Of a DNA stretch of 64,000 nt, positions 1 through 64,000 are shown in pieces. Position 1 is the stretch's first letter. Every line of letters starts with the position of its first letter. Origin of the DNA: a candidate division KSB1 bacterium (GTDB lineage Bacteria > Electryoneota > RPQS01). Location of the stretch: the NCBI GenBank assembly GCA_016214895.1, contig JACRMR010000020.1, positions 291,812 to 355,811 of the forward strand, written 5' to 3'. A model generated the notes under the pieces. The model saw only the letters and a program-made list of their open reading frames with translations, was not told the DNA's origin and made no database searches. A program made the translations under genes and the position numbers.

Positions 1-309
1 CGGTCCGGCTTTCGGACGTACCGGTGCGGCCAGCGCGAGATACTGCACGCTGCGATCGAGCGCCATTTTTGAGGCGCTGATACCGAATTGCGGTCGATCT
101 TGAAACGGCAGCGCGCCCGGATTGAAATAGAGCGCCGAAATGCCTTCGGCCAGACCGGTGTACGCATTGCCCATCGCCTTCGCCCGCGCGCCGGCGCCGA
201 CGCGCCCGAACGCCCCGGCGAGTCCCCCGTTCGTTCCGGCGAAGGCGCTGGAGGCGAAGATCGCGAGCACTGTCACGGACATCATGGCAATCTTGAAACG
301 GACTCTCAT
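1..309 (-). CDS. PorV/PorQ-like outer membrane protein, N-terminal part (runs off the left edge)
   Basis: Reading the minus strand from an ATG at 309 gives 103 codons with no stop before base 1. A signal peptide spans about residues 1-24 and ends in SSAFA. It is followed by GAGARAKAMGNAYTGLAEG and SALYFNPGAL, the N-terminal signature of the PorV/PorQ/UPF0164 beta-barrel family, whose usual form is a GARA.AMGGAY core followed by SALYWNPA. PorV is the type IX secretion partner of SprA and hands cargo on at the outer membrane; PorQ-type members share the same fold, so the exact subfamily is open. The ATG lies only 7 bp after the HEPN gene and in the same direction as sprA, so it looks like the distal gene of the sprA operon. 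The C-terminal part is missing because of the window edge. Confidence 0.75.
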   Translation of the reverse strand, partial: MRVRFKIAMMSVTVLAIFASSAFAGTNGGLAGAFGRVGAGARAKAMGNAYTGLAEGISALYFNPGALPFQDRPQFGISASKMALDRSVQYLALAAPVRPKAGP

Positions 310-316
310 CTTCACC

Positions 317-697
317 TCAGGTCTCGAGATAGGCGCGAACTTGATGGCGGACGAATTTCGCCGCGCGAATAGCTATTCGAATATCGGACGGCAGCACGCG
401 TCCTTCGGGGTATCTCACGTTCACCGAAAACGCGCTCAGGACCAGCAGTTGCTCGCGCCAGGATTCCGCCATCGGATTGTGCGGAATCAGGAGATCGAGT
501 AACAGCGTTAAGTCGTGCGTGCGCGGGAACGCAATTCCGGCCTCTATCAGGCAGGCCTTCAGGAACTTCTCTGCCGATTCGTGGCAGAGAAAGCAGGCTT
601 GCCGCAGATTCGGCGCTCTGCGGACTCTCGACTCGCGAATTGCCATCGAGAGGTCGCGATCCGCTTGCTCAATCCACTCGCGTGCGACTTGCTTCAT
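317..697 (-). CDS. HEPN domain protein (putative toxin of a MNT-HEPN pair)
   Basis: The product has 126 residues, the normal size for a single HEPN domain. The N-terminal helix starts with WIEQADRDL. It continues with the family core CHESAEKFLKACL and then RTHDL, and ends with VRYPEG near residue 95; these are hallmarks of the COG2250-type HEPN family. Its start lies inside the last 29 bp of the upstream nucleotidyltransferase gene, the usual arrangement of MNT-HEPN toxin-antitoxin modules in which the HEPN protein is an RNase and the MNT partner silences it by AMPylation. I do not see a clean RX4HXY catalytic motif; the nearest is an Arg six residues before the His of CHES, so RNase activity is not assured. 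The pair sits inside a type IX secretion operon. Confidence 0.8.
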   Translation of the reverse strand: MKQVAREWIEQADRDLSMAIRESRVRRAPNLRQACFLCHESAEKFLKACLIEAGIAFPRTHDLTLLLDLLIPHNPMAESWREQLLVLSAFSVNVRYPEGRVLPSDIRIAIRAAKFVRHQVRAYLET

Positions 698-998
698 ACA
701 GAGTTCGTCCTCGGCGCATGATTTCGGCGACGAATGGATCGTCTATCGCCAGCCGATCACGAATTCGCGCTGGTGTCCGGACCATGAGATCCAGCGGAAA
801 CTTGGGCCTCAAGTGCAGACGCATTTCTATTGTCTTCTGGATCTCGCTACCCTCAAACGGCATCACCACCAGCAAGTCCACATCCGATCCTTCGCGCGGC
901 GTCCCATCCGCGTACGATCCGAACAGGATCACCTTCTCCGGGTGATACCGTTCCACGATTTCCCGACAGGTCTCTTCGATGGCTTCGCGCGTGATCAT
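669..998 (-). CDS. MNT-type nucleotidyltransferase (putative antitoxin)
   Basis: This 109-residue protein has the minimal nucleotidyltransferase signature: ILFGSYADGT, then GSDVDLLV at about residues 26-44, giving the GS...DxD triad needed for metal and nucleotide binding. A third acidic residue probably lies in FPLDLMV. Proteins of this size and motif are the MNT half of MNT-HEPN modules, where they add AMP to the HEPN toxin. The ATG is 3 bp downstream of the stop of the BNR-repeat gene, and the reading frame overlaps the HEPN gene by 29 bp, so both must be made from the long upstream transcript unless an internal promoter exists. Confidence 0.82.
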   Translation of the reverse strand: MITREAIEETCREIVERYHPEKVILFGSYADGTPREGSDVDLLVVMPFEGSEIQKTIEMRLHLRPKFPLDLMVRTPARIRDRLAIDDPFVAEIMRRGRTLYEASRTRVD

Positions 999-1001
999 CG
1001 C

Positions 1002-2660
1002 TCAGTCCAGTACAATCAGCTTGCCCCACACCGCGCCGCCCGGCTTGTCGATCTTGTAGAAGTAAGTCCCGTTCGCCACGATCTCTCCGCTCTTGGTGCC
1101 ATCCCACACTTCGTACTGTTCGCCGCCCGGCCTTGTCACAGTCGGCAGCTCTACCACCTTGCTCATGGCGAAGTCATAGATCGTAATCTTTACGTTTCCG
1201 CCTGTAGTGGTGTAGCGGAACTTGATCGGACCGAAGCGTTGCGGCGACCACGGATTCGGATAGGCATAGGTGTCCACCGCTCGTCCCGCCTCGCTAAGCG
1301 GCTTCGCGGTTTGGTAGAGCGTCCAATGCGCGCCTTCGTCGCCACTGCTCGCCAATCCGTCCAGTCCGCCCACCCACAGCGTTCCGGACGACTTCAGCGC
1401 ACCATAGATCTCCGCCTCAAAGAACATCCGTCCCGTGGCCTGTTCGACGATCGCGCCGAACAGATCCCAGTTCGCTCCGCCATCCACCGACTTCCACAAG
1501 CCCAGATCATCGCACGCATAGACAACCGTGGTGTCGAACGCGAAGCTGTGTACACGCGGGGTTTCCGGCCGTCCGATCGCGCGTTCGATTTGGTCCTCAG
1601 TCAGTGCGGCCGTCCAGGTCGCTCCGCCGTCGGTGGTCTTGGAAACCGCGTAAAACTCCGAGTTCCCTTCCGCGCGCCACGACGCCGCCCAGACCGTGTG
1701 CGTGGCTTCCTGATACGCCAGTGCGGTGATGAAGTTGCCCGAGATGCCGGTCGAACCCGCCGAGAAATTCGTCCACGTTCCGCCGTTGTCCGTTGACTTG
1801 TTTACGCCGGCCGCGGTCCCCACCCACAGCGCGCCCTCGGCGTAAATGCAGCTGAACGCACGATGGTTGAGCCGCTCGCCCGGATGAAACTCGAAGGTGT
1901 CCGGGCTCACAACCTGCCAGCCGGTCGTATCGTTATAGTCCGTGTAACTCTCCGCGAACGCGTGTCTGCGCAGACCGCCGCCCTTGGAAACGATCCACAC
2001 GAAGCTGTCGCTCATTGCGATATCGTACGTGATGTTATCGACGTTCGTCGCCGTCGGCCAATACCCCAGCACCGCATCGCGCCCGTTGTCTTCGACGTCG
2101 AATAATTGATCTCGCGGCTGCGGCAACCACGTCCAGTTCGTGCCGCCGTCACGGGTGTAGGCGATCCCGCCACCGGCGCCGCTGATGCCCACGCTCGTAT
2201 CAAACGCAAACGACGCAAAGATAATCGAATCGGTCACGAGCAATCCGGACACGCCGCCCTTGCCCAGTCCCTGCTCCACAGAGTACGAGCGGAATTGCCG
2301 TCCGAGCGGCTCTTCTGGAATCTCCAAAGTCAGGAACGAGTGCGTGACTCCATTTCCGGTGCCGAGCCATAGATCACCGAAATCACCCAGGGGCAGAATA
2401 TCGATGATCACATTGGAGAGCAACCGCTCCGCCGGCGACGCGTCATCGAGCGTCCGTCGCCCTTCGATCGCAAAATTCCTGGGCTGAAATTGCGCCATTG
2501 CCGCCCCCGCCGCAAGTAGTAATAGCATCGTAGCGCCGCACAGCCGTGCGCGACCCTTCCGTTCACCCCCCTCCACCGTAGGGTCGGATTGCATCGAACC
2601 GGAGCCCGGGGGACAACTCGGTATTTCAATTTTCAATTTTCTATTTTCTATTTCTCTCAT
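1002..2660 (-). CDS. Secreted BNR/Asp-box beta-propeller protein with type IX sorting domain
   Basis: A 552-residue reading frame with at least five Asp-box motifs of the form S/T-x-D-x-G-x-x-W (TRDGGTNW, STDNGGTW, TTDGGATW, SVDGGANW, SGDEGAHW), typical of sortilin/BNR propellers. The last 90 residues, beginning near YAYPNPWSPQ, form a FlgD-like type IX C-terminal sorting domain. The hydrophobic signal stretch (ATMLLLLAAGAAMAQ) lies about 40 residues in, because the first codons are built from repeat DNA: residues 4-12 (IENRKLKIE) are a 7-bp tandem repeat and residues around GRARLCGAT come from a short hairpin also seen near 23190 and 47405. Start at 2660 is favoured by the ATGA overlap with the upstream lipoprotein gene; Met23 is the alternative. 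The substrate is unknown. Confidence 0.72.
   Translation of the reverse strand: MREIENRKLKIEIPSCPPGSGSMQSDPTVEGGERKGRARLCGATMLLLLAAGAAMAQFQPRNFAIEGRRTLDDASPAERLLSNVIIDILPLGDFGDLWLGTGNGVTHSFLTLEIPEEPLGRQFRSYSVEQGLGKGGVSGLLVTDSIIFASFAFDTSVGISGAGGGIAYTRDGGTNWTWLPQPRDQLFDVEDNGRDAVLGYWPTATNVDNITYDIAMSDSFVWIVSKGGGLRRHAFAESYTDYNDTTGWQVVSPDTFEFHPGERLNHRAFSCIYAEGALWVGTAAGVNKSTDNGGTWTNFSAGSTGISGNFITALAYQEATHTVWAASWRAEGNSEFYAVSKTTDGGATWTAALTEDQIERAIGRPETPRVHSFAFDTTVVYACDDLGLWKSVDGGANWDLFGAIVEQATGRMFFEAEIYGALKSSGTLWVGGLDGLASSGDEGAHWTLYQTAKPLSEAGRAVDTYAYPNPWSPQRFGPIKFRYTTTGGNVKITIYDFAMSKVVELPTVTRPGGEQYEVWDGTKSGEIVANGTYFYKIDKPGGAVWGKLIVLD
2621..2654 (-). repeat. 7-bp tandem repeat (TTTTCAA class) at the 5' end of the BNR gene
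   Basis: Plus-strand TTTCAATTTTCAATTTTC continues into CTATTTTC. It lies inside the first codons if translation starts at 2660, so here the repeat is on the opposite strand sense (purine-rich in the mRNA), unlike the leader tracts elsewhere in the window. Confidence 0.6.
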
Positions 2661-4012
2661 CGTCCCTCCGAAATCATCTCCTGCACCACTCCAAATTCGA
2701 CCGCGCCGACCGTCGGCGGCATCAACACAGCCCCCGGCTGAATCACGCGCACCGAGTCCATAAAATACTCCGTGGTATCAAACGGCGCGCACCCCGCCAA
2801 AAAGCCCTCGATCGCATAAAACCGGAAGTAGTACATCGAATTCGGGAAATCGTCGTTGCGATTGAACGTCAGTCCCACTGTGTACATTCCGTTACCCGCC
2901 ACTGCATCCGGCAGATTGCCGTCGTCCCGCAAATAGAAACTCGTCGGTGACGGCGGCCACGTCGCTTGATCTTCGCGCCGCACATCGAAGTGCAGGCCGT
3001 AGAAATCCGTCGCGCCGTTCAGTTCACAGTCCTGCAGGTCCAGCGTCACGACCACCGTATCCGTATCGCCGATCTCGGTCGGCCGTTCGATGACGTCCGG
3101 CAGCGTCGAATTCGACAGCACCGGCAGCGCATTTTCGATCATCAGTCCCGCGTCGCCCTGTTCGCAGTATAGCCCGAAGCGCGTCTTGGCAACGTACTTG
3201 AACGAATAGTCATTGCGCGTCGGCAGACAGCGCACGAAGCTCGGCCCAATCATCGCGCTCCACGTCGTGTCTCCGTTCCCTTGCGCCAGTTCCGATTCGG
3301 CGACCACAACTCCGTCCGCGAGAATCTGGTACCAAGCCGAGTCCACCACATCCGGCGCATCCGGCTGTACGGTGAGCCGAGCTTCATAGTCGTCGAAACA
3401 CGAGGGCATGTCCAGGTCCTGCGTTACCGCGTGGATCACGCACGCGTCCACCGCTTCGACCGAAATCGCCAGCTCAACATCCTGGAACTGGCAGGCATCC
3501 AATCCCGGATTGCGGAACACAAAACTGTACGCTCCCATTCCGCTTTGTGCCAACACCGCCGCATCGATTCCGCGTGTGTACAATCCGTTGTTCGGGACCA
3601 CATCCCCCGAGGTCGCCGACGCGAACAAGGGGCCGCCCAGCTGGCGTTGATCACCGTCGTCATACAGCGCGAAACTTCCCGCGCTGGTCGGCGGTTCTGT
3701 CTCGCGCCACACCTCACACACCAGCGAATCGAAATGCTCGCGGTCCTCATACACCCGCGCGCGAAACACGTACAGCGAATCCACATTCGCGAGCATCGCC
3801 TGCGGCGGGTCAGACAACACAACCGCCGGGTACTTCACCCAGCAATCCCCTTCGTCGGTCTTCGGGCAACCGACCACTCCAAACAGCACGATTCCCGCGA
3901 GCAGCAGCAACCCCAGCGCTCGGCGTCGCCGAGCCGGGCTAACTCTTCGCCACCCGGCCGGAATCGGATTCTCCCGTTCCAAACAATGTCGAACCGGCTG
4001 TAGCGCTTTCAT
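2657..4012 (-). CDS. Lipoprotein with repeated DDG...GNG.YT motifs, function unknown
   Basis: A 451-residue protein with a long basic N-terminus, a hydrophobic stretch (LGLLLLAGIVLF) and a lipobox FGVVGC at Cys49, so it is probably an outer-membrane or surface lipoprotein. Two segments have the form L.DDG...GNG.YT (LYDDGDQRQLG...NNGLYTRG near residue 130 and LRDDGNLPDAVAGNGMYTVG near residue 365), a pattern frequent in Ig-like modules of secreted FCB proteins. It overlaps the ppx stop by ATGA at its 5' end and the BNR gene by ATGA at its 3' end, so translation of the three is coupled. The family is not recognised beyond this. Confidence 0.7.
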   Translation of the reverse strand: MKALQPVRHCLERENPIPAGWRRVSPARRRRALGLLLLAGIVLFGVVGCPKTDEGDCWVKYPAVVLSDPPQAMLANVDSLYVFRARVYEDREHFDSLVCEVWRETEPPTSAGSFALYDDGDQRQLGGPLFASATSGDVVPNNGLYTRGIDAAVLAQSGMGAYSFVFRNPGLDACQFQDVELAISVEAVDACVIHAVTQDLDMPSCFDDYEARLTVQPDAPDVVDSAWYQILADGVVVAESELAQGNGDTTWSAMIGPSFVRCLPTRNDYSFKYVAKTRFGLYCEQGDAGLMIENALPVLSNSTLPDVIERPTEIGDTDTVVVTLDLQDCELNGATDFYGLHFDVRREDQATWPPSPTSFYLRDDGNLPDAVAGNGMYTVGLTFNRNDDFPNSMYYFRFYAIEGFLAGCAPFDTTEYFMDSVRVIQPGAVLMPPTVGAVEFGVVQEMISEGR

Positions 4013-4938
4013 CTGACCCCCTGTTCACTGAATTTGGCCAGCCACAGACCGTGTCGCAGCCCGCGCTCGCTGACCATGCCCTCTTCAATCTGGAGAATCG
4101 TGAACAATTCGCGCAATAAGATCGCTCCGGCTAAGATGTATTTGCCGCGTCCGGGCGGCATTCCCGGCAAACTCTGCAACTCAGCGGCACTCTTCCCGCC
4201 AAATCCGGTAATCAACGCATCCATGTCCGTTCCGCTCAAGAAAATGCCACTCACCGCCAGCGGATCATAGACCCGCAACCCGCGTTTGAGCATTGCCAGC
4301 GTCACCGCGGTCCCCCCCACCAGTGTCCACGGCAACTCCCGTCCGCGCAGATTGCCCACGAGCAGCGGCAAGCGCAAGTGCAGCGTCTGCCGCAATTCGG
4401 CGAGCTCGCCCGGACTTGCCGGGTCGCTCCGTACGAAGCTGCCGCTGAGACTGACCGCGCCGAAGTCAATACTTGTGCTTTCCACCGGCACGGTGCCGCG
4501 CCCCAGAATCACTTCCGTCGAGCCCCCTCCGAGATCGATCACGCCGATCCGTTCATTGGGAAAGATCTCCCGCCCCGAGATCGCTCCCGCAAACGTCAGC
4601 GCCGCCTCATCCCGTCCGCTCAGCACCTCGACGTGGAGCCCCAGAATCTGTTGCACGGCCGAATTGAATTCCGCGGCGTTGCGTGCTCGGCGCAGCGCCG
4701 CCGTTCCGCAGATCGCGAACGCCTCCGCTCCGTCGCGCCGGAAATCGCGCAAAATCTCGTTCAGCAAATCGACATTCAACGCGATAATATCCCGCGGAAA
4801 CTCGCCCGCCTGATCCACCGCGGCGCCCAGCTGATTCAGCGTAATTGTATCCCGCACGGTGCGCAACTCCCCACCGTCGGCTTCCGCCAGCAGCGCCAGG
4901 GTCGTGTTGCTTCCGATGTCGATGGCCGCGGCTCGCAT
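4009..4938 (-). CDS. ppx: Exopolyphosphatase / guanosine pentaphosphate phosphatase family (Ppx/GppA)
   Basis: 309 residues, the single-domain length of short Ppx/GppA proteins. The ASKHA ATPase fold is shown by AIDIGSNTTLALLAE at the N-terminus (phosphate 1), the conserved ERIGVIDLGGGSTEV near residues 131-145 (phosphate 2) and the adenosine-type motif GGTAVTLA near residue 218. Family members remove terminal phosphates from polyphosphate or pppGpp in the cytoplasm. It starts 5 bp after the sprA stop, so it belongs to the sprA transcript; ppx-like genes next to secretion genes have no obvious mechanistic link. GppA activity cannot be separated from Ppx activity by sequence alone. Confidence 0.85.
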   Translation of the reverse strand: MRAAAIDIGSNTTLALLAEADGGELRTVRDTITLNQLGAAVDQAGEFPRDIIALNVDLLNEILRDFRRDGAEAFAICGTAALRRARNAAEFNSAVQQILGLHVEVLSGRDEAALTFAGAISGREIFPNERIGVIDLGGGSTEVILGRGTVPVESTSIDFGAVSLSGSFVRSDPASPGELAELRQTLHLRLPLLVGNLRGRELPWTLVGGTAVTLAMLKRGLRVYDPLAVSGIFLSGTDMDALITGFGGKSAAELQSLPGMPPGRGKYILAGAILLRELFTILQIEEGMVSERGLRHGLWLAKFSEQGVR

Positions 4939-4943
4939 GTGAC

Positions 4944-7900
4944 TTACCCCCGAATCGCGATATTGACCTGAATGCCGAACTCAAAGGTGCGCGTCTTCGT
5001 ATCCGCGACCACGTTCTTCGTCTGCTGCAAGGTCAGATACGCGCGTCCCTGCACCGTGCTCGAAAACGTGTACGTCAGATTCGGTTGTATCGAGTACTGG
5101 CTCGTCTGCGACGTCACGGCGAACTTGTCGGAGGTCGAACTCTGCGTCTGCTCAACCTTCGAAGTCTGATAGTCCAGCGTTAACGACACCGTGGTTTGAT
5201 TTTGCAGCTTCATCGACTTTAACCAGAGCACCGGAATCCGGAATCCCGTCCGCACGGTATAGCCGACTTGGCCGTTGACCTGCGAGGTCGTCTCGCGTCC
5301 TTTGGATCGCTGATAGACGTTATCGGTAAATTTCTGCGTCTTGTTGTACCGGACCTGCGAGTCGAACCCGCCCTTGAACGTGAACGTGGCACCCGCCAGC
5401 GGCGCCCACTGCCGCTGATAATCCCGCGACTGCACGTTCGACGCCGTCCCGCTCCAGTTCTCCCGCACGGAATTCGCCAGGGCCGAGGTCAACGACACCG
5501 ATTCCGCGAACCGGTCGATAAACGAAATCTTCTCCAGTCCCTGCCAATCCAGCGTGACTTCGGGGAACGGGAACGCGCTGCGCGCCTGCTTGCTGTTCAG
5601 CCAGAACTTCTTCTCCTCGGTGGACCCCGTCTTTGTATTGCCAATCGTCTCGGCGACCCGCTTTGAGTAGTTGAACTGTGTGCGAATCCCGCTCGTAATC
5701 CGGATTCCCGTTCGCGCCTGGTACGTCTGATCCAACTGTCGCGACTCGGGAGTCGTGAACCCGCCCACCGTATCGAGTCCGGTCTTCTGCGAGAGCCCGA
5801 TCTGATACAGTAGATCGGCCTCCGCGCCGTGAATGCCGGCCTGCGAGTGCCGCGCACTATTATCGTAACTGAGCGTCACCGGATCGAGCACCATGATCGC
5901 CCAGCGCAGCGGCGTGACGACGGTCGCGAGCCGCTTGCCCAGCGACGGTCCCGGTTCCCGGCGCGGCGTCGGCGGTCCCAGCGAGTCGGGCCTCATCGCC
6001 AGCGAATCCACGACCTGCCCCAGACTGTCCGCTCCGCCCGGCGCGACCTCGCGCTCCTGCTCTTCGCGACGGTGCCGGTTCGGACCATGTTCGCCGCTTT
6101 CACCGGGACCTTTCGGCACCCGGTCTTCAATCTCCCCGGGGCCCGGCTGATCACCGTCGGGCCGCGCACCTCGGCCCCGCTCTTGACCGGGCAATGGCGG
6201 TCCGCCCCGCTCGTTTCGTTGTTCTCCTTCGCCTTCCCGACCTCGACCACCATTTCGCCCGCCGCGTTCGTTGCGCCCGCCGCTTCGTCCGCCGCCCCCG
6301 CCCCCCAAAATCGCGCGGAAATCGAGCTGCAGGTCTCCGCCGACCGTCCGCGAATTGCCGACCCCCTGCTGATTCTCCCGTGAGAAGTCACGGTTGTTCC
6401 AGGTGTACTGAGCGGTGTAGGTAAACGTCGGTTTCAGCCAGCCAAAGAATTGCGGTCGATAGCCGGTCGTCACCTGCTGTTGAATATCCGAAGCTCGCCC
6501 GAAATTGTAATTGAAGAGGTCCGGCCACCCGCCCTTCAGCCGGCGATTGACCGTATCCACCGAGTCCACGACATACTCGAAAGCGCCGCGCACCGTTCGC
6601 GAATAATCAACCGTGATCGGATCGAAGAAGGCGAATCCCGTCGTGATGCCGCGGCTGGTCGTGAATTGTTTCGGCGCCAGCGTCTGCCGGTAAATGTACA
6701 CGGAATCGGCGATCGTTCTGTACGTCGGCCGCGACTGCTGGAACCCGTCCGACTTCGTCGCCGCGGCGGTCACCTGCAGTTTCGTGGGCTTCCAGTAGAT
6801 CTTCGGACTTCCCACCAGCGCCAGAATCGGCACGCGCTTGATCCAGAACAACGGCGCCACCCCGCGTCCCTTCGCCGTCGGAAAATTATACCCCGCCGTC
6901 GCGTTCTCGCGCGTCTGCCGGTTGATTTCGGTATTGAAATCCGACCGCTTGTCGAGCGAGTAGTCATAGCCGACCGAGAGTTTCTCAATCGACCACCGCA
7001 CCAGCGGATTCTTCGAGTTCCCCGTCTTCGAGAATCGCGCGGTCGCGCTCGTCGTGGTTGAATTGGTCTTCACGCTGTCCGGCACCTGCGCGGCCTCGAT
7101 CCGCGTATCCGTTCCCGGAATATAGCGCGGCGTGGACACGGCCTCGTTGTAACCCACCGTCAGCGGCAACTGGAAGCCCCACCGTTCCACCCCCAGCTTC
7201 TGCAAATTGACGGTCGCGTTCCCGCGCCACGTCACGGACCCTTCCTGCGTCCCGATGCGCGTGTTCACGTTATGGAAGTCCGCGTCTCGTTGACTGAACG
7301 ATCCCTGCAGCGACACGAAGTCCGCCAGCCGCAGCGACGCGCTCACGTCCGCCGCCGTCCCGGACTCCTTGAAAATATCCGAGACTCTCAGCTCATCCAC
7401 CCAGATCTCGTCCGCCTCGGCAAAATCGCTTTTGTCCCGGAGCCGCACCCCCAGCGCGATGAATCGTACCCGCGACAGGGTCGGATTGCCCTGAATCACG
7501 ACGCTGTCGCCGACCCCCATCGTGCTGTCGTGATAGGCATAGCGGCCGCTGACCGTCACATTTTGCAGCGTGTCGAAGGCCGCGACCTGCCGCAGCGCCA
7601 CCAGCCGCGACAGTTCGTTCATCGCCACGTCGATGTTGTTCTCCGGATCCCAGTCCGGCTTCACATTCAGCACGATCTCGTAGTAATCGCGCTCAATCTG
7701 GTTGAAGTTCAAACCGAGTCGCAACGCCAGCTGATAGCGCCGCGGATCGAACGCCGAGGTATTGATCCCGCCGCCGTGCACGAACATCTTCAACCGCTTA
7801 TATTCGAGCAGGTTCAGGTCCTGTCCCAAGTTCTTGGCGATGAAGAATTCGCGGCCGCCCAGCGAGTCCGTCTGGTTGGAACCGCGATCGCCCAGTCGAT

Positions 7901-10900
7901 TGATCTTCAACACCAACGACTGCTCGCGCTGGACGAGCTTCGTGATCGGATCCTCCGCGCCCGACACCCCGGGCGGGCTGATGTAGCCCGGATTCTCGTG
8001 CGTGTTGATCACCGCCGCCGAGACCCGCTGTTCCGTGGAGTCCAACCGTCCGCTCGGCGGCAACCACTCGTTCGAGACGATGTCCATCTGCACCATCTCG
8101 ATTTCGGTCTTGCGTGTGCAGCCGGTCAGGTAAACCCGCGCCCAGCGAATGTTCGTCAGGTCCGGCCCGCCGACCTGATTGAGCGGCTCGTTCAGCGGAA
8201 TCCGGAATAGCCGCCACTTGTTGTCGAAATTCCCGCCCACAATATGCGGATCGGATTCGGACAACGTCAATTGATACGAGAAGTAGCTGTTCGCCTGATC
8301 CAGATTGTCGTTGTTGTTCAGGTCCTCGGTATCGGGATACGTTCCGCTCTCATCGCCCTTGTTATTCTCCGTGCCGTTGACCTGACCGAATTCATCGCTG
8401 TTCGACTCGTGCGCCCAGTCGTCCCACGACGGAATCGGCGGGTTATCCAATCCGTTCCAATAGGCGGAATCCTGCGGATCCGCCCCGAACTTCCCATCGA
8501 TGCCGGTCTGCTCGTTATCGGAGCAGATTCCGTTGCCGTACTCGCGCTGCGGACTCACCGCGCTCTGTCCCTCGAGCGGCTGGTCCTCGGTGTCCATGCT
8601 GTCGTTCGGCAAGGCGTCTTCCGAAACCACGCCGAGGTCGCACACCAGTCGCGCATCCGGCTGCTCTTCCCCGCGCGGCAACCGCACCCAGAATTCCAGA
8701 TACTGCGCCCGCGACTGATCGGAGTAGCCTTCGCCGAGATACCGCATCACGCCCGCCCACTGTCGCTGTTTCTCCGCGTCGCTGATCGCCTCGTCGGGCG
8801 TAATCTCCATCAGCAGCGATTGCAGCGTGTTCGCCACGTTCGAATTCACCTGCCGGTCCGGGAACACCTCCTGCACCGGAACCTGATTGTCCGTGTTCGG
8901 ATTCCACCAGCGCAGCCGCGCCCGGTTGTGATCGATCAACGAGTCGCTCGGAATCGAGGATATCGTCCACTGCTTCCGCTGCAATCCCAGCGGCGCCGAT
9001 CGTCGTGAGCCTTCAAAATCGTCGAGGAACGCCAATCCGTTGTAGTCGCCCGTCCGCGGATTCTCCAGCGCGTTCGGGTTGGGGAACACCTGCGCGACTT
9101 CGGCGTCGATCTGGAACTCCGACGCGGCGTCCGTCCGCACGAACGGCAGCGCATCGACCGCGTGCGTCAGAAACTTCGGTTTGAACTTCAAGCTCGTATT
9201 CAAGTCGTAGAGCGTGTTCCGCAGCGGTTCGCTGCCGATTCGCACGCGCTTGTCCAACGTCTTCTCGTCTAACTTGAGCACCATCCCGCCGACATAGCTG
9301 TCCGGCCAGAGTTCATATTCCGCGCGCGCGCCGAGCAGCGTCTTCTTGTCCAACTGGAAGAACTGCCCCGATTCAAACGTGATCTGCAAGTCCGCGCCTT
9401 GTACCTTCGCGGCCTCGTTCAGTATCTTCAGCTCGCCGGATGTATAATCAATCGTGTAATCCGATCCGCGCTTGAGCTGCTGACCGTTCAGCACGACCTC
9501 TTCGGAATTCTCCAAGACCAGCGCGCCCAGCTGGAACACCGACGTCGAGCCTTTGTACTCCGGTGAAAGTTGCCAGTTGCTTCCCCTTGACTGATTCGTG
9601 TTGGGCAGCTCCGTGTACAAGTAGGGCGCCGCGAAGCCCCCCGAGTCCTCATTTGCCACTTCCAAATTGGCCAGACTCCAATTCAGCGGCTGGTCGTTTT
9701 CTTCCCAATCGCTCACCGTATCAAACGGTTGCAGCGTAATAAAATGCAACTCGCCGTAGTTCCAGTCGATCAGGGCGCGAATATCGTCCACCGCGCCGTC
9801 GGCCGGGCCGCCGTTGGCACCCTGCGTGTCGAACTGGAAGTAACTCAGGTAGCTCGTGCTCGTCCCGGGCACGGCCGTCTCTTCTTGCCCCGACGAAGCC
9901 GAACGCCGCGCGATCTTCAGCTTAAATGTCGAGCGGTCGATGTTACTCGCACCCAGATTGTACACATGCCGCCACATCAGCGGCCAGGTGAGACTCGTCG
10001 GAAACAGGCCCTCGGGCTTGATCAGGATTAGTTTTAGTGTGCTGTCGATGCTGGCCCGCATCGTACCGAATACCGTCCTCACTGTGTCCGTCGGTCCGGT
10101 TCCGCGCTGCCGGAACGCGACGGCGATCGCCTGCCCATCCTGCACCGGGGTCTTTAGCCGAATGTAGCCGAGCTGGAGCTGCACATCATACTGCGTGTTG
10201 GGCGTGAGCCGAAGCCACTGTCCCTGCATGTGGTTCTGGGGTTCTCTGCTCTTCAGAACCAGCCACTGATCTTCCGGCAGATCCAGCGAATCCATTTCTT
10301 CGATGATCGACGCGCGCCCCTGAATCACCTGCTCCTGGATATTCCCTACCCGCTGCACATAGACTTCGATTTCGGACAGTTCAAATTCCGGCTGCGCAAG
10401 CGCCCGATGTTCCCGCCCGAGGTACCGTGTGTAGTTGTCGCGGAAGCTCAGCCACTCATGCGTCACTTCGCCCAGCTCGTTCCGCGTCTGGCCCTGTGTG
10501 CCCGTGATGAAGAAGTAGGTATTCTTCAGGAAGTCACGCTCGTCGAATGGCCGCACATTCTGCTGAATATCCCGCGGCGACAGCCGGTTCTTCTGCCCGC
10601 GCTCCAGTGACGCGATACCCGTCATTTTCAGCGCGCCCATTTTCAACTCGGTCTTGAGTCCGAACAACCCCGTATTGCGCCCTGAAAACGTCGCCAACCG
10701 CGTTCCCAGATTCAGCGCGACATTTCCGGCCTCGACCTTCTGCACGATCTCGTCTTCTTCACCGGTATAGGTCAGCTTGAGCGAGTTCTGAAAATCGAAC
10801 AATCGCTCCGAATCCTGATCCACCCGCACCTCAACCTTCTGACCGATCTTGCCGGTGATGTTGAACTGCTGGATCATGTCGATGTGGAAGCTCGTATTCG

Positions 10901-11468
10901 TGTTGCGCTGATTGGCCGCCTGCAACTCATCGAACTTCTGCCGCCGGATATTGCCGTTGATCGTAATCTGCCCCTGCACGCGCACGCCGACGTTGTCCCC
11001 GCCGAAGAGTCGGCGGAACACTTTCGACTTCATCTTGAATGGCACGTCGATCGCGATCCCCTCGCCGGTCCGGCGCTGGGAGGCCTTCTTGTAGGCCCGC
11101 ACGGTCTCGTCCTTGCGCTGCTTCCGCAGATCGGCCGCGATTCTCGCCTGCTTGTACTCGTCGTAGGTCAGGACCGTCGGCTGCACCAGCGCCACTGATC
11201 CCGACTTGAGGCTGAACGTAACGATCGAATAAGAGCTGTCGATCACGACCGTCGATTTGATCTGGTCGCTCGCCACGTCGAAGATCGGCCGCTCGCCAAA
11301 AAACGAAATTCCCCGCACGGGTCGCGCCAGCAGCACATTGCTGCTGCGCCCCAGCAGGGAACGCTGCAAACCAATCCCCGCCTGAGCCGGCAAGCACATC
11401 GCCGCCAGTCCGACAAGGACCCAGAAATACATGAATCGAAGACTAAGACCGGTCAAGCCTAAGGGCAT
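4944..11468 (-). CDS. sprA: Type IX secretion system outer membrane translocon SprA (Sov)
   Basis: At 2174 residues this is the size of SprA, the giant 36-strand barrel that moves folded cargo across the outer membrane. A signal peptide ends near AQA (residue 30). Family landmarks include the early plug-like segment with VRVQGQITINGN, the stretch GKIGQKVEVRVDQDSERLF, TFSGRNTGLFG, the NPN...PRTGDYNGLAFLDDFEGS segment in the middle and VWVDELRVSD-like DEIWVDELRVSD further on. The protein ends in beta strands (FEFGIQVNIAIRG). Residues about 1718-1840 form a Gly/Arg/Glu/Pro-rich low-complexity insertion starting with six glycines, which is not expected in the barrel core. It heads an operon that ends in a PorV-like gene, and PorV is a known SprA partner. 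No clear promoter was found in the 450 bp upstream. Confidence 0.93.
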   Translation of the reverse strand: MPLGLTGLSLRFMYFWVLVGLAAMCLPAQAGIGLQRSLLGRSSNVLLARPVRGISFFGERPIFDVASDQIKSTVVIDSSYSIVTFSLKSGSVALVQPTVLTYDEYKQARIAADLRKQRKDETVRAYKKASQRRTGEGIAIDVPFKMKSKVFRRLFGGDNVGVRVQGQITINGNIRRQKFDELQAANQRNTNTSFHIDMIQQFNITGKIGQKVEVRVDQDSERLFDFQNSLKLTYTGEEDEIVQKVEAGNVALNLGTRLATFSGRNTGLFGLKTELKMGALKMTGIASLERGQKNRLSPRDIQQNVRPFDERDFLKNTYFFITGTQGQTRNELGEVTHEWLSFRDNYTRYLGREHRALAQPEFELSEIEVYVQRVGNIQEQVIQGRASIIEEMDSLDLPEDQWLVLKSREPQNHMQGQWLRLTPNTQYDVQLQLGYIRLKTPVQDGQAIAVAFRQRGTGPTDTVRTVFGTMRASIDSTLKLILIKPEGLFPTSLTWPLMWRHVYNLGASNIDRSTFKLKIARRSASSGQEETAVPGTSTSYLSYFQFDTQGANGGPADGAVDDIRALIDWNYGELHFITLQPFDTVSDWEENDQPLNWSLANLEVANEDSGGFAAPYLYTELPNTNQSRGSNWQLSPEYKGSTSVFQLGALVLENSEEVVLNGQQLKRGSDYTIDYTSGELKILNEAAKVQGADLQITFESGQFFQLDKKTLLGARAEYELWPDSYVGGMVLKLDEKTLDKRVRIGSEPLRNTLYDLNTSLKFKPKFLTHAVDALPFVRTDAASEFQIDAEVAQVFPNPNALENPRTGDYNGLAFLDDFEGSRRSAPLGLQRKQWTISSIPSDSLIDHNRARLRWWNPNTDNQVPVQEVFPDRQVNSNVANTLQSLLMEITPDEAISDAEKQRQWAGVMRYLGEGYSDQSRAQYLEFWVRLPRGEEQPDARLVCDLGVVSEDALPNDSMDTEDQPLEGQSAVSPQREYGNGICSDNEQTGIDGKFGADPQDSAYWNGLDNPPIPSWDDWAHESNSDEFGQVNGTENNKGDESGTYPDTEDLNNNDNLDQANSYFSYQLTLSESDPHIVGGNFDNKWRLFRIPLNEPLNQVGGPDLTNIRWARVYLTGCTRKTEIEMVQMDIVSNEWLPPSGRLDSTEQRVSAAVINTHENPGYISPPGVSGAEDPITKLVQREQSLVLKINRLGDRGSNQTDSLGGREFFIAKNLGQDLNLLEYKRLKMFVHGGGINTSAFDPRRYQLALRLGLNFNQIERDYYEIVLNVKPDWDPENNIDVAMNELSRLVALRQVAAFDTLQNVTVSGRYAYHDSTMGVGDSVVIQGNPTLSRVRFIALGVRLRDKSDFAEADEIWVDELRVSDIFKESGTAADVSASLRLADFVSLQGSFSQRDADFHNVNTRIGTQEGSVTWRGNATVNLQKLGVERWGFQLPLTVGYNEAVSTPRYIPGTDTRIEAAQVPDSVKTNSTTTSATARFSKTGNSKNPLVRWSIEKLSVGYDYSLDKRSDFNTEINRQTRENATAGYNFPTAKGRGVAPLFWIKRVPILALVGSPKIYWKPTKLQVTAAATKSDGFQQSRPTYRTIADSVYIYRQTLAPKQFTTSRGITTGFAFFDPITVDYSRTVRGAFEYVVDSVDTVNRRLKGGWPDLFNYNFGRASDIQQQVTTGYRPQFFGWLKPTFTYTAQYTWNNRDFSRENQQGVGNSRTVGGDLQLDFRAILGGGGGGRSGGRNERGGRNGGRGREGEGEQRNERGGPPLPGQERGRGARPDGDQPGPGEIEDRVPKGPGESGEHGPNRHRREEQEREVAPGGADSLGQVVDSLAMRPDSLGPPTPRREPGPSLGKRLATVVTPLRWAIMVLDPVTLSYDNSARHSQAGIHGAEADLLYQIGLSQKTGLDTVGGFTTPESRQLDQTYQARTGIRITSGIRTQFNYSKRVAETIGNTKTGSTEEKKFWLNSKQARSAFPFPEVTLDWQGLEKISFIDRFAESVSLTSALANSVRENWSGTASNVQSRDYQRQWAPLAGATFTFKGGFDSQVRYNKTQKFTDNVYQRSKGRETTSQVNGQVGYTVRTGFRIPVLWLKSMKLQNQTTVSLTLDYQTSKVEQTQSSTSDKFAVTSQTSQYSIQPNLTYTFSSTVQGRAYLTLQQTKNVVADTKTRTFEFGIQVNIAIRG

Positions 11469-11699
11469 GGAAATAACGGAACTCCCGAAATCGCGTGGAC
11501 GCTGGTGAAGTTCTCTTCAACCTGATGAATGGGCTTCACGTTGGCGGGCAGGAATCTCCGCGATTCCCGGCTCCGCCGCGACAAACGGACTAACCGTCAG
11601 ATATGGTCCACGCCCTCCGCAATATTTGCCCGGTTTTCCACACCAAGATCTAAGCTTTTCTCAGTTTAGCAATTTCCGTTCACAATAGCAAGGCAAAAT

Positions 11700-11853
11700 C
11701 CCGACCACCCCGAGGGTCGGCCCTCCCCCCACTCCCTGCGGCGGCAAGTGTTCCCTGCGGCGGCACGCCTTCCCTGCGGCGGCACGTCTCTTGAGACTTG
11801 ACGTGCCCCGCTCTTCCCCGCCGAGCCGGGCGTCCCCGCCCGGCCGGAATCGG
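11700..11853 (+). repeat. Hairpin repeat cluster between sprA and the MATE leader
   Basis: Three partial copies of CCCTGCGGCGGCA run into one complete GCGGCGGCACGT...ACGTGCCCCGCTC hairpin (11775-11812). A CCGAG-CCGGGC-GTCCCC-GCCCGG-CCGGAATCGG hairpin follows at 11821-11853. The rest of 11469-11918 shows nothing else that I can name apart from a G-run at 11887-11906. Confidence 0.8.
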
Positions 11854-11918
11854 AGCGTCAGCACTCCCCCACACGCTGCAGGGACCCCGGGGGGATCAGG
11901 GGGGGCGCTTCCCCGCCC

Positions 11919-11947
11919 TTGACAACCTGCCCGCCGTTTCGTATCTT
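11919..11947 (+). promoter_or_regulatory. Sigma70-type promoter for the MATE leader transcript
   Basis: A perfect -35 TTGACA (11919-11924), a 17-bp spacer and a -10 TATCTT (11942-11947) predict a start near 11954. A second TTGACA begins at 11946 but has no good -10. This promoter would produce a leader of about 360 nt before the MATE start codon. Confidence 0.75.
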
Positions 11948-12007
11948 GACACTTCACATACGTCGGAATCGCACCGGTTTCACTCTCACCAATCGCCACG
12001 GCTTTCG

Positions 12008-12124
12008 ATGAGCTACCAGCTTCCCACAATCAGTTTCGCCCCGGCCCGCACAACATCGGCCTACGATGAGGCTGCCGCTGCGCCGTCCGTGGTCCTCAAT
12101 GGCGAGGGAAACCGCTGGTCTTAA
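12008..12124 (+). CDS. 38-codon putative leader peptide of the MATE attenuator
   Basis: An ATG at 12008 opens a 38-codon frame ending in N-R-W-S and TAA at 12122-12124. The last codons (12111-12119, ACCGCTGGT) are exactly the segment that can pair with the 3' arm of the intrinsic terminator further down, so a ribosome reaching the stop codon would cover the antiterminator strand. No Shine-Dalgarno is visible in front of the ATG. The peptide has two Tyr, many Ala and Pro and one Trp, and no obvious amino-acid run. A longer frame from 11798 exists but would start upstream of the promoter. Translation is an inference from the RNA layout, not from homology. Confidence 0.45.
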   Translation: MSYQLPTISFAPARTTSAYDEAAAAPSVVLNGEGNRWS

Positions 12125-12185
12125 GTCTCTGACTGTTTTGAGCTTAGGTTTAGTCGGCCCATCGCCAACCAGCGGTGGGCTTTTT
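12100..12185 (+). terminator. Intrinsic terminator with two competing antiterminator stems
   Basis: GCCCATCGC (12157-12165), loop CAACCA and GCGGTGGGC (12172-12180) form a 9-bp hairpin with one G-U pair, followed by TTTTT (12181-12185). ACCGCTGGT (12111-12119) is perfectly complementary to ACCAGCGGT (12168-12176), which includes most of the terminator's 3' arm. TGGCGA (12100-12105) is complementary to TCGCCA (12162-12167), which includes part of the 5' arm. Either pairing prevents terminator formation. This is the layout of a transcription attenuator. Confidence 0.7.
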
Positions 12186-12204
12186 CGATTGCGCCAGGTC
12201 TGGC

Positions 12205-12270
12205 TCCCCCCACATCCCGTGGGGGGCCGGGGGGGAAACAGACCCGCCCGGATTCACGTTTCACGTTTTG
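12205..12270 (+). repeat. C-run/G-run hairpin plus TTCACGT 7-mers ahead of the MATE gene
   Basis: CCCCCCACATCCCGTGGGGGG with a second G-run forms the hairpin at 12206-12235; TTCACGTTTCACGTTTTG follows at 12253-12270, 47 bp before the MATE ATG. Confidence 0.75.
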
Positions 12271-12316
12271 CAACTCAATTCCGGTCCCCGCTGTCCAATC
12301 ATGACCGGATCATACC

Positions 12317-13735
12317 ATGCTTCGTACTCTCCCACCCCCTAAAGTCGCCGAGATTATTCACGGGCCTGCAGCCCACGGCACTCACCGGCCCTTCGCCCGT
12401 GAGCTGAAACAGCAGATCAGGAAAGAGGTCCTGTCGATGGGCCTGCCGTCGCTGACCGGCTTCCTCGTGATCTCCTTTAATGAACTGGTCAGCATGTTCT
12501 GGCTGGGTCGGATCGGCACGGCTCCGGTTGCCGCCGTCACGATGAGCGCGACGTTGATCTGGCTCTGCTCTTTCGCCAACGTGGTCATTGGGGCGGGCAG
12601 CGTAGCCGCGATCAGCCGTCGCTTCGGCGAGCAGGACATGGGTCGCACGGAACTCGCGATCAAGGCGACCTTCTATCTCAAGTTCGCGGCGGGCACGCTC
12701 TTCGGTCTGCTCGGAATCCTGGTCATGGACTGGGGCTTCACGTTTCTGGGCGCCGCGCCGGACGTGCATGCGCTGTCGCTGGAATACTCCGTCGTGCAGT
12801 TCGTCACGATGGGCTTCGCGATGACCAGCTTTTCGGTGTACACCGCGTTGCGTTCGATCGGTAAACCGCGGGAAGCGATGGTGCTGCAAGCCCTCGGCAC
12901 GGGGTTCAACCTCGTGCTCGATCCGCTCTTGATCTTCGGCGTCGGTCCCTTTCCCGAACTCGGCGTCCTTGGCGCATCCATCGCGACGTCAGGTTCCTAC
13001 ATCGTGGTGGTGGTCGCCGGCTGTGCGCTCTTGGCCGGGCCGCGTTCTCCGGTCAGAGTCCGTTGGTTCAGCCGCAGCCTTCCGAAGTGGTCGGAAATGT
13101 GGCCGGTGATCCGGATCGGCGCTCCGGCCGGATTGAACCAATTGAGCTTTGCCCTGGCGATGTCGTTCGCGGTAAAGCTCATTGCACACCACGGCACCGA
13201 TGTGGTGGCAATCTACGGCATGGGTCAGAAGGCCATCCACTTTGGCGTGATGATGGTCGTCGGCCTCGGTCTTGGAACGGGCGCACTGATCGGTCAGTTC
13301 CTGGGCTCCCGTGCGTTGGACAAGGCCTGGGTCGCGGGCGTGTTGTCCACCCGACTTGCCTTCTGGATGATGGTCGGCTATGGCAGCCTGATCTTTGTCG
13401 GCGCGCCGTTCATTGTACACTTCTTCTTCAAAGACGTGACCCTCTATCCGTTGGCGACCAATCTCTTGCGGATCATGGCCCTCAGCCTGCCCTTGATCGG
13501 CATACACATCGGAGCGGAGACTGCTTTTGAAGGAGCGGGCCAGAATACTCCACCCATGATCCTCTCCATCATCCACTCTTGGGTGATGGTGATTCCCTTC
13601 ATGTGGCTGCTCGGGAACTTCCTCGGCTTTGGTCCTTATGGGCTGTTGTGGGGCTGGACCGCATCTCATGCCGCCGGCGGCGCCGCCGCGCTCTGGCTCT
13701 TCCGTCGCGGCACCTGGCTGAAACACGAAGTCTGA
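12317..13735 (+). CDS. MATE family Na+ or H+ coupled drug/metabolite efflux pump
   Basis: 472 residues, standard for MATE transporters, with twelve predicted membrane segments arranged as two six-helix halves. The N-terminal half has the family region SLTGFLVISFNELVSMFWLG, with the usual L.N..D.....G pattern slightly changed, and VGAGSVAAISRRFGE-like IGAGSVAAISRRFGEQD. The second half repeats it around GLGLGTGALIGQFLGS, and IGAETAFEGAGQ is the typical late motif. About 45 cytoplasmic residues precede helix 1. The gene lies 130 bp downstream of an attenuator-like leader, which fits inducible control as known for antibiotic-responsive efflux genes. Its substrate cannot be told from sequence. 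Start at 12317 has no Shine-Dalgarno. Confidence 0.9.
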   Translation: MLRTLPPPKVAEIIHGPAAHGTHRPFARELKQQIRKEVLSMGLPSLTGFLVISFNELVSMFWLGRIGTAPVAAVTMSATLIWLCSFANVVIGAGSVAAISRRFGEQDMGRTELAIKATFYLKFAAGTLFGLLGILVMDWGFTFLGAAPDVHALSLEYSVVQFVTMGFAMTSFSVYTALRSIGKPREAMVLQALGTGFNLVLDPLLIFGVGPFPELGVLGASIATSGSYIVVVVAGCALLAGPRSPVRVRWFSRSLPKWSEMWPVIRIGAPAGLNQLSFALAMSFAVKLIAHHGTDVVAIYGMGQKAIHFGVMMVVGLGLGTGALIGQFLGSRALDKAWVAGVLSTRLAFWMMVGYGSLIFVGAPFIVHFFFKDVTLYPLATNLLRIMALSLPLIGIHIGAETAFEGAGQNTPPMILSIIHSWVMVIPFMWLLGNFLGFGPYGLLWGWTASHAAGGAAALWLFRRGTWLKHEV

Positions 13736-13738
13736 TCT

Positions 13739-14256
13739 CCCCCCCCAAATTCCGATTTGGGGGGGCAAGGGGGGTCTCGGTGAATCGGCTCCCCCCCCAC
13801 AGCCAGTGGGGGGCCGGGGGGGTGCGCGTCTTCGCGCATCTTCCGCCACGCCCCCCCCCCCAAATTCCGATTTGGGGGGGCAGGGGGGGTCTCGGTGAGC
13901 TTCGGCTCCCCCCCCACATCCAGTGGGGGGCCGGGGGGGTGCGCGTCTTCGCGCATCTTCCGCCACGACTCCCCCCAAATTCCGATTTGGGGGGGCAGGG
14001 GGGGTCTCGGTGAGCTTCGGCCCTCCCCCCACATCCAGTGGGGGGCCGGGGGGGTGCGCGTCTTCGCGCATCTTCCGCCACGAGCGCATCTTCCGCCACG
14101 ACTCCCCCCCAAATTCCGATTCAGGGGGCCGGGGGGGTCTCGGTGAGCTTCGGCCCTCCCCCCACAGCCAGTGGGGGGGCCGGGGGGGTGCGCGTCTTCG
14201 CGCATCTTCCGCCACGACTCCCCCCCAAATTCCGATTTGGGGGGGCAGGGGGGTTC
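13739..14256 (+). repeat. Tandem array of composite C-run/G-run hairpins, period about 116 bp
   Basis: About 4.4 copies begin near 13740, 13853, 13971, 14103 and 14219. Each holds a CCCCCCAAATTCCGATTTGGGGGG hairpin split over two stems, a G-run and TCTCGGTGAGCTTCGG. A second CCCCCCACATCCAGTGGGGGG hairpin with a G-run follows, and then the small stem GTGCGCGTCTTCGCGCATC. Copy three has an extra 18-bp internal duplication (GAGCGCATCTTCCGCCAC). Copy five breaks off into TTCATCC/CTCGTCC 7-mers. This fills most of the 720-bp gap between the MATE gene and the first lipoprotein. Confidence 0.9.
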
Positions 14257-14313
14257 ATCCCTCGTCCCTCACCGCTCACACCTGTCTATAGGCCCCGCTA
14301 CAGAAATCTCCTA

Positions 14314-14342
14314 TTGATTTTCTCTAATATTCTTGTTAAATT
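14314..14342 (+). promoter_or_regulatory. Sigma70-type promoter for the lipoprotein cluster
   Basis: TTGATT (14314-14319), 17-bp spacer, TAAATT (14337-14342). The stretch is much more AT-rich than its surroundings and begins just after the hairpin array. It predicts a leader of about 105 nt to the ATG at 14456. Confidence 0.6.
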
Positions 14343-14455
14343 TTAGAATTGGTGGAATTACACGAGAACGACTCGGGATTGCGGGCTAGAGTCGATTCCG
14401 CCGATATTTCCATGAAACAACTCGCAAAACATTGCATAACGGAGAGAAACAGTTT

Positions 14456-15067
14456 ATGAAGCGTAACGCGATTCTGGTCGTCCTCGTGACGGCCCTGGCG
14501 CTGGTCTGGATCGGCTGCTCCAACCCGGCCAAGGAAGCGCAGAAGATGTTCGACGGCGGTCAGTACGAGGAGTTGGTGGCCAAGTTTGGCGCCGATCCGA
14601 ATCTGGCCAGTGTCGTCCAAATGGCGAAGGACAAGATCGCCGAAAAATTGGTGGCGGAAGGCAAGTACGCCATGGTCCTCGAGATGTACGCGACCAGCCC
14701 CGCGGCCAAGGAAGCCAAAATGAAGCTGGCCGAGGCCGCCTTCATGGCCGGCAACTATCAGGAAGTCATGGTCAAGTACGCAGACACGCCGTGGGCCATG
14801 CAGGCCAAGATGAAGCTGGATTCGATCGCCAATGCCGGCAAACCCGGACAGCCGGGCGTTCAGCAACCGGGCAAGCCGGGCACGCCGCCACAGAGCGGGG
14901 CGAAGGCCGAGCTCGAGAAGAAGGCTCAGGAAGCGCTTGACAAGGTCCTCGCCGTCAAGATGAAGAACATGAAGGTCAAGGCCCTCGAGGAATACACCAA
15001 GAATGCCGAATTCGCGGGGACGTCGGCCATGGCCAAGGCTCAGGACGAGCTCAAGAAGTTGAAATAA
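14456..15067 (+). CDS. Helical-repeat lipoprotein, function unknown
   Basis: 203 residues starting at the ATG preceded by GGAGAGAAAC, a good ribosome binding site, rather than the earlier in-frame ATG at 14432. The lipobox is LVWIGC with Cys21. The mature part begins NPAKEAQKMFDGGQYEELV and continues as short amphipathic helices with repeated AKEAKMKLAEAAF and AMQAKMKLDS elements, which looks like TPR or SEL1-type helical hairpins. A Gly/Pro/Gln linker (about residues 138-158) is followed by a Lys-rich coiled-coil-like tail. It probably sits in the outer membrane facing the periplasm. No specific family is recognised. Confidence 0.75.
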   Translation: MKRNAILVVLVTALALVWIGCSNPAKEAQKMFDGGQYEELVAKFGADPNLASVVQMAKDKIAEKLVAEGKYAMVLEMYATSPAAKEAKMKLAEAAFMAGNYQEVMVKYADTPWAMQAKMKLDSIANAGKPGQPGVQQPGKPGTPPQSGAKAELEKKAQEALDKVLAVKMKNMKVKALEEYTKNAEFAGTSAMAKAQDELKKLK

Positions 15068-15112
15068 GCTTCCTCATTCAATCACTCTCAACATCACTGA
15101 GGAGACCAATAG

Positions 15113-15553
15113 ATGATGAATCGTAAGTTGTGGATGATCCTGCTCGCCGTGAGTATGGTTGGAGCCCTCTTCTTTGTCGGCTGCAAGGAAGACGATGAAG
15201 AGACGCCGGCGCCACCGGATCCGATTTTCGCCAACTGGAATGCTACGAACTCTTCACTTCAGGCAATCGGTTTGGACGAGTTCCGTCTGCTACTGACAGA
15301 CAACAGCCCGGATGATACCTATCAGAACTACCAGCGTCTCGGAACGCTCGAAAGTCGCGAAACTGGCAGTTGGACTAAGGTCAACGCCGGCACCGGTTTG
15401 GACTCACTGCGTTTCCACGCCACAGTGCTGGACGATCAGCCGGTGAACGAGGTTTACTCGTACTGGTATGAGTTAGTGAACAACAACAGCCAGCTCAACA
15501 TTCGCGTTCCCACCGAAGAAGGCCCATTCCTGATCGTCAGCATGACGAAGTAG
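15113..15553 (+). CDS. Small lipoprotein (paralogue of the next gene)
   Basis: 146 residues, preceded by TGAGGAGACC, a strong ribosome binding site, and by two consecutive ATG codons. The lipobox is ALFFVGC (Cys24). The acidic linker KEDDEETPAPPDP leads into a domain starting IFANWNATN, with later SWTKVNAG, reminiscent of small lipocalin-like domains that have a G/N-x-W motif near the start of the first strand. It shares this layout with the protein at 15646-16062. An intrinsic terminator follows at 15591. Confidence 0.72.
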   Translation: MMNRKLWMILLAVSMVGALFFVGCKEDDEETPAPPDPIFANWNATNSSLQAIGLDEFRLLLTDNSPDDTYQNYQRLGTLESRETGSWTKVNAGTGLDSLRFHATVLDDQPVNEVYSYWYELVNNNSQLNIRVPTEEGPFLIVSMTK

Positions 15554-15590
15554 GATGCATCGGCCGCTGACTGGGCATATGAGTTAGCTG

Positions 15591-15622
15591 ACAGGCGGAG
15601 CCATCGTGGTTCCGCCTGTTTT
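15591..15622 (+). terminator. Intrinsic terminator after the second lipoprotein gene
   Basis: ACAGGCGGA and TCCGCCTGT form a 9-bp stem, extended by an inner CC/GG, followed by TTTTG. It separates the 14456-15553 pair from the third lipoprotein gene, which must then have read-through or its own promoter. Confidence 0.8.
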
Positions 15623-15645
15623 GTCTCCAACATCATTACACGCAC

Positions 15646-16062
15646 ATGAACACGAAGTTCCTGACTACCATTCCGCTCCTGCTGATCTGCGGTGTCTGCC
15701 TGTTGCTCGGCTGTTCCAAGGATAGCGATAACGATCCGGAACCCCCTCCTGCCGCATTGGTCGGCAACTGGGACGCGCTGAATCCTGAGGCCATCGGCTA
15801 TGACAGCGTGGTCGTCGCGCTGTATGACGACTGGCGCTTCTCGTCGCTGTTCGTAACCTTCTATTCTGAATTGGTCAGCGGTCATTGGAGTCTGGCCAAT
15901 GCGGACTCGATCCGTGCATCCATCGAGATGCAGGGCGGCCAGACCTTACCGCAGCCCGAAATCGCGTACGTCGGCTACCGCGCACACGGCGACACGCTTT
16001 CGCTAATGATCCCCGCTGAATTGGGCGGTCCCGGCAACGTGGACTTCCTCCGCACGCCGTAG
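15646..16062 (+). CDS. Small lipoprotein, lipocalin-like layout
   Basis: 138 residues. The signal sequence ends in a lipobox LLLGC (Cys23), followed by the linker SKDSDNDPEPPPAALV and the domain start GNWDALN. GHWSLANADSIRASIEMQ lies mid-way. The GNW...GHW spacing and the acidic-proline linker match the preceding lipoprotein, so the two are likely tandem paralogues. No enzyme motif is visible. The final residues (VDFLRTP) stop just before a dense hairpin cluster. Confidence 0.7.
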   Translation: MNTKFLTTIPLLLICGVCLLLGCSKDSDNDPEPPPAALVGNWDALNPEAIGYDSVVVALYDDWRFSSLFVTFYSELVSGHWSLANADSIRASIEMQGGQTLPQPEIAYVGYRAHGDTLSLMIPAELGGPGNVDFLRTP

Positions 16063-16084
16063 TCCTGATCGGACCTTTCCGCAT

Positions 16085-16330
16085 TTCCCCGCAGCGGCAC
16101 GTCTCTGGAGACTTGACGTGCCCCGCTTTTCCTCGCCGAGGCGTGCGTCCCTCGCGCGCCCGGAATCGGAGAGTCACCCCGCGCGAGGTCTCCAGACCCT
16201 GCCGGAATCCGCCTCGGCTCCTTCCCCAGCTTCTGGGGAAGTTAGATGGGGTCGGGTTCCTCCGCCGAGCGGGGACTGTGTCCCCGCCGGAATCCCGTTC
16301 AGCGAATCCCCCGGGCAATCACACCGGCCT
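16085..16330 (+). repeat. Cluster of five hairpin repeats, convergent gap before the sigma54 regulator
   Basis: In order: GCGGCACGTCTCTGG...ACGTGCCCCGCTT (16095-16131); CCGAGGCGTGCG-TCCCT-CGCGCGCCCGGAATC (16134-16168); an imperfect GCGAGGTCTCCAGACCCTGCCGGAATC (16183-16210); the CTTCCCCAG/CTGGGGAAG element with its ATGGGGTCGG tail (16219-16254); and CCGAGCGGGGAC...GTCCCCGCCGGAATC (16262-16291). Confidence 0.85.
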
Positions 16331-16355
16331 TCATCCTACATCCCTTCAGAGCCAG

Positions 16356-16386
16356 AAGCGCCGAACCCCTCCCGGGTCCGGCGCTT
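16356..16386. terminator. Hairpin between convergent lipoprotein and sigma54-regulator genes
   Basis: AAGCGCCG (16356-16363) pairs with CGGCGCTT (16379-16386) around a GC-rich loop. The T-tract is weak on both strands, so termination is likely but not certain. Confidence 0.5.
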
Positions 16387-16418
16387 GCTTCATCTTGCCA
16401 TACCTCATGACATGAAAT

Positions 16419-17873
16419 CTACATGTCTTCGGCTTCCGCGTGCATGTTGATGCCCAAGTCGCGTGCCTTCTTCCACAGCGTCGTGCGATCGATTTTCAAC
16501 AGTCGCGCCGCGCGGATCACATGCCCGCCCGAGGCTTGCAGCGCGTTCTCGATAAACATCTTCTCGAACGTCTTGACCGCTTGTTTAAGCGGACCGGGCG
16601 CGATCAGATCTCCGGAATCGTTCTTCGGCTGATTAAATGGGGTGGGGAAGGTTACTTTGTTCATGACTCCGGTCACGAAATTGTTCTCCGGCGAACTCAG
16701 CGGCGCGAGGAAGCTCAGCACGTCGGTTCCGATCACATTTCCCGAGGTCGCCAGGATCGCGCGTTCGATCACATTTTCCAACTCGCGGACATTGCCCGGC
16801 CAGTTGTGATGCAGGATCAGCGACATCGCTTCGTCGGTAATCGTAAAGGTCCCGCGATTCAAGCGGCTGCCGATCTTATCGACGAAGTGCGCGCAGAGCA
16901 GCGGAATGTCGTCCTTGCGTTCGCGCAGCGGCGTAATCGTGACGGGCACCACGTTCAACCGGTAGTAGAGGTCCAGTCGGAACCGCCCCTGCTGAATCAG
17001 CTCTTCGAGGTCGCGGTTGGTGGCCGTGATCACGCGGATATTCACCGGCACCCGCTTGTTGCTGCCCAGTCGTTCGAGCTCGCGATCCTGCAGCACGTTC
17101 AGCAGTTTGACTTGCGTCGAGAGCGAGATATCGCCGATTTCGTCGAGGAAGATTGTGCCGCCGTTCGCGACCTCGAACTTGCCGATCCGCTGCTGCCGCG
17201 CGTCCGTGAACGCACCCTTTTCGTGGCCGAACAGCTCGCTTTCGAGCAGCGTTTCCGGCAGTGCCGCGCAGTTTACTTTGACAAACGGCTTATTCGAGCG
17301 CGGCCCCTCAAAATGCAGTGCCCGGGCGACCAGTTCCTTGCCGGTGCCCGTTTCACCGCGAATCAACACCGTGGTATCCACATCGCTTACGTCACGAATC
17401 ACGTCGAACACGCGGTGCATTTCCGACGAGCGGCCGATCAGACCGCCCAGCTTATGATCGCCGCCCAATCGTCGCTTCAGTTTCTCGACTTCGCCCACCA
17501 GCCGCACGCTCTGCATGGCCGAGTGCAGCGCCGCCGCGAGTTGTTGCGGATTCGCCGGATCGGTGACGACGTTGGTTGCGCCGCGCTGGATGGCCATCGG
17601 CAGATAGTCCGCGGTCTCCGGATCGGCGTAGATCACCACCGGCAGATTCCGATGCGCGAGCTTTACGTTGTCCAGCAGCTCGAGTGCCGAAGCCGTGGCA
17701 AGATTCATATCGCAAACGAGCAGATCGACCATGTCGGCCTCAATCCGGTCGAGGACCAGACTCGGATTCGACTCGGTGAGCACCCGGTAGTTACCCAGCG
17801 CTGAGGCCTTCTCGGCCAGATCGGCCAACGTCATCGGTTGTTCGTCAACAATCAGGATTGTGGGTTCTGCCAT
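16419..17873 (-). CDS. Sigma54-dependent NtrC-family response regulator with degenerate receiver
   Basis: 484 residues in the standard order. A receiver domain (1-120) has Asp10-Glu11 and the phospho-acceptor Asp55 in LLVCDMN. The AAA+ domain starts at LGGLIGRSSEM, with Walker A GETGTGKE (173-180), Walker B GGTIFLDEIGD (238-248) and RFRLDLYYRLNV. A Fis-type helix-turn-helix ends the protein (VIRAARLLKIDRTTLWKKA). The sigma54 loop reads GAFTDA (220-225) instead of GAFTGA. In the receiver, the conserved Thr/Ser after beta-4 is Tyr82 and the conserved Lys before Pro is Thr104, so phosphorelay may be lost or altered. No kinase gene is nearby. It would activate sigma54 promoters of unknown genes. 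Confidence 0.9.
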   Translation of the reverse strand: MAEPTILIVDEQPMTLADLAEKASALGNYRVLTESNPSLVLDRIEADMVDLLVCDMNLATASALELLDNVKLAHRNLPVVIYADPETADYLPMAIQRGATNVVTDPANPQQLAAALHSAMQSVRLVGEVEKLKRRLGGDHKLGGLIGRSSEMHRVFDVIRDVSDVDTTVLIRGETGTGKELVARALHFEGPRSNKPFVKVNCAALPETLLESELFGHEKGAFTDARQQRIGKFEVANGGTIFLDEIGDISLSTQVKLLNVLQDRELERLGSNKRVPVNIRVITATNRDLEELIQQGRFRLDLYYRLNVVPVTITPLRERKDDIPLLCAHFVDKIGSRLNRGTFTITDEAMSLILHHNWPGNVRELENVIERAILATSGNVIGTDVLSFLAPLSSPENNFVTGVMNKVTFPTPFNQPKNDSGDLIAPGPLKQAVKTFEKMFIENALQASGGHVIRAARLLKIDRTTLWKKARDLGINMHAEAEDM

Positions 17874-18293
17874 AGGTTCGAGTCTCCGGGGTGAGGCGAG
17901 TACTTAACTGGGAATCGTCAACTTGCGAAGGAGGTGCGGAGTACGCCGGAGACGGCCCACGGGTGTCGGGCCGGCGCTCGACACTCCAATTATCGGCACT
18001 TGGCCGCTTTTCTTGAGGCGAAACATCGACATTTTCGCCCTGAAACTCGACCACAGGTTGGACCCTTGCAACCTGCATGGCGGTTGCCGGATCGCAACCT
18101 GCGATACTCTGCCGACAATCCAAAGGCATAGGGTCGGCCCTCGCCGGGCAGGGTGCAAGCCACAGCCCAGCACGTCAGCTTTCACGCGGTGAGCTCCGGG
18201 ATTTCAGTTTTCGGCCGCCCCGCCTCCTCACGTAAGCACAGTGGTAACAGTTGGTTAGTCAACAATGCCGGGTATCATAGAGGTCTATTTTCG
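17874..18293. other. Divergent intergenic region between the sigma54 regulator and dapA
   Basis: About 420 bp with normal base composition and, unusually for this window, none of the hairpin or 7-bp repeat families. No convincing -35/-10 pair for the regulator gene was found, and no sigma54 GG-N10-GC site that I would defend. Confidence 0.5.
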
Positions 18294-18322
18294 TTGACTT
18301 TGTGTGACTTGCGGGCTATATT
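18294..18322 (+). promoter_or_regulatory. Sigma70-type promoter of dapA
   Basis: TTGACT (18294-18299), 17-bp spacer, TATATT (18317-18322). Predicted start near 18329, leaving a leader of about 70 nt. Confidence 0.75.
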
Positions 18323-18400
18323 TATAGATTGGTGGATCATCGGCCGGTAATGGCCCCAGCGCCAGTTCCGGCCTGCCCTTCGAAATCACGAAACTGCACT

Positions 18401-19294
18401 ATGAATCTCTATTCAGGGGTCTGGGTTGCCCTGGTCACCCCCTTCAAAGACCACAAGCTCGATGAGCTTGCGTTCCAGCGCCTCGTCGAGGACCTTGTGG
18501 ATCGCGGCGTTGCCGGCTTCATCCCGCTCGGCACCACGGGCGAGGCCAGCACCTTGACGATCGAGGAACGACGTCGCGTAATTCAACTCTGTGTCGAGGC
18601 GGCCGGAGATGTGAGCGTCGCTCCGGGCTGCGGCACCAACAACACGGCTCAAACCATTGAATTCGTCCGTGAAGCCGGAGCGCTTGGCGCCAGCGGTGCG
18701 ATGGTCATCACGCCGTATTACAACAAACCGACGCAGGAAGGTCTCTACCGCCATTTCAAGGCCGTGGCGGAGAGTACTGAACTCCCGCTGATTCTCTACA
18801 ATGTCCCCGGACGCACGAGCGTCAACATGCTGCCCGAGACCGTCGAGCGGCTCGCGGACATGCCGAACGTGGATGCGATCAAGGAAGCCTGCGGGAATCT
18901 CGATCAGATCAGTGAAGTCTGTCGGCTGGTGGAGGGTCGCATGAATGTGTTGGCCGGAGACGACAGTCTGACACTGCCGATCTTATCGGTCGGCGGCGAA
19001 GGCATCGTCTCGGTGGTGGCCAATGTCGCGCCCGAACCACTCATCGAAATGGTGGATTGCTTCTGGCGGGACAACCCCACGCGCGCGCTGGAGCTGCATC
19101 GCCGCATCACCCCGCTGGCGAAGGTGATGTTCCTCGAGACCAATCCTGCTCCGGTCAAGTGTGCGCTCTGGATGGAAGGCAAAATCTCGAATGAGTTGCG
19201 GTTGCCAATGGTCCCCGTGAAGGCCGACACTCGTGACGCCATCGGCAAGGCCATGCGCGCCTACAACCACCTTTTCGAGCCGATCCACTCGTAA
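18401..19294 (+). CDS. dapA: 4-hydroxy-tetrahydrodipicolinate synthase
   Basis: 297 residues from the ATG at 18401; an earlier in-frame codon at 18329 would overlap the transcription start. The (beta/alpha)8 aldolase shows GTTGEAST (pyruvate carboxyl binding), YYNKPTQEGLYRHF with the proton-relay Tyr, YNVPGRT, and IKEACGN with Lys161 in the Schiff-base position. It condenses pyruvate with aspartate semialdehyde, the first committed step to diaminopimelate and lysine. dapB follows after a repeat-filled gap of about 150 bp and can share the promoter at 18294. Confidence 0.96.
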   Translation: MNLYSGVWVALVTPFKDHKLDELAFQRLVEDLVDRGVAGFIPLGTTGEASTLTIEERRRVIQLCVEAAGDVSVAPGCGTNNTAQTIEFVREAGALGASGAMVITPYYNKPTQEGLYRHFKAVAESTELPLILYNVPGRTSVNMLPETVERLADMPNVDAIKEACGNLDQISEVCRLVEGRMNVLAGDDSLTLPILSVGGEGIVSVVANVAPEPLIEMVDCFWRDNPTRALELHRRITPLAKVMFLETNPAPVKCALWMEGKISNELRLPMVPVKADTRDAIGKAMRAYNHLFEPIHS

Positions 19295-19301
19295 CGGAGT
19301 C

Positions 19302-19442
19302 CCCGCCGCGGCCGGTGTCTGCACCTGCCCGGAATCGGCCTCGGCTCACCCCCGTCGTGCGGTGGAACAACGGGGGCTTCCGGGCCGGCATTGAGTTGTT
19401 CTGCATTTCTTCTTTCACGTTTCAAATTTCACGTTTCAAGTT
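19302..19442 (+). repeat. Hairpin repeat and TTTCACG/TTTCAAG 7-mers between dapA and dapB
   Basis: GCCGCGGCCGGTGTCTGCACCTGCCCGGAATC occupies about 19305-19334 as a hairpin with fixed flanks. TTTCACGTTTCAAATTTCAC and further units (19412-19442) run straight into the TTG start of dapB with no spacer. Confidence 0.8.
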
Positions 19443-20147
19443 TTGATTTCCGCCTCCCTCTTCGGCGCCTCCGGGCGCATGGGCCGCGAGTTGCTCAAGC
19501 TCGCGGCGACCCGGCATGATCTGCGCATCACGCATGCGTACGACCTCGCGCGCGTCGGCGAGCGGGTCGAGGACCATCTGATTGAAGCCGTCCCGCACGA
19601 CCTTCCTGGCGACGTACAAGTGGTGATTGATTTTTCCTCGCCGCCTGCGCTGGCCGTTCATCTCGGTCTCGCGATGAAGCGCAACTGTGCCTATGTCAGC
19701 GGCGTCACCGGCTTCGCCGTCGATCCGGCCCCGGCCTTCGAGCGCGCGGCGAAAGAAATCGCGGTCCTGCACGCGGCCAACATGTCCGCCGGGATGAGTG
19801 TGTTGATGTCGCTTGCTGCGCAGGCGGCGAAAGCATTGCCGGATTACAAGCGCTACATCACCGAGATTCATCACACGGCCAAGCAGGACATGCCGTCCGG
19901 CACTGCCCTCAAGATCGCGGATGCGATTCATGCCGCCGTTCACGAACCCACGGAGATCGCGTCGCTGCGGATGGGCGACGTGATCGGCGAGCACCGCCTG
20001 ATCTTCGGCGGCCCCGGCGAGCGGCTGGAGATCGTTCATCGCGCCGACACGCGCACGGTGTTTGCGGCGGGCGCGCTCAGAGCGGCGACATGGATCTCGG
20101 GGAGGAACGCGGGATTGTATTCGATGACGGATGTGCTGGCACTGTGA
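19443..20147 (+). CDS. dapB: 4-hydroxy-tetrahydrodipicolinate reductase
   Basis: 234 residues, on the short side for DapB. The N-terminal Rossmann motif is FGASGRMGRELL; the catalytic and substrate-binding segment is EIHHTAKQDMPSGTAL with the HH dyad and the Lys. GVTGF and ANMSAGMSVL are also in place, and IVHRADTRTVFAAGALRAA is the usual C-terminal region. It reduces the DapA product with NAD(P)H. The start is a TTG directly after a 7-bp tandem repeat, with no Shine-Dalgarno; no ATG is available before the Rossmann motif. Confidence 0.93.
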   Translation: MISASLFGASGRMGRELLKLAATRHDLRITHAYDLARVGERVEDHLIEAVPHDLPGDVQVVIDFSSPPALAVHLGLAMKRNCAYVSGVTGFAVDPAPAFERAAKEIAVLHAANMSAGMSVLMSLAAQAAKALPDYKRYITEIHHTAKQDMPSGTALKIADAIHAAVHEPTEIASLRMGDVIGEHRLIFGGPGERLEIVHRADTRTVFAAGALRAATWISGRNAGLYSMTDVLAL

Positions 20148-20205
20148 TTTCGCTTTGCTTCATTGGCAGACAATGGGACCCCAACCGATCATTTCGTAGT
20201 TGTCC

Positions 20206-20600
20206 GCATTCAGGTTTCAAGTTTCACGTTTCAAGTTCTTAATCCGCCGCGGCATGTGTCTCCACCTGCCCGGAATCGGCAGCTTCCGCCGAGCAGGGAT
20301 TCCTTCCCTGCCGGAATGTTGCTCAACCACTGCTTTTCGCCGCGGCAGGTGTCTTCACATGCCCGGAATCGGCAGCTTCCGCCGAGCAGGGATTCCTTCC
20401 CTGCCGGAATGTTGCTCAACCACTGCTTTTCGCCGAGGCAGGTGTCTCCACCTGCCCGGAATCGGCATCTTCCGCCGAGCAGGGATTCCTTCCCTGCCGG
20501 AATGTGGCTCAACCTCTGCTTTTCGCCGCGGCAGGTGTCTCCACCGGTGCTGTCCAATTCGCCGCGGCAGGTGTCTCCACATGCCCGGAATCGGATTTTG
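20206..20600 (+). repeat. 93-bp tandem array of paired hairpins, preceded by TTTCAAG 7-mers
   Basis: CGCCGCGG/CGCCGAGG boxes start at 20245, 20338, 20431 and 20524, an exact 93-bp period. Each unit carries a GGCAGGTG...CACCTGCC-type hairpin and a GCAGGGATTCCTTCCCTGC hairpin, both ending in CCGGAAT. The first stems differ between units (CATGTG or CAGGTG on one side, CACCTG or CACATG on the other), so units one and two are mismatched hybrids while unit three is perfect. Two truncated hairpins close the array. 7-mers at 20207-20238 precede it. Confidence 0.9.
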
Positions 20601-20641
20601 GCCATTGAGCCTTGCTTCTCTCAAGTTTCACGTTTCAAGTC

Positions 20642-22369
20642 TTGCTTTACGTCGCCTTCTTCCTCCTCCCCGCCCTCGTCTACGCTCAGCTTCCCGACAG
20701 CGTCTGGAGTCGTGTGTACGGCGGTGAGCACAATCAGCGTTGCGTCGCCGCGGTGCAGACCGCGGACGGCGGCTATGCGCTGGCGGGGAACTACGACTAC
20801 GGCGAACGCGTCTCGGATTTCCTGTTGGTGCGCGTTGATGCGAACGGCGACACACTCTGGACACGAACCTACGGCGGCGATTCGCTCGATATTTGCACAA
20901 GCATGCTTGCCTCCGGGGGCAGCTTCTATCTCGCCGGGAGCACGGGGTCCGAATTCAATTCAGGCGACGACGCCTATTTGTTCAAAGTCGATTCGGTCGG
21001 TGACGTGGTGTGGCCTTATGTGGAGGACTTCGGTCCCGACGACGTTTACACCTGCCTCGCTCCGACGCACGGGCCGGAGATTCTGGTCGGATACAGCACA
21101 AGCAATACGGAGCACACATTTCTGGAGGCCCTGCGATTTGCGCCAACCGGGCACACGACCTGGTCGTGGACGACCACTGGCGGTCGCGGCAGCGAATTCA
21201 TCGCGCTATTTGATCTCGACAACGATGAGTTAATGGCCGCAGGCAGCTATCATGCCGCCGATTCTACTGATGCCGACTTCATGCTGTTGCGATTCAATGC
21301 GAACAGCACCGTTGCCTGGCGGCGCACCTACGGCGGCCCCTACGACGATCGTTGCACCTCCGCGATTCAGACTTCCGACGGCGGCTATCTACTCGCCGGC
21401 TGGACGCAGTCGTTCGGGCAGGGTGACTTCGATTATTGGCTCTTGAAACTCAGTGCCGACGGCGATAGCTTGTGGAGCCACACTTACGGCGGCGCTTACT
21501 GGGATCAATGCACGTCCGTTGTCGAAACTCCGACGGGCTATCTGCTCGCGGGCAAGCGCGAGGACAACAACGACGGCAACTTCCAGCTCTGGATCGTCGC
21601 CACGGACTTCCTCGGTGAGCAGCCGCAAACGACATACTTTGGCGGTACCGACGACGAAGCCGGCGCCGTCATCGTGCCCACGAGCGACCACGGCTTTGCG
21701 TTTGCGGGCGCCACGCGTTCGTTCGGCTCGCTCGGCTGGAATCTGTGGCTCTTGAAGACGGTTTACCTGCCGCACATCGCCGTCGATCGTCCGTCGATCA
21801 CCTTTGGCGGCGTGCATCTCGGCGACAGCACCTCGCGCACGCTGAACATTTTGAATATCGGCGGTGTCCCCGCCACGCTCACCGCGCTGGAGTTTCCACC
21901 AGACTTTCATACGTCGCTTCAGTTTCCGCTTGATCTCGCGCCCGGCGCACATCTGGAGACACCGATCGTCTTCGCGCCGCAGCAAGTCGGCACGTACATC
22001 GACACGCTGGTGATTCACAGCAACTCCGTGACCGATCCCGGCCCGGTGCGCCTCGTCGGTTCCGGCCTCGCCGTGAGTGCCGCCGAATCGGGTGTAAAAA
22101 TGCCGACACAATTTGCCCTGCTCGGCAACTATCCGAATCCGTTCAACGCACGCACGCGCATCGACTACGCGCTGCCGGCCTCCGCGCCGATCGAGCTGAC
22201 CCTCTATAATGTGAACGGCGCGCGGATTGCCACGCTCGTCAGCGGGTTGCAGCCCGCCGGCATTCAACATTACGATTTCGCTGTGGCAGGTCTGGCCTCA
22301 GGTATCTATCTCTATCGCCTGAGCACCCCGTCGGCCTCCTTCACCCGCAAGCTGATGCTACTGAAGTAA
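20642..22369 (+). CDS. Secreted beta-propeller-like protein with ASH-like and type IX sorting domains
   Basis: 575 residues from the TTG at 20642, which places a clean signal peptide (LYVAFFLLPALVYAQ) at the N-terminus; the frame is open upstream to a TTG at 20612, but that part is 7-mer repeat. Residues about 17-390 hold repeated blades of the form TYGG..DD.C.S..QT.DGGY.LAG.T.SFG..D.WLLK. Residues about 395-485 (ITFGGVHLGDSTSRTLNILNIGG) resemble an abnormal-spindle-like Ig domain. The last 85 residues, from NYPNPFN to FTRKLMLLK, are a type IX C-terminal sorting domain. It should be exported by the SprA system and anchored or released at the surface. Confidence 0.85.
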   Translation: MLYVAFFLLPALVYAQLPDSVWSRVYGGEHNQRCVAAVQTADGGYALAGNYDYGERVSDFLLVRVDANGDTLWTRTYGGDSLDICTSMLASGGSFYLAGSTGSEFNSGDDAYLFKVDSVGDVVWPYVEDFGPDDVYTCLAPTHGPEILVGYSTSNTEHTFLEALRFAPTGHTTWSWTTTGGRGSEFIALFDLDNDELMAAGSYHAADSTDADFMLLRFNANSTVAWRRTYGGPYDDRCTSAIQTSDGGYLLAGWTQSFGQGDFDYWLLKLSADGDSLWSHTYGGAYWDQCTSVVETPTGYLLAGKREDNNDGNFQLWIVATDFLGEQPQTTYFGGTDDEAGAVIVPTSDHGFAFAGATRSFGSLGWNLWLLKTVYLPHIAVDRPSITFGGVHLGDSTSRTLNILNIGGVPATLTALEFPPDFHTSLQFPLDLAPGAHLETPIVFAPQQVGTYIDTLVIHSNSVTDPGPVRLVGSGLAVSAAESGVKMPTQFALLGNYPNPFNARTRIDYALPASAPIELTLYNVNGARIATLVSGLQPAGIQHYDFAVAGLASGIYLYRLSTPSASFTRKLMLLK

Positions 22370-22375
22370 CCGATT

Positions 22376-22480
22376 TCGCCGAGGCACGTGTCCGCCGACT
22401 TCACGTGCCCGGAATCAGCATCGGGTCCTTCCCCAGTTTCTGGGGAAGTTAGATGGGGTCGGGATTCTTTCGGATCGGGT
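22376..22480 (+). repeat. Two hairpin repeats after the cargo gene
   Basis: CCGAGGCACGTGTCCGCCGACTTCACGTGCCCGGAATC (22378-22415) has the stem GGCACGTG/CACGTGCC. The CTTCCCCAG/CTGGGGAAG element with ATGGGGTCGG follows at about 22430-22465. Confidence 0.8.
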
Positions 22481-22522
22481 TTTAGCTTTCTGGCCTTTTC
22501 AGCCTTTCCCGGAGTAACAACC

Positions 22523-22960
22523 ATGCTCAGACACCTCGCCTTTCCCGCTCTGTTCCTGCTGCTCGCGTTGACGCTCAGCGTCAACGCCAGTTCATCGGAC
22601 AACTTCCCGGCGGCGGATCGCGCGCCGCTGGCCCGCATCGAGGAGACCGCTCCGGGTACCTCGACGCCGGCCTCCGGCTGGAACGCGACGGTGGATGTGA
22701 TCGGTCGCCTCGGTTCGGTCTCGGTGCTGGCCGTTGCGCTCGCACCGCAGAGCATGGCCGATGCGACGGCGGCGGGTCTGCACGCCATCGACCTGCCCGG
22801 TCAGATCGGCGCGGCCTGCAGTGCCGTCGGCGACTTCTGCCGCACCTGCGGCTCCACCACGATTCACGTGGTAAAGGAAACCGTCCACTGGCTCGCGCTT
22901 CCGCTCTACGTGGTTCGTCACCTCGTGCGCTCCCTTCCGGCTCCCGCCTTGCCGTGGTAG
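22523..22960 (+). CDS. Small secreted protein, function unknown
   Basis: 145 residues from the ATG at 22523, which has GGAG 9 bp upstream; the longer frame from 22388 only adds repeat-coded residues. A signal peptide (LAFPALFLLLALTLSVNA) is followed by a short Ser/Pro-rich region and two hydrophobic patches: SVLAVALAP with LHAIDLPGQIGAACSAVG, then VVKETVHWLALPLYVVRHLV. Four cysteines cluster at CSAVGDFCRTC plus the earlier one. No family is recognised; a membrane-associated or exported small protein is the most that can be said. Confidence 0.6.
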   Translation: MLRHLAFPALFLLLALTLSVNASSSDNFPAADRAPLARIEETAPGTSTPASGWNATVDVIGRLGSVSVLAVALAPQSMADATAAGLHAIDLPGQIGAACSAVGDFCRTCGSTTIHVVKETVHWLALPLYVVRHLVRSLPAPALPW

Positions 22961-22969
22961 CAATAGCGT

Positions 22970-23281
22970 TCCCGTGGCGGCACATGTCTCCCTGTGCCCC
23001 ATCGGAACACTCGCGATCATTTCACGGTCATCCTGACCGCAGTGAACGACCAGTATCCGCCGAGCGGGGACTGTGTCCCCGCCGGAATTGACGGCAGTCA
23101 AACTCCGTTGTGCTTCAATCGGCATCAAATGCCTCAGATTCCGGCCGCGCGGGGACGCCCGGCTCGGCCAGCGCCTTTGGGCAACAAGCGCCGCACAGCC
23201 GTGCGCGATCTGGTCTCATCAACCGCGTTACCCGCCCGGAATCGGCTTCATAGTTCATACCTCATCATTCATACCTTCTTT
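22970..23281 (+). repeat. Mixed hairpins and TTCATAC-type 7-mers upstream of lysC
   Basis: Elements: GTGGCGGCACATGTCTCCCTGTGCCCC (22974-23000); CCGAGCGGGGACTGTGTCCCCGCCGGAATT (23061-23090); a half element GCGCGGGGACGCCCGGCTCGGCC (23148-23170); the small stem CGCACAGCCGTGCG (23190-23205). CTTCATAGTTCATACCTCATCATTCATACC (23247-23276) ends a few bases before the lysC start. No gene is seen in this 320-bp gap. Confidence 0.75.
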
Positions 23282-23282
23282 G

Positions 23283-24458
23283 TTGGTCATCCAAAAATAC
23301 GGCGGCAAAGCCTTAGCCACCGCCGCTGATCTGCAGCAGGTCGCACGGCTCATCCATGAGCGGCATCGCGCCGGCACGCAACTTGTGATCGTCGTCTCCG
23401 CGATGGGCGATACGACCGACCGCTATCTCGGCATGGCCAAGAGCGTGAACAACGCTCCCGCGGGCCGCGAATTGGACGTGCTGCTTTCCGTCGGCGAGCG
23501 CGTCTCGATTGCCATGCTCGCGCTCGCGCTGAATGCGCTCGAACCCGATATCGCGGTCTCGCTCACCGGCGCACAAGCGGGCATCATCACCGATACCGTC
23601 CACACCGCCGCCAAGATCGTCGAGATCCGCGCGCAGCGTGTCCGCGAGATTCTCGATCAGGGGCGCATCCCCGTGATCGCGGGCTATCAGGGGATCACGA
23701 CCGACAAGAATATTTCCACCCTCGGTCGCGGCGGCACCGACGCGACAGCGGTTGGCCTCGGAATTGCACTGGGTGCCGAACGCATCGAGTTCATGAAGGA
23801 CGTGGACGGCGTTCACTCCGCGGACCCGAAGCTGATCCCGCTGGCCAAAGTCATCGAGCGGCTGAGCTATGAAGAGTCGCTCGAATTGATGGGTTGTGGC
23901 GCGAAGATCATTCAGCTTCCCGCCGTCGAGATGGCCGCCGAGTATCACGCGCGGCTCGCCATCGGCAACTCCAAGACCGGCGTCGCGGGGACGATCATCA
24001 CCGACCGTCCCCTCGGCCGGCGCTCGCTGACCGCCGTGGTCGTCGCGGAGCACGTGATTTGCCGCACCTTCGACTCCACGCGCGAATTCGTCGCCGCCCT
24101 GATCGAGTTGCGTGCGCAGGGTCATTCGCCGTTGCTGGCCTCGCAATCCGGTGGCAAGGGCCTGCTCGTGATGAACCCCGCAACGAGCGCGATCCTGCCG
24201 GCGGCGGAGCCGGAGGTCGCGCACGAACCGCTCGCGCTTGTCAGCCTGCTCGGTCCCGGCGTCGGCGGCGCGACCGACCTTGCCGGCGCCGTGCAGCGGA
24301 AGCTCTCGTCTTATCTTGAACTGGTCGCCGCCATGAACGCGACCGAATCGCGCGTCTCGCTCTTGTTGCCGGTTACAGAAGCTCTTATCTTCGCGGCCTC
24401 CGCGCACGACTTGTGTCTGCGCGAATGGCCCGCCTCCATCCCAGCGTCGCCCGCGTGA
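23283..24458 (+). CDS. lysC: Aspartate kinase
   Basis: 391 residues from the TTG at 23283; upstream in-frame codons are repeat-derived. The kinase domain is complete: VIQKYGGKAL at the N-terminus, IVVSAMGDTTD, TGAQAGI, GYQGITTDKNISTLGRGGTDATAVGLG, and KDVDGVHSADPKLIP. It phosphorylates aspartate to start the lysine/DAP pathway. Two oddities: the usual KFGGTS or KFGGSS reads KYGGKA, replacing a substrate-binding Thr/Ser with Lys, and the C-terminal region after GTIITD is poorly conserved with no clear ACT motif, so lysine feedback may differ. The gene overlaps the next one by about 34 bp. Confidence 0.9.
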   Translation: MVIQKYGGKALATAADLQQVARLIHERHRAGTQLVIVVSAMGDTTDRYLGMAKSVNNAPAGRELDVLLSVGERVSIAMLALALNALEPDIAVSLTGAQAGIITDTVHTAAKIVEIRAQRVREILDQGRIPVIAGYQGITTDKNISTLGRGGTDATAVGLGIALGAERIEFMKDVDGVHSADPKLIPLAKVIERLSYEESLELMGCGAKIIQLPAVEMAAEYHARLAIGNSKTGVAGTIITDRPLGRRSLTAVVVAEHVICRTFDSTREFVAALIELRAQGHSPLLASQSGGKGLLVMNPATSAILPAAEPEVAHEPLALVSLLGPGVGGATDLAGAVQRKLSSYLELVAAMNATESRVSLLLPVTEALIFAASAHDLCLREWPASIPASPA

Positions 24459-26143
24459 TTCGTCTCCGCGTGTGGATCGTATTGCTCGCGGTCTGGAGCC
24501 TACTCCCGGTCCCGCGCGCGGCAGCAGACGACGACAGTTCCAGCCCGCCACTCGCGGACAGCAACTCTACGAACATGGCTCCCACCATTCGCTCCCATCC
24601 GCTTAAAGTCCGTGTCGGGCTTCTGGAGAATTACGAGAAGCTCACGTTTCAGATGCACGGCCTCTATCGCATCGAACATCTCGACGGTACCGCGTTGCGA
24701 CAGAGCGGCCAATCGCCGATTCGCTGGCGCGCCCGCATCGACGAGGCCGTCTCCGCGCAATTCCTCTTCAGCGTGCTCGTCGCCTCCTATCAGACACAGA
24801 CCGAGGCCATGCAGCTTGCGGAGTCGTTCGAGCAGCGCGGCATCCCGGCCGCCGTGCGGCAGGTCGGCGGGGCCATCGAGTTCGATCAGAACGTCGCCGG
24901 CGACAATACGCTTTATCGCGTGCAGGCCGGCAATTTCAAGATCGAGAGCGATGCGCAGCACCTGCTCGATTCGCTGACCGACGAGTTCGCGCCGCGCATC
25001 GTGCGCGAGGAATTTCGCCGCTCCCGCGGCCGCATCGAGTTTTTTGATTCCGACCTGAACGAGACCTATGCGGTGGACGAGGGCTTCCGCCTGATTCCGC
25101 TCGACAACTCGGCCTATGTGACGATCTTCGGCGTGCTCACCGGCACCGGCTTCAAGTGGGAGAAGACCGAGAATCGCAACTACGCGGGCAATCTCGAAGT
25201 CTATCTCGATCATCAGGGCCAGATTGCCGCGCTGAACGAGATTCCGATGGATGTCTATCTGCACGGCGTCGTGCCCGCCGAGATGCCCGCCGGCTTTCCC
25301 CGCGAAGCGTTGATGGCGCAGGCCATCGTCTCGCGTTCCGTCGTCATGGCGCAGAAGTCGATCAAGCATCTGAACGATCCCTTCGAACTCTGTGCCCATG
25401 TTCACTGTCAGGTTTACAGCGGGCTGACGCACGAAGACGAGCGCACCAACGAGGCCGTGGATGAAACCAAGGGCGTGGTCTTGACGAAGCACGGCGAACT
25501 AGTGGATACGCATTACAGCGCGGTCTGCGGCGGGCATACCGAAGATGCGAACTTGACCTGGATGACGCCGTCCATGTGCAACACCGAGGGCCTCTATTGC
25601 GGTCCGCCCGGCGTGGCCTTGCCCGATCTGACCACCGAAGCGGGCGCGCGCGCCTGGATCTTTTCCGAGCCCGATGTCTATTGCAATCTCACGGGCACCG
25701 ACATTCCGGTGTCGAGTGATTATGGCCGTCGCCATTTCCGCTGGGAAGTCTCGTACTCGCGCCCGGAACTCGAGCGCATCATCCGCGAGAAGACCGGCGA
25801 GGACATCGGCACGCTCTATGATATCGTGCCGCTGCAGCGCGGGCATTCCGGCCGGCTGATCGAAATCGAGATTCTCGGTTCGCGCAAGAATCTGCATCTC
25901 AAGCGCGAGCTCAAGATTCGGCGCGCCTTGAGCGACAGCGCGCTCGAGAGTTCCTGTTTCGTGGTCGAGGTGATTCACGACAGCCTCGGCGTTCCGGTCG
26001 AGATCGTGTTCCATGGCGCGGGCTGGGGTCACGGTGTCGGCCTCTGTCAGTGCGGCGCCGCCCGCATGGCCAAGACCGGCATGTCCCACGAGCAGATCTT
26101 CAACCATTACTTCCCCGGCCTGCAACTCAAGAAGTTGTATTGA
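24425..26143 (+). CDS. SpoIID/LytB-domain protein with SPOR-like region, signal peptide
   Basis: 572 residues from ATG 24425 (a GTG at 24413 is possible). A signal peptide (VWIVLLAVWSLLPVPRAAA) is followed by a SPOR-like segment, about residues 110-190, in which FSVLVASY and LYRVQAGNF look like two beta-strand starts. The SpoIID domain runs from VYLDHQ to the C-terminus: MDVYLHGVVPAEMPAGFP with the catalytic-type Glu, EALMAQAIVSRSVVMA, FELCAHVHCQVYSG, and FHGAGWGHGVGLCQCGA. SpoIID enzymes are lytic transglycosylases acting on denuded peptidoglycan, and SPOR domains bind such glycan, so the two halves fit. It overlaps lysC and has a paralogue at 58939-60714. Confidence 0.88.
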   Translation: MARLHPSVARVIRLRVWIVLLAVWSLLPVPRAAADDDSSSPPLADSNSTNMAPTIRSHPLKVRVGLLENYEKLTFQMHGLYRIEHLDGTALRQSGQSPIRWRARIDEAVSAQFLFSVLVASYQTQTEAMQLAESFEQRGIPAAVRQVGGAIEFDQNVAGDNTLYRVQAGNFKIESDAQHLLDSLTDEFAPRIVREEFRRSRGRIEFFDSDLNETYAVDEGFRLIPLDNSAYVTIFGVLTGTGFKWEKTENRNYAGNLEVYLDHQGQIAALNEIPMDVYLHGVVPAEMPAGFPREALMAQAIVSRSVVMAQKSIKHLNDPFELCAHVHCQVYSGLTHEDERTNEAVDETKGVVLTKHGELVDTHYSAVCGGHTEDANLTWMTPSMCNTEGLYCGPPGVALPDLTTEAGARAWIFSEPDVYCNLTGTDIPVSSDYGRRHFRWEVSYSRPELERIIREKTGEDIGTLYDIVPLQRGHSGRLIEIEILGSRKNLHLKRELKIRRALSDSALESSCFVVEVIHDSLGVPVEIVFHGAGWGHGVGLCQCGAARMAKTGMSHEQIFNHYFPGLQLKKLY

Positions 26144-26222
26144 CCGCCCAGCGCGCCACCCATTCACAACCAAGCGCGGCGCGAACTTGGGTAGTGCCGC
26201 AGGGCGTGCGCTCGGCATCGGT

Positions 26223-26253
26223 GTTCACGTTTCAAGTTTCACCTTTCACGTTC
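26223..26253 (+). repeat. TTTCACG/TTTCAAG 7-mers in front of prfB
   Basis: TTCACGTTTCAAGTTTCACC and TTTCACG end 8 bp before the prfB ATG, which has no Shine-Dalgarno. Confidence 0.8.
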
Positions 26254-26260
26254 CCCCCCC

Positions 26261-27407
26261 ATGACCCTCGACGAACTCAAATTTCAGATCGAAGCCTACC
26301 GCCCCAAGCTTTCGGATTTACGGAGGTCGCTTTGACGTCGCGACTCGCGAACAACGGTTAACGAAACTCGAAGCCCTCTCCGCCGGTGAGGGTTTTTGGG
26401 ATGATCAGGTTCAGGCCCAGCGGGTGCTCAAGCAAGTCTCGGAAGAACGGGCCTGGCTTGCCGAGTATCGCAAGGTCGAGAGCGGTCTCAATGACCTCAT
26501 CACCCTGGCCGAACTTGCCGCCGAGTCCGGGGCCGATTTCCCCGAGAGCGAACTCGCCGGCGAATTCAAGCGCTATGTCGAGAGCTATGACAACCTCGAG
26601 TTGCGGGCCATGCTCTCCGGGCGCGACGATGCTCGCGGCGCGATCATGCATATTCATCCGGGACAAGGCGGTACGGAGTCCTGCGACTGGGCGGGCATGC
26701 TCTTCCGCATGTACATGCGCTGGTTCGAGCACCGCGGTTGGAAGGCCGACGTTCTCGACTACGAACCCGCTGAACAGGCGGGCATCGAAAGCGCGGTGGT
26801 TGAGGTCTCCGGCGAGTATGCGTACGGTTTTTGCAAGGCAGAGACCGGGGTTCATCGGCTCGTGCGGATTTCGCCGTTCGATTCCAACGCCCGGCGGCAT
26901 ACTTCGTTCGTTTCGGTGTTCGTCTATCCCGAAGTGGATGACGTACCCGAAATCGAGATCAAGCCGGACGATTTGAAGGTGGACACCTATCGTGCCTCCG
27001 GTGCCGGCGGTCAGCACGTCAACAAGACCGAATCCGCGATTCGCCTGACGCACCTGGCTTCCGGCATCGTCGTCACCTGTCAGACCGAGCGTTCGCAGCA
27101 TCGCAACCGTGACAGCGCCATGAAGGTCTTGCGCGCGCGGCTCTATCAGCGTTTTCTTGACGAACAGCGCGCGAAGAACGACAAGATCGAGAGCAGCAAG
27201 GCGGACATTGCCTGGGGTCATCAGATTCGTTCGTACGTGTTCCAGCCGTACCAGATGGTCAAGGACCATCGCACGAACTACGAGACCTCGAGCATCGACA
27301 AGGTGATGGACGGCGATCTCGACATGTTCGTCCGCGAGTTCCTGCTCCACGGTGCGCAGGGCAAATTCGCGCGCAGCCGCGGCCTGGCGGGCAAAGAGGA
27401 AGAGTAG
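26261..27407 (+). CDS. prfB: Peptide chain release factor 2, made by programmed +1 frameshift
   Basis: The gene is two frames: 26261-26332 (24 codons, MTLDELKFQIEAYRPKLSDL...) ends at an in-frame TGA (26333-26335), and translation resumes in the +1 frame at GAC 26334 through 27407, giving about 381 residues. Release-factor hallmarks are the RF2 anticodon-like tripeptide SPF in VRISPFDS and the catalytic GGQ in GAGGQHVNK, with EIEIKPDDLKVDTYRASG before it. RF2 reads UGA and UAA and hydrolyses the peptidyl-tRNA. The frameshift gives autoregulation: low RF2 pauses the ribosome at its own UGA. The reading frame is otherwise intact. Confidence 0.96.
26319..26336 (+). promoter_or_regulatory. prfB programmed +1 frameshift signal
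   Basis: An internal Shine-Dalgarno GGAGG (26322-26326) precedes the slippery CTT TGA C (26330-26336). Re-pairing of the Leu tRNA from CTT to TTT shifts the frame by one base. Spacing and codons match the classic RF2 site. Confidence 0.95.
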
Positions 27408-27417
27408 CAGGTCTTCG

Positions 27418-27696
27418 CCGCCGAGCCGGGCGTCCTCGCCCGGCCGGAATCGGAGCGCCTCGCCGCGCGGGTTGTCTTCAACCCGCCGGAATCCGCCTCG
27501 GGTCCTTCCCCGCTTTCCGGGGAACTTAGCCGAGATCGGACTCGGCCATTTCAATTTTCAATTTTCAATCTTTCTCGCCGCGCGGGTTGTCTTCAACCCG
27601 CCGGAATCCGCCTCGGGTCCTTCCCCGCTTTCCGGGGAACTCAGCCGGGGTCGGACTCGGCCATTTCAATTTTCAATTTTCAATTTTCAATTTTTC
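27418..27696 (+). repeat. Tandem duplicated hairpin block (period 115 bp) with TTTTCAA 7-mers
   Basis: One CCGAGCCGGGCG-TCCTC-GCCCGG-CCGGAATC hairpin (27420-27451) is followed by two copies, starting at 27461 and 27576, of GCGCGGGTTGTCTTCAACCCGCCGGAATCC. Each copy continues with CTTCCCCGCTTTCCGGGGAA and ends in TTTTCAA repeats (27549-27570 and 27663-27696). The second 7-mer tract lies 22 bp before the subtilase start. Confidence 0.9.
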
Positions 27697-27717
27697 TTCC
27701 ATCTTGAGGAGCGCAAC

Positions 27718-29781
27718 GTGAGAAGAATCTTCGTTCCAATTTTCATGCTATCCCTCGCGACCGCCTTGACGGCGATTGCCAAGCCGCTGGATTTGATTCG
27801 TCCCGGCGAACCCTATTACGATTGCCGTCCCGCTCAGGTGCTGGTCAAGTTCCACAAGGAGCTGACTGGCTCGGCGATCTCCGACCTCGCGGCACAAATC
27901 GGTGGCAAGCCGGAGTATCATTCCGCACTGCTTGACTTCTATCGCATCACCCTACCCGCTGCGGCCAGTGTCAGCGACGCCGTGAAGTTCTTCCGTTCAC
28001 AGCCGACCGTCGAGTGGGCGAATTTCAATTACATCGCGCAGGCATTTTACACGCCCAACGACCCGTTCTACTCGTATCAGTGGCACTACACGCGCATCGG
28101 CATGGAGCAGGCGTGGGACATTACGCGCGGCTCCGCCGACATCATCGTCGCTGACGCCGATCAGGGCTGGCAGTTCGATCATGCGGACTTTGCCGGCGTT
28201 CAGACCGTCAGCCCGTACGATTTCGTCGATAACGATAACGATCCGTCGGCTCCTAATCTTGTGGACTCACACGGCATGCACACCGCCGGGACCATTCTCG
28301 CGGCCACCAATAACAGTATCGGCGTCGCCGGTGTCGCTCCGCTTTGCAGACTCCAGCCGTTACGCGTGTTGGGCGACAACGGCTCGGGTGAGATGGGCTG
28401 GATCGCCGACGGAATCGCCTGGGCCGGTACGCATGGCGCGCATGTACTGAATCTGTCACTTGGTTTTCCGATTCAGAACAACGAACCGCCGGTCGATCCG
28501 GGTCCGCCGCTCAGTACGGCGGTTTCACAGGCGACAAATGCCGGTGTGGTGATCTGTGCCTCGTCCGGCAATGACGGCGCGGACTACGTTTCTTATCCGG
28601 CCGCTTACGAGCAGTGCATCGCCGTGGGCTCGACGGGTTTTGACGATGCCATCGCGCCCTATTCCAATCGCGGCACCGCCCTCGATGTCACGGCCCCCGG
28701 CGGCAACACCGAGCAGGATTTGAATCAGGACGGCTACGTGGACGGCGTGCTCTCCACGCTGCGCAATGAGCAGGGTGATTACTACGGTTTCTGGCAAGGC
28801 ACGTCCATGGCCGCGCCGCATGTCTCCGGGTTGGCGGCGCTGTTGCGTGCGCATGGCCTGGCGGCGAATCAGGTTCGTCAAGCGTTGCAGACCACGGCGG
28901 TGGACTTGGGTGCTGCCGGGCGTGACAACGTATTCGGTCACGGTCGTATCAATGCGCTCGCAGCTTTGCAATATCAGGGCGGCGGCGGGAACGAGATCAC
29001 GCTGTTGAATGAGCCCTTCGAGAACTTCCCGCTCACCGACTGGATCGCGCAGCAAGACGAAGCGCAAGGCGTCGGCTGGCAGGTGCTGTCCGGCGGTGCT
29101 CCGGATTGCAACTATGGCCCGCACGGTGGCTCAGATGCCGTCTGGCATGACGACGAGCAGGTCGGCGGACATCAGGATGATTGGCTGATTACTCCGCTGC
29201 TCGCGATTCCCGCCGGCGCCACCGATGTTTCGTTCACATTCTGGGAGCGGAACTGCTACGTCACCGCGCAGTACTACGAATATCACGGCGTGCTCTGGTC
29301 AGCGGACGGCACGAATTGGACGGAGATCGTGGAGTTGAGCACCGCGGCTTCGGACTGGCACCAGATCGAGATCGATGCCACGGCCCTCGCCGGTCAGAGC
29401 ATTCGGTTCGGCTGGCACTATACGGGCACCTACGCCACCGAGTGGTTCCTCGACGATGTGCTGGTCACGGCGCAGACGTCGGGTGCCGCCGGCGATCGCT
29501 CCGCCGCCGCTCCGTCGCGGTTCACACTGGCGGATCCGTACCCGAATCCATTCAACAATTCGACGCAGATTCCGTTTGAGCTTTCCACCGCTTCGCGCGT
29601 CGAGCTGTCGATCTACAACCTGCTCGGTCAAGAAGTCGCGAGGCTCACCGACGGCGGCGTGCTGTCCGCGGGTGCGCACGCGATCACCTGGGATGCCGCC
29701 GGCGTCACCAGCGGCATCTACCTCTTGCAGATGAAGGCCGGCGGCACGGTCGAAACGCGCAAAGTCGTTCTGCTGAAGTAG
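27718..29781 (+). CDS. Secreted subtilisin-family serine protease with type IX sorting domain
   Basis: 687 residues from a GTG preceded by TTGAGGAGC, a good ribosome binding site. A signal peptide covers residues 1-21. An inhibitor-like prodomain follows (VLVKFHKELTG...). The S8 domain has Asp148 in DQGWQFDHADF, His185 in DSHGMHTAGT (usual HGTHVAG slightly changed), the oxyanion region SSGND and Ser363 in GTSMAAPHVSG. Residues about 425-590 look like a jelly-roll domain of the MAM/choice-of-anchor type (DDWLITPLLAIPAGATDVSF). DPYPNPFNNSTQIPF to KVVLLK is the type IX sorting domain. It is likely a surface or extracellular protease exported through SprA. Confidence 0.92.
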   Translation: MRRIFVPIFMLSLATALTAIAKPLDLIRPGEPYYDCRPAQVLVKFHKELTGSAISDLAAQIGGKPEYHSALLDFYRITLPAAASVSDAVKFFRSQPTVEWANFNYIAQAFYTPNDPFYSYQWHYTRIGMEQAWDITRGSADIIVADADQGWQFDHADFAGVQTVSPYDFVDNDNDPSAPNLVDSHGMHTAGTILAATNNSIGVAGVAPLCRLQPLRVLGDNGSGEMGWIADGIAWAGTHGAHVLNLSLGFPIQNNEPPVDPGPPLSTAVSQATNAGVVICASSGNDGADYVSYPAAYEQCIAVGSTGFDDAIAPYSNRGTALDVTAPGGNTEQDLNQDGYVDGVLSTLRNEQGDYYGFWQGTSMAAPHVSGLAALLRAHGLAANQVRQALQTTAVDLGAAGRDNVFGHGRINALAALQYQGGGGNEITLLNEPFENFPLTDWIAQQDEAQGVGWQVLSGGAPDCNYGPHGGSDAVWHDDEQVGGHQDDWLITPLLAIPAGATDVSFTFWERNCYVTAQYYEYHGVLWSADGTNWTEIVELSTAASDWHQIEIDATALAGQSIRFGWHYTGTYATEWFLDDVLVTAQTSGAAGDRSAAAPSRFTLADPYPNPFNNSTQIPFELSTASRVELSIYNLLGQEVARLTDGGVLSAGAHAITWDAAGVTSGIYLLQMKAGGTVETRKVVLLK

Positions 29782-29869
29782 GGTCCGCCTCCGCAATCCA
29801 CTGAGCACCGAGGGGGACTCGTTCGTCGGGTCCCTCTCCTCTTCCTCCCCGAGCAGGTATTGCTTGCGG

Positions 29870-30372
29870 CGGCACGTCTCTTGAGGCTTAACGTGCCCCG
29901 CTCGGCCACCGCCTTTCCGCCGAGCAGGGATTCCTTCCCCACTTCCCGCCGAGCAGGGATTCCTTCCCTGCCGGAATCTTGCTGGCTCCGCCGCGGCATG
30001 TGTCTTCACATGCCCGGAATCGGAGAGTCACCACCGAGCAGGGATTCCTTCCCTGCCGGAATCTCGCTCGGCCAAACGAGTTCGAATCAAGCCGCATCCT
30101 GTCCGCACCCCGTCCCCCCTTCCAAGGGGGGACCACAGGGGGGTTCTTGTTCCCCGATTCCCCCCCCCCCCGAGCAGGGATTCCTTCCCCACTTTCCGCC
30201 GAGCAGGGATTCCTTCCCTGCCGGAATCTCGCTCGGCCAAACGAGTTCGAATCAAGCCGCATCCTGTCCGCACCCCGTCCCCCCTTCCAAGGGGGGACCA
30301 CAGGGGGGTTCTTGTTCCCCGATTCCCCCCCCCGCCGAGCAGGGATTCCTTCCCTGCCGGAATCTCGCTCGG
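29870..30372 (+). repeat. Composite hairpin array upstream of alr, period about 166 bp
   Basis: GCGGCGGCACGTCTCTTGAGGCTTAACGTGCCCCGCTC opens the cluster (29871-29908). GAGCAGGGATTCCTTCCCTGCCGGAATC hairpins recur at 29949, 30034, 30200 and 30337. Two long near-identical blocks (about 30033-30175 and 30199-30335) join this hairpin to the spacer CTCGGCCAAACGAGTTCG, then to CCCCTTCCAAGGGG with a second G-run, then to a C-run. A GCATGTGTCTTCACATGC hairpin lies at 29996-30014. It accounts for nearly all of the 660-bp gap. Confidence 0.9.
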
Positions 30373-30442
30373 GTCCCCCTCCGTTCACGGAGGAGTCAGG
30401 GGTCGATCAGTTCTTCGCCTTCGTATCTTCGCCCTTCCGAAT

Positions 30443-31603
30443 TTGAACCATTCCTCCATCTCCCTTTCCGAGGTCATCGCGGACGACGGCAACCGCCTCT
30501 ACCGCCCGACCTTTGCGCGCATTTCGACCGCCGCGCTCGAACACAACTTCCGCGCGTTTCGTGCGCTCGCTCCGCGCTCGAAACTGCTGGCCGTGGTCAA
30601 AGCCGACGCGTATGGCCACGGTCTCTTACGCTGCGCTCAGCTCTTTGCCGAACTCGGCGCGGATTGCTTCGGCGTCGGCTTCGTCGAGGAGGGCATCGCC
30701 CTGCGTCGCGCCGGCATTCGGCTGCCCGTGCTGGTGCTCGGCGGTATCGTCGGCAGTCAGATCGCGCTGTTCATCGAATACGACCTCGATCTGACCGCCA
30801 GTTCTGTGTTCAAGCTCGAGGCCATCGAGCTCGCGGCCCGCGAGTCCGGGAACCGCGCGCGTGTGCAGCTCAAGCTCGACACGGGCATGAACCGCATCGG
30901 TCAGAACTGGCGGACGGCGGAGCAGTTGTTTGTGGCAGCGAAGAGAAGTTCGCACATCGAGCTCACCGGTCTCTATTCGCATTTGGCCACCGCCGAAGCG
31001 GACGATCCCGCCTTCGCCCGCTTGCAGCTGGAGCGCTTTCGCCAGGTCATCGAGCTGGCCGACGCGCACGGCATTCGGCCGGAACTCATTCACATTGCCA
31101 ATTCCGCGGGTGCGATCCGCTTTCCCGCGTCGCACTATTCGCTGATCCGCCCCGGTCTCGGGCTGTACGGCCAGCACGGCAGTGAATCGCTGCAGCCGCT
31201 CCTGCCGCTGGTGCCCGCCCTTTCGCTGGTGAGCCAGATCGTTTACCTGAAGCGCGTTCGCGCCGGCGAGGGCGTGAGCTACGGTCACCTCTGGCACGCG
31301 CCGTGCGATTCGTGGGTTGCCACAGTCCCCGTCGGTTACGGCGACGGCTTCCCGCGCAGTTTGACCGGAAAGTCGCAAGTCCTGATTGGCGGCCGGCGTT
31401 ACCCGATCGTCGGTGCCATCTGCATGGATCAGTTCATGGTCAACCTCGGCGAGGACCGCTATCCGGTCGGCGCGGAGGTTGTCGTCTGGGGCAAACAACT
31501 CGAAGCCGAAATCCCGCTCTGGGAGCTCTGTCGTCATGGCGGCTTCATTCCCTACGAACTCCCCATCTACCTGACCGGCCGCGTCCCCCGCGTCTTCGTC
31601 TGA
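30443..31603 (+). CDS. alr: Alanine racemase
   Basis: 386 residues, standard length, starting at a TTG (30443). The PLP lysine lies in LLAVVKADAYGHG, the substrate-facing region in LKLDTGMNRIG, and the phosphate-binding and dimer motifs in HIANSAGAI and SLIRPGLGLYG. The second-domain catalytic Tyr is in GVSYGHLW, with MDQFMVNLG at the active-site rim. It interconverts L- and D-alanine for the D-Ala-D-Ala ends of peptidoglycan. The gene is flanked on both sides by nearly identical composite hairpin blocks, which could let it be duplicated or lost by recombination. Confidence 0.95.
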   Translation: MNHSSISLSEVIADDGNRLYRPTFARISTAALEHNFRAFRALAPRSKLLAVVKADAYGHGLLRCAQLFAELGADCFGVGFVEEGIALRRAGIRLPVLVLGGIVGSQIALFIEYDLDLTASSVFKLEAIELAARESGNRARVQLKLDTGMNRIGQNWRTAEQLFVAAKRSSHIELTGLYSHLATAEADDPAFARLQLERFRQVIELADAHGIRPELIHIANSAGAIRFPASHYSLIRPGLGLYGQHGSESLQPLLPLVPALSLVSQIVYLKRVRAGEGVSYGHLWHAPCDSWVATVPVGYGDGFPRSLTGKSQVLIGGRRYPIVGAICMDQFMVNLGEDRYPVGAEVVVWGKQLEAEIPLWELCRHGGFIPYELPIYLTGRVPRVFV

Positions 31604-31615
31604 ATCGGCCTCCGC

Positions 31616-31976
31616 TCTCCCCCCACATCCTGTGGGGGGCCGGGGGGGTGCGCGTCTTCGCGCATCCGCTCGACCAACGCCTTTCCCCCCGAGCAGGGAT
31701 TCCTTCCCTGCCGGAATCCCGCTCGGCCAAACGAGTTCGAATCAAGCCGCATCCTGTCCGCACCCCGTCCCCCCTTCTAAGGGGGGCCACAGGGGGGTTC
31801 TTGATTCCTCTTCCCCCCCGAGCAGGGATTCCTTCCCTGCCGGAATCCGCCTGCTTGCGGCGGCACGTCTCTTGAGGCTTGACGTGCCCCGCTCGGCTGC
31901 CGCCTTTCCCCCCCGCTCATGCGATGCCGCAGCGGTACCCACTCTCTTGCTTTCGATTTTGAATTTTGAATTTGGG
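31616..31976 (+). repeat. Hairpin blocks between alr and the acetyltransferase, ending in TTTTGAA 7-mers
   Basis: CCCCCCACATCCTGTGGGGGG with G-run and GTGCGCGTCTTCGCGC lies at 31620-31663. The block 31688-31812 repeats the one upstream of alr (GAGCAGGGATTCC..., CCAAACGAGTTCG, CCCCTTCTAAGGGG). A second GCAGGGATTCC hairpin lies at 31822-31847, and GCGGCGGCACGTCTC...GACGTGCCCCGCTC at 31858-31895. TTTCGATTTTGAATTTTGAA (31950-31972) ends 14 bp before the acetyltransferase ATG. Confidence 0.88.
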
Positions 31977-31986
31977 ATGTTCTTCC

Positions 31987-32556
31987 ATGCTCCGTCTCGC
32001 CACTCCTGCCGACGCGCAACAAATGCTGGGCATCTACGCTCCGATTGTTCACGAGACCGCCGCGACCTTTGAATATGTCGTCCCCACTCTCGACGAGTTC
32101 CGCGACCGGATTATCAAAGGTCTGACCGTGGCTCCGTGGCTGGTGGATGATCGCGACGGCGAGCTCATCAGCTATGCCTACGGCGGGCTGTTCCGCTCCC
32201 GCGCCGCCTACCAGTGGACCATCGAGACCACGGTCGAGGTCAAGGACGGCTATCGGCGCGGCGGCCACGGCAAGGCAATCTATCGGACCCTCATCAACCT
32301 CCTCCGCGCACAGGGCTACTGTACCGCCGTGGCGGTGATTGAGATTCGCAATCTCCCCAGCATCGAATTTCACAAGCGCCTCGGCTTCACGCACGTCGGC
32401 ACGTTCCGGCGTTCCGGATATAAACTCGCGGAGTGGCAGGACTCCAGCTGGTGGCAGCTCCTGCTCCGTGAGGATCGCGTCCCGGCGCCGGTGCTGTCGA
32501 TGGATGCCTTCACCCGTTCGCCCGAGTTTGCCGCGGTCATCAACGGCTTCTCATAA
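31987..32556 (+). CDS. GNAT N-acetyltransferase, phosphinothricin/methionine-sulfoximine type
   Basis: 189 residues from the ATG at 31987. The fold markers are LRLATPADAQQMLGIYAPIV at the N-terminus, FEYVVPTLDEFRDRI, and the acetyl-CoA pyrophosphate loop RRGGHGKAIYRTL. IEIRNLPSIEFHKRLGFTHVGTFRRSGYK is characteristic of the Pat/YncA branch that acetylates phosphinothricin-like or methionine-derived amines. The true substrate is unknown. The final 20 residues are less conserved. No operon partner is close; DUF5916 starts 44 bp downstream and could be co-transcribed. Confidence 0.87.
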   Translation: MLRLATPADAQQMLGIYAPIVHETAATFEYVVPTLDEFRDRIIKGLTVAPWLVDDRDGELISYAYGGLFRSRAAYQWTIETTVEVKDGYRRGGHGKAIYRTLINLLRAQGYCTAVAVIEIRNLPSIEFHKRLGFTHVGTFRRSGYKLAEWQDSSWWQLLLREDRVPAPVLSMDAFTRSPEFAAVINGFS

Positions 32557-32600
32557 ATGAATTGGCTGTCGGTCGGTGAGTTGCACTCGCAAGGATTCCC

Positions 32601-34730
32601 ATGCGCACATTGCTTCGTTGTCTTTGCCTCAGCCTCCTCGTGTGCGTCTCAACTTGCACGGCCGGGACACTGAACATCACCCCTCAAACCGGACTGCAAA
32701 TCGACGGCGTGCTCGAATCCGCGTGGCTCCGGTGCGGCGTCGCCGACCGCTTTATCCAGCGCAATCCGACGGAAGATGCGCCGCCCTCGTTTCCCACTCG
32801 CGTCTATGCCGCGTATGACAAGGACGCCCTGTATTTCGGCTATCTTTGCCTCGATGCCCGTCCCGACAGCATCAGCGGCCGGATCACCCGCCGCGACAAT
32901 AGTGCGCGCTCGGATTTCGTCGATCTCTACATCGACACCTTTCATGATCGCCGCAATTGCTATTTCTTCACGCTGACCGCCGCCGGTGTCCAATCCGAGG
33001 GCACCGTCTCCAATGACAATTACTTTGATGCCGCCTGGGACTGCATCTGGCAATCCGCTGTGGGCCGCACCGATTCCGGTTGGGTCGCGGAAATCCGTAT
33101 TCCGTTTCAGAGCATCCGTCACGGCGGTCCGCGCGCCGACGGTTGGGGCCTCAACTTCGCGCGCGTAATCGAACGCAAACATGAAGGCTCGTTCTGGCAG
33201 CGCGTCGAGCGCAGTCGCGATTTCCGCGTCAGCGAAATGGGCACGCTCTCCGGTCTCGCCAACATCGCTCCGTCGAATCACGTCGAGTTCCTCCCGCACG
33301 TGGTCGGTCGCTGGGATGCCGCGGCCATCCCCCCCGGAACGGAATCCTCCGGCAACTGGCATTCGCAAAACGAGTGGGAGAATCTCGGCCTGTACGCCAA
33401 GCTGGTTCCCGCGGCGGCCTGGACCGTCGATCTCGCCTATCAGCCGGATTTCGCGCAGGTCGATATCGACAATGAGGTCATCAACCTCAGCGACTATCCG
33501 GTGTATTTGCAGGAGAAACGGCCGTTCTTTCTCGAAGCCAAGGAACTCTTCGACACGGCGCCGATTCAACTGCTTTACACGCGCCGCATTGCCGATCCCG
33601 ATTACGGCGGGCGCCTGAATGGCCACGCGGGCCGATGCAAGCTCAGTATTCTCGCCGGCCAGAATCGCAGCGCCGGCGGCGTGCTGCAGGATGCGGCGGC
33701 CGCGCGCGCGCTCTGGGACGTCGGCAAGCTGAGCAACATCGGCCTCACGGCCACGCATCTCTCCGAGCCCGGTTTCCATGCGAACGCGGTCGAAGCCGAA
33801 ACGCGCTACAAGTGGACGGCCGACAATTCCGTCAACGTCTCCGGCGCCTATGTCGATCGCCGCGGTGACAACACCGAGCCGTTCATGCTCCAGTACCGCC
33901 AAAGTCTCGGTCATCGCTACGTCAATTCGTACGTCAGCTCCTTCTATCGCGGCCCGGATTTCGCGATTAATGATCTGGGCTGGAGTTCTTATTCCAATGT
34001 TTTTCAGCAGACGCTGTGGATCGGTCGCGAATATTATCCGAAGCATTTCTTCCTCGAGTCCATCGGCTTCGACCTCAGCACGTTTCACAACGCCCTCACC
34101 AACGGCAAGTTCGATCAGGGCGAGGCCAATCTCGGGTTTTACCAGAAGACGCGCGGCCAGAACTGGCTCGGCTTTGGTGCCTCCGTCGGCAAATACACCC
34201 GCCGCAAGTACGACGACGCGGGCAGCTCTCACGACAACTTCGGCAACTTCGACATCAACGTTCACCCCGGTAACGGGCAATGGCTCTGGTTCGATTCCGA
34301 CAATCGCCGCCCCGTCGAACTCCACGTGTACACCGGTCACAACACCTTCCGCGAGGGCAAAGCGTACGACATCAACGCGAACATCGTGGCCAAACCGCGC
34401 GGCAATCTCGAAGCGACCCTCGCCAGCAATTTCTCCCGCTTTATCGACGTCATCGACATTCGGGACGGCGCCTTGACCGATTATCACATCTGGCGCCTGA
34501 ACGCGCGTTGGTCGCCGACCTTGGACATGTCGTTCCGCGCGACGGTCCAATTCCTGAACGACAGCGACCTCCTGCTCACCAATCTGCTCTATGCGTGGAA
34601 CTGGCGTCCCGGCAGTTGGTGCTATCTTGTCTATGATGAGGCCGACCGCACCGTCCGTCCGCTCACGTACGACACTCCCGGCGCGCGTACCCTCCGCGCC
34701 AAAATCACCTACTTCTTCACCGTCGGCTGA
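32601..34730 (+). CDS. DUF5916-type outer membrane protein with N-terminal family 9 carbohydrate-binding-like domain
   Basis: 709 residues with an N-terminal signal peptide (LLRCLCLSLLVCVSTCTAG). Residues about 25-210 form a CBM9-like sandwich: IDGVLESAWL, TRVYAAYDKDALYFGYLC, FVDLYIDTFHDRRNCYFF, and WVAEIRIPFQSIRHG. Residues about 225-709 match the DUF5916 barrel-like region, with the diagnostic PDFAQVDIDNEVINLSDYPV and EKRPFFLEAKELF, and alternating polar/hydrophobic strands to the end (TLRAKITYFFTVG). Such proteins are common in FCB bacteria and are predicted outer membrane proteins of unknown role. The start has AAGGA 6 bp upstream. Confidence 0.85.
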   Translation: MRTLLRCLCLSLLVCVSTCTAGTLNITPQTGLQIDGVLESAWLRCGVADRFIQRNPTEDAPPSFPTRVYAAYDKDALYFGYLCLDARPDSISGRITRRDNSARSDFVDLYIDTFHDRRNCYFFTLTAAGVQSEGTVSNDNYFDAAWDCIWQSAVGRTDSGWVAEIRIPFQSIRHGGPRADGWGLNFARVIERKHEGSFWQRVERSRDFRVSEMGTLSGLANIAPSNHVEFLPHVVGRWDAAAIPPGTESSGNWHSQNEWENLGLYAKLVPAAAWTVDLAYQPDFAQVDIDNEVINLSDYPVYLQEKRPFFLEAKELFDTAPIQLLYTRRIADPDYGGRLNGHAGRCKLSILAGQNRSAGGVLQDAAAARALWDVGKLSNIGLTATHLSEPGFHANAVEAETRYKWTADNSVNVSGAYVDRRGDNTEPFMLQYRQSLGHRYVNSYVSSFYRGPDFAINDLGWSSYSNVFQQTLWIGREYYPKHFFLESIGFDLSTFHNALTNGKFDQGEANLGFYQKTRGQNWLGFGASVGKYTRRKYDDAGSSHDNFGNFDINVHPGNGQWLWFDSDNRRPVELHVYTGHNTFREGKAYDINANIVAKPRGNLEATLASNFSRFIDVIDIRDGALTDYHIWRLNARWSPTLDMSFRATVQFLNDSDLLLTNLLYAWNWRPGSWCYLVYDEADRTVRPLTYDTPGARTLRAKITYFFTVG

Positions 34731-34740
34731 CACCCTGCGC

Positions 34741-35190
34741 TTCGGCTCCTTCCCCAGTTTCTGGGGAAGTTAGATGGGGTCGGGTTCTGTCGCCGAGCAG
34801 CGATTCCTTCCCTGCCGGAATCTTTCTCGCCGAGGTACCCGTCCGCAGGTGCCCGGAATCCGCCTCGGCTCCTTCCCCAGTTTCTGGGGAAGTTAGATGG
34901 GGTCGGGTTCTGTCGCCGAGCAGCGATTCCTTCCCTGCCGATATTTTTCTCGCCGAGGTACCCGTCCGCAGGTGCCCGGAATCCGCCTCGGCTCCTTCCC
35001 CAGTTTCTGGGGAAGTTAGATGGGGTCGGGTTCTGTCGCCGAGCCGCGATTCCTTCCCTGCCGATATCTTTCTCGCCGAGGTACCCGTCCGCAGGTGCCC
35101 GGAATCCGCCTCGGCTCCTTCCCCAGTTTCTGGGGAAGTTAGATGGGGTCGGGTTCTGTCGCCACGCAGCGATTCCTTCCCACACCCCTT
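34741..35190 (+). repeat. 123-bp tandem array of two hairpin families
   Basis: TCCTTCCCCAG boxes begin at 34747, 34870, 34993 and 35116, an exact 123-bp period over 3.6 copies. Each unit has CTTCCCCAGTTTCTGGGGAAG with ATGGGGTCGG, a degraded GAGCAGCGATTCCTTCCCTGC hairpin (its A/C mismatch is fixed in all copies), and GAGGTACCCGTCCGCAGGTGCCCGGAATCC. Copies are near identical, so the amplification is recent. Confidence 0.92.
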
Positions 35191-35202
35191 CCCTTCCGTC
35201 AG

Positions 35203-35231
35203 TTTCACATTTCCTCCATATTCCGTATATT
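35203..35231 (+). promoter_or_regulatory. Possible promoter of the lysS operon
   Basis: TATATT (35226-35231) is an excellent -10; 17 bp upstream lies TTTCAC, a weak -35. It would give a leader of about 145 nt for lysS. Confidence 0.5.
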
Positions 35232-35285
35232 ATGCCCGTTGTTTGAACATATGTCAACCTCGTGAGTTGGCACGGTGTTCTCGCA

Positions 35286-35380
35286 CCCCATCCCCCCTTT
35301 CAAGGGGGGATCAGCGGCGGGTGTCGGCATCTCCGTGCTTTCGGACATTTCGATTTTCAATTTTCGATCTTCAATTTCTC
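35286..35380 (+). repeat. Hairpin and TTTTCAA-type 7-mers in the lysS leader
   Basis: CCCCCTTTCAAGGGGGG (35291-35307) with a GATCAGCGG tail is followed by TTTCGATTTTCAATTTTCGA and TCTTCAA (35348-35376), 8 bp before the ATG. No Shine-Dalgarno is present. Confidence 0.78.
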
Positions 35381-35383
35381 TTC

Positions 35384-36922
35384 ATGTCTCTCGACGATCT
35401 CAACGAAATCCTCCGCCAGCGCCGCGACAAAGTCGCCGACTTCCGCGCGCGCGGCGTTGAACCCTACCCTTACTCATTCGCCAGGGACACGCCGCTCGCC
35501 GACCTGCTCGCGGACTTTGACGCGAAACTGGAATCCGCCGAGGGCGAAGGCCGCAAGTTCGCCGTCGCCGGCCGCATTCTGACCATGCGCATCATGGGCA
35601 AGGCCGCATTTTGTCATCTGCGCGATGAACGCGGCGAAATGCAAATCTATGTCCAGCGCGATCGCGTCGGCGCGGAAGCGTATGCCATTTTCAAGCAGCT
35701 CGATCTCGGCGACTTCGTGGGCTTCCATGGCACCGCCTTCCGCACGCGCACGAATGAACCCTCGCTGCGCGCGGCGTCCTTCGAGTTGTTGTCGAAAAGT
35801 TTGCGGCCACTGCCGGTGGTCAAGGAGCGTGAGGGCGAGGTCTATGACGCCTTCACGGACAAGGAAGCGCGCTATCGCCAGCGTTACGTTGATCTCGCCG
35901 TGAATCCCGAAGTCCGCTCGATCTTCAGAGTGCGCGCGCGGATCATCACCGCGATGCGCAGCTTCCTCGATGAGCGCGGCTATCTCGAAGTCGAGACTCC
36001 GGTGTTACAGCCGCTTTACGGCGGCGCGCTCGCCAAGCCGTTCACCACGTTCTACAATGCGCTCGACCGCAACTTCTTTCTGCGCATTGCCGACGAACTT
36101 TATCTGAAGCGACTGCTCGTCGGCGGTTTCGAGCGCGTGTATGAAATCAGTAAGGACTTCCGCAACGAGGGCATGGACCGCTACCACAATCCCGAGTTCA
36201 CCATGCTCGAGTTCTATCAGGCCTATGCGGATTTCAACGAGATCATGGACCTCGCCGAAGCACTCTTTCGCTTCGTCGTGCGTGCCGCGCATTCGGGTCC
36301 CCCCCCAGTTTCTGGGGGGATTGAAGGGGGGGCGGAGAGCATCCCCGTCACTTACCAAGGCCAGACCATCGACTTCGGAAAACCCTTCCGCCGCGTCCGC
36401 TTCTACGATTTGCTGACGGAGCTCACCGGTCAGGATCTGCTCGGTATCGAGCTTTCACAACTCGTAGCGATTGCGAAACATCATCACATCGAAGTCACGA
36501 AGGACATGGGGGAGGGCAAGATCCTCGATGAGCTGATGAAGACACACGTTCGCCCGACGCTGATCGAGCCGACAATGATCTATGATTATCCGCTGTCACT
36601 CTCCCCGCTGGCGAAGCAGCATCGCGACGATCCGCGCCTCGTCGAGCGCTTTCAGCCGTTCGCGCTCGGCTTCGAGTTGGGCAATGCCTTCAGCGAGTTG
36701 AATGATCCCCTCGATCAGCGCGCGCGCTTCGAAGCTCAGCGCGCCTTGAAAGAGGCCGGTGACGAAGAGACGCAGCCCGTTGACGAGGATTTTCTCCGCG
36801 CCTTAGAGTACGGCATGCCCCCCACCGGCGGCATGGGCATCGGCGTGGACAGGCTAACCATGCTACTCACCGATCAAACCTCCATCCGCGAAGTCATCCT
36901 CTTTCCGCAAATGAGATCTTAG
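35384..36922 (+). CDS. lysS: Lysyl-tRNA synthetase, class II, with a repeat-coded insertion
   Basis: 512 residues from the ATG at 35384 (the longer frame from 35243 is leader). The OB-fold anticodon domain covers residues about 50-150, including VAGRILTMRIMGKAAFCHLRD. The catalytic core follows: motif 1 near YLEVETPVLQP, motif 2 KDFRNEGMDRYHNPEFTMLEFY, and motif 3 GMPPTGGMGIGVDRLTMLL. It charges tRNA-Lys in the cytoplasm. Residues about 304-321 (PPPVSGGIEGG) have no counterpart in LysS and are encoded by a C-run/G-run hairpin identical in type to the intergenic ones. They sit in the hairpin loop between the helix ending FRFVVRAA and the strand VTYQGQTIDFG, so the core should still fold. Confidence 0.95.
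   Translation: MSLDDLNEILRQRRDKVADFRARGVEPYPYSFARDTPLADLLADFDAKLESAEGEGRKFAVAGRILTMRIMGKAAFCHLRDERGEMQIYVQRDRVGAEAYAIFKQLDLGDFVGFHGTAFRTRTNEPSLRAASFELLSKSLRPLPVVKEREGEVYDAFTDKEARYRQRYVDLAVNPEVRSIFRVRARIITAMRSFLDERGYLEVETPVLQPLYGGALAKPFTTFYNALDRNFFLRIADELYLKRLLVGGFERVYEISKDFRNEGMDRYHNPEFTMLEFYQAYADFNEIMDLAEALFRFVVRAAHSGPPPVSGGIEGGAESIPVTYQGQTIDFGKPFRRVRFYDLLTELTGQDLLGIELSQLVAIAKHHHIEVTKDMGEGKILDELMKTHVRPTLIEPTMIYDYPLSLSPLAKQHRDDPRLVERFQPFALGFELGNAFSELNDPLDQRARFEAQRALKEAGDEETQPVDEDFLRALEYGMPPTGGMGIGVDRLTMLLTDQTSIREVILFPQMRS
36296..36350 (+). repeat. In-frame C-run/G-run hairpin inside lysS
   Basis: CCCCCCCCAGTTTCTGGGGGG followed by ATTGAA and GGGGGG is read as GPPPVSGGIEGG. The intergenic relatives at 34750 and 16222 have the same CAGTTTCTG core. 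Confidence 0.88.
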
Positions 36923-36924
36923 TC

Positions 36925-39438
36925 ATGTTACAACCCGAAAAGAAACACATCGAGTTTCAGATTCCGCCGCAGGCTCACACCTCGATGTATAACTGGCATA
37001 AGTACTGGGCCCGCAAGACATGGAATGTTGTTGGCGAGTGGATAGAATCGTATTGCCCTGTGGGCGGAATCGTAATTGATCCATTCATGGGTAGTGGTGT
37101 AACTGTGATTGAGGCAGCGCGACGAGGACGGAAAGCAATTGGAATTGATCTGAATCCGGTGGCAGTAGAAATTGTCGATCTGACCCTTAGGGACACTAGT
37201 CTTGAGGGTCTCAAGACCGCTTTCGCCAAAGTTGAGCGCGCAGTTGCTCGTGACATTGAATCTTTGTACATGACTGTGTGTCGGAAGTGCCAAGAGGTAA
37301 TACCGGCTGCATGTTACATCTGGAACGAAGGGAAACCCCAGCTTGTTAGGTATGAATGTCCGCACTGCAACGAACGCGAGATCAAAGGGAAAAAGCTCAC
37401 TAAAGCGGACGTGGAACTAATCGAGGGATGCGAAGCTCTCCTGGCGGCCAAGAATCTATGGTATCCCGACGATAAATTGTATTATCCTGACGGATCGCCA
37501 TTCAAGGAGAAGCAAAGGTTTGAGTCGATATCGAACTTGTTTACATCACGCAATTTGTACTGCCTAGCGGTCTTGATGCGCCAAATTGAACGCGAGAAGG
37601 ACGATCTTTTACGGCGGTTTCTCAAGATTACTTTCTCTTCTATGGTACACAATTGTACCCGGATGATGCCTGTCGGCAATCCGGCCGATACAAATCACTA
37701 CACATTCTTTAGTAGTCCCGGCTGGACACAGCACTCGTACTGGCATACTACTCGCTTCATGGAGCAGCCGGTTTGGCGAAAGTACAAGAGCGCCTTTCTT
37801 GGGCACCAAGGGATCATGAACGCCAAAGAAGAATCGTCTATCACGTTCAAATCACCTGTTCGCTTTGGCAATTCAATTGATCAGCTATTGAAGGATCGCG
37901 CTGATGTAGTACTGATCAATGGTTCTGCACTTCCTACGTTGAGAGCCCTTCGTCAGGAATTCGGGGGCGCTGGATTTGCTGATTTTTGTTTCACTGATCC
38001 TCCCTACGCGGCTTCCATCCAGTATGGCGAACTGAGTTTCATGTGGGCGAAGTGGTTGGGCTTCAATGGAGAGTATCTCAAGTCCCTGTGCGATGAGGAG
38101 GTAGTTGAAAATCCGCGACAAAACAAGAGCTTCGAGTACTATGAGGGAATGCTGTCGTCGACGCTGGGTGAACTCTACGAATGCCTGCGCCCGGGAGCAC
38201 ATACTACTATTACATTTCACAATCCGACATTTCGAGTCAGAAACGCGACTATTCGGGCCGCTGTTCGACGGAAATTTGACTTTGAGAAGATCCATCATCA
38301 GCCAACGGCAGTAACTTCGGCGAAAAGCCTCTTGCAACCCTTTGGATCAGCTACGGGTGATTTCTATCTGAGATTCTCGAAACCTATTCATGACCCAACT
38401 AGCAAGTTAAGTGCTTGGGACGAAAAGCGCTTTGACAGAGTCGTGATGGATGGCGTGCTTCATGTCCTCGCCGAAAGATGGGAACCAACCCCATACACGA
38501 TTATTATCAACTTCATCGATCCGCTCTTGTCGCGAGAGGGCTTTTTCCAAGAACTGTATCCCGGGCTTGATGTCAATACTGTACTAAAGAATCATGAAGG
38601 AGAAGAGTTGGTTCTCGTTGATGTGAAGATTGGCGGTCAGGAAGGCAAAGCATGGTGGTTCAAGCACCCAGAAAGCGTTCAAAAGAAGGGGGTCCCCCTT
38701 AGCGAGAGGGTTGAACAAAGCGTCATTCGCGAACTCAGTGACAAGCGGACTGTTACATTCACGGACATCTGGCGACGAGTGGCCGAAGACTTTCCGAATA
38801 GTTTGACGCCAGATGCCATGAGTATCCGTGATGTCCTGAAGGAGTACGCGGCAGAATCGAAAGGCGGCGACTGGCGAATTCAACCGAGATTCAGTGACCG
38901 CATCAAGCAACACTCCTTGATGATTTGGAATCTGGCTGAGATCGGCGGAAATCTTGGGTATAAAGTCTGGATCGGTCGAAATGAACAGCGCGAATCAACA
39001 CCATCCGGAAATCGTCTGAACAAGCTAGTTAGTCTTGACCCCAAATCAGAGTTTAAGTTTTCAGGAGAACAACTCAGATCAATTCTTGATATGGATGTGT
39101 TGTGGGTGAAGCGCGGCACCATTCAGTTCGCGTTTGAGGTTGAATACTCAACGAGTATAACATCTGCTGTTGAACGCGGTTCACACCTTCCAGCAAAGAC
39201 AAGACGATATATATTGCTTCCTGAAGAGCGTATCCCGAAATTCAAGAGAAAGTGCGAGTCTCCCTTCTTCCTGCAAGGCCTCACGGAGCAAGGCTGGCGC
39301 ATAATTCTCTTCGACAAGTTCACAGCCTCTGTCTCGAAAATAGCTAAGGGCACTTTGGAACTCGAAGACATCGCCTGGGATTTTTCAACCGAGCCAGATG
39401 GCAAGAATGCGAGCCAACTTCGATTGCGAGACATTTGA
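36925..39438 (+). CDS. DNA methyltransferase with zinc ribbon and C-terminal nuclease-like domain
   Basis: 837 residues. Residues 20-60 (MYNWHKYWARKTWN, then DPFMGSGVT at 52-60) give the SAM-binding motif of amino-methyltransferases, and TDPPYA near residue 357 is the catalytic DPPY motif. A CxxC...CPHC zinc ribbon lies at about 119-152, an insertion common in this subfamily. The C-terminal part has DMDVLWV and FEVEYST near residues 723-740, a D...E-x-E layout seen in some restriction-like nuclease domains, so this may be a one-gene restriction-modification or defence protein. Base composition is visibly more AT-rich and codon use differs (ATA, AGA, TTA), pointing to transfer. It starts 2 bp after the lysS stop and overlaps the next gene by 4 bp (TTGA). 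Confidence 0.78.
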   Translation: MLQPEKKHIEFQIPPQAHTSMYNWHKYWARKTWNVVGEWIESYCPVGGIVIDPFMGSGVTVIEAARRGRKAIGIDLNPVAVEIVDLTLRDTSLEGLKTAFAKVERAVARDIESLYMTVCRKCQEVIPAACYIWNEGKPQLVRYECPHCNEREIKGKKLTKADVELIEGCEALLAAKNLWYPDDKLYYPDGSPFKEKQRFESISNLFTSRNLYCLAVLMRQIEREKDDLLRRFLKITFSSMVHNCTRMMPVGNPADTNHYTFFSSPGWTQHSYWHTTRFMEQPVWRKYKSAFLGHQGIMNAKEESSITFKSPVRFGNSIDQLLKDRADVVLINGSALPTLRALRQEFGGAGFADFCFTDPPYAASIQYGELSFMWAKWLGFNGEYLKSLCDEEVVENPRQNKSFEYYEGMLSSTLGELYECLRPGAHTTITFHNPTFRVRNATIRAAVRRKFDFEKIHHQPTAVTSAKSLLQPFGSATGDFYLRFSKPIHDPTSKLSAWDEKRFDRVVMDGVLHVLAERWEPTPYTIIINFIDPLLSREGFFQELYPGLDVNTVLKNHEGEELVLVDVKIGGQEGKAWWFKHPESVQKKGVPLSERVEQSVIRELSDKRTVTFTDIWRRVAEDFPNSLTPDAMSIRDVLKEYAAESKGGDWRIQPRFSDRIKQHSLMIWNLAEIGGNLGYKVWIGRNEQRESTPSGNRLNKLVSLDPKSEFKFSGEQLRSILDMDVLWVKRGTIQFAFEVEYSTSITSAVERGSHLPAKTRRYILLPEERIPKFKRKCESPFFLQGLTEQGWRIILFDKFTASVSKIAKGTLELEDIAWDFSTEPDGKNASQLRLRDI

Positions 39439-40652
39439 CATCCAGCTTCTTCATCGCTCTGCGTTACCTGCGTTCCCGCTCCCACGGTGGGTTCATCTCG
39501 CTCATCACCTATCTGTCCGTGGGCGGTGTGACGCTGGGCGTGGCCGCGCTGATTATCGTGCTCTCCGTGATGAACGGCTTCGAGACCGAAGTCCGCGCGC
39601 GCATTCTCGGCGCCGACGCGCATCTGCGGCTCACGACCTACGATAACAAGGGAGTTCCCGCGTGGCGGGAAGCGGCGCAGATCGCGCGCGCGCTCGAGCA
39701 CATCACGGGCGTCTCGCCGTATATCTATGAAAAGGGGATGGTCCGCCTCGGTGATCAGGCCGACGGTGTGATGATTCGCGGCGTCGATCTCGCGAGTCTG
39801 AACACCGTGAGCGATATTTCGCGGCACGTGATTTCCGGTCAGCTGACACTCGCGCGCGACGGCATCCCCGGACTCGTGCTCGGCCGGTTTCTCGCCGAGC
39901 GCATCGGCGCGGACGTCGGCGACACGGTCGTGGTCTTTTCGCCGGCGGGCATGACGACCACGTTCTCCGCGCCCGCGGTCAAACAGTTCGTCCTGACGGG
40001 GATCTTTCAGACCGGCCTCTTTGAGTTCGACGATTTGCTCGGCTACATCGATCTCGGCATCGCGCAACAGCTGTTCCTGCGCGGCGACAAGGTGGACGGT
40101 CTCGAAATCAAGCTCGACGACATGTGGCAGGCTGAGGCGGTCAAGTACCAGCTCGAAGATAAGTTCAGCGATCCGTTCTATGCTCAAACCTGGTTTGAGC
40201 TGCGGCGCACGCTTTTTTCGTGGATGAAGATCGAAAAGTGGATGTGGACGATCATTCTCTCGCTGGTGATTCTCGTCGCCGCCTTCAATATACTCTCGAC
40301 GCTCATCATGGTCGCGATGGAGAAGCGCCGCGACATCGGCATTCTGAAAGCGATGGGCGCGCGCGACCGCGATATCGCCCGTATTTTCAGCGCGCAGGGT
40401 CTGATCGTCGGGATTTTCGGCAGCCTGCTCGGCGTAACCATCGGGTTTCTGGTGTGTCTCGGCCAGTTGCATTACAAGTGGATCGCGCTACCCTCTGACA
40501 TCTACTTCCTCGAAGCGCTGCCCATCGAAATGAAAGCGCTCGATTTCCTGATCGTCACCGTCATCGCCATCGCCCTCTCCTACGTCGGCGCGGTTTACCC
40601 CGCCAAGCGCGCCGCACAGCTCACGCCCGTTGACGCCATCCGTGAAGGCTAA
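39435..40652 (+). CDS. Lipoprotein-releasing ABC transporter permease (LolC/LolE family)
   Basis: 405 residues starting at a TTG that overlaps the methyltransferase stop. The N-terminus FFIALRYLRSRSHGGFISLITYLSVGGVTLGVAALIIVLSVMNGFE-like sequence is diagnostic for Lol permeases, with the first membrane helix inside it. A large periplasmic domain (about 50-265) is followed by three helices and the FtsX/MacB signature AMEKRRDIGILKAMGA. EALPIEMKALDFLIVT precedes the last helix. It should pair with LolD ATPase to extract outer-membrane lipoproteins from the inner membrane. No LolD or second permease is next to it, so it may act as the homodimeric LolF type. Confidence 0.93.
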   Translation: MTSSFFIALRYLRSRSHGGFISLITYLSVGGVTLGVAALIIVLSVMNGFETEVRARILGADAHLRLTTYDNKGVPAWREAAQIARALEHITGVSPYIYEKGMVRLGDQADGVMIRGVDLASLNTVSDISRHVISGQLTLARDGIPGLVLGRFLAERIGADVGDTVVVFSPAGMTTTFSAPAVKQFVLTGIFQTGLFEFDDLLGYIDLGIAQQLFLRGDKVDGLEIKLDDMWQAEAVKYQLEDKFSDPFYAQTWFELRRTLFSWMKIEKWMWTIILSLVILVAAFNILSTLIMVAMEKRRDIGILKAMGARDRDIARIFSAQGLIVGIFGSLLGVTIGFLVCLGQLHYKWIALPSDIYFLEALPIEMKALDFLIVTVIAIALSYVGAVYPAKRAAQLTPVDAIREG

Positions 40653-42192
40653 AGACCTCGGATCTCCCCCCACATCCTGTGGGAGAATTTACGTCGGGTC
40701 TCCCCCCACATCCTGTGGGGGGATTAAGGGGGGAACTCTTCTTCTTCTCACTATCTTCCTCCTCGCCGTCGCCCTCCGTCTGCCCGGTCTCGGCGACAGC
40801 TTTTACGGCGATGAGAGCTTTTCCGTGCTGCGGGACAGTGCCACCCTGCTTACCGATTCCGAAGACCGCTTCCGCCCGGTCTTTTTTTCATTACTCTACC
40901 TGTGGCGGCAGCTCGGATTTTCGGGCGAAGTCGGATTGCGCTTGCTGCCACTGCTGTTCGGGCTGTTGCAACTGCCGGTCGCCTTCGTGGTGGGTCGCAA
41001 GCTGCTCAACGAACAGCTCGGCCTGCTATTCGCCGCGCTGATCGCCACGTCACCGATTCTGATCGAGTTCTCGCAAGAGTTGCGGATGTATTCGCTCGTG
41101 GCATTGCTCGGCCTCGTGCAACTCTGGTGCTTTCTGGTGTTGCGGGAGCGCTGGTCGCGGTCGCGTGGGATCGTGTTTGTGGTGGTCGCCCTGCTCGGCG
41201 TTTACACGCATTTGCATTATTGGCTGTTGCTGGCGGGCTTCGCGCTCTCGTTCTGGCGTGAGCGGCGGCAGCTTCCGTTGTTGAAAAGCTGGGGCACGCT
41301 GGCGGCGACATTCGCTCTCTATCTGCCGAACCTCTCCAACGTGCTGCGGTTCACGCACGAGCGCGGCGGTGAATATGCGATGCACTTCGCCAGTGCGTTG
41401 CCGAAACTGCTCGCGGCCTTCGTGGTCGGCTACAACTACTTCGCGCTTCCCGAGCAAGGCGTCGGCCGCGCCATCGACTCGACCATCGTCCTGCAAAACA
41501 GCGCGCTCATCCTGCTCGCCGCGCTCCCCGTGCTCTGGCTTGGCTGGCGGCTGCTACGCATGCAGCGGAGCGCCGCTGACCGGGTGCATCTGCAAGTCAT
41601 TCATGACGGGTTTACGATTCCGGTGCTGCTGGCTCTGCTGGCAGCCGCGATCACCGGCAAGAACTGGTTGCAGCCGAAGTACTTGATCTTTTCCGCGCCG
41701 CCGCTTCTGCTTGCGCTGGCCTTCGCCGGGCTGTGGCTGACTCGCCGCTGGCAGCAGCTCGTCATGGCGGGCTTCGGTGTCGTGATTCTCGGTCTCGCGA
41801 TTGCCCACTTCTACGACTCGCCGCATTTCGGCCGTCGCGAGGATTGGCGCGGCGCGGCGGCCATTCTCGAGCGCGACCTCGGCCCGGAGACCAGACTCGT
41901 GATGACGCCGGGAACGTGGTGGATGCTGGACTACTACGGACCGGGCACGCAGGCCTATCGCACGAACGAACTGCGGCCGCCGCGCACGCCGTTGAACGAG
42001 GTCGAGTTTGTGCTGGCGCTGCGACGCGAATTGGGCGGCGTGTCCTACGCGTATTACCTGCGCATCGACACGATCCAGAATGACGTCGATCCCTACGATC
42101 ATCTGCCGGAGTCCCTGGACATGCTGGGACCACGCGTGGAAACTTGGCAATTGAATCCGCGGGTGAAACTGATCAAATGGCAGCTGCGGTAA
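40630..42192 (+). CDS. Glycosyltransferase family 39-like integral membrane protein
   Basis: 520 residues from the ATG at 40630, which overlaps the lolC/E end by 23 bp. The N-terminal 35 residues (with GSPPTSC twice) are two C-run/G-run hairpins read in frame; the native protein seems to begin near LLLLTIFLLAVALRLPGL. The following DESFSVLRDSA has the acidic pair used by GT-C enzymes of the ArnT/PMT/GT39 group after the first helix. Ten or more membrane segments follow, with a soluble C-terminal part from about residue 400 (FYDSPHFGRREDWRGAAAIL). It likely transfers a sugar from a polyprenyl-phosphate carrier on the periplasmic face; donor and acceptor are unknown. Confidence 0.82.
   Translation: MTPSVKAKDLGSPPTSCGRIYVGSPPTSCGGIKGGTLLLLTIFLLAVALRLPGLGDSFYGDESFSVLRDSATLLTDSEDRFRPVFFSLLYLWRQLGFSGEVGLRLLPLLFGLLQLPVAFVVGRKLLNEQLGLLFAALIATSPILIEFSQELRMYSLVALLGLVQLWCFLVLRERWSRSRGIVFVVVALLGVYTHLHYWLLLAGFALSFWRERRQLPLLKSWGTLAATFALYLPNLSNVLRFTHERGGEYAMHFASALPKLLAAFVVGYNYFALPEQGVGRAIDSTIVLQNSALILLAALPVLWLGWRLLRMQRSAADRVHLQVIHDGFTIPVLLALLAAAITGKNWLQPKYLIFSAPPLLLALAFAGLWLTRRWQQLVMAGFGVVILGLAIAHFYDSPHFGRREDWRGAAAILERDLGPETRLVMTPGTWWMLDYYGPGTQAYRTNELRPPRTPLNEVEFVLALRRELGGVSYAYYLRIDTIQNDVDPYDHLPESLDMLGPRVETWQLNPRVKLIKWQLR
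40669..40736 (+). repeat. Two in-frame hairpins at the N-terminus of the GT39-like gene
   Basis: CCCCCCACATCCTGTGGG (40673-40690, truncated G-run) and CCCCCCACATCCTGTGGGGGG with ATTAAGGGGGG (40701-40731). Both are translated in the PPTSCG frame and no start codon lies downstream of them before the first helix. Confidence 0.85.
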
Positions 42193-42196
42193 ATCG

Positions 42197-42224
42197 AATC
42201 GCCACCTCTTGCGGGGTGGCGATT
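42197..42224. terminator. Hairpin between convergent GT39-like and cytochrome-porin genes
   Basis: AATCGCCACC and GGTGGCGATT form a perfect 10-bp stem with an 8-nt loop. Neither side has a T-tract, so it may act mainly as an mRNA 3' end. Confidence 0.55.
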
Positions 42225-42235
42225 CTGCAGCGGGT

Positions 42236-42268
42236 CTCCCCCCACGTCGTGGGGGGATTAAGGGGGCG
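42236..42268 (+). repeat. C-run/G-run hairpin in a convergent gap
   Basis: CCCCCCACGTCGTGGGGGGATTAAGGGGG; stem CCCCCCACG/CGTGGGGGG. Confidence 0.8.
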
Positions 42269-42281
42269 GGCGGAGTTGACG

Positions 42282-43532
42282 TCAGAACTGAAAATGCACC
42301 ATCAGTTCCGCGTGCTGCGTGTTGCGCGCGCGGTCGGATGAGGAGTAGAGCCGGTAGCGCGGCTGAATATCGATCCACGGGAGCGGGAAGACTTGCAGGC
42401 CGATACTGGTGCGTTCGGCCTCGCTGCCGTCGGGATCGCCGTTTTCGAGCCAGTCGTATTGACCGCTGAGCCAGATGCCCGGCTGCAGCATGGTGTTGAG
42501 CTGCGTCGTACTGTACGCACTGACCACGTCCGCCCCGCCGGTGGGGTTCCAGTCCTTGCGGTCGTATTCGAACAGGAGCGCCGTGGTCAGGAAGCCGAAG
42601 CCGCCGGAGCAACCGAAGGTGCCGTCAAGTCCCTGCCAACCGATGCCGCCGAATCCGCCCCAGGCTTCGGTGCTGCGTTTGTCGGTGAACATGGCTTCGG
42701 AGGTGTAGCGCGGCGCGTAGATGTAGCTGCCGCCGGCGGTGAATTGCAGGCGGAATTTTTCGAGGCCGCGTTGCAGTTGCGCGCGCGCGAACCAGCGCTT
42801 TTGTTGATCGGTGGGCAGCGGATAGTTGATTTGCGCGCTGGTGAAAGACGCGCTGAGATCGAGCCACCAGGGCCGGGCTCCGATTTCCGCGCCGGTGCCG
42901 TAGTGGGGCGGAATCGGCTCGCTCTGGGCCGAGCCGTTGAACGGCGCGACGCGATCATCGAGTCCCGAGTACAATCCGGCGCGCACGTAGGACGAGTGAT
43001 CGGCGAAGGCCCAGCCGAAGCTTTCCTGAAACTGTCCAGCTTTGACGAAGCCGTGGAAGGGCAGCACTTCGGCCAGCCCATAGGCTTCGAAGCGGCCGTT
43101 ATGGTCGGCCACGCCGCGCGAAAGATAGATCAGGAACTGCTCGCTGGGCTGCAAGGTGAGATACAGGGAGCCTTCCATGAGCGACATGGTGCCGGTGTTG
43201 CTGGCGAGCGGTGCGGACAGTCCCTGTTGGTGTTCGGTGGCGGCGCTCTGCGAATTTTCGCTCATCCAGATTGTGCGGAGATCGGCGCCGATAATCACGG
43301 ATTCGGAAAGTTGCGGTTTGATCTTGTCGAGCTGCTCAAACGCGAGCGGTCGCACGGGCAGATAGTTGGGTGCGAAGAACTGCGACCCGTAGAGCGAGCG
43401 TTCGCCGCGTCCGGTGGGATTGGCATGACAGAGGAAACAGCTCTGGCCGAAGATGGCGGAGTAGTGGGCTTCGGCCCAGGCCGACGAGCTCAGGGCCAGC
43501 AGCAGCAGCAGCAACGGGAATCGGATTTTCAC
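42282..43532 (-). CDS. Outer membrane barrel protein with N-terminal monoheme cytochrome c motif
   Basis: 416 residues from a GTG with AGGAG 8 bp upstream. A signal peptide ends at AWA (residue 20). Right after it comes SCFLCHANPTG, a CxxCH c-type heme site (Cys32, Cys35, His36) in a very short pre-barrel region. The rest (about 60-416) alternates polar and hydrophobic residues, with repeated aromatic girdles (WLDLSASFTSAQINY, RWFARAQLQRG, KFRLQFTAGGSYIYA), and ends in AELMVHFQF with a C-terminal Phe, as outer membrane barrels do. A heme directly joined to a porin suggests an extracellular or periplasmic electron-transfer role. No matching cytochrome partner is nearby. Confidence 0.78.
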   Translation of the reverse strand: MKIRFPLLLLLLALSSSAWAEAHYSAIFGQSCFLCHANPTGRGERSLYGSQFFAPNYLPVRPLAFEQLDKIKPQLSESVIIGADLRTIWMSENSQSAATEHQQGLSAPLASNTGTMSLMEGSLYLTLQPSEQFLIYLSRGVADHNGRFEAYGLAEVLPFHGFVKAGQFQESFGWAFADHSSYVRAGLYSGLDDRVAPFNGSAQSEPIPPHYGTGAEIGARPWWLDLSASFTSAQINYPLPTDQQKRWFARAQLQRGLEKFRLQFTAGGSYIYAPRYTSEAMFTDKRSTEAWGGFGGIGWQGLDGTFGCSGGFGFLTTALLFEYDRKDWNPTGGADVVSAYSTTQLNTMLQPGIWLSGQYDWLENGDPDGSEAERTSIGLQVFPLPWIDIQPRYRLYSSSDRARNTQHAELMVHFQF

Positions 43533-43578
43533 GCGGGGTTCTCCTGTAAGCGGTTATCGGCGGTCGCACGCCAGGGGA

Positions 43579-43607
43579 AATATAAGGAAAGTGTTGGAAA
43601 TCGGCAA
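43579..43607 (-). promoter_or_regulatory. Sigma70-type promoter of the cytochrome-porin gene
   Basis: On the minus strand TTGCCG (43607-43602), 17-bp spacer, TATATT (43584-43579). The leader is about 40 nt and holds the AGGAG ribosome binding site. Confidence 0.72.
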
Positions 43608-43620
43608 TGTTACAGAGCCG

Positions 43621-43648
43621 TTGCGACTCGCGAGAAACCTCTTATATT
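43621..43648 (+). promoter_or_regulatory. Sigma70-type promoter of dapF, divergent from the porin promoter
   Basis: TTGCGA (43621-43626), 16-bp spacer, TATATT (43643-43648). The two -35 elements are only 13 bp apart, back to back. Confidence 0.68.
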
Positions 43649-43784
43649 GTGTTACGGCGCGCTGCGGAATCCGCTTCCGGGGGGGATCCGGCGCCGGATG
43701 CCTCGGCAGGCGCACAGTTGCGGACACCACCCTTTACCCTCCCGTGGGCGGTAGGGTGCCCGAAGGTACAGACGCCCGCTGCGC

Positions 43785-43884
43785 GAAGACACGCCCCCCC
43801 GGCCCCCCACAGGATGTGGGGGGAGAACCGACGCACCGCTTCCGGCCTTCATCCCTCGTCCCTCATTTCTCATCCCTTCCGTCC
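43785..43884 (+). repeat. Inverted C-run/G-run hairpin and TTCATCC/CTCGTCC 7-mers before dapF
   Basis: CCCCCCCGGCCCCCCACAGGATGTGGGGGG (43794-43823) is oriented against dapF, the only clear exception to the strand rule. TTCATCCCTCGTCCCTCATT continues through TCTCATCCC (43849-43877), 7 bp before the ATG. Confidence 0.8.
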
Positions 43885-44709
43885 ATGCCTCTGCGCTTTT
43901 CCAAGTACCACGGTCTGGGTAACGACTTCATTTTGTTGGATTGCCGTGACTTATCCACACCGTTGACACCGGAGCGGATTCGGTCGCTCTGTCATCGACA
44001 TAAGGGCATCGGCGCGGATGGCATACTGGTTCGCGAGGCGTCGGATGTTGCGGACCAGCGGATGGTGTTGCACAACGCGGACGGCAAGCCTGCGGAGATT
44101 TCGGGGAACGGGCTGCGCTGTTTTGCGATGTACGTTCACGAGCGGGGCGAGGGCAACGACGGTGAGCTTTCGGTGGAAACAGGCGGGGGCGTGCTGCGGG
44201 CCTGGGTGCGCGGGGAGCGCGATGTGGAAACCACGATGCCGGCTCCGGCGGCGTTGCGGCAGGCGTGGGAGTCGGGAACGCGGCCGAAGTTGGTCCAGCT
44301 TTACGCGGAGGGCATGCCGTTTTCGGTGTTGCCGGTGAATGTGGGGAATCCGCACGGCGTGATTTTCGGTCCGGCGCGGGACATTCCGTTTGCGGGAAAG
44401 TACGGCCCATCGCTGGAGCACGACGCGCTGTTTCCCGAGGGTGCGAATATCCAGTTCGCGCATTTGGTCTCGCCGATCGTGGTCGAGTTAGTCGTGTGGG
44501 AGCGCGGCTCGGGCGTGACGCTGGCCTGTGGTTCGGGATCGGTGGCGACGGCCTGCGCGGGCTGTAGTGCCGGACTGCTGCGGTTTGACACGCCGATTGC
44601 CGTCAAGATGCCGGGCGGGACGCTGACAATTACGGTGGGTGGGGGCTTCGCCTGGATTCGGCAGCGGGGTGAGGTGATGAAGGTTTATGAAGGAGTATGC
44701 AATTTGTGA
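43885..44709 (+). CDS. dapF: Diaminopimelate epimerase, first active-site Cys replaced by Ser
   Basis: 274 residues from the ATG at 43885 (the frame is open back to 43591, but that stretch is repeat). Landmarks are FSKYHGLGNDFILLD, HKGIGADGIL, LHNADGKPAEISGNGLRC and VNVGNPHGVIF. The second half has LACGSGSVATACAG with Cys215 as catalytic base. In typical DapF the first motif is CGNG.RC with catalytic Cys73; here residue 73 is Ser (codon TCG at 44101). The enzyme converts LL- to meso-diaminopimelate by a two-base mechanism, and loss of one thiol usually cripples it. Either this lineage works with Ser or the following Cys, or activity is changed. Confidence 0.9.
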   Translation: MPLRFSKYHGLGNDFILLDCRDLSTPLTPERIRSLCHRHKGIGADGILVREASDVADQRMVLHNADGKPAEISGNGLRCFAMYVHERGEGNDGELSVETGGGVLRAWVRGERDVETTMPAPAALRQAWESGTRPKLVQLYAEGMPFSVLPVNVGNPHGVIFGPARDIPFAGKYGPSLEHDALFPEGANIQFAHLVSPIVVELVVWERGSGVTLACGSGSVATACAGCSAGLLRFDTPIAVKMPGGTLTITVGGGFAWIRQRGEVMKVYEGVCNL

Positions 44710-44744
44710 GGGTCGAGCAAAAGTGTTTTTGACCAAACAAGGGC

Positions 44745-45152
44745 TTACTCGTTATCGATCATGGAGATAAGCGAGAGGTCGCCACGACGGACATAGAGGC
44801 TGCGGAGCTGGCTGAGGAGCGAGCGAAGCTGGCGCTCCATGCGGGAATCGTAGCGGGAGAAGCGGTCGAGGTGGGGAATGACAGATTCGCGCGTCAGTAG
44901 TTTAGCGGCGCTGGCATTGGTCGCCTGATATTCGAGGCCATACAGGCGGAATAGACGGAAGTACTGAATGGCGATACGATCGACGAGGAGTTTCTCCTCG
45001 TCAGTGTGCGGATGGTAGTTCTCGTGGAGTGTGGCGCGGAAATCTTCGAAGGTATCGCGTTCGTAGTCACGCAGATAGATGAGGAACATCTCATCGGTAG
45101 CGCGGAGACCGTGCTTCATGGCATTGAGGCGAGGGCCGATAGGGGTGGACAT
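44745..45152 (-). CDS. Small conserved protein with NAMKHG motif
   Basis: 135 residues from the ATG at 45152 (the frame continues upstream only through repeat). It begins TPIGPRLNAMKHGLRATDEMFL; the N-A-x-K-H-G segment is typical of small bacterial and phage proteins annotated as unknown, some near mobile elements. The rest is predicted helical: DYERDTFEDFRATLHENYHP, EEKLLVDRIAIQYFRLFRLYGLEYQ, then RQLRSLLSQLRSLYVRRGD. No catalytic motif is visible. It has its own promoter at 45213-45241 and faces dapF convergently. Function unknown. Confidence 0.65.
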   Translation of the reverse strand: MSTPIGPRLNAMKHGLRATDEMFLIYLRDYERDTFEDFRATLHENYHPHTDEEKLLVDRIAIQYFRLFRLYGLEYQATNASAAKLLTRESVIPHLDRFSRYDSRMERQLRSLLSQLRSLYVRRGDLSLISMIDNE

Positions 45153-45188
45153 GGGGGGAATGGTCAAGGAACAGGGAACAAGGAACAA
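45153..45188 (-). repeat. TTCCTTG/TTCCCTG 7-mers before the NAMKHG gene
   Basis: Minus strand reads TTTGTTCCTTGTTCCCTG and TTCCTTGACC, then CATTCCCCCC before the ATG. No Shine-Dalgarno. Confidence 0.72.
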
Positions 45189-45212
45189 AGCCGAGTGGGG
45201 TGGATTGGGCTT

Positions 45213-45241
45213 AATATACGAAATATTTGGCGTGAAGGCAA
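45213..45241 (-). promoter_or_regulatory. Sigma70-type promoter of the NAMKHG gene
   Basis: On the minus strand TTGCCT (45241-45236), 17-bp spacer, TATATT (45218-45213), in a locally AT-rich stretch. Predicted leader about 55 nt, consisting mostly of the 7-mer repeat. Confidence 0.72.
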
Positions 45242-45395
45242 GTGAATTTTTATTAAAAGCAACAAATAGTTGAACAAAAAAGGGGTTAGGCGGATATTGT
45301 GTCTGGCTAAGGGATTGATGGGGATGGAGATAGAGATTGGCGGAGGATGGGCGGATGGGGTGGTGGGAGAGGCGAGGGGGGAGGAACGGAAGCGG

Positions 45396-45433
45396 AACCC
45401 CCCTGTGATCCCCCCTTGAAAGGGGGGATGGGG
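45396..45433 (-). repeat. C-run/G-run hairpin between the NAMKHG gene and RAYT
   Basis: CCCCCCTGTGATCCCCCCTTGAAAGGGGGG on the plus strand; in minus orientation this is CCCCCCTTTCAAGGGGGG plus a second G-run. The surrounding 45242-45525 is otherwise featureless. Confidence 0.75.
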
Positions 45434-45525
45434 TGCGAGCATTAGCGAGGGGTGGCGCGCGCGGTGTAGCCCATTGCTGCTCAGATTACGTCATCGAGCC
45501 GTTATGGTTGGCCAGAGTGCTCACA

Positions 45526-45551
45526 GGTAGCGCCGACCCTACGTGGTCACC
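45526..45551 (+). repeat. REP element upstream of RAYT
   Basis: GGTAGCGCCGACCCTACGTGGTCACC: foot GTAG, stem GACC/GGTC around CTACGT; it ends 2 bp before the RAYT start codon. Degraded relative to the downstream copies. Confidence 0.7.
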
Positions 45552-45553
45552 AA

Positions 45554-46168
45554 ATGACCGTATCGACCATGAAGTCCTTAAGACTCCGCGATTTCAACTA
45601 CTCGAATCCGGGCGCGTATTTCGTGACGATTTGCCTCCATCATGGCGACAGTCGTTTCGGCGATGTGCTCGATGATCGCGTGGCCTTGAACGACGCGGGA
45701 TTAATGGCGATGGATTGGTGGAACGAGCTTGCCTGCAAGTACCCGGGCGTACGTCTCGATGAGTTCATCGTGATGCCCAATCACCTGCACGGAATCATCT
45801 TCATCACCGACGGCCTCGAATCCTCGCGGGTAGAGGCGGCCCTGAGTGGTCGCCACGATACGCGGGTAGAGGCGGCCCTACGTGGCCGCCCGTCACCGAC
45901 TCCCGATACCCCCCCGAATCTCTCTCGCATCCTCGACTGGTACAAAACGATGACCACGAACTCGTACATCCGTGGTGTCAAGGCGTTGGACTGGCCTCGC
46001 TTCGACGGCCATCTCTGGCAGCGCTCGTTCTACGACCGGATCATCACCCGCGAGCGCACGCTTGAGCTCATGCGGCAGTACATTCAATTGAACCCGCTCC
46101 GTTGGCCGCAGGATCGTGAACACCCGCGCTTGCGTGAAATGCGGGCGGGGGCCTCCCCACGCGCATAG
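45554..46168 (+). CDS. REP-associated tyrosine transposase (RAYT, Y1/HUH family)
   Basis: 204 residues, usual RAYT size. Markers: RDFNYSNPGAYFVTICLHHGDSRFGDV at the N-terminus, the metal-binding HUH in VMPNHLHGIIF, YKTMTTNSYIRG with the likely catalytic Tyr, and LWQRSFYDRIITRER at the C-terminus. RAYTs cut and join single-stranded REP hairpins that carry a GTAG/GGAG foot. This gene has such hairpins on both sides, and residues 92-115 (RVEAALSGRHDT, then RVEAALRGRP) are themselves two REP copies read in frame, inserted in the variable loop before LSRILDWYK. The ATG at 45554 or 45569 may be used. Confidence 0.9.
   Translation: MTVSTMKSLRLRDFNYSNPGAYFVTICLHHGDSRFGDVLDDRVALNDAGLMAMDWWNELACKYPGVRLDEFIVMPNHLHGIIFITDGLESSRVEAALSGRHDTRVEAALRGRPSPTPDTPPNLSRILDWYKTMTTNSYIRGVKALDWPRFDGHLWQRSFYDRIITRERTLELMRQYIQLNPLRWPQDREHPRLREMRAGASPRA
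45828..45890 (+). repeat. Two REP elements inside the RAYT reading frame
   Basis: GGGTAGAGGCGGCCCTGAGTGGTCGCC in two stems (45828-45854) and a second copy with loop CTACGT (45864-45890), spaced by exactly 36 bp (12 codons). The second copy has a perfect GGCGGCC/GGCCGCC stem. Confidence 0.88.
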
Positions 46169-46182
46169 GTGTGACGGTTTCG

Positions 46183-46279
46183 GAAAGGCGACCACGTAGG
46201 GTCGCCTCTACCCTTTCGCCTCAACCTTTTCGCCCAGGTGTGACGGTTCCCGGACGGGCGACCACATAGGGTCGCCTCT
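46183..46279 (-). repeat. Two inverted REP elements downstream of RAYT
   Basis: GGCGACCACGTAGGGTCGCC and GGCGACCACATAGGGTCGCC, each followed by TCTACCC (complement GGGTAGA), at 46183-46209 and 46253-46279. They are part of a 70-bp direct repeat that also includes AGGTGTGACGGTT. Their orientation is opposite to the upstream REP, as in REPIN/BIME pairs. Confidence 0.88.
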
Positions 46280-46311
46280 ACCCTTCACGACGAGTACATC
46301 AGCCACTAAAC

Positions 46312-46611
46312 ATGCCGTGTCCGTATCCAGAATGTAATCGCGAATCGTACAGAGACCTCAACCCGCTTGAGGCGAAGTGCATCTTTCATGCGGAACAGAA
46401 GGATGCGCAGAAGTTTCGGGATGCGCTGGCGAAGTTGATTTGGGGGTGGTATCGGGGGAAGGCGGACGCGTTCACCAGAAGGAAGAACGATGGACTCAAC
46501 ATTCTTCAGCGAGTCAACCGGGCTCTACTTCTACAGTGCCTTGTTTCAGGGGAACATGGCATTGCTGGGTGTATTGGCCGTATTCCTGGTTTTCAGGCTG
46601 CAGGCACATGA
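46312..46611 (+). pseudogene. Remnant of a pentapeptide-repeat-type protein N-terminus
   Basis: The first 60 residues (PCPYPECNRES, CIFHAEQKDAQKFRDALAKLI) match the zinc-like Cys-rich N-terminal cap that in other bacteria precedes pentapeptide repeats. No pentapeptide repeats follow: after GKADAFTRRK the frame runs into sequence whose +1 frame is the next, better-looking membrane protein. The 99-codon frame is therefore probably a decayed 5' fragment joined to a different gene. It could also be a genuine short cap-only protein. Confidence 0.5.
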
Positions 46612-47179
46612 ACATAGCGTGAATTCCGCCTTGGGCCGCATGGCAGATTACGCCAGAGATGTCTTCGTCTCTCGTAACCAGGCGCCCATTCCACTCAGGA
46701 CGACTTCGGTTTGGGAGCTCTCAGATTCTATTCGCACTTGGGCAATGAAACCGAAGACAGGAGGTCCAGTTGAAGGCTACGATGTCGACGCCATAGTTGA
46801 TACTGCACTGCTACTTCAGAATGATCGGCAGTTTTGCGATCTTGTTGCAACTGCTTCTGGAGCTGAGATGCTTGCCATGGTCATCCTGAGAAGATTCACG
46901 CTTTCCGCCTCGCTGATCGTCGGTGTGATTGTCATGTCCTTAGTCGCAATGCCGCTTGCTGTTGTGATTCACGAGATTGACATCTGTGTAGAAGCACTGT
47001 GTTTTGCGATCACCATTCTGACTCAACTGGTTGCGTTGTACCTATCGGTCGCTTACATTCGATTCGCGGGCAATCCAAGTCCCAACGATTTGACGCAGAT
47101 TCCTCCCGATGTTGTCCGCAATTCTGATGGCAAGTTAGTTAGCCGAAAGATGCGAGGGTTGACTGCGGATAGTGACTGA
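46490..47179 (+). CDS. Predicted membrane protein, function unknown
   Basis: 229 residues with one N-terminal membrane segment (ALFQGNMALLGVLAVFLVFRL) and two or three more near residues 140-195 (LSASLIVGVIVMSLVAMPLAVVIHEI-like, then ALCFAITILTQLVALYLSVAYI). The soluble part between them (about 45-130) is helical. Base composition is lower in GC than the flanking genes, similar to the preceding remnant, suggesting that both arrived together. The start overlaps the remnant ORF; no Shine-Dalgarno. No family recognised. Confidence 0.6.
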   Translation: MDSTFFSESTGLYFYSALFQGNMALLGVLAVFLVFRLQAHEHSVNSALGRMADYARDVFVSRNQAPIPLRTTSVWELSDSIRTWAMKPKTGGPVEGYDVDAIVDTALLLQNDRQFCDLVATASGAEMLAMVILRRFTLSASLIVGVIVMSLVAMPLAVVIHEIDICVEALCFAITILTQLVALYLSVAYIRFAGNPSPNDLTQIPPDVVRNSDGKLVSRKMRGLTADSD

Positions 47180-47284
47180 TCGGCCGGTCTCAGATCTCCC
47201 ATCTTCGTCTGCTGTCGAATCCCCGACGGTTTTCGATCACGTTCTCAATCTTTGCAGTGCGGCGGCGGTTCCGGCATTAGAGAA

Positions 47285-47482
47285 GAAGAGCGGGGCATGT
47301 CAATGCTCAAGAGACATGCCGCCGCAACTCGCGCCGAGCCGGGTTAAGGTCTTCCGCAACCCGGCCGGAATCGGAATCGGTCCTCCAGATCGCTCACGGC
47401 TGTGCGGCGCTACTGCACGGGCGTTGCCATCGGCCCCTGCGGTTGACCCTCATCGATCATCTATCATCTTTCATCTATCGGT
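47285..47482 (+). repeat. Hairpins and TCATCTA-type 7-mers before the HD protein
   Basis: Inverted GCGGGGCATGTCAATGCTC...GAGACATGCCGCCGC (47291-47326); CCGAGCCGGGTTAAGGTCTTCCGCAACCCGGCCGGAATC (47334-47372); the small GGCTGTGCGGCGC element (47398-47411). CATCGATCATCTATCATC and further units (47452-47480) end 2 bp before the ATG. The rest of 47180-47482 holds nothing recognisable. Confidence 0.8.
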
Positions 47483-48082
47483 ATGCGTTCGGCGATATCA
47501 CTGAGCTACACAATTCCGCTGCCGCGTGACGAGTTGATTCCGCGGGGGGAGTTTTTCGCGCATGCGTCGGATGTGCACGGGCGGCTGCACGTGGCGCGGG
47601 TGCTCGTGCATGCGCTGCGGCTGATTCAGGCGACGGGGAACGCGCCACGCGAAACGGCGGTGTGGGGTGCGGCGTACTTACACGATCTGGGCCGCGCCCA
47701 CGACGGCTATTGCCGGATGCACGGTCAATGGTCGATGGATCGGTTTCGGCAAATCGCGGAGATCCGACTCGCGCTGGCGGCGGGCGGCGCGTCTGACGGG
47801 CTCCTGCCGGCGATTGAGTATGCCGTGGTGCAGCACTGTCTCGCGCTGGAACCCGCCGCGGCGCATCCGCACTATCTCGTGGCCGCCTTGTTGAAGGACG
47901 CGGACGCGCTGGACCGCGTGCGGTTGGGCCAGCTCGATCCGCGCTTTCTGCGGTTTCCGGAATCGCACGGGATGATCCGCTTTGCCGAGCGGCTCTACCG
48001 GCGGACGGATGACCGCTTCGATCCGCATGCTGCGCAGTTATTTTCGCAGGTGTGGGACGCGGCGCAGGAGTTGCTGCGGTAG
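47483..48082 (+). CDS. HD-domain phosphohydrolase
   Basis: 199 residues. The HD metal site is formed by HGRLHVARV (His32/His36 region), YLHDLGRAHDGY (His67-Asp68, with His73 nearby) and KDADALDRVRLG, where the last Asp completes the set. This is the minimal HD superfamily found in stand-alone nucleotidases and phosphodiesterases. The C-terminus is a helix rich in Arg and Gln. Substrate unknown. The next gene, dapL, starts 143 bp downstream after hairpin and 7-mer repeats. Confidence 0.83.
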   Translation: MRSAISLSYTIPLPRDELIPRGEFFAHASDVHGRLHVARVLVHALRLIQATGNAPRETAVWGAAYLHDLGRAHDGYCRMHGQWSMDRFRQIAEIRLALAAGGASDGLLPAIEYAVVQHCLALEPAAAHPHYLVAALLKDADALDRVRLGQLDPRFLRFPESHGMIRFAERLYRRTDDRFDPHAAQLFSQVWDAAQELLR

Positions 48083-48109
48083 GACGCCGCTCGCGCACGG
48101 CGGAGTTTG

Positions 48110-48222
48110 GCTGCCGTCAATTCCGGCGGGGCACAGTCCCCGCTCGGCGGATTCCGACTTCGGCAACAAGCCCGTGCGGCGCTACGATCTTCATCGTTCA
48201 TCGTTCATCGTTCATCGTTTCT
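48110..48222 (+). repeat. Inverted hairpin and TTCATCG 7-mers before dapL
   Basis: AATTCCGGCGGGGCACAGTCCCCGCTCGGCGG (48119-48150) is a CCGAG-type element in reverse; GGCAACAAGCCCGTGCGGCGC follows at 48163. TTCATCGTTCATCGTTCATC and a fourth unit (48190-48219) end 6 bp before the ATG. Confidence 0.82.
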
Positions 48223-48225
48223 GCC

Positions 48226-49368
48226 ATGTCCGACTACGCCATTCGACTGAGTAAGCTGCCGCCGTATCTGTTCGCGGAGCTGGAGCGCAAGATCGCGGAG
48301 AAGACGCGGCAGGGCCGTGATGTGATCAATCTTGGCATCGGCGACCCGGATTTACCGCCGCCGGACATGTTCACGAAGTCGTTGCAGCGGCACGCGGCCG
48401 ATCCCGACGCGCACTTATATTCGAGTTCGCGCGGCGATCCACACGTGCGTGGGGCCGTATCCCGGTATTTCAAGGGGCGGTTCGGTGTTGAACTCGATCC
48501 GGAGTCGCAGATTTGCGTGGTGTTGGGCGGGAAAGAGGGGCTGGCCTCGCTGGGGCGCGCGTATGTGAATCCGGGCGATATCGTGGCCGTGCCGTCGCCG
48601 GCCTATCCGGTGTACGCGCAGGGGATCACGACGCTGTGCGACGGACAGGTGCGTGTGATTTCGCTTCGTCCCGATCATGGTTTTCTGCCTGACTTGAGCG
48701 AAGCGGAAGGCGCGCGGATGCTGTTTTTGAACTATCCGAATAATCCGACGGGCGCGATTGCGTCGGATCTATTCTGGGAGCAGCTCGCGGATTTCTGTGA
48801 TTCGCATCCGGAGACGGTGGTTTGCCACGATCATGCCTACAGCGAGATGACGTTTGGCGACTATGTCGCGCCGTCGCTGTTGGAGCAGACGCCGAATTGC
48901 GTGGAGTTGCACTCGCTGTCGAAGGTGTTTAACGCGACCGGATTTCGCATTGGCTTCGCGGTCGGACGGGCGGATATTATCCAGGGGCTGGTACGCGTGA
49001 AATCGCAGATTGACTCGGGCGCGCCGCTGCTGATCCAACGGGCGATGGCGGATGGGCTAAGTGAGTATCGCGGGCCGACGCCGCCGCCGGAGGTGCGGAA
49101 AATTCGCAATGTCTATGGCGAGCGCCGCGCCTATGCCGAGCAGGCCTTGAGCGAGTTGGGGCTGGACGTGACGCGGAGTCCGGCGACATTTTATGTCTGG
49201 GCGCGCGTGGGCGAGGACGAACTGCCGTTTGTGGAGCGCGCGCTGGAGCGTGACGTGGTCGTGAGTCCGGGGCGGGGCTTCGGCCCGGAAGGAATCGGCT
49301 ACGTGCGGCTGGCACTGACGCAGCCGCTGGCGCGGATTCAGGAAGCGCTGGGGAGGTTGCGGAGGTGA
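48226..49368 (+). CDS. dapL: LL-diaminopimelate aminotransferase-type class I aminotransferase
   Basis: 380 residues from the ATG at 48226. The fold-type I aminotransferase is clear: DVINLGIGDPDLPPP at the N-terminus, YSSSRGDPHVRGAVSRYF, FLNYPNNPTGA, and the PLP Lys233 in HSLSKVFNATGFRIGFAVG. DapL converts tetrahydrodipicolinate directly to LL-DAP, which is then epimerised by DapF. This fits the genes present here (dapA, dapB, dapF, no dapD/dapE in view). Assignment to DapL rather than another class I enzyme rests on overall motif wording and pathway context. The stop overlaps the next gene (GTGA). Confidence 0.82.
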   Translation: MSDYAIRLSKLPPYLFAELERKIAEKTRQGRDVINLGIGDPDLPPPDMFTKSLQRHAADPDAHLYSSSRGDPHVRGAVSRYFKGRFGVELDPESQICVVLGGKEGLASLGRAYVNPGDIVAVPSPAYPVYAQGITTLCDGQVRVISLRPDHGFLPDLSEAEGARMLFLNYPNNPTGAIASDLFWEQLADFCDSHPETVVCHDHAYSEMTFGDYVAPSLLEQTPNCVELHSLSKVFNATGFRIGFAVGRADIIQGLVRVKSQIDSGAPLLIQRAMADGLSEYRGPTPPPEVRKIRNVYGERRAYAEQALSELGLDVTRSPATFYVWARVGEDELPFVERALERDVVVSPGRGFGPEGIGYVRLALTQPLARIQEALGRLRR

Positions 49369-50150
49369 AAGAGACCCGCCCCACTCCCCCCGTGAACGGG
49401 GGGGAGTCTGAAAAGAAGTCCCCCGTGAACGGGGGGAAGTCTGATGCGCGGAAGAAGTTATTCAGCGAGAAACCGGCGGGACGGCCGTTGATCTTCGGTC
49501 ATCGCGGTTCGCCGCAGTGCGCGGCGGAGAACACCCCGGCGTCGTTTGCGGCAGCGTTCGAGCAGGGCGCGGATGGCGTGGAGCTGGACGTGCGGTTGAC
49601 GCGCGACGATGTGCCGGTGATCTATCACGATGCGGCGCTGAAATGCGGCGACCTGCTGCGCGAGTTGAGCATGAAGGAGTTGCGGAGTTCGCGGTGCGCG
49701 GAATGCGTGTGGACGCTGGCCGCGGTGCTGGAACAGCTCGCGGGCCGTGGCTATCTCGACATTGAGCTGAAGGAAGCGGAATCGCCGGAGTTCGTGGTGC
49801 CGCTGGCGCGGGCCGCGCTGCCGGCGGACACGTATGTCTATTCGAGCTTTCAGCCCGGCGCGGTGGCACGCTGCCGCGAGCTGGCTCCGGAAGTCCCGGC
49901 GATTCTGATCGTGGAGTCGTTGCGTGATCCCGGCGCGGCGTTCGCCATCGCGGAACGCATCGATGCGTCAGGCATTGCACCGTGGCACGAGTTCATCACG
50001 CCGCTGGTCGCGGAGTATTTTCACGAGCGGGCGCTGCCGCTGTTCACGTTTACGGTGAACGATCCGGCGGCGGCGCGGCGCCTGGCGGAGTGGGGGCTGG
50101 TGGGAATTATCAGCGACGTACCGGGGGAGGTGCGGCAGGCGTTCGGGTAA
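49365..50150 (+). CDS. Glycerophosphodiester phosphodiesterase with repeat-coded N-terminal extension
   Basis: 261 residues from a GTG overlapping the dapL stop by 4 bp. The GDPD barrel starts at residue about 42: IFGHRGSPQCAAENTPASF (catalytic His and the HRG motif), GADGVELDVRLTRDDVPVIYHD (metal-binding E-x-D and second His), and YLDIELKEA. VNDPAAARRLAEWGLVGIISDVPG is near the end. The enzyme splits glycerophosphodiesters to glycerol-3-phosphate. Residues 6-26 (PTPPVNGGES and SPVNGGKS) come from two C-run/G-run hairpins read in frame and are absent from normal GDPD proteins. Confidence 0.88.
   Translation: MKETRPTPPVNGGESEKKSPVNGGKSDARKKLFSEKPAGRPLIFGHRGSPQCAAENTPASFAAAFEQGADGVELDVRLTRDDVPVIYHDAALKCGDLLRELSMKELRSSRCAECVWTLAAVLEQLAGRGYLDIELKEAESPEFVVPLARAALPADTYVYSSFQPGAVARCRELAPEVPAILIVESLRDPGAAFAIAERIDASGIAPWHEFITPLVAEYFHERALPLFTFTVNDPAAARRLAEWGLVGIISDVPGEVRQAFG
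49384..49442 (+). repeat. Two in-frame hairpins at the GDPD N-terminus
   Basis: CCCCCCGTGAACGGGGGGG and CCCCCGTGAACGGGGGG, separated by AGTCTGAAAAGAAGT. Stem of five or six C/G pairs plus GT/AC around a GA loop. Confidence 0.85.
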
Positions 50151-50159
50151 GTCATCCGC

Positions 50160-50202
50160 TCTGATTCCGGCCGGGTTGCGCGGACTTAACCCGGCTCGGC
50201 GG
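50160..50202 (-). repeat. CCGAG-type hairpin in minus orientation
   Basis: Minus strand: CCGAGCCGGGTTAAG...CAACCCGGCCGGAATC, nearly the same stem as the plus-strand element at 47334. Confidence 0.8.
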
Positions 50203-50215
50203 AGGCAAAATGCAC

Positions 50216-50243
50216 AAAGCCCCGGTCGTGCGACCGGGGCTTT
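50216..50243. terminator. Bidirectional intrinsic terminator
   Basis: AAAGCCCCGGTCG and CGACCGGGGCTTT form a perfect 13-bp stem with a TG loop; the A-run and T-run serve both the plus-strand GDPD gene and the minus-strand cargo gene. Confidence 0.88.
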
Positions 50244-50269
50244 GCTCAGGAGAACATCGAAGCGATTTA

Positions 50270-51262
50270 CTACTTCAGCAGTACGAACTTCTTCGTGGCA
50301 CTGAAGCCATTGACATCGAGCTTGTAGAGGTAGACGCCAGAAGCGAACGCACTACCGTCGAAGCTGACGACATGGTGGCCGGCACTCATGTTGGAGTTGG
50401 CCAGTGAGGCAATCTGCTGCCCAAGCAGGTTGTACACTTTCAGGCTGGCGAAGCCGTCCTGCAAGAGATCGAAGGCGATCTGCGTTTCCGGGTTGAACGG
50501 ATTCGGGAAGTTCTGGAGCAACGCGTACTCGGTGACCACGCCGACGGTGGAATTTGGCGTCGCGGCGGTTTGATCCAGCACACCGCGGTTGCCATTGACA
50601 TCGACGGCTACGAGTTCGTAGCTGTATTCGGTGCCGTTGACGACATCGGAGTCGGTCCACGAGTAGTGGCGTTCGGTGGTGCTGTTACCGGCTCCTTCGA
50701 GGGTCGTGACGGTATTACCGTTGCGGACGATTTCGAAGCGCTGGTTGTCGGTCTCGGAGGCGGTGGTCCAATTGAGTTGGACTTCGCGATCGCCGGCGAG
50801 GGCCGAGAAGTCGAGCAGATTGACGGCCAGCTGCCGCTCGAAGGTGAGGCAGAAGCAACCGTCGCACCAGCCGAAGATCTCGATCGTCCACGTCGGATTG
50901 GGTCCGTCGTGGGCATGACACAGCAGGATATCGAGACACAAATCATTCGACAGTCCGTAGTAGCAACTGTCGTTGAAGCCGTCGCCGCCCAGAATCAGGG
51001 TATCCGGCGGAGTGAGCGGATCACAGACGACATCACAGTTGGTCTGCGTCGGAGCGCAGCCATTGCCCCAGACCAGGACCGGCGTGGCCTCGAATCCGGG
51101 ACGTCCACCACCTTCGAGGGTGATGGTGAAGAAATCACCGGCGCAGACCTGAAAACAGCGCGAGTCACCGGGGTGCATGAAGATGTTTCCGGATTCGCAG
51201 GCATACCCGGACGCGGCCATCAGCACCGTCAGCAGTCCGATCAAAAAGATCTTTTTCATCAT
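50270..51262 (-). CDS. Secreted Cys-rich protein with Fn3-like and type IX sorting domains
   Basis: 330 residues from the first of two ATG codons at 51262, with GGGAGAC upstream. A signal peptide (KKIFLIGLLTVLMAASGYA) leads to a Cys-rich domain (about 22-145, ten or so Cys including CFQVCAGDF, DLCLDILLCHAHDG, CDGCFC). Residues about 150-240 (ALAGDREVQLNWTTASETDNQRFEIVRNG) form a fibronectin-III-like domain. NFPNPFNPETQIAF to KFVLLK is the type IX sorting domain. It is a close paralogue of the next gene upstream on the same strand. Cysteines suggest disulfides outside the cell. Role unknown. Confidence 0.85.
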   Translation of the reverse strand: MMKKIFLIGLLTVLMAASGYACESGNIFMHPGDSRCFQVCAGDFFTITLEGGGRPGFEATPVLVWGNGCAPTQTNCDVVCDPLTPPDTLILGGDGFNDSCYYGLSNDLCLDILLCHAHDGPNPTWTIEIFGWCDGCFCLTFERQLAVNLLDFSALAGDREVQLNWTTASETDNQRFEIVRNGNTVTTLEGAGNSTTERHYSWTDSDVVNGTEYSYELVAVDVNGNRGVLDQTAATPNSTVGVVTEYALLQNFPNPFNPETQIAFDLLQDGFASLKVYNLLGQQIASLANSNMSAGHHVVSFDGSAFASGVYLYKLDVNGFSATKKFVLLK

Positions 51263-51323
51263 ACAAAGTCTCCCGGGGTGGTGTTCACGTTTCAAGCTTC
51301 GTTCACATATCCCAAGGGGGGAC

Positions 51324-52655
51324 TTACTTCATGTAGACGAACTTTTTGGTGTCACTGAAGGTGCCGGCGTTGAGGGTGTACATATAGAGCCCTGTGGCGA
51401 GACCTTCGGCGGACCAATTGATCGTGTGGACACCGGCGTCCATGTTACGGTCGAGAACGGTGGCGACTTCGCGCCCGAGCAGATCGAAGACCTTCAGCGA
51501 GACGCGCTCGGTGTTCAGGATGCTGAACGAGAAGCTGGTCTGGCTGTTGAAGGGATTCGGGAAGTTCTGGGCCAGGGCGTAGCTGCCGACGAGGCCGGAC
51601 TGCGGCGTGGCGCTCTTCACGACGGCGACACCGCCTTCATGATAGACGTGGTTGCCGTTGGCATCGACCCAGTTGAGCTTGTAGTAGTAGGTGACGCCGT
51701 TGACGACGTTGTTGTCGGTCCAGTTGTAGTTGCGCGCGGTGGTGCTATTTCCGGCGGCTTCCCCGCGATAGACTTCCTCAAAGACGGCCTCGGGCGCGCT
51801 GGAGGTTGAGCGGGAGATTACGAACTGGTTGGTGTTGATTTCGGAGCCGGTCGCCCAGTTGAGGGTCACGCTCCGGTCGCCGGCGACGGCATCAAAGCCC
51901 GCCATCTCGACGGGGAGGACGAAGTCAGAGCGCCAGATGCAGACGCAGCCGGGGCCTTCGCCGCAATAGGTCATGACCAGAAAGATACGGCAGCCGGGGA
52001 AGACGCGGATCCGATAGGTGAACAGGCTGGTGTCCACGCGCGGGCAGTTGGGATCATCGCAATGGGTCTCGTTCGGATCGCACCCGTTGGTGACCGTGAC
52101 CTGCACGAGGTTGGGGTCGTAGCCTTCGGCTTCGCAGTAGATGGGGATCGAGTAGGTGCCGTGGCAGATCGTGGCGCAGAACGAGGAGTTGATGCGGATC
52201 GTGTCGGGCAGGACGGGTGTGCAATCGCCCTGACGATACGTGTACCAGCCGGACTGGGATTGTTCGTCGAGGTTGGCCACGAGGGTATCGTTGACTTCAA
52301 TCGGCGCGCCGACCGGATTGTAGTCCGCATCGAGCAGCTGAATAATCGTGGAGATGACGTTAATCTCGCCATCCGGCACATGGAAGGTCCGGTTGGGATC
52401 CCACGGCGACAAGTCGGCGTCGCAGTAGAATTCGTCCACGTTGTCCGCGTAGCCATTGTAATAGCCGATGGCTCCGCCGGGGTTGGACTGATCCATATAG
52501 ACGTTGGCGTGGAACGTACCCTGGTCGGTACGGACGTACGCGGTCATCATCTGGGTCGCCACATCAAAGCCCATGAAGGCATATTCGGTCGCGAGACACG
52601 ACACGGCCATCATCAGCACCGCGAGGGCGGTAAAAATCGTTCTGCTTCTGTTCAT
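51324..52655 (-). CDS. Secreted Cys-rich protein with Fn3-like and type IX sorting domains (paralogue)
   Basis: 443 residues from the ATG at 52655, with AGGAG about 15 bp upstream; the longer frame to 52715 would start before the predicted mRNA 5' region ends. A signal peptide (TIFTALAVLMMAVSCLA) precedes a domain of about 215 residues with paired Cys (FCATICHGTY, CDPNETHCDDPNCPR, CGEGPGCVCIW). Then come GDRSVTLNWATGSEINTNQF (Fn3-like) and NFPNPFNSQTSFSF to KKFVYMK, the type IX sorting domain. It shares the domain order and wording (GNSTTARNYNWTD against GNSTTERHYSWTD) with 50270-51262 and is likely its tandem duplicate, both driven by the promoter at 52742. Confidence 0.85.
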   Translation of the reverse strand: MNRSRTIFTALAVLMMAVSCLATEYAFMGFDVATQMMTAYVRTDQGTFHANVYMDQSNPGGAIGYYNGYADNVDEFYCDADLSPWDPNRTFHVPDGEINVISTIIQLLDADYNPVGAPIEVNDTLVANLDEQSQSGWYTYRQGDCTPVLPDTIRINSSFCATICHGTYSIPIYCEAEGYDPNLVQVTVTNGCDPNETHCDDPNCPRVDTSLFTYRIRVFPGCRIFLVMTYCGEGPGCVCIWRSDFVLPVEMAGFDAVAGDRSVTLNWATGSEINTNQFVISRSTSSAPEAVFEEVYRGEAAGNSTTARNYNWTDNNVVNGVTYYYKLNWVDANGNHVYHEGGVAVVKSATPQSGLVGSYALAQNFPNPFNSQTSFSFSILNTERVSLKVFDLLGREVATVLDRNMDAGVHTINWSAEGLATGLYMYTLNAGTFSDTKKFVYMK

Positions 52656-52741
52656 CCTGAGGACACTCCTTACAGCTGTTCGACCCGCAAGAATCAGGTC
52701 ACCGGAAGTGGGCATACCTTATCACCATACTTGTGATGGCT

Positions 52742-52770
52742 AATATAGTAGTCGGGGTCGTTGATGTCAA
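52742..52770 (-). promoter_or_regulatory. Strong sigma70-type promoter of the cargo pair
   Basis: On the minus strand TTGACA (52770-52765), 17-bp spacer, TATATT (52747-52742). The best consensus match in the window; leader about 80 nt. Confidence 0.82.
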
Positions 52771-53036
52771 GGCTTCTGCCCACACCGCGAAGGTTTTTTG
52801 GGTAAGAAGCTTGAAGGTTGCGATAACATAGATAATCACTTCAAACGAATAGAAATATTCGATTTAAATCATTTGATTCTGCGGGATTGTTAAGGACTTC
52901 AAACCTGCTGACCCGGGCGAAGTGCCCGATTTGACGCCCGTTGGAAGTGGCTGGGCGCGGGCATGCCTCCTTTGCCGGAAAGTGCGGAGTGTGCGGTGGC
53001 GGCGGGGCGGGGAACCGAGGGAGCGAAGTTGGGCAA
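52771..53036. other. AT-rich intergenic stretch
   Basis: 52785-52895 is clearly AT-rich (for example ATAACATAGATAATCACTTC and ATTCGATTTAAATC) and could hold a second promoter or protein-binding sites, but no -35/-10 pair convinces me. 52900-53036 has no feature that I recognise. Confidence 0.4.
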
Positions 53037-53372
53037 TTCTGACACCCCCTAATCCCCCCCGCGAACGGGGGGGGACCGGGGCGGGTTCCGGCGGGTTGAA
53101 GACAACCCGCGCGGCGGGACTCTCCGATTCCGGCCGGGCGAGGCCGCCCGGCTCGGCGAAGAAGAGCAGATGCGCGAAGACGCACACCCCCCCCGGCCCC
53201 CCACAGGAGGTGGGGGGAGAGCCGAGGACCGACTACCGGCCGGGCGGGGACGCACGGCTCGGCGGAAAAGAGCAGATGCGCGAAGACGCACACCCCCCGG
53301 CCCCCCACAGGAGGTGGGGGGAGAGCCGAGGACCGACTACCGGCCGGGCGGGGACGCACGGCTCGGCGGGGA
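53037..53372 (-). repeat. Hairpin cluster, partly tandem with period 107 bp, minus orientation
   Basis: Starting from the left on the plus strand: CCCCCCCCGCGAACGGGGGGGG (53055-53078); CCGGCGGGTTGAAGACAACCCGCGCGG (53086-53112); CCGGCCGGGCGAGGCCGCCCGGCTCGGCG (53131-53158). Two tandem blocks from 53164 and 53271 each carry GATGCGCGAAGACGCAC, CCCCCCACAGGAGGTGGGGGG and CCGGCCGGGCGGGGACGCACGGCTCGG. Confidence 0.88.
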
Positions 53373-53375
53373 AGG

Positions 53376-53753
53376 TCAGAGGGGGCGGCGGGCTTTGAAG
53401 CCCTCGTCCAGCGAGTGCCAGTGAGTGATGGTCTCCTCGTCATAGGCCCAGCAGAGATAGACCTCTTCGCGGGCCCGTAGCGCGCGGAAGTCCACAAGTA
53501 CCGGTTGCAGTCCCTTGAGTTCGACGCCGATTTCGCGCAATTCTTCGCCCAGCGCATCGATTCGCAGACGGATGGTCTCGATTTCGGAGCGTTGCGCGTC
53601 GGCGAATTCGTCAAGTTTCATGGCTCCGTAAATGAAGGACAGGCCGCCCTGAATCGCGGAAAGTTGTTCGACACAGTTATGCAGGTCGGCGGCGATGCGG
53701 CGGACCAGCGGGAGGGCCTTGCGGGCCTCTTCGAGTGTGAACAAGCGCTGCAT
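53376..53753 (-). CDS. DUF2203 family protein
   Basis: 125 residues, normal for DUF2203. The N-terminus RLFTLEEARKALPLVRRIAADL and the C-terminal signature VLVDFRALRAREEVYLCWAYDEETITHWHSLDEGFKARRPL-like ending (shown here in pieces: VDFRAL, VYLCW, ITHWHSLDEGF) are diagnostic. The middle is a predicted coiled coil. The family has no established function. Its ATG overlaps the tatD stop by one base (TGATG), so translation is coupled. Confidence 0.88.
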   Translation of the reverse strand: MQRLFTLEEARKALPLVRRIAADLHNCVEQLSAIQGGLSFIYGAMKLDEFADAQRSEIETIRLRIDALGEELREIGVELKGLQPVLVDFRALRAREEVYLCWAYDEETITHWHSLDEGFKARRPL

Positions 53754-54526
53754 CAGGTGGCCACCAGCGTGTCGGCGAAGAACAGCCGCACGGCATTCCG
53801 GGTGGTCACGAGATCGACTTCCGCCACCGGTCGGCCGTGGATTTCAGCGAGCTTCAGGGCGACGTCGCGGATGTGCAGCGGTTCGCAGCGCTTGCCGCGA
53901 ACCGGGACGGGGGCCATGTACGGCGCGTCGGTTTCGAGCAGCAAGCGCTCGAGCGGGAGCCGCGCGGCCAACTCCGGCAGCCGCGAGTTCTTGTAGGTGA
54001 TATTTCCGGTAAACGAGACGTTCATTCCCTGGTCCAACACGGCGCAGGCGTAGGCATACTCCTCGCTGAAGCAGTGGAAGACGCCGCGGGAGCAGTGCAT
54101 GGCCCTAACGACGTCGAGCGTCCGCGATCCGGCGGCGCGGTGATGGATGATCGCGGGCAGACCGACGTGATTGGCGAGTTGCAGCATACGTTCGAACAGA
54201 CGGATCTGGTTTTCGAGATTGGTTTCACCGCGGTAAATATCGAGCCCGATTTCACCCACGGCCACGACGGCGGGATCGCCGACCATGGCTTCGATCCACA
54301 GCAGATCGTCCTCGCTCACGCGGTCCACCTCTGACGGATGGACACCGATGGCCGCATAGACGACACCGGGGAAGCGCGTGGCGAGCGCCAGGCACTGTTC
54401 GGCGGTGGGTTTGTCCACGGCGATGGTGATCATCTTTTCGACGCCGGCGTCGCGCGCGCGTTGGATCACCGCGTCGAGGTCAGCGTGGAAGTCATCGTAG
54501 TAGAGGTGGCAGTGGGTGTCGATCAA
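53753..54526 (-). CDS. TatD family metal-dependent hydrolase
   Basis: 257 residues from a TTG (54526) directly before IDTHCHLYYDDF; the frame is open for 200 more codons upstream, but those are a hairpin array. Metal and active-site motifs: THCHL, AAIGVHPSEV, AVGEIGLDIYRGET, AIIHHRAAG, VFHCFSEE and LLLETDAPYMAPVPVRGKRCEP. TatD proteins are 3'-5' exonuclease or deoxyribonuclease-like enzymes of the amidohydrolase superfamily involved in DNA or RNA trimming. One oddity is IYRGET where most members have DYHWD-type sequence. It is coupled to DUF2203. Confidence 0.92.
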   Translation of the reverse strand: MIDTHCHLYYDDFHADLDAVIQRARDAGVEKMITIAVDKPTAEQCLALATRFPGVVYAAIGVHPSEVDRVSEDDLLWIEAMVGDPAVVAVGEIGLDIYRGETNLENQIRLFERMLQLANHVGLPAIIHHRAAGSRTLDVVRAMHCSRGVFHCFSEEYAYACAVLDQGMNVSFTGNITYKNSRLPELAARLPLERLLLETDAPYMAPVPVRGKRCEPLHIRDVALKLAEIHGRPVAEVDLVTTRNAVRLFFADTLVAT

Positions 54527-54576
54527 GACCGGAACGGGTGACTGATTGCAAAGGACAAGGGAGGGGGGCAGTTGGG

Positions 54577-54850
54577 GCACTTTGGAGACAAGTGCCGCCG
54601 CGAACGCTCGGGCACTGGGGCACTTGGAGACAAGTGCCGCCGCGAACACTCGGGCACTGGGGCACTTGGAGACAAGTGCCGCCGCGAACGTCCGCCCCGA
54701 TGGGGCACTTGGAGACAAGTGCCGCCAAGAACACTCGGGCAATGGGGGCACTTGGAGACAAGTGCCGCCGCCAACGTCCGCCCCGATGGGGCACTTGGAG
54801 ACAAGTGCCGCCAAGAACGCGAGTGCCGCCGCGGACGCGAGTGCCGCCAA
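54577..54850 (-). repeat. 43-bp tandem array of GCACTTGG...CAAGTGC hairpins
   Basis: GCACTTGGAGACAAGTGCC boxes start at 54577 (one extra T), 54620, 54662, 54705, 54748 and 54791. The inter-hairpin parts alternate between CGCGAACGCTCGGGCACT-like and GAACGTCCGCCCCGATG-like text and are themselves repeated. It decays at 54830-54850 into CGCGAGTGCCGCC units. A lone copy lies at 58833. Confidence 0.9.
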
Positions 54851-54884
54851 GCGGCCTCGGGTTTCGCGGGGCGTTGGGGTTGAT

Positions 54885-56021
54885 TTATTCCGGCTCGGCG
54901 GCGGAATTCGGAGCTGGCGGCAGCTCGGAGACTCGGTTGGAGAGCTGTTCCCAGACGCGGTCGGCGCGGAGTTTTCGCCAGCGTTCCTGAAAGGCGGCGA
55001 ACTGCTCGTGGCGAGCGGAGCGGCAACGGGCATCGAGCCATTGGATTCCGGGGAGCAGCGTCTCCATCGGCTTGCCGTGGCCGTGATAGTCCAGCGTGCG
55101 CCCGCGCTCTTTTTCGATGAAGCGCGGCAATTGGTCGATCCAGACATCGGCATCGTGAATGTTGCCGAGCAGCTCCTGACAGGCCTTGCAGATTTCGATG
55201 TCGGCTTTCAGTTCATCGGCGAAAACCGGACCGAACAGTTCCATGGTGTAGCGGAGGTGCTTGGCGGCGATCCGCATGGCATGATGATCGTCGATGCGGT
55301 CGGGATCGTTGACACAGCGTTCCCATTGCAGAAGTTCATCGAGGCGCTCCTGAATGGCGAGGCCGGCCATGGCCGTCAGCTCGCGCGAAGTTTCCGCCGG
55401 AGCGTCGGCTTCTTCATCGCTGTCATGAATTGCGAGAATTCCGGCGCGGATCCCGTGCAGAATGTCATCGTCCTCGAAGCGGTCGATGGCGCGAATCACT
55501 TCCTTTTGCAGGCGTTCGCGGCGCTGACGTTTGCGCAGCAGGACGCGGACGATGCCGGGGATGAGGTGACGGGCCAACTCACCCCCCCCTGCCCCCCCGT
55601 GAACGGGGGGGTGCCCCAAGGTAGCCCCCCCAATCGAGTTGGGGGGGGACTCAGATGAGTCGGCGCCCCCTCCCTGCCCTTCCGTAAGCGGAGGGGTGCC
55701 CATTGTGATCGTGGGAAGCAGGGATTCCAGAAAGCGGATTTGGACATCGAGATCGCGGGCATCGCCGAGGGCCTGGCGCAAACGGCGCAGCGCGGCATGC
55801 CAGCGTTTGAACTGGCGTTCGGGGAAGCAGGGCGCGAATTGATTGAGCGCGATGTTTAGGCGTCGGCTGGCCACGCGCATGCGATGCACGCACTCGGGAT
55901 CCTTTGCCGCACGGGCGCCGGCGTGTTCTTTGGCGAGTGCGCGCAGGCGTTTGCGGATCGCCTTGGCGGCGAAGCGGCAGAGCGCGGGATCGGGCGGGGA
56001 GTCAGACGGTCCGAAATCCAA
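54885..56021 (-). CDS. CHAD-domain protein with repeat-coded insertion
   Basis: 378 residues from a TTG at 56021. CHAD motifs: KDPECVHRMRVASRRLNIAL near residue 45, RQALGDARDLDVQIRFLESL, and HHAMRIAAKHLRYTMELF near 255, then CQELLGNIHDADVWIDQL. The conserved basic residues face a channel that binds polyphosphate, and a ppx gene is present in the window although far away. Residues about 107-147 (TPPLTEGQGGG, SPPNSIGG, HPPVHGGAGGG) are three hairpin repeats read in frame, placed between two helices of the first helical bundle. The first residues come from TTTCGGA/TTTTGGA 7-mers. Confidence 0.88.
   Translation of the reverse strand: MDFGPSDSPPDPALCRFAAKAIRKRLRALAKEHAGARAAKDPECVHRMRVASRRLNIALNQFAPCFPERQFKRWHAALRRLRQALGDARDLDVQIRFLESLLPTITMGTPPLTEGQGGGADSSESPPNSIGGATLGHPPVHGGAGGGELARHLIPGIVRVLLRKRQRRERLQKEVIRAIDRFEDDDILHGIRAGILAIHDSDEEADAPAETSRELTAMAGLAIQERLDELLQWERCVNDPDRIDDHHAMRIAAKHLRYTMELFGPVFADELKADIEICKACQELLGNIHDADVWIDQLPRFIEKERGRTLDYHGHGKPMETLLPGIQWLDARCRSARHEQFAAFQERWRKLRADRVWEQLSNRVSELPPAPNSAAEPE
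55581..55703 (-). repeat. Triple hairpin insertion inside the CHAD gene
   Basis: Plus-strand order: CCCCCCCGTGAACGGGGGGG (about 55592-55611), CCCCCCAATCGAGTTGGGGGG (55625-55647), CCCTTCCGTAAGCGGAGGGG (55676-55696). Different stems, same frame. Confidence 0.88.
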
Positions 56022-56041
56022 AATCCGAAATCCGAGTCAGA

Positions 56042-56125
56042 TTATTCTTTCACCAGCAGGACGTGGACGGCTTTGACGACGGCGCGGACTTTGTCCGTGA
56101 TATTGTTGCGGGAGCCGTAAACCAT
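56042..56125 (-). CDS. 27-codon ORF with strong ribosome binding site
   Basis: Minus strand from an ATG at 56125: MVYGSRNNITDKVRAVVKAV and seven more residues, ending in HVLLVKE and TAA. GAGGAGC lies 6-12 bp upstream, among the best Shine-Dalgarno sequences in the window. It sits between the 61-unit 7-mer array and the CHAD gene, whose TTG start is 20 bp downstream, so it may be a real small protein (amphipathic helix) or a leader that couples translation to CHAD. No family is known to me. Confidence 0.45.
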   Translation of the reverse strand: MVYGSRNNITDKVRAVVKAVHVLLVKE

Positions 56126-56144
56126 AGGGAAGCTCCTCAAGAAA

Positions 56145-56571
56145 ACTTGAAACTTGAAACTTGAAACTTGAAACTTGAAACTTGAAACTTGAAACTTGAA
56201 ACTTGAAACTTGAAACTTGAAACTTGAAACTTGAAACTTGAAACTTGAAACTTGAAGCTTGAAACTTGAAACTTGAAACTTGAAACTTGAAACTTGAAAC
56301 TTGAAACTTGAAGCTTGAAACTTGAAACTTGAAACTTGAAACTTGAAACTTGAAACTTGAAGCTTGAAACTTGAAACTTGAAACTTGAAGCTTGAAGCTT
56401 GAAACTTGAAACTTGAAACTTGAAACTTGAAGCTTGAAACTTGAAACTTGAAACTTGAAGCTTGAAGCTTGAAACTTGAAACTTGAAACTTGAAACTTGA
56501 AGCTTGAAGCTTGAAACTTGAAACTTGAAACTTGAAACTTGAAGCTTGAAACTTGAAACTTGAAACTTGAA
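56145..56571 (-). repeat. 61-unit perfect 7-bp tandem array (TTCAAGT)
   Basis: Sixty-one ACTTGAA units on the plus strand without a single phase slip. The only variant is GCTTGAA, at units 17, 25, 32, 36, 37, 42, 46, 47, 52, 53 and 58. Variants at 32/36/37 recur at 42/46/47, showing a 70-bp higher-order duplication. In minus orientation the unit is TTTCAAG, as in gene leaders. The array ends 19 bp upstream of the 27-codon ORF. Confidence 0.97.
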
Positions 56572-56579
56572 AGGCTGAT

Positions 56580-56670
56580 GCGCGAAGACGCGCACCCCGC
56601 CGGCCCCCACTGGATGTGGGGGGAGAGCCGAGATCCGATTCCGGCCGCGCGAGGACGCACGGCTCGGCGG
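56580..56670 (-). repeat. Hairpin pair after the POT transporter gene
   Basis: GCGCGAAGACGCGC stem (56579-56595), CCCCCACTGGATGTGGGGGG hairpin (56604-56622), then CCGGCCGCGCGAGGACGCACGGCTCGGCGG (56641-56670). Confidence 0.82.
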
Positions 56671-56678
56671 TGGGAAAC

Positions 56679-57956
56679 TCAGCGGTGGGCGGCTTCGAGT
56701 TGCTCAGCCTCGACGATGGTGGCGTGAATCTTTTTGAGCAGCAACATCAGCACTGCAAAAGCCGCGAGGGAGGCGATCACCAACAGGAAGAAGAAGCTGC
56801 TGTGGGCCATCCTGGTCCAGGCGACGCCGACCTGTCCGGCGAGCCAGCCGCCGAGGGAGGTTGCCGCGAACCAGCCACCCATCATCAGGCCCTGCTTGTG
56901 CGCGGGAGCGAGTTTGGAAACGAGCGACAGACCCATCGGCGACAGACAGAGTTCGGCAATCGTGATCGTGGCATAGGTGCTGATGAGCCAGCCGGAACTG
57001 ACGCGGCCGACGTCGCCGCCGACCCACCCGGCAACCGCCATAATCATGTACGCCGCGGCGGTGAGCAGCATGCCGATGGCGATTTTGGAGGAGGTGGCGG
57101 GTTCGAGTTTGCGGCCGCGCAGGAAGCTCCAGAAGCGCACGAGCAGGGGTGTAAAGAGCAGGATGAAGAACGGGTTGACGGACTGGAAGATCTCCGGCGA
57201 CAGCGAGGTTTCGGTGCAATCGCGGGCCCAGAAGGTCAGGGTATAGCCATTTTGCTTGAAGGCGATCCAGAACACGACGACCACCGCAAAGATCAGCAAG
57301 AGGGCCGTGATGCGGTCGCGCTCCTGTTTGGGGGTCAGCTCGACGGACGAGCGGTTCTTTTGAGTTGAACGCGTGCCGGGGGTAATATCTCCCGCGAGCA
57401 CATGCCGCTTGAAGATATGAAAGATTGCGAGGGAAAACAACATGCCGATGCCCGCCGCGCCAAAGGCGTAATGCCAGCCGAAATGGGCGCGCAGGTAGGC
57501 GGCGACGAGGGGAGAAGCGAAGGCTCCCAGATTGATCCCCATGTAGAAGATGTTGTAGGCATCGTCGCGCTTTTCGGGCAGATCGTGGTAGAGGTTGCCG
57601 AGAATGGTCGAGATGTTGGGTTTGAAGAGGCCGTTGCCGATGATTAAGCAAATCAGGCCGGTGAAGAAGAACGGCAACGAGGCGAAGGCCAGCGAGAGAT
57701 GGCCGAGGCCCATGATCACGCCGCCGAGGTAGATGGCCTTGCGGAAGCCGAGGAAGCGGTCCGCGAGCCAGCCGCCGATCAGCGGAGTGAAATAGACGAG
57801 GCCAATGTAACCGCCGTAGATCTGGCCGATCGTGCTGTTCTCGAAGTGCAGGCTCTCATCCATGTAGAGCGTGAGGATGGAGAGCATGCAGTAGAAGCTG
57901 AAGCGTTCCCACATTTCGGTGAAGAACAGGACGGGGAGGCCGGGGGGGTGGCGCAT
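56679..57956 (-). CDS. POT/PTR family proton-coupled oligopeptide transporter
   Basis: 425 residues from the ATG at 57956. The N-terminal TEMWERFSFYCM contains the ExxER proton-coupling motif of POT transporters in helix 1. GGWLADRFLGFRKAIYLGG is the helix 2-3 loop, GNGLFKPNISTILGNLY the family PTR signature, and FYMGINLGAFASPLVAAYL the second signature. Twelve membrane segments with an extra pair in the middle are predicted. It imports di- and tripeptides across the inner membrane. At 425 residues it is slightly shorter than most (about 480-500). The leader is a TTTTCAA/TTTTCGA 7-mer tract and there is no Shine-Dalgarno. Confidence 0.92.
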   Translation of the reverse strand: MRHPPGLPVLFFTEMWERFSFYCMLSILTLYMDESLHFENSTIGQIYGGYIGLVYFTPLIGGWLADRFLGFRKAIYLGGVIMGLGHLSLAFASLPFFFTGLICLIIGNGLFKPNISTILGNLYHDLPEKRDDAYNIFYMGINLGAFASPLVAAYLRAHFGWHYAFGAAGIGMLFSLAIFHIFKRHVLAGDITPGTRSTQKNRSSVELTPKQERDRITALLLIFAVVVVFWIAFKQNGYTLTFWARDCTETSLSPEIFQSVNPFFILLFTPLLVRFWSFLRGRKLEPATSSKIAIGMLLTAAAYMIMAVAGWVGGDVGRVSSGWLISTYATITIAELCLSPMGLSLVSKLAPAHKQGLMMGGWFAATSLGGWLAGQVGVAWTRMAHSSFFFLLVIASLAAFAVLMLLLKKIHATIVEAEQLEAAHR

Positions 57957-57967
57957 GGCGGGGGGAT

Positions 57968-58073
57968 GCGAAAATTGAAAATCGAAAATTGAAAATTGAA
58001 GTTCCGAGGGCGAACAAACGGCAAACCAAAAAGGCCGAGCGGGGCAGGTCAATGCTCAAGAGACCTGCCGCCG
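57968..58073 (-). repeat. TTTTCAA 7-mers and GCAGGT hairpin upstream of the POT gene
   Basis: Plus-strand GAAAATTGAAAATCGAAAAT continues to 58002, 12 bp before the ATG. GAGCGGGGCAGGTCAATGCTC...GAGACCTGCCGCCGCG lies at 58037-58074. Confidence 0.82.
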
Positions 58074-58224
58074 CGAAGAAGCTATTCATACCTGAAGCTC
58101 TTACGACCGTCATCCCGGACCCCGCGGTCTTCAGCGGGAGTCCGGGACCTCTCGGAGAGATTCCCGAGGGCCCGAGAGGTTCTGGACTTTCGCCGAAGAC
58201 GGCGAAGTCCAGAATGACAGAATT
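58074..58224. repeat. Left 151-bp direct repeat flanking the GIY-YIG gene
   Basis: CGAAGAAGCTATTCATACC...AGAATGACAGAATT. Equal in length to the right copy (58513-58663), with only a few mismatches. It contains two hairpins, GGACCCCGCGGTCTTCAGCG and CCTCTCGG...CCGAGAGG, and the first 16 bases of the gene, start codon included. Confidence 0.9.
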
Positions 58225-58237
58225 AGGATTGCTCGTC

Positions 58238-58528
58238 CTAGAGGGAGGACCAATCGGCGGCCAGGTCGTTCCAGTTCGGATTCATAGACTCGATCAGCTT
58301 GACCTTCCAAGCCCGAGGCCACCACTTCAGTCGTTTCTCGCGCGTGATCGCAGATCGAATATCGCTGGTTACTTCGTAATGGACCAATCGGTGCATTCTA
58401 TATTTCTTGGTAAACCCCTCGACCAATCCGTGCTTGTGCTCGTACAAACGGCGTTCGAGATTATTCGTGACGCCAATGTAAATGCCCCGATTGGTATTGC
58501 TGAGCATGTACACGAAGAAGCTATTCAT
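58238..58528 (-). CDS. GIY-YIG nuclease superfamily protein
   Basis: 96 residues from the ATG at 58528. The GIY-YIG core reads FFVYMLSNTNRGIYIGVTNNLERRLYEH-like (in pieces: VYMLS, GIYIGVTNNLERR, EHKHGLVEGFT), with the catalytic Tyr pair, Arg27 and a Glu in TREKRLKWW. This is the stand-alone UPF0213/YhbQ type, thought to be a small structure-specific nuclease. It lies between two 151-bp direct repeats, the right one overlapping its first five codons, which makes the unit look like a duplicated or mobile cassette. The longer open frame to 58885 is repeat-coded. Confidence 0.9.
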   Translation of the reverse strand: MNSFFVYMLSNTNRGIYIGVTNNLERRLYEHKHGLVEGFTKKYRMHRLVHYEVTSDIRSAITREKRLKWWPRAWKVKLIESMNPNWNDLAADWSSL

Positions 58529-58663
58529 ACCTGAAGCTCTTACGACCGTCATCCCGGACCCCGCGGTCTTCAGCGGGAGTCCGGGACCTCTCGGAGAGAT
58601 TCTCGAAGGCCCGAGAGGTTCTGGACATCCGCCGAAGACGGCGAAGTCCAGAATGACAGAATT
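58513..58663. repeat. Right 151-bp direct repeat flanking the GIY-YIG gene
   Basis: Same 151 bp as 58074-58224; differences are clustered at TTCTCGAAGG (left TTCCCGAGGG) and GGACATCCGCC (left GGACTTTCGCC). It overlaps codons 1-5 of the gene. A further GTCCAGAATGACA fragment recurs at 58676. Confidence 0.9.
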
Positions 58664-58829
58664 GCGTCGGCAATGTCCAGAATGACATGGGCGGCAGCGT
58701 TTGAAGCGGCGGCGCGAACGCACTGTCGGTGATCCTTCACCGCGCAAGTCGGAAGAGCGCGGTTCTGGATGACAGTGTGTTAAGCGTTGCCCTGTGTGAT
58801 TTAGTGTTAGTGGATCAGCGATTGCTTCG

Positions 58830-58910
58830 GATGGGGCACTTGGAGACAAGTGCCGCCAAGGAATTTTCCGAGCGGGGCAGGTCAATGCTCAAGAGACCTG
58901 CCGCCGCGAG
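58830..58910 (-). repeat. Two hairpins upstream of the SpoIID gene stop
   Basis: GGGGCACTTGGAGACAAGTGCCGCC (58832-58856) and GAGCGGGGCAGGTCAATGCTC...GAGACCTGCCGCCGCG (58869-58908). 58664-58829 shows nothing I can name. Confidence 0.82.
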
Positions 58911-58938
58911 TCAATGGACGCGCGTGCCAAGGCGCGCG

Positions 58939-60714
58939 CTACAAGATTGCCAGTTCGCTGCCCGGATAATAGTGATCGAGAATCTGCTCGACGGTCCGGC
59001 CGGCTTTGGCCATGGCGGCGGCGCCGAGTTGGCAGAGGCCGACGCCGTGCCCCCAGCCGCCGCCGGTGAGGGTGATCTGGTCATCGACCTCATCGACCAC
59101 GAAGCAGCTGGAGGGGAGGTGCGAAGGAGATAACGCACGGCGGATGTTTAACTCTCCGTAAAGCGTCAGGGATGAGGGATGAGGGATGAGGGATGAGGCC
59201 GGCTCCAACGATGAACGAGGAACGAGGAACGATGAGTCCGAAGCGGAGCCTTGAATCTTCAGGATTAGGATGCGGCCGGAGGCGGCGCGTTTGCGGACTT
59301 CGAGGGATTGCACGGAGCCAATATTGGCTCCGGTTTTCCTGGCGATCAGCTCGCCGAGCTGGACGCGGGTGTAGCGGAACTTCCAGCGGTACAGCGGGTC
59401 CTTGTCCCACGGTTCCGGGTAGGGATGCAGTTGGCCGTCACACCACGCGGGCGGATGCGACAACACGAACGCGCGCGCGTTTTTTTCGTCCGTGAGATCG
59501 GGGACCGGGAAGTCGCCGCAGGCGCGGACGGCGAAATACGGATGATCGTCCTCGCCCCAGCACGCTTCATACCGTTCGCTGATGCCGCCGCAGGACTTGG
59601 CGTAGCGGGCGTCCACGATGCGAAGGGATGAGGGATGAGGGATGAGGGATGAAGCGGACTCGGATTCCACCGATGAACGATGAACGATGAACGATGTGTC
59701 CGTCACTAACACTCGTCCTGCTGACTCGCGGATCGGAGCAACGACCGCGGTGGCCTCGCGCGACACCCCTTGATAGCATTGGCAGTGATCGTCGTTGCAG
59801 AGATCGAAGCCGTCGGCACGATGATGACGGTTGGCCGTGGCGAGAACCGTGGAACGTGCGGCAATCGCCTGCGCCTGCGAAAACGCGGGCGGCAGATCAC
59901 TGCGCATTTCGCTCCCGACGGCGCTCTCGAGATAGTGCTCGAGCGGGAGGCGGTTCGAGGCGGTTAGCGCGAGCCCCCCCCCTGCCCCCCCGTGAACGGA
60001 GGGGTGGCCGAAAATTCGCAGTGCGCCGCGATATTCGAGGGTCTCTTTGCGTTCCCAGTGGAAGCCGCGACCGATGGGAACGTGATGCAGAGCGAAGCGC
60101 GCGGAGTCGCTCAAGGGACGAGCGGTGAGACGGATGAGTTGGGTGGAGAGGTCGTTGAGGGAGCAGGCGAACAGATTTCCCCCCTTAGTCCCCCCACTGG
60201 ATGTGGGGGGAGACCCGAGTTCCGATTCACTGAGCGGAACGACGGTGAAGCCGAAGGGGTTCAGCGCGGCGACGGTGCGCAATTGAGTTAACAGCGGTTC
60301 GGCGTCACCACGGCTGGCAAGTTTGACGACGGGCCACCAGACGCGGTTGTCGAATGTCTGCGAACCGGTTTGCCACATGCGGCCAGCCTCCAGCACATCG
60401 ACGCCATCGCCGGACAGCGCGGTGGGAACATGATTCAGCACACGCGCGGCGGACTCGGGCGAAAAACATTCGGCGAGGCGGATGGCGAAGCCGAGACCCC
60501 CCTTTGTCCCCCCATCAGAATGGGGGGATTCAGATTCTCCCCCCCCGGCCCCCCCACAGGATGTGGGGGGGAGAAAAGCGGAGAAGGCGCCGCTGACTCT
60601 ATCGAGATCGAATTTGCGATTGCAGTCGGTCCAGCCTTCCACGGCGAAGTCGCCGCGGAGTTCACCGGTGATTTGGGCTTCGCCCCAGAGTAAACCAATA
60701 TCTACAGTAATCAT
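58939..60714 (-). CDS. SpoIID/LytB-domain protein carrying five repeat-coded insertions
   Basis: 591 residues from the ATG at 60714. The N-terminal half (IGLLWGEAQITGELRGDF, then SPR-like segments) precedes the SpoIID domain: RLPLEHYLESAVGSEM with the catalytic-type Glu, AFSQAQAIAARSTVLATA, FDLCNDDHCQCYQG, and GGGWGHGVGLCQLGAAAMA near the end. It is a paralogue of 24425-26143, with the same CxxxHCQ.Y.G and GWGHGVGLCQ motifs. Inserts absent from the paralogue are at residues about 48-74, 166-179, 237-247 (PP..GG..GG peptides from C-run/G-run hairpins), and 340-365 and 492-516 (SFIVHRSS, SSLIPHPSS; from TTCATCG and CTCATCC 7-mers). No signal peptide is obvious. All five inserts keep the frame. 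Confidence 0.82.
   Translation of the reverse strand: MITVDIGLLWGEAQITGELRGDFAVEGWTDCNRKFDLDRVSGAFSAFLPPTSCGGAGGGESESPHSDGGTKGGLGFAIRLAECFSPESAARVLNHVPTALSGDGVDVLEAGRMWQTGSQTFDNRVWWPVVKLASRGDAEPLLTQLRTVAALNPFGFTVVPLSESELGSPPTSSGGTKGGNLFACSLNDLSTQLIRLTARPLSDSARFALHHVPIGRGFHWERKETLEYRGALRIFGHPSVHGGAGGGLALTASNRLPLEHYLESAVGSEMRSDLPPAFSQAQAIAARSTVLATANRHHRADGFDLCNDDHCQCYQGVSREATAVVAPIRESAGRVLVTDTSFIVHRSSVESESASSLIPHPSSLRIVDARYAKSCGGISERYEACWGEDDHPYFAVRACGDFPVPDLTDEKNARAFVLSHPPAWCDGQLHPYPEPWDKDPLYRWKFRYTRVQLGELIARKTGANIGSVQSLEVRKRAASGRILILKIQGSASDSSFLVPRSSLEPASSLIPHPSSLTLYGELNIRRALSPSHLPSSCFVVDEVDDQITLTGGGWGHGVGLCQLGAAAMAKAGRTVEQILDHYYPGSELAIL
59167..59241 (-). repeat. In-frame 7-mer block in the SpoIID gene (residues 492-516)
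   Basis: Coding strand: CATCGTTCCTCGTTCCTCG with TTCATCG, linker TTGGAGCCGGCC, then four CTCATCC units. Nearly the same layout as the block at 59620, so it is a second insertion of the same composite. Confidence 0.85.
59620..59697 (-). repeat. In-frame 7-mer block in the SpoIID gene (residues 340-365)
   Basis: On the coding strand TTCATCG occurs three times, then a linker CGGTGGAATCCGAGTCCGC, then TTCATCCCTCATCCCTCATC. Same 7-mers as the dapL and dapF leaders. Confidence 0.87.
59972..60008 (-). repeat. In-frame hairpin in the SpoIID gene (residues 237-247)
   Basis: CCCCCCCGTGAACGGAGGGG plus CCCCCCC tail on the plus strand; coding HPSVHGGAGGG. Confidence 0.85.
60178..60220 (-). repeat. In-frame hairpin in the SpoIID gene (residues 166-179)
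   Basis: CCCCCCACTGGATGTGGGGGG preceded on the plus strand by CCCCCCTTAGT; coding SPPTSSGGTKGG. Confidence 0.87.
60493..60573 (-). repeat. In-frame double hairpin in the SpoIID gene (residues 48-74)
   Basis: CCCCCCATCAGAATGGGGGG and CCCCCCCACAGGATGTGGGGGGG with their G-runs, coding PPTSCGGAGGG and SPHSDGGTKGG. Confidence 0.87.
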
Positions 60715-60719
60715 TTTGG

Positions 60720-60794
60720 GAAGGAACAGGGAACAAGGAAGAAGGAAGAAACCGAATCCGACACCCCCCAATGATCCCCCCTTGAAAGGGGGGA
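60720..60794 (-). repeat. TTCCTTC/TTCCCTG 7-mers and CTTTCAAG hairpin before the SpoIID gene
   Basis: Plus-strand GGGAAGGAACAGGGAACAAG and AAGAAGGAAGAA (60718-60750) lie 4 bp upstream of the ATG. CCCCCCTTGAAAGGGGGG (60776-60793) follows. Confidence 0.8.
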
Positions 60795-60980
60795 TGGCTG
60801 TCAGCGCGTGGGCGAAGACGGCGGCGGCGGTAACGAGGTTGAGGCTCTCGGCATGGCCGCGGCGTTCGAGGGTGAGGCGATGGGTGCACTTCATCGCGAT
60901 CTCGTCGGATAAGCCGCGGGATTCGTGGCCGAGAACGAGGATACCCCCCCCCTGCCCCCCCAAGCGAGTTGGGGGGGAGT
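60795..60980 (-). pseudogene. Duplicated 3' end of the SpoU methyltransferase gene
   Basis: This 186-bp segment matches 61059-61244 at a constant offset of 264 bp with about eight mismatches and no gaps. It encodes GILVLGHESRGLSDEIAMKC through VTAAAVFAHALTA, the C-terminal third of the methyltransferase, without the first two thirds. It is bounded on both ends by C-run/G-run hairpins that also bound the intact copy, so unequal exchange between hairpins is the likely cause. It stays open into the SpoIID gene in frame but has no start signal of its own. Confidence 0.88.
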
Positions 60981-61032
60981 CCGAGGCGGCTTCCGGCGGG
61001 GTGAGGGCACCCCGCTCGGCGGCTCGACCCCC

Positions 61033-61821
61033 CTACGTTCCCCCTTTGAACGGGGGGGTGGCTGTCAGCGTGTTCGCGAAGACGGCGGCGGCGGTGACGA
61101 GGTTGAGGCTCTCGGCGTGGCCGCGGCGTTCGAGGGTGAGACGATGCGTGCACTTCATCGCGAGCTCGTCGGATAAGCCGCGGGATTCGTGGCCGAGAAC
61201 GAGGATACCCCCCCCCTGCCCCCCCAAGCGAGTTGGGGGGGAGTAGGAAGATAGCGGAGTGCCGCCATGGGAGACTAAGGCGACGCTCTCGCCGGGCCAT
61301 TCGTCGAGCAGGTCGAGCAAATCGCAATGCTCGCGGACGGGCTGATGGAACAGCGAGCCCATCGAGCCGCGCACGACCTTGCCGTTCCAGATGTCGGCGG
61401 AATCGCGGCCGAGATAGAGACAGCTCGCGCCGAAGAAATCGGCGACGCGAATCAGCGCGCCGCAATTGCCGGGATCGGAGACCTGCTCGCAGGCGATTGC
61501 CAATCCGGATTTGAGCGGCGGCAGGCTGAACATCTTGGCCACCGCGACGACGCCCTGACTGGCTTCGAGTTTGGTGATGCGCTCGAACGATTCGGAATTG
61601 ACGCGATAGATCGGCGCGCGCAAATCGCCGAACTGATTGGCCCATTCATCGGCTTTGGCCGATTGCAGCAAAATTGCTTCGAGCTTGAGCTGTGCATCGA
61701 GCGCTTCGCCGGTGCAGACTTCGCCTTCGATCAGAAACTGGCCGAGTTCGCGGCGGTGTTTCTTCTGCGAAAGTTTGGCCCAGTCGGAAAGCTGTTTGCG
61801 GGTGGGGGTTAGGAAGTCCAC
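61033..61821 (-). CDS. SpoU/TrmH family RNA 2'-O-methyltransferase with repeat insertion and repeat-coded tail
   Basis: 262 residues from a GTG directly after TTTCAAG-type 7-mers. The N-terminal substrate-binding domain (KKHRRELGQFLIEGEVCTGEAL) and the SPOUT knot domain are complete: motif 1 EQVSDPGNCGALIRVADFFG, motif 2 LVLGHESRGLSDEL, motif 3 LERRGHAESLNLVTAAAVFA. It methylates a ribose in rRNA or tRNA. Residues 191-205 (SSYSPPTRLGGQGGG) between beta strands before motif 2 are a C-run/G-run hairpin read in frame. The last eight residues TPPFKGGT are another hairpin into which the gene now terminates, so its own C-terminus was replaced. Confidence 0.92.
   Translation of the reverse strand: MDFLTPTRKQLSDWAKLSQKKHRRELGQFLIEGEVCTGEALDAQLKLEAILLQSAKADEWANQFGDLRAPIYRVNSESFERITKLEASQGVVAVAKMFSLPPLKSGLAIACEQVSDPGNCGALIRVADFFGASCLYLGRDSADIWNGKVVRGSMGSLFHQPVREHCDLLDLLDEWPGESVALVSHGGTPLSSYSPPTRLGGQGGGILVLGHESRGLSDELAMKCTHRLTLERRGHAESLNLVTAAAVFANTLTATPPFKGGT
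61207..61251 (-). repeat. In-frame hairpin inside the SpoU gene
   Basis: CCCCCCCAACTCGCTTGGGGGGG on the coding strand, then CAGGGGGGG; coding SPPTRLGGQGGG. The same CAAGCGAGTTG core is at 60961 in the duplicated fragment. Confidence 0.88.
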
Positions 61822-61828
61822 TGAAAAA

Positions 61829-61860
61829 ACTTGAAATTTGAAACTTGAAACTTGAAATCA
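61829..61860 (-). repeat. TTTCAAG/TTTCAAA 7-mers before the SpoU gene
   Basis: Coding strand: TTTCAAGTTTCAAGTTTC, then AAATTTCAAGTTTTTTCA up to the GTG start. Confidence 0.82.
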
Positions 61861-61874
61861 GAGCAACCAAGTGG

Positions 61875-62204
61875 TTAAGGTACCAAGATGGATGACGGGA
61901 GCCAGCCGAGATCGTTGTTTGCGGTGCGGCACCAGTACCAGCCGCCGACTTCGCGCAGAATCTCGAGCAGGTCGCCGACACGGATGGTCAGCTCTTGGGC
62001 GGTGTAAGCTTCGAGCAGCGTGGCGCGCTCGCCGTCGATGCTCAGAAACGATTCGTGCGTCCAGCCGCTGCGGCCATCGGCGGCGGTGGTCCAGATCCAG
62101 CCGGGGTATTCGTCGTCACGCTGACCGAGCCTGAACACGTCGCCGCGAACGCTGCTGATCGGGTTCTTGTACTGCGGGGAATAGGAAGTGAGGGCGGTGG
62201 GCAT
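61875..62204 (-). CDS. Two-SH3-domain protein
   Basis: 109 residues from the ATG at 62204. Two SH3-like repeats: RGDVFRLGQRDDEYPGWIWTTAADGRSGWTHESFL (shown by GDVFRLG, PGWIW, GWTHESFL; residues about 20-55) and ATLLEAYTAQELTIRVGDLLEI followed by GGWYWCRTANNDLGWLPSSIL. The second has the ALYDY-like, GWYW and GWLPSSYV-like positions of eukaryotic-type SH3 folds. Such two-domain proteins are known in bacteria as small cytosolic proteins of unclear role. It precedes the SpoU gene by 53 bp on the same strand. Confidence 0.78.
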   Translation of the reverse strand: MPTALTSYSPQYKNPISSVRGDVFRLGQRDDEYPGWIWTTAADGRSGWTHESFLSIDGERATLLEAYTAQELTIRVGDLLEILREVGGWYWCRTANNDLGWLPSSILVP

Positions 62205-62245
62205 CGACGGAAAAGTATTAGAAATGAGATCTGAGAATGCCAAAT

Positions 62246-62285
62246 TCCCCCCCCTGCCCCCCCGCTGAAGCGGAGGGGGTGGAAG
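62246..62285 (-). repeat. C-run/G-run hairpin downstream of the symporter
   Basis: CCCCCCCCTGCCCCCCCGCTGAAGCGGAGGGGG on the plus strand; stem CCCCCGCT/AGCGGAGGGG, G-run tail on the minus strand. Confidence 0.8.
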
Positions 62286-62330
62286 AGCGCGAAGCCAGGC
62301 GACGCAGTCGGCCCCTACGAGTGGTGTACC

Positions 62331-64000
62331 TTACGTCGTCCTCAAGTATCCCTCTTTCAAGAGGCCGAAGGAGCCGATGGCGGCGAGGATGAAGTAGATG
62401 ACGGCGGGCGTGGGGTCGAGTAGCAGCGCGTAGCCGCCGCCGAGCGTGAGGCCGAAGACGCAAAGCATGCCCCAGGCAAACCCGCGCAGGGGTTTGGCCA
62501 CGGGCGCGGCGGCGGGGACGATGCGGCCATGTTCGCGGCCCCAGCGGCGGACGTTGGTCCAAAGGCCTACGGGTGCGGTGCGGCGATAGAACTCGGCGAG
62601 CGTTTCCAGCGGCACGGGCTTGGTGAGCAGGGTGACCGTGATCCAGATCGCGGCGGAGCCGAAGGTGATGATGAGCAATTTCGCGCCGTAGCCGGACGTG
62701 TAGATCAGCGGCAGGCCGAGCGTGATCACACTCGAGGCAATCATGGCGGAGATTTCGGTCCACGCATTGACACGCCACCAGAACCAGCGGAGAATATAGA
62801 CGGGGCCGGTGCCCGCGCCGAAGGCGATCACGAATTTGAAGGCATCGGTGACGGACTCGGTGAAGTAGGCGGCGAGTCCGGCGGCGATCAGCACGATCGT
62901 GGTGGCGACTTTGCTGGAGAAGATGTAGTGCTTGTCGGTGCGACCCGGCGCGAGATGCACCTTGTAAACATCGCTGACGAGGTAGCTCGCGCCCCAGTTC
63001 AACTGTGTGGAAATCGTACTCATGAACGCGGCCAGCAGCGAAGCCACCAGCAGGCCCTTGAGACCGGAAGGCAGAATCTCCATCATGAGCTTGGGATAGG
63101 CCATCTCGGGATCAGCGATGGTCGGATAGATCAGCAGTGAGGCGAGCGCGGTGAGAATCCACGGCCAGCTGCGGCCCGCGACATTGGTGAAGCTGTACCA
63201 GAGCGTGGCGAGCAGCGCGTGCTGTTCGTTCTTGCAGGAGTTCTGCTTTTGAATCACCTTGCCGCCGCCGTCGGAATTGACATTGGCCCACCAGGTGACG
63301 CCGATGTAGGTCACGAAGCCGACGAACGCGGGCTGCCAGAACGAGGCGGAGAAGAAATCGCCGGGACCGGGCTGCGGCGCCATGGCGAGGACGTCGGGCT
63401 TGAGCATCGTGGACTCGATGCCGGTTTTGAGGGCCGCGAGACCGCCGACTTCTTCGACCGCGTACCAGGCGAAAATAATGGCGCCGCCCTGCATGATGAC
63501 ATATTGGACGAGATCGGTGAGCGCGACGCCCCACTGACCGGAGAGCAGCGTGTAGAAATAGGCGAGGCCGGTGAAGATGACGATGGCGTCAATCTTCTCC
63601 AAACCGACGGCCTGATGCATGATCTTGTACATCGCGAGGATCACCCAGCCCATGGCGATCACGTTGATCGGCAGCGCGAGCCACAGCGCGCGGAAGACCC
63701 TGAGGGTCTGCGACGCTTTTCCTGCTCCGTAACGCAGTGTTGTGAGTTCGACGTCGGTCAGAACTTTCGCGCGGCGCCAGAGTGGAGCGAGAAAGAAAGT
63801 GGCGAACAGCGAGCCGATGCCGAAGCACCACCACTGCCAGTTTTCATAGATTCCGGCGGTGCGCACGAGCTTGGTCACGTAGAGCGGCGTATCGCACGAA
63901 AACGAGGTCGCGACCATCGTCGTTCCGGCAATCCACCACGGCAGCGCGCGACCGGCGAGAAAGTACTCTTCCGTCGATTGGTGCGCGCGTTTGGTCATCA
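62331..64000 (-). CDS. Sodium:solute symporter (SSS family), 5' end beyond the window
   Basis: At least 556 residues are visible. The sequence enters at TEEYFLAGRALPWWIAGTTMVATSFS, the conserved loop after the first membrane helix, so helix 1 and the start codon lie beyond base 64000. Family landmarks are GQWGVALTDLVQYVIMQGG, the SSS signature around LKGLLVASLLAAFMSTISTQLNWGASYLVSDVY, and the sodium-site Ser/Thr in that stretch. About thirteen helices are predicted. A carboxyl-side extension (KPVPLETLAEFYRRTAPVGLW) is typical of the sugar or large-substrate subgroup. It imports an unknown solute with Na+. Confidence 0.9.
   Translation of the reverse strand, partial: MTKRAHQSTEEYFLAGRALPWWIAGTTMVATSFSCDTPLYVTKLVRTAGIYENWQWWCFGIGSLFATFFLAPLWRRAKVLTDVELTTLRYGAGKASQTLRVFRALWLALPINVIAMGWVILAMYKIMHQAVGLEKIDAIVIFTGLAYFYTLLSGQWGVALTDLVQYVIMQGGAIIFAWYAVEEVGGLAALKTGIESTMLKPDVLAMAPQPGPGDFFSASFWQPAFVGFVTYIGVTWWANVNSDGGGKVIQKQNSCKNEQHALLATLWYSFTNVAGRSWPWILTALASLLIYPTIADPEMAYPKLMMEILPSGLKGLLVASLLAAFMSTISTQLNWGASYLVSDVYKVHLAPGRTDKHYIFSSKVATTIVLIAAGLAAYFTESVTDAFKFVIAFGAGTGPVYILRWFWWRVNAWTEISAMIASSVITLGLPLIYTSGYGAKLLIITFGSAAIWITVTLLTKPVPLETLAEFYRRTAPVGLWTNVRRWGREHGRIVPAAAPVAKPLRGFAWGMLCVFGLTLGGGYALLLDPTPAVIYFILAAIGSFGLLKEGYLRTT

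Follow-up and report, generated by a model that had tools for sequence, protein, structure and literature searches.

A ribosome-mediated transcription attenuator very probably controls a MATE efflux gene in the window, by which we mean the whole 64,000-nucleotide stretch of DNA analysed here, drawn from a genome of 3.2 Mb in 26 contigs. The gene is preceded by a short ORF and an intrinsic terminator, and the end of the ORF can pair with the terminator 5' arm in a structure that excludes the terminator. Across eight genomes this arrangement is conserved, and a ribosome near the end of the ORF is predicted to mask the antiterminator strand. The leader is a further case of a known kind of switch; its new points are the link to a MATE pump and the combination of a free peptide with a fixed geometry.

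Anatomy and conservation of the leader

The promoter, a 38-codon ORF, the terminator and the MATE gene follow one another on the plus strand, as the first-pass annotation had read them from the window, and eight genomes have this layout. A pattern match places a sigma-70-like promoter, TTGACA-17-TATCTT, at 11919-11947 (TTGACA 11919-11924, TATCTT 11942-11947); it is the one promoter-like site in 11500-12600, where 0.2 would be expected. The leader ORF (12008-12124) ends in TAA, encodes MSYQLPTISFAPARTTSAYDEAAAAPSVVLNGEGNRWS and has counterparts at the same place in relatives. Taken alone it is weak evidence (shuffle p ~0.12), so a comparative test was needed. Its last codons contain the antiterminator 5' strand TGGCGAGGG (12100-12108), part of a conserved GGCGnTGGGAG motif, whose GGC codon begins 21 nt ahead of the stop. 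Folding and pairing tests identify the partner of this strand as CCCATCGCCA (12158-12167), the 5' arm and loop start of the terminator. The intrinsic terminator (12156-12185) consists of a 10-bp stem at 12156-12181 and a T-run to 12185, with a fold of -18.6 kcal/mol. The MATE efflux transporter gene (12317-13735) encodes 472 aa, matches Pfam MatE at 1.1e-33 and scores above the cut-off of TIGR00797; the nearest solved structures of its product are PfMATE and BH2163.

A DNA similarity search of 61 genomes with the leader gave chance matches only, so that its conservation is visible only once the leaders are traced from the MATE gene. In four relatives (G009, G001, G008 and G003) the DNA ahead of the MATE orthologue has the same layout as in the window. 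A first covariance model (R1), made from five stretches running from the antiterminator strand to the terminator and blind to gene position, was then searched against whole genomes. It recovered its five members and three new leaders, in G006 (E 3.7e-10), G004 (2.5e-6) and G010 (2.9e-6), all directly upstream of the first gene in a tandem MATE pair (L104, L105 and L103, respectively). The second gene of these pairs is slightly closer to the window MATE by identity, and the first and second genes fall into separate clades. One other R1 match, in G016 (E 2e-4), was set aside as it is without the leader layout. With a second model (R2) and 291 genomes, the strong matches were the eight MATE leaders and no others; four weak matches (E 2e-5 to 3e-4) came from genomes outside the phylum, fall within or next to unrelated genes and were taken as chance.

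The leader is thus present in eight of the ten MATE-bearing genomes of the family. It was looked for and not found upstream of the MATE genes of two family members (G002 and G007), in G011 from a neighbouring family of the same order, and ahead of 11 MATE homologues from other phyla. On the MATE tree it is spread over the two deep clades of the family, a distribution that takes at least three changes, such as a single gain with two losses. The MATE-protein relatives include RPQS01000046.1, 'candidate division KSB1 bacterium metabat2.380', and RPQS01 is a class name in the candidate phylum Electryoneota/AABM5-125-24 (PMC10439189). The host group of the leader is probably the candidate phylum Electryoneota.

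The eight leaders share a strict geometry. Each has at the same place a promoter of the TTGAC[AT]-17-TATNNT type with a 17-nt spacer and an ATG ORF of 30, 36, 38, 39 or 42 codons. The G-rich strand is present in all eight, as GGCGnTGGGAG in most, and is matched by a complementary terminator 5' arm, CCCAnCGC. The ORF and the position of its stop are both conserved: the distance from the start of the strand to the stop is 21 nt in five genomes and 24 nt, one codon more, in the three of g5 and g7, and the stop lies 51-59 nt ahead of the T-run. Four leaders end the ORF with TAA, three with TGA and one with TAG, which means that the stop as such is kept and not its sequence. Letter shuffles put a stop at that place with a probability of ~0.03-0.06 per genome. 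With lineages treated as independent, the stop offset in the four lineages beyond the founder has p ~5e-6, and an ORF ending at that place in the eight genomes has a Fisher p of ~1e-4. The openness of the ORF discriminates weakly; in G006 and G010 the two remaining frames are likewise open.

The peptide itself drifts. Across the eight ORFs its sequence is not conserved and no amino acid is enriched, a conserved stall-peptide sequence of the erm type is absent, and even within genus g7, counting the stop, 18 of the 20 codon differences are non-synonymous. Upstream of the motif, the promoter is the sole conserved sequence in the eight leaders. Conservation in relatives, which had been proposed as a check, thus holds for the ORF, the stop position and the shorter of the two pairings described below, and fails for the peptide and the longer pairing.

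Competing structures and the ribosome

Two alternative antiterminator pairings, of 9 bp and 6 bp, had been described in the first-pass annotation, and both are present in the window sequence. The 9-bp pairing joins ACCGCTGGT (12111-12119, plus strand) to ACCAGCGGT (12168-12176) in the terminator loop and 3' arm. It belongs to this genome only, since it was not found in the other seven leaders, and the minimum-energy antiterminator computed for the window leader does not contain it. For these two reasons it is not counted in the mechanism, and its role is doubtful. The 6-bp pairing, TGGCGA (12100-12105) with TCGCCA (12162-12167), is the conserved one and is really longer: past a single bulged base, GGG (12106-12108) pairs with CCC (12158-12160), giving nine pairs. 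The GGCGAGGG strand is the partner of the terminator arm in the antiterminator.

The pairing between the ORF end and the terminator arm exceeds that of shuffled ends, with single p values of 0.005-0.13 and a Fisher p of ~4e-6 when lineages are treated as independent. Its register is also specific, with 83% of alignment cells paired in the antiterminator helix vs 26-47% when the strands are slid by 1-3 columns. No pair of this helix changed on both sides in the eight-row alignment, which is explained by the near invariance of both strands. In the terminator helix, two pairs of a five-row alignment changed on both sides, not beyond shuffles. The predicted antiterminators fold at -21 to -30 kcal/mol vs -15 to -26 kcal/mol for the terminators; the antiterminator is as stable as the terminator or more stable in most leaders, and the terminator is more stable in G001 and G003. 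In addition, the 5' strand of the antiterminator is transcribed first. A 5' protector pairing between the start region and the G-rich strand lies above shuffles by ~0.4-1.5 sd in all eight leaders, and was rejected as too weak.

We simulated the ribosome by cutting the RNA before the terminator 3' arm, removing the part under or behind the ribosome and folding the remainder. The folds contain 6-8 antiterminator pairs when no ribosome is present and, for the most part, when it is at an early position in the ORF. With the ribosome within about the last eight codons, they contain essentially none. One early position in G009 is an exception, with only 1.3 antiterminator pairs. Seven of the eight leaders are predicted to form the antiterminator when untranslated; in G003 hardly any of its pairs appear (0.3) and an early ribosome would be required, and our modeling suggests that the state without translation may differ between species. 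A ribosome at a stop codon reaches ~15-18 nt upstream of it, and one paused at the leader stop would thereby cover most of the G-rich strand. Sequence and folding predictions together give two mutually exclusive structures, with the antiterminator strand in the part of the ORF that a ribosome covers. The claim of the first-pass annotation that a strand in the last ORF codons places termination under ribosome control is supported by this architecture, found in eight of the ten MATE-bearing genomes of the family.

According to the mechanism that we propose, RNA polymerase would start near 11954 and make a leader carrying the short ORF, which would be translated in the cell. A ribosome moving at normal speed, once within the last ~8 codons or paused at the stop, would cover the G-rich strand (12100-12108). 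The two arms of the terminator would then be free to pair, and the transcript would end at ~12185. If the ribosome instead stalls, slows or falls off before reaching these codons, the G-rich strand would take the terminator 5' arm. No terminator would form once that arm is captured, and the MATE gene would be transcribed. Because a late ribosome abolishes the predicted antiterminator, normal translation should terminate, and upstream stalling or loss should read through. The peptide would be free to drift as long as an ORF with its stop in place and both competing pairings are maintained. A conserved geometry with a drifting peptide fits a ribosome-masked antitermination that would sense the progress of the ribosome rather than the sequence of the peptide.

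Signal and known attenuators

The natural inducers of the leader may be ribosome-targeting antibiotics. We infer this from the controlled gene, which encodes an exporter of the PfMATE/BH2163 branch, and from the known systems bmrCD and armZ/MexXY. The drift of the peptide gives no support to a drug-specific stall peptide such as those of erm leaders, and a general sensor of ribosome progress fits better. It is possible, if on the unlikely side, that the same attenuator senses general translation capacity, such as growth state, tRNA charging or ribosome supply, rather than drugs, with the MATE protein exporting more of a metabolite or toxin whenever ribosomes slow. This would agree with geometry alone being kept and with peptides that have neither a common sequence nor an enriched or repeated amino acid, so that no stall site is visible. 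However, in the genomes searched every leader precedes a gene for a multidrug-type exporter (MATE) and none precedes another gene, and the known efflux and resistance attenuators respond to ribosome-targeting antibiotics (PMC4191407, PMC12057347). An attenuator of the trp/his/leu type, tuned to one amino acid, would account for the order of the parts and for the GC-rich terminator, typical of that type, and the window's ORF does have one Trp codon close to its stop. It is nevertheless very improbable, as the eight ORFs have no run of a single codon and no common amino acid, and the downstream gene is not biosynthetic.

Two further readings would leave the ORF without a role. We regard a ligand-binding riboswitch or a protein-dependent antiterminator, with the ORF as a by-product, as improbable. 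Two mutually exclusive structures do precede a transporter gene, and the nearly invariant letters of the motif resemble a binding site, but an Rfam search at gathering and permissive thresholds gave no match, no sequence upstream of the motif is conserved except the promoter, and the stop, written with any of the three stop codons, keeps a distance of 21 or 24 nt to the motif. It is scarcely credible that an unrelated small gene or transcript simply ends at a plain terminator, with the ORF and the pairings coincidental. Long open frames do arise by chance in GC-rich DNA, as the shuffle p of 0.12 for the window ORF illustrates, but the whole arrangement is common to eight genomes and the position-blind model matches upstream of MATE only.

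The proposed ribosome-mediated attenuator has known relatives in its working logic. In ermK, a Gram-positive inducible resistance attenuator, the choice between terminator and antiterminator depends on where the ribosome stands on the leader ORF, and several attenuators of the ermK, vmlR, msrD and hflXr type use drug-specific stall peptides. Our leader differs from this type in that its peptide is not conserved and in its target gene and phylum. For vmlR, msrD and hflXr of Gram-positive bacteria, the published reports describe the same choice of terminator or antiterminator by ribosome position on a leader ORF as we propose here (PMC9226507, PMC10314930, PMC6310831). With the trp/leu-type attenuators the leader shares an ORF, 2:3 vs 3:4 pairings and read-through on early stalling; unlike them, it has no regulatory codon run and controls an exporter.

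The closest parallels concern multidrug efflux. In Bacillus subtilis, lincomycin lifts termination in front of bmrCD through the translated bmrB leader (PMC4191407). There, as here, a short ORF (translated in BmrB), competing stem-loops and an intrinsic terminator precede a multidrug exporter gene (PMC4191407). Ribosome-targeting drugs raise read-through at bmrCD, and the window leader would be inducible in a similar way. The BmrB terminator lies inside a 53-codon ORF, whereas here the T-run is 51-59 nt past the stop, and the bmrCD pump is of the ABC rather than the MATE type. A BmrB start-codon mutant shows low expression and is not inducible, so translation is needed for expression (PMC4191407); unlike this, our folds predict for most species that a leader without translation favours read-through. 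In Pseudomonas aeruginosa, PA5471.1 is proposed to mediate an attenuation at armZ/MexXY that antibiotics lift (PMC12057347). Like the window leader, it is a Gram-negative leader ORF with a proposed attenuation lifted by ribosome-targeting antibiotics, leading to more efflux (PMC12057347), but it controls the anti-repressor gene armZ (PA5471), which raises MexXY (RND), and not the pump gene itself. The likeness to BmrB and PA5471.1, both from other phyla, is one of working logic, and we do not claim common descent. In the open papers, to which our check was limited, we found no case of a MATE pump under a ribosome-controlled attenuator, nor any such attenuator from this candidate phylum.

If our reading is correct, drug- or stress-inducible efflux attenuation extends to an uncultured FCB lineage, and ribosome inhibitors should induce these MATE pumps. 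The eight leaders, with their fixed geometry and free peptide, also form a natural data set on how far sensing depends on ribosome position alone. A bolder proposal, for which we see an even balance of chances, is that the family carries an undescribed RNA switch that is specific to MATE pumps and reads ribosome position alone, and that the family of G028 keeps the geometry in a rewritten sequence. Such a switch, if real, would couple a general sensor of translation stress to a single exporter family in an uncultured phylum. G028, from another family of the same phylum, has an analogous shorter leader (L020 1165-1360) with an ORF of 18 codons and different letters; GGCACCGGA pairs against TCCGGCGCC with one central mismatch, and the stop lies 18 nt past the strand. 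It is a single case, and may reflect convergence.

Flanking DNA and another early terminator

In G022, from another family, a strong terminator stands upstream of a MATE gene almost directly after a consensus promoter (L019 1320-1390) and leaves no room for an ORF; this is possibly a different kind of early-termination control. In the window, the MATE unit is divergent from a gene for a SprA-type motility/secretion protein of 2174 aa (4944-11468, minus strand). A G/C-run repeat of ~31 bp (CTCCCCCCACATCCnGTGGGGGGCCGGGGGGG type) is dispersed in the genome and makes up most of the 57 short genome matches found besides the query itself. It occurs in the window at 12205-12240 and 13740-14200. One copy lies between the terminator and the MATE start, a distance of 126 nt here vs 51-69 nt in the first four relatives, and a tandem block of the repeat lies 3' of the MATE gene.
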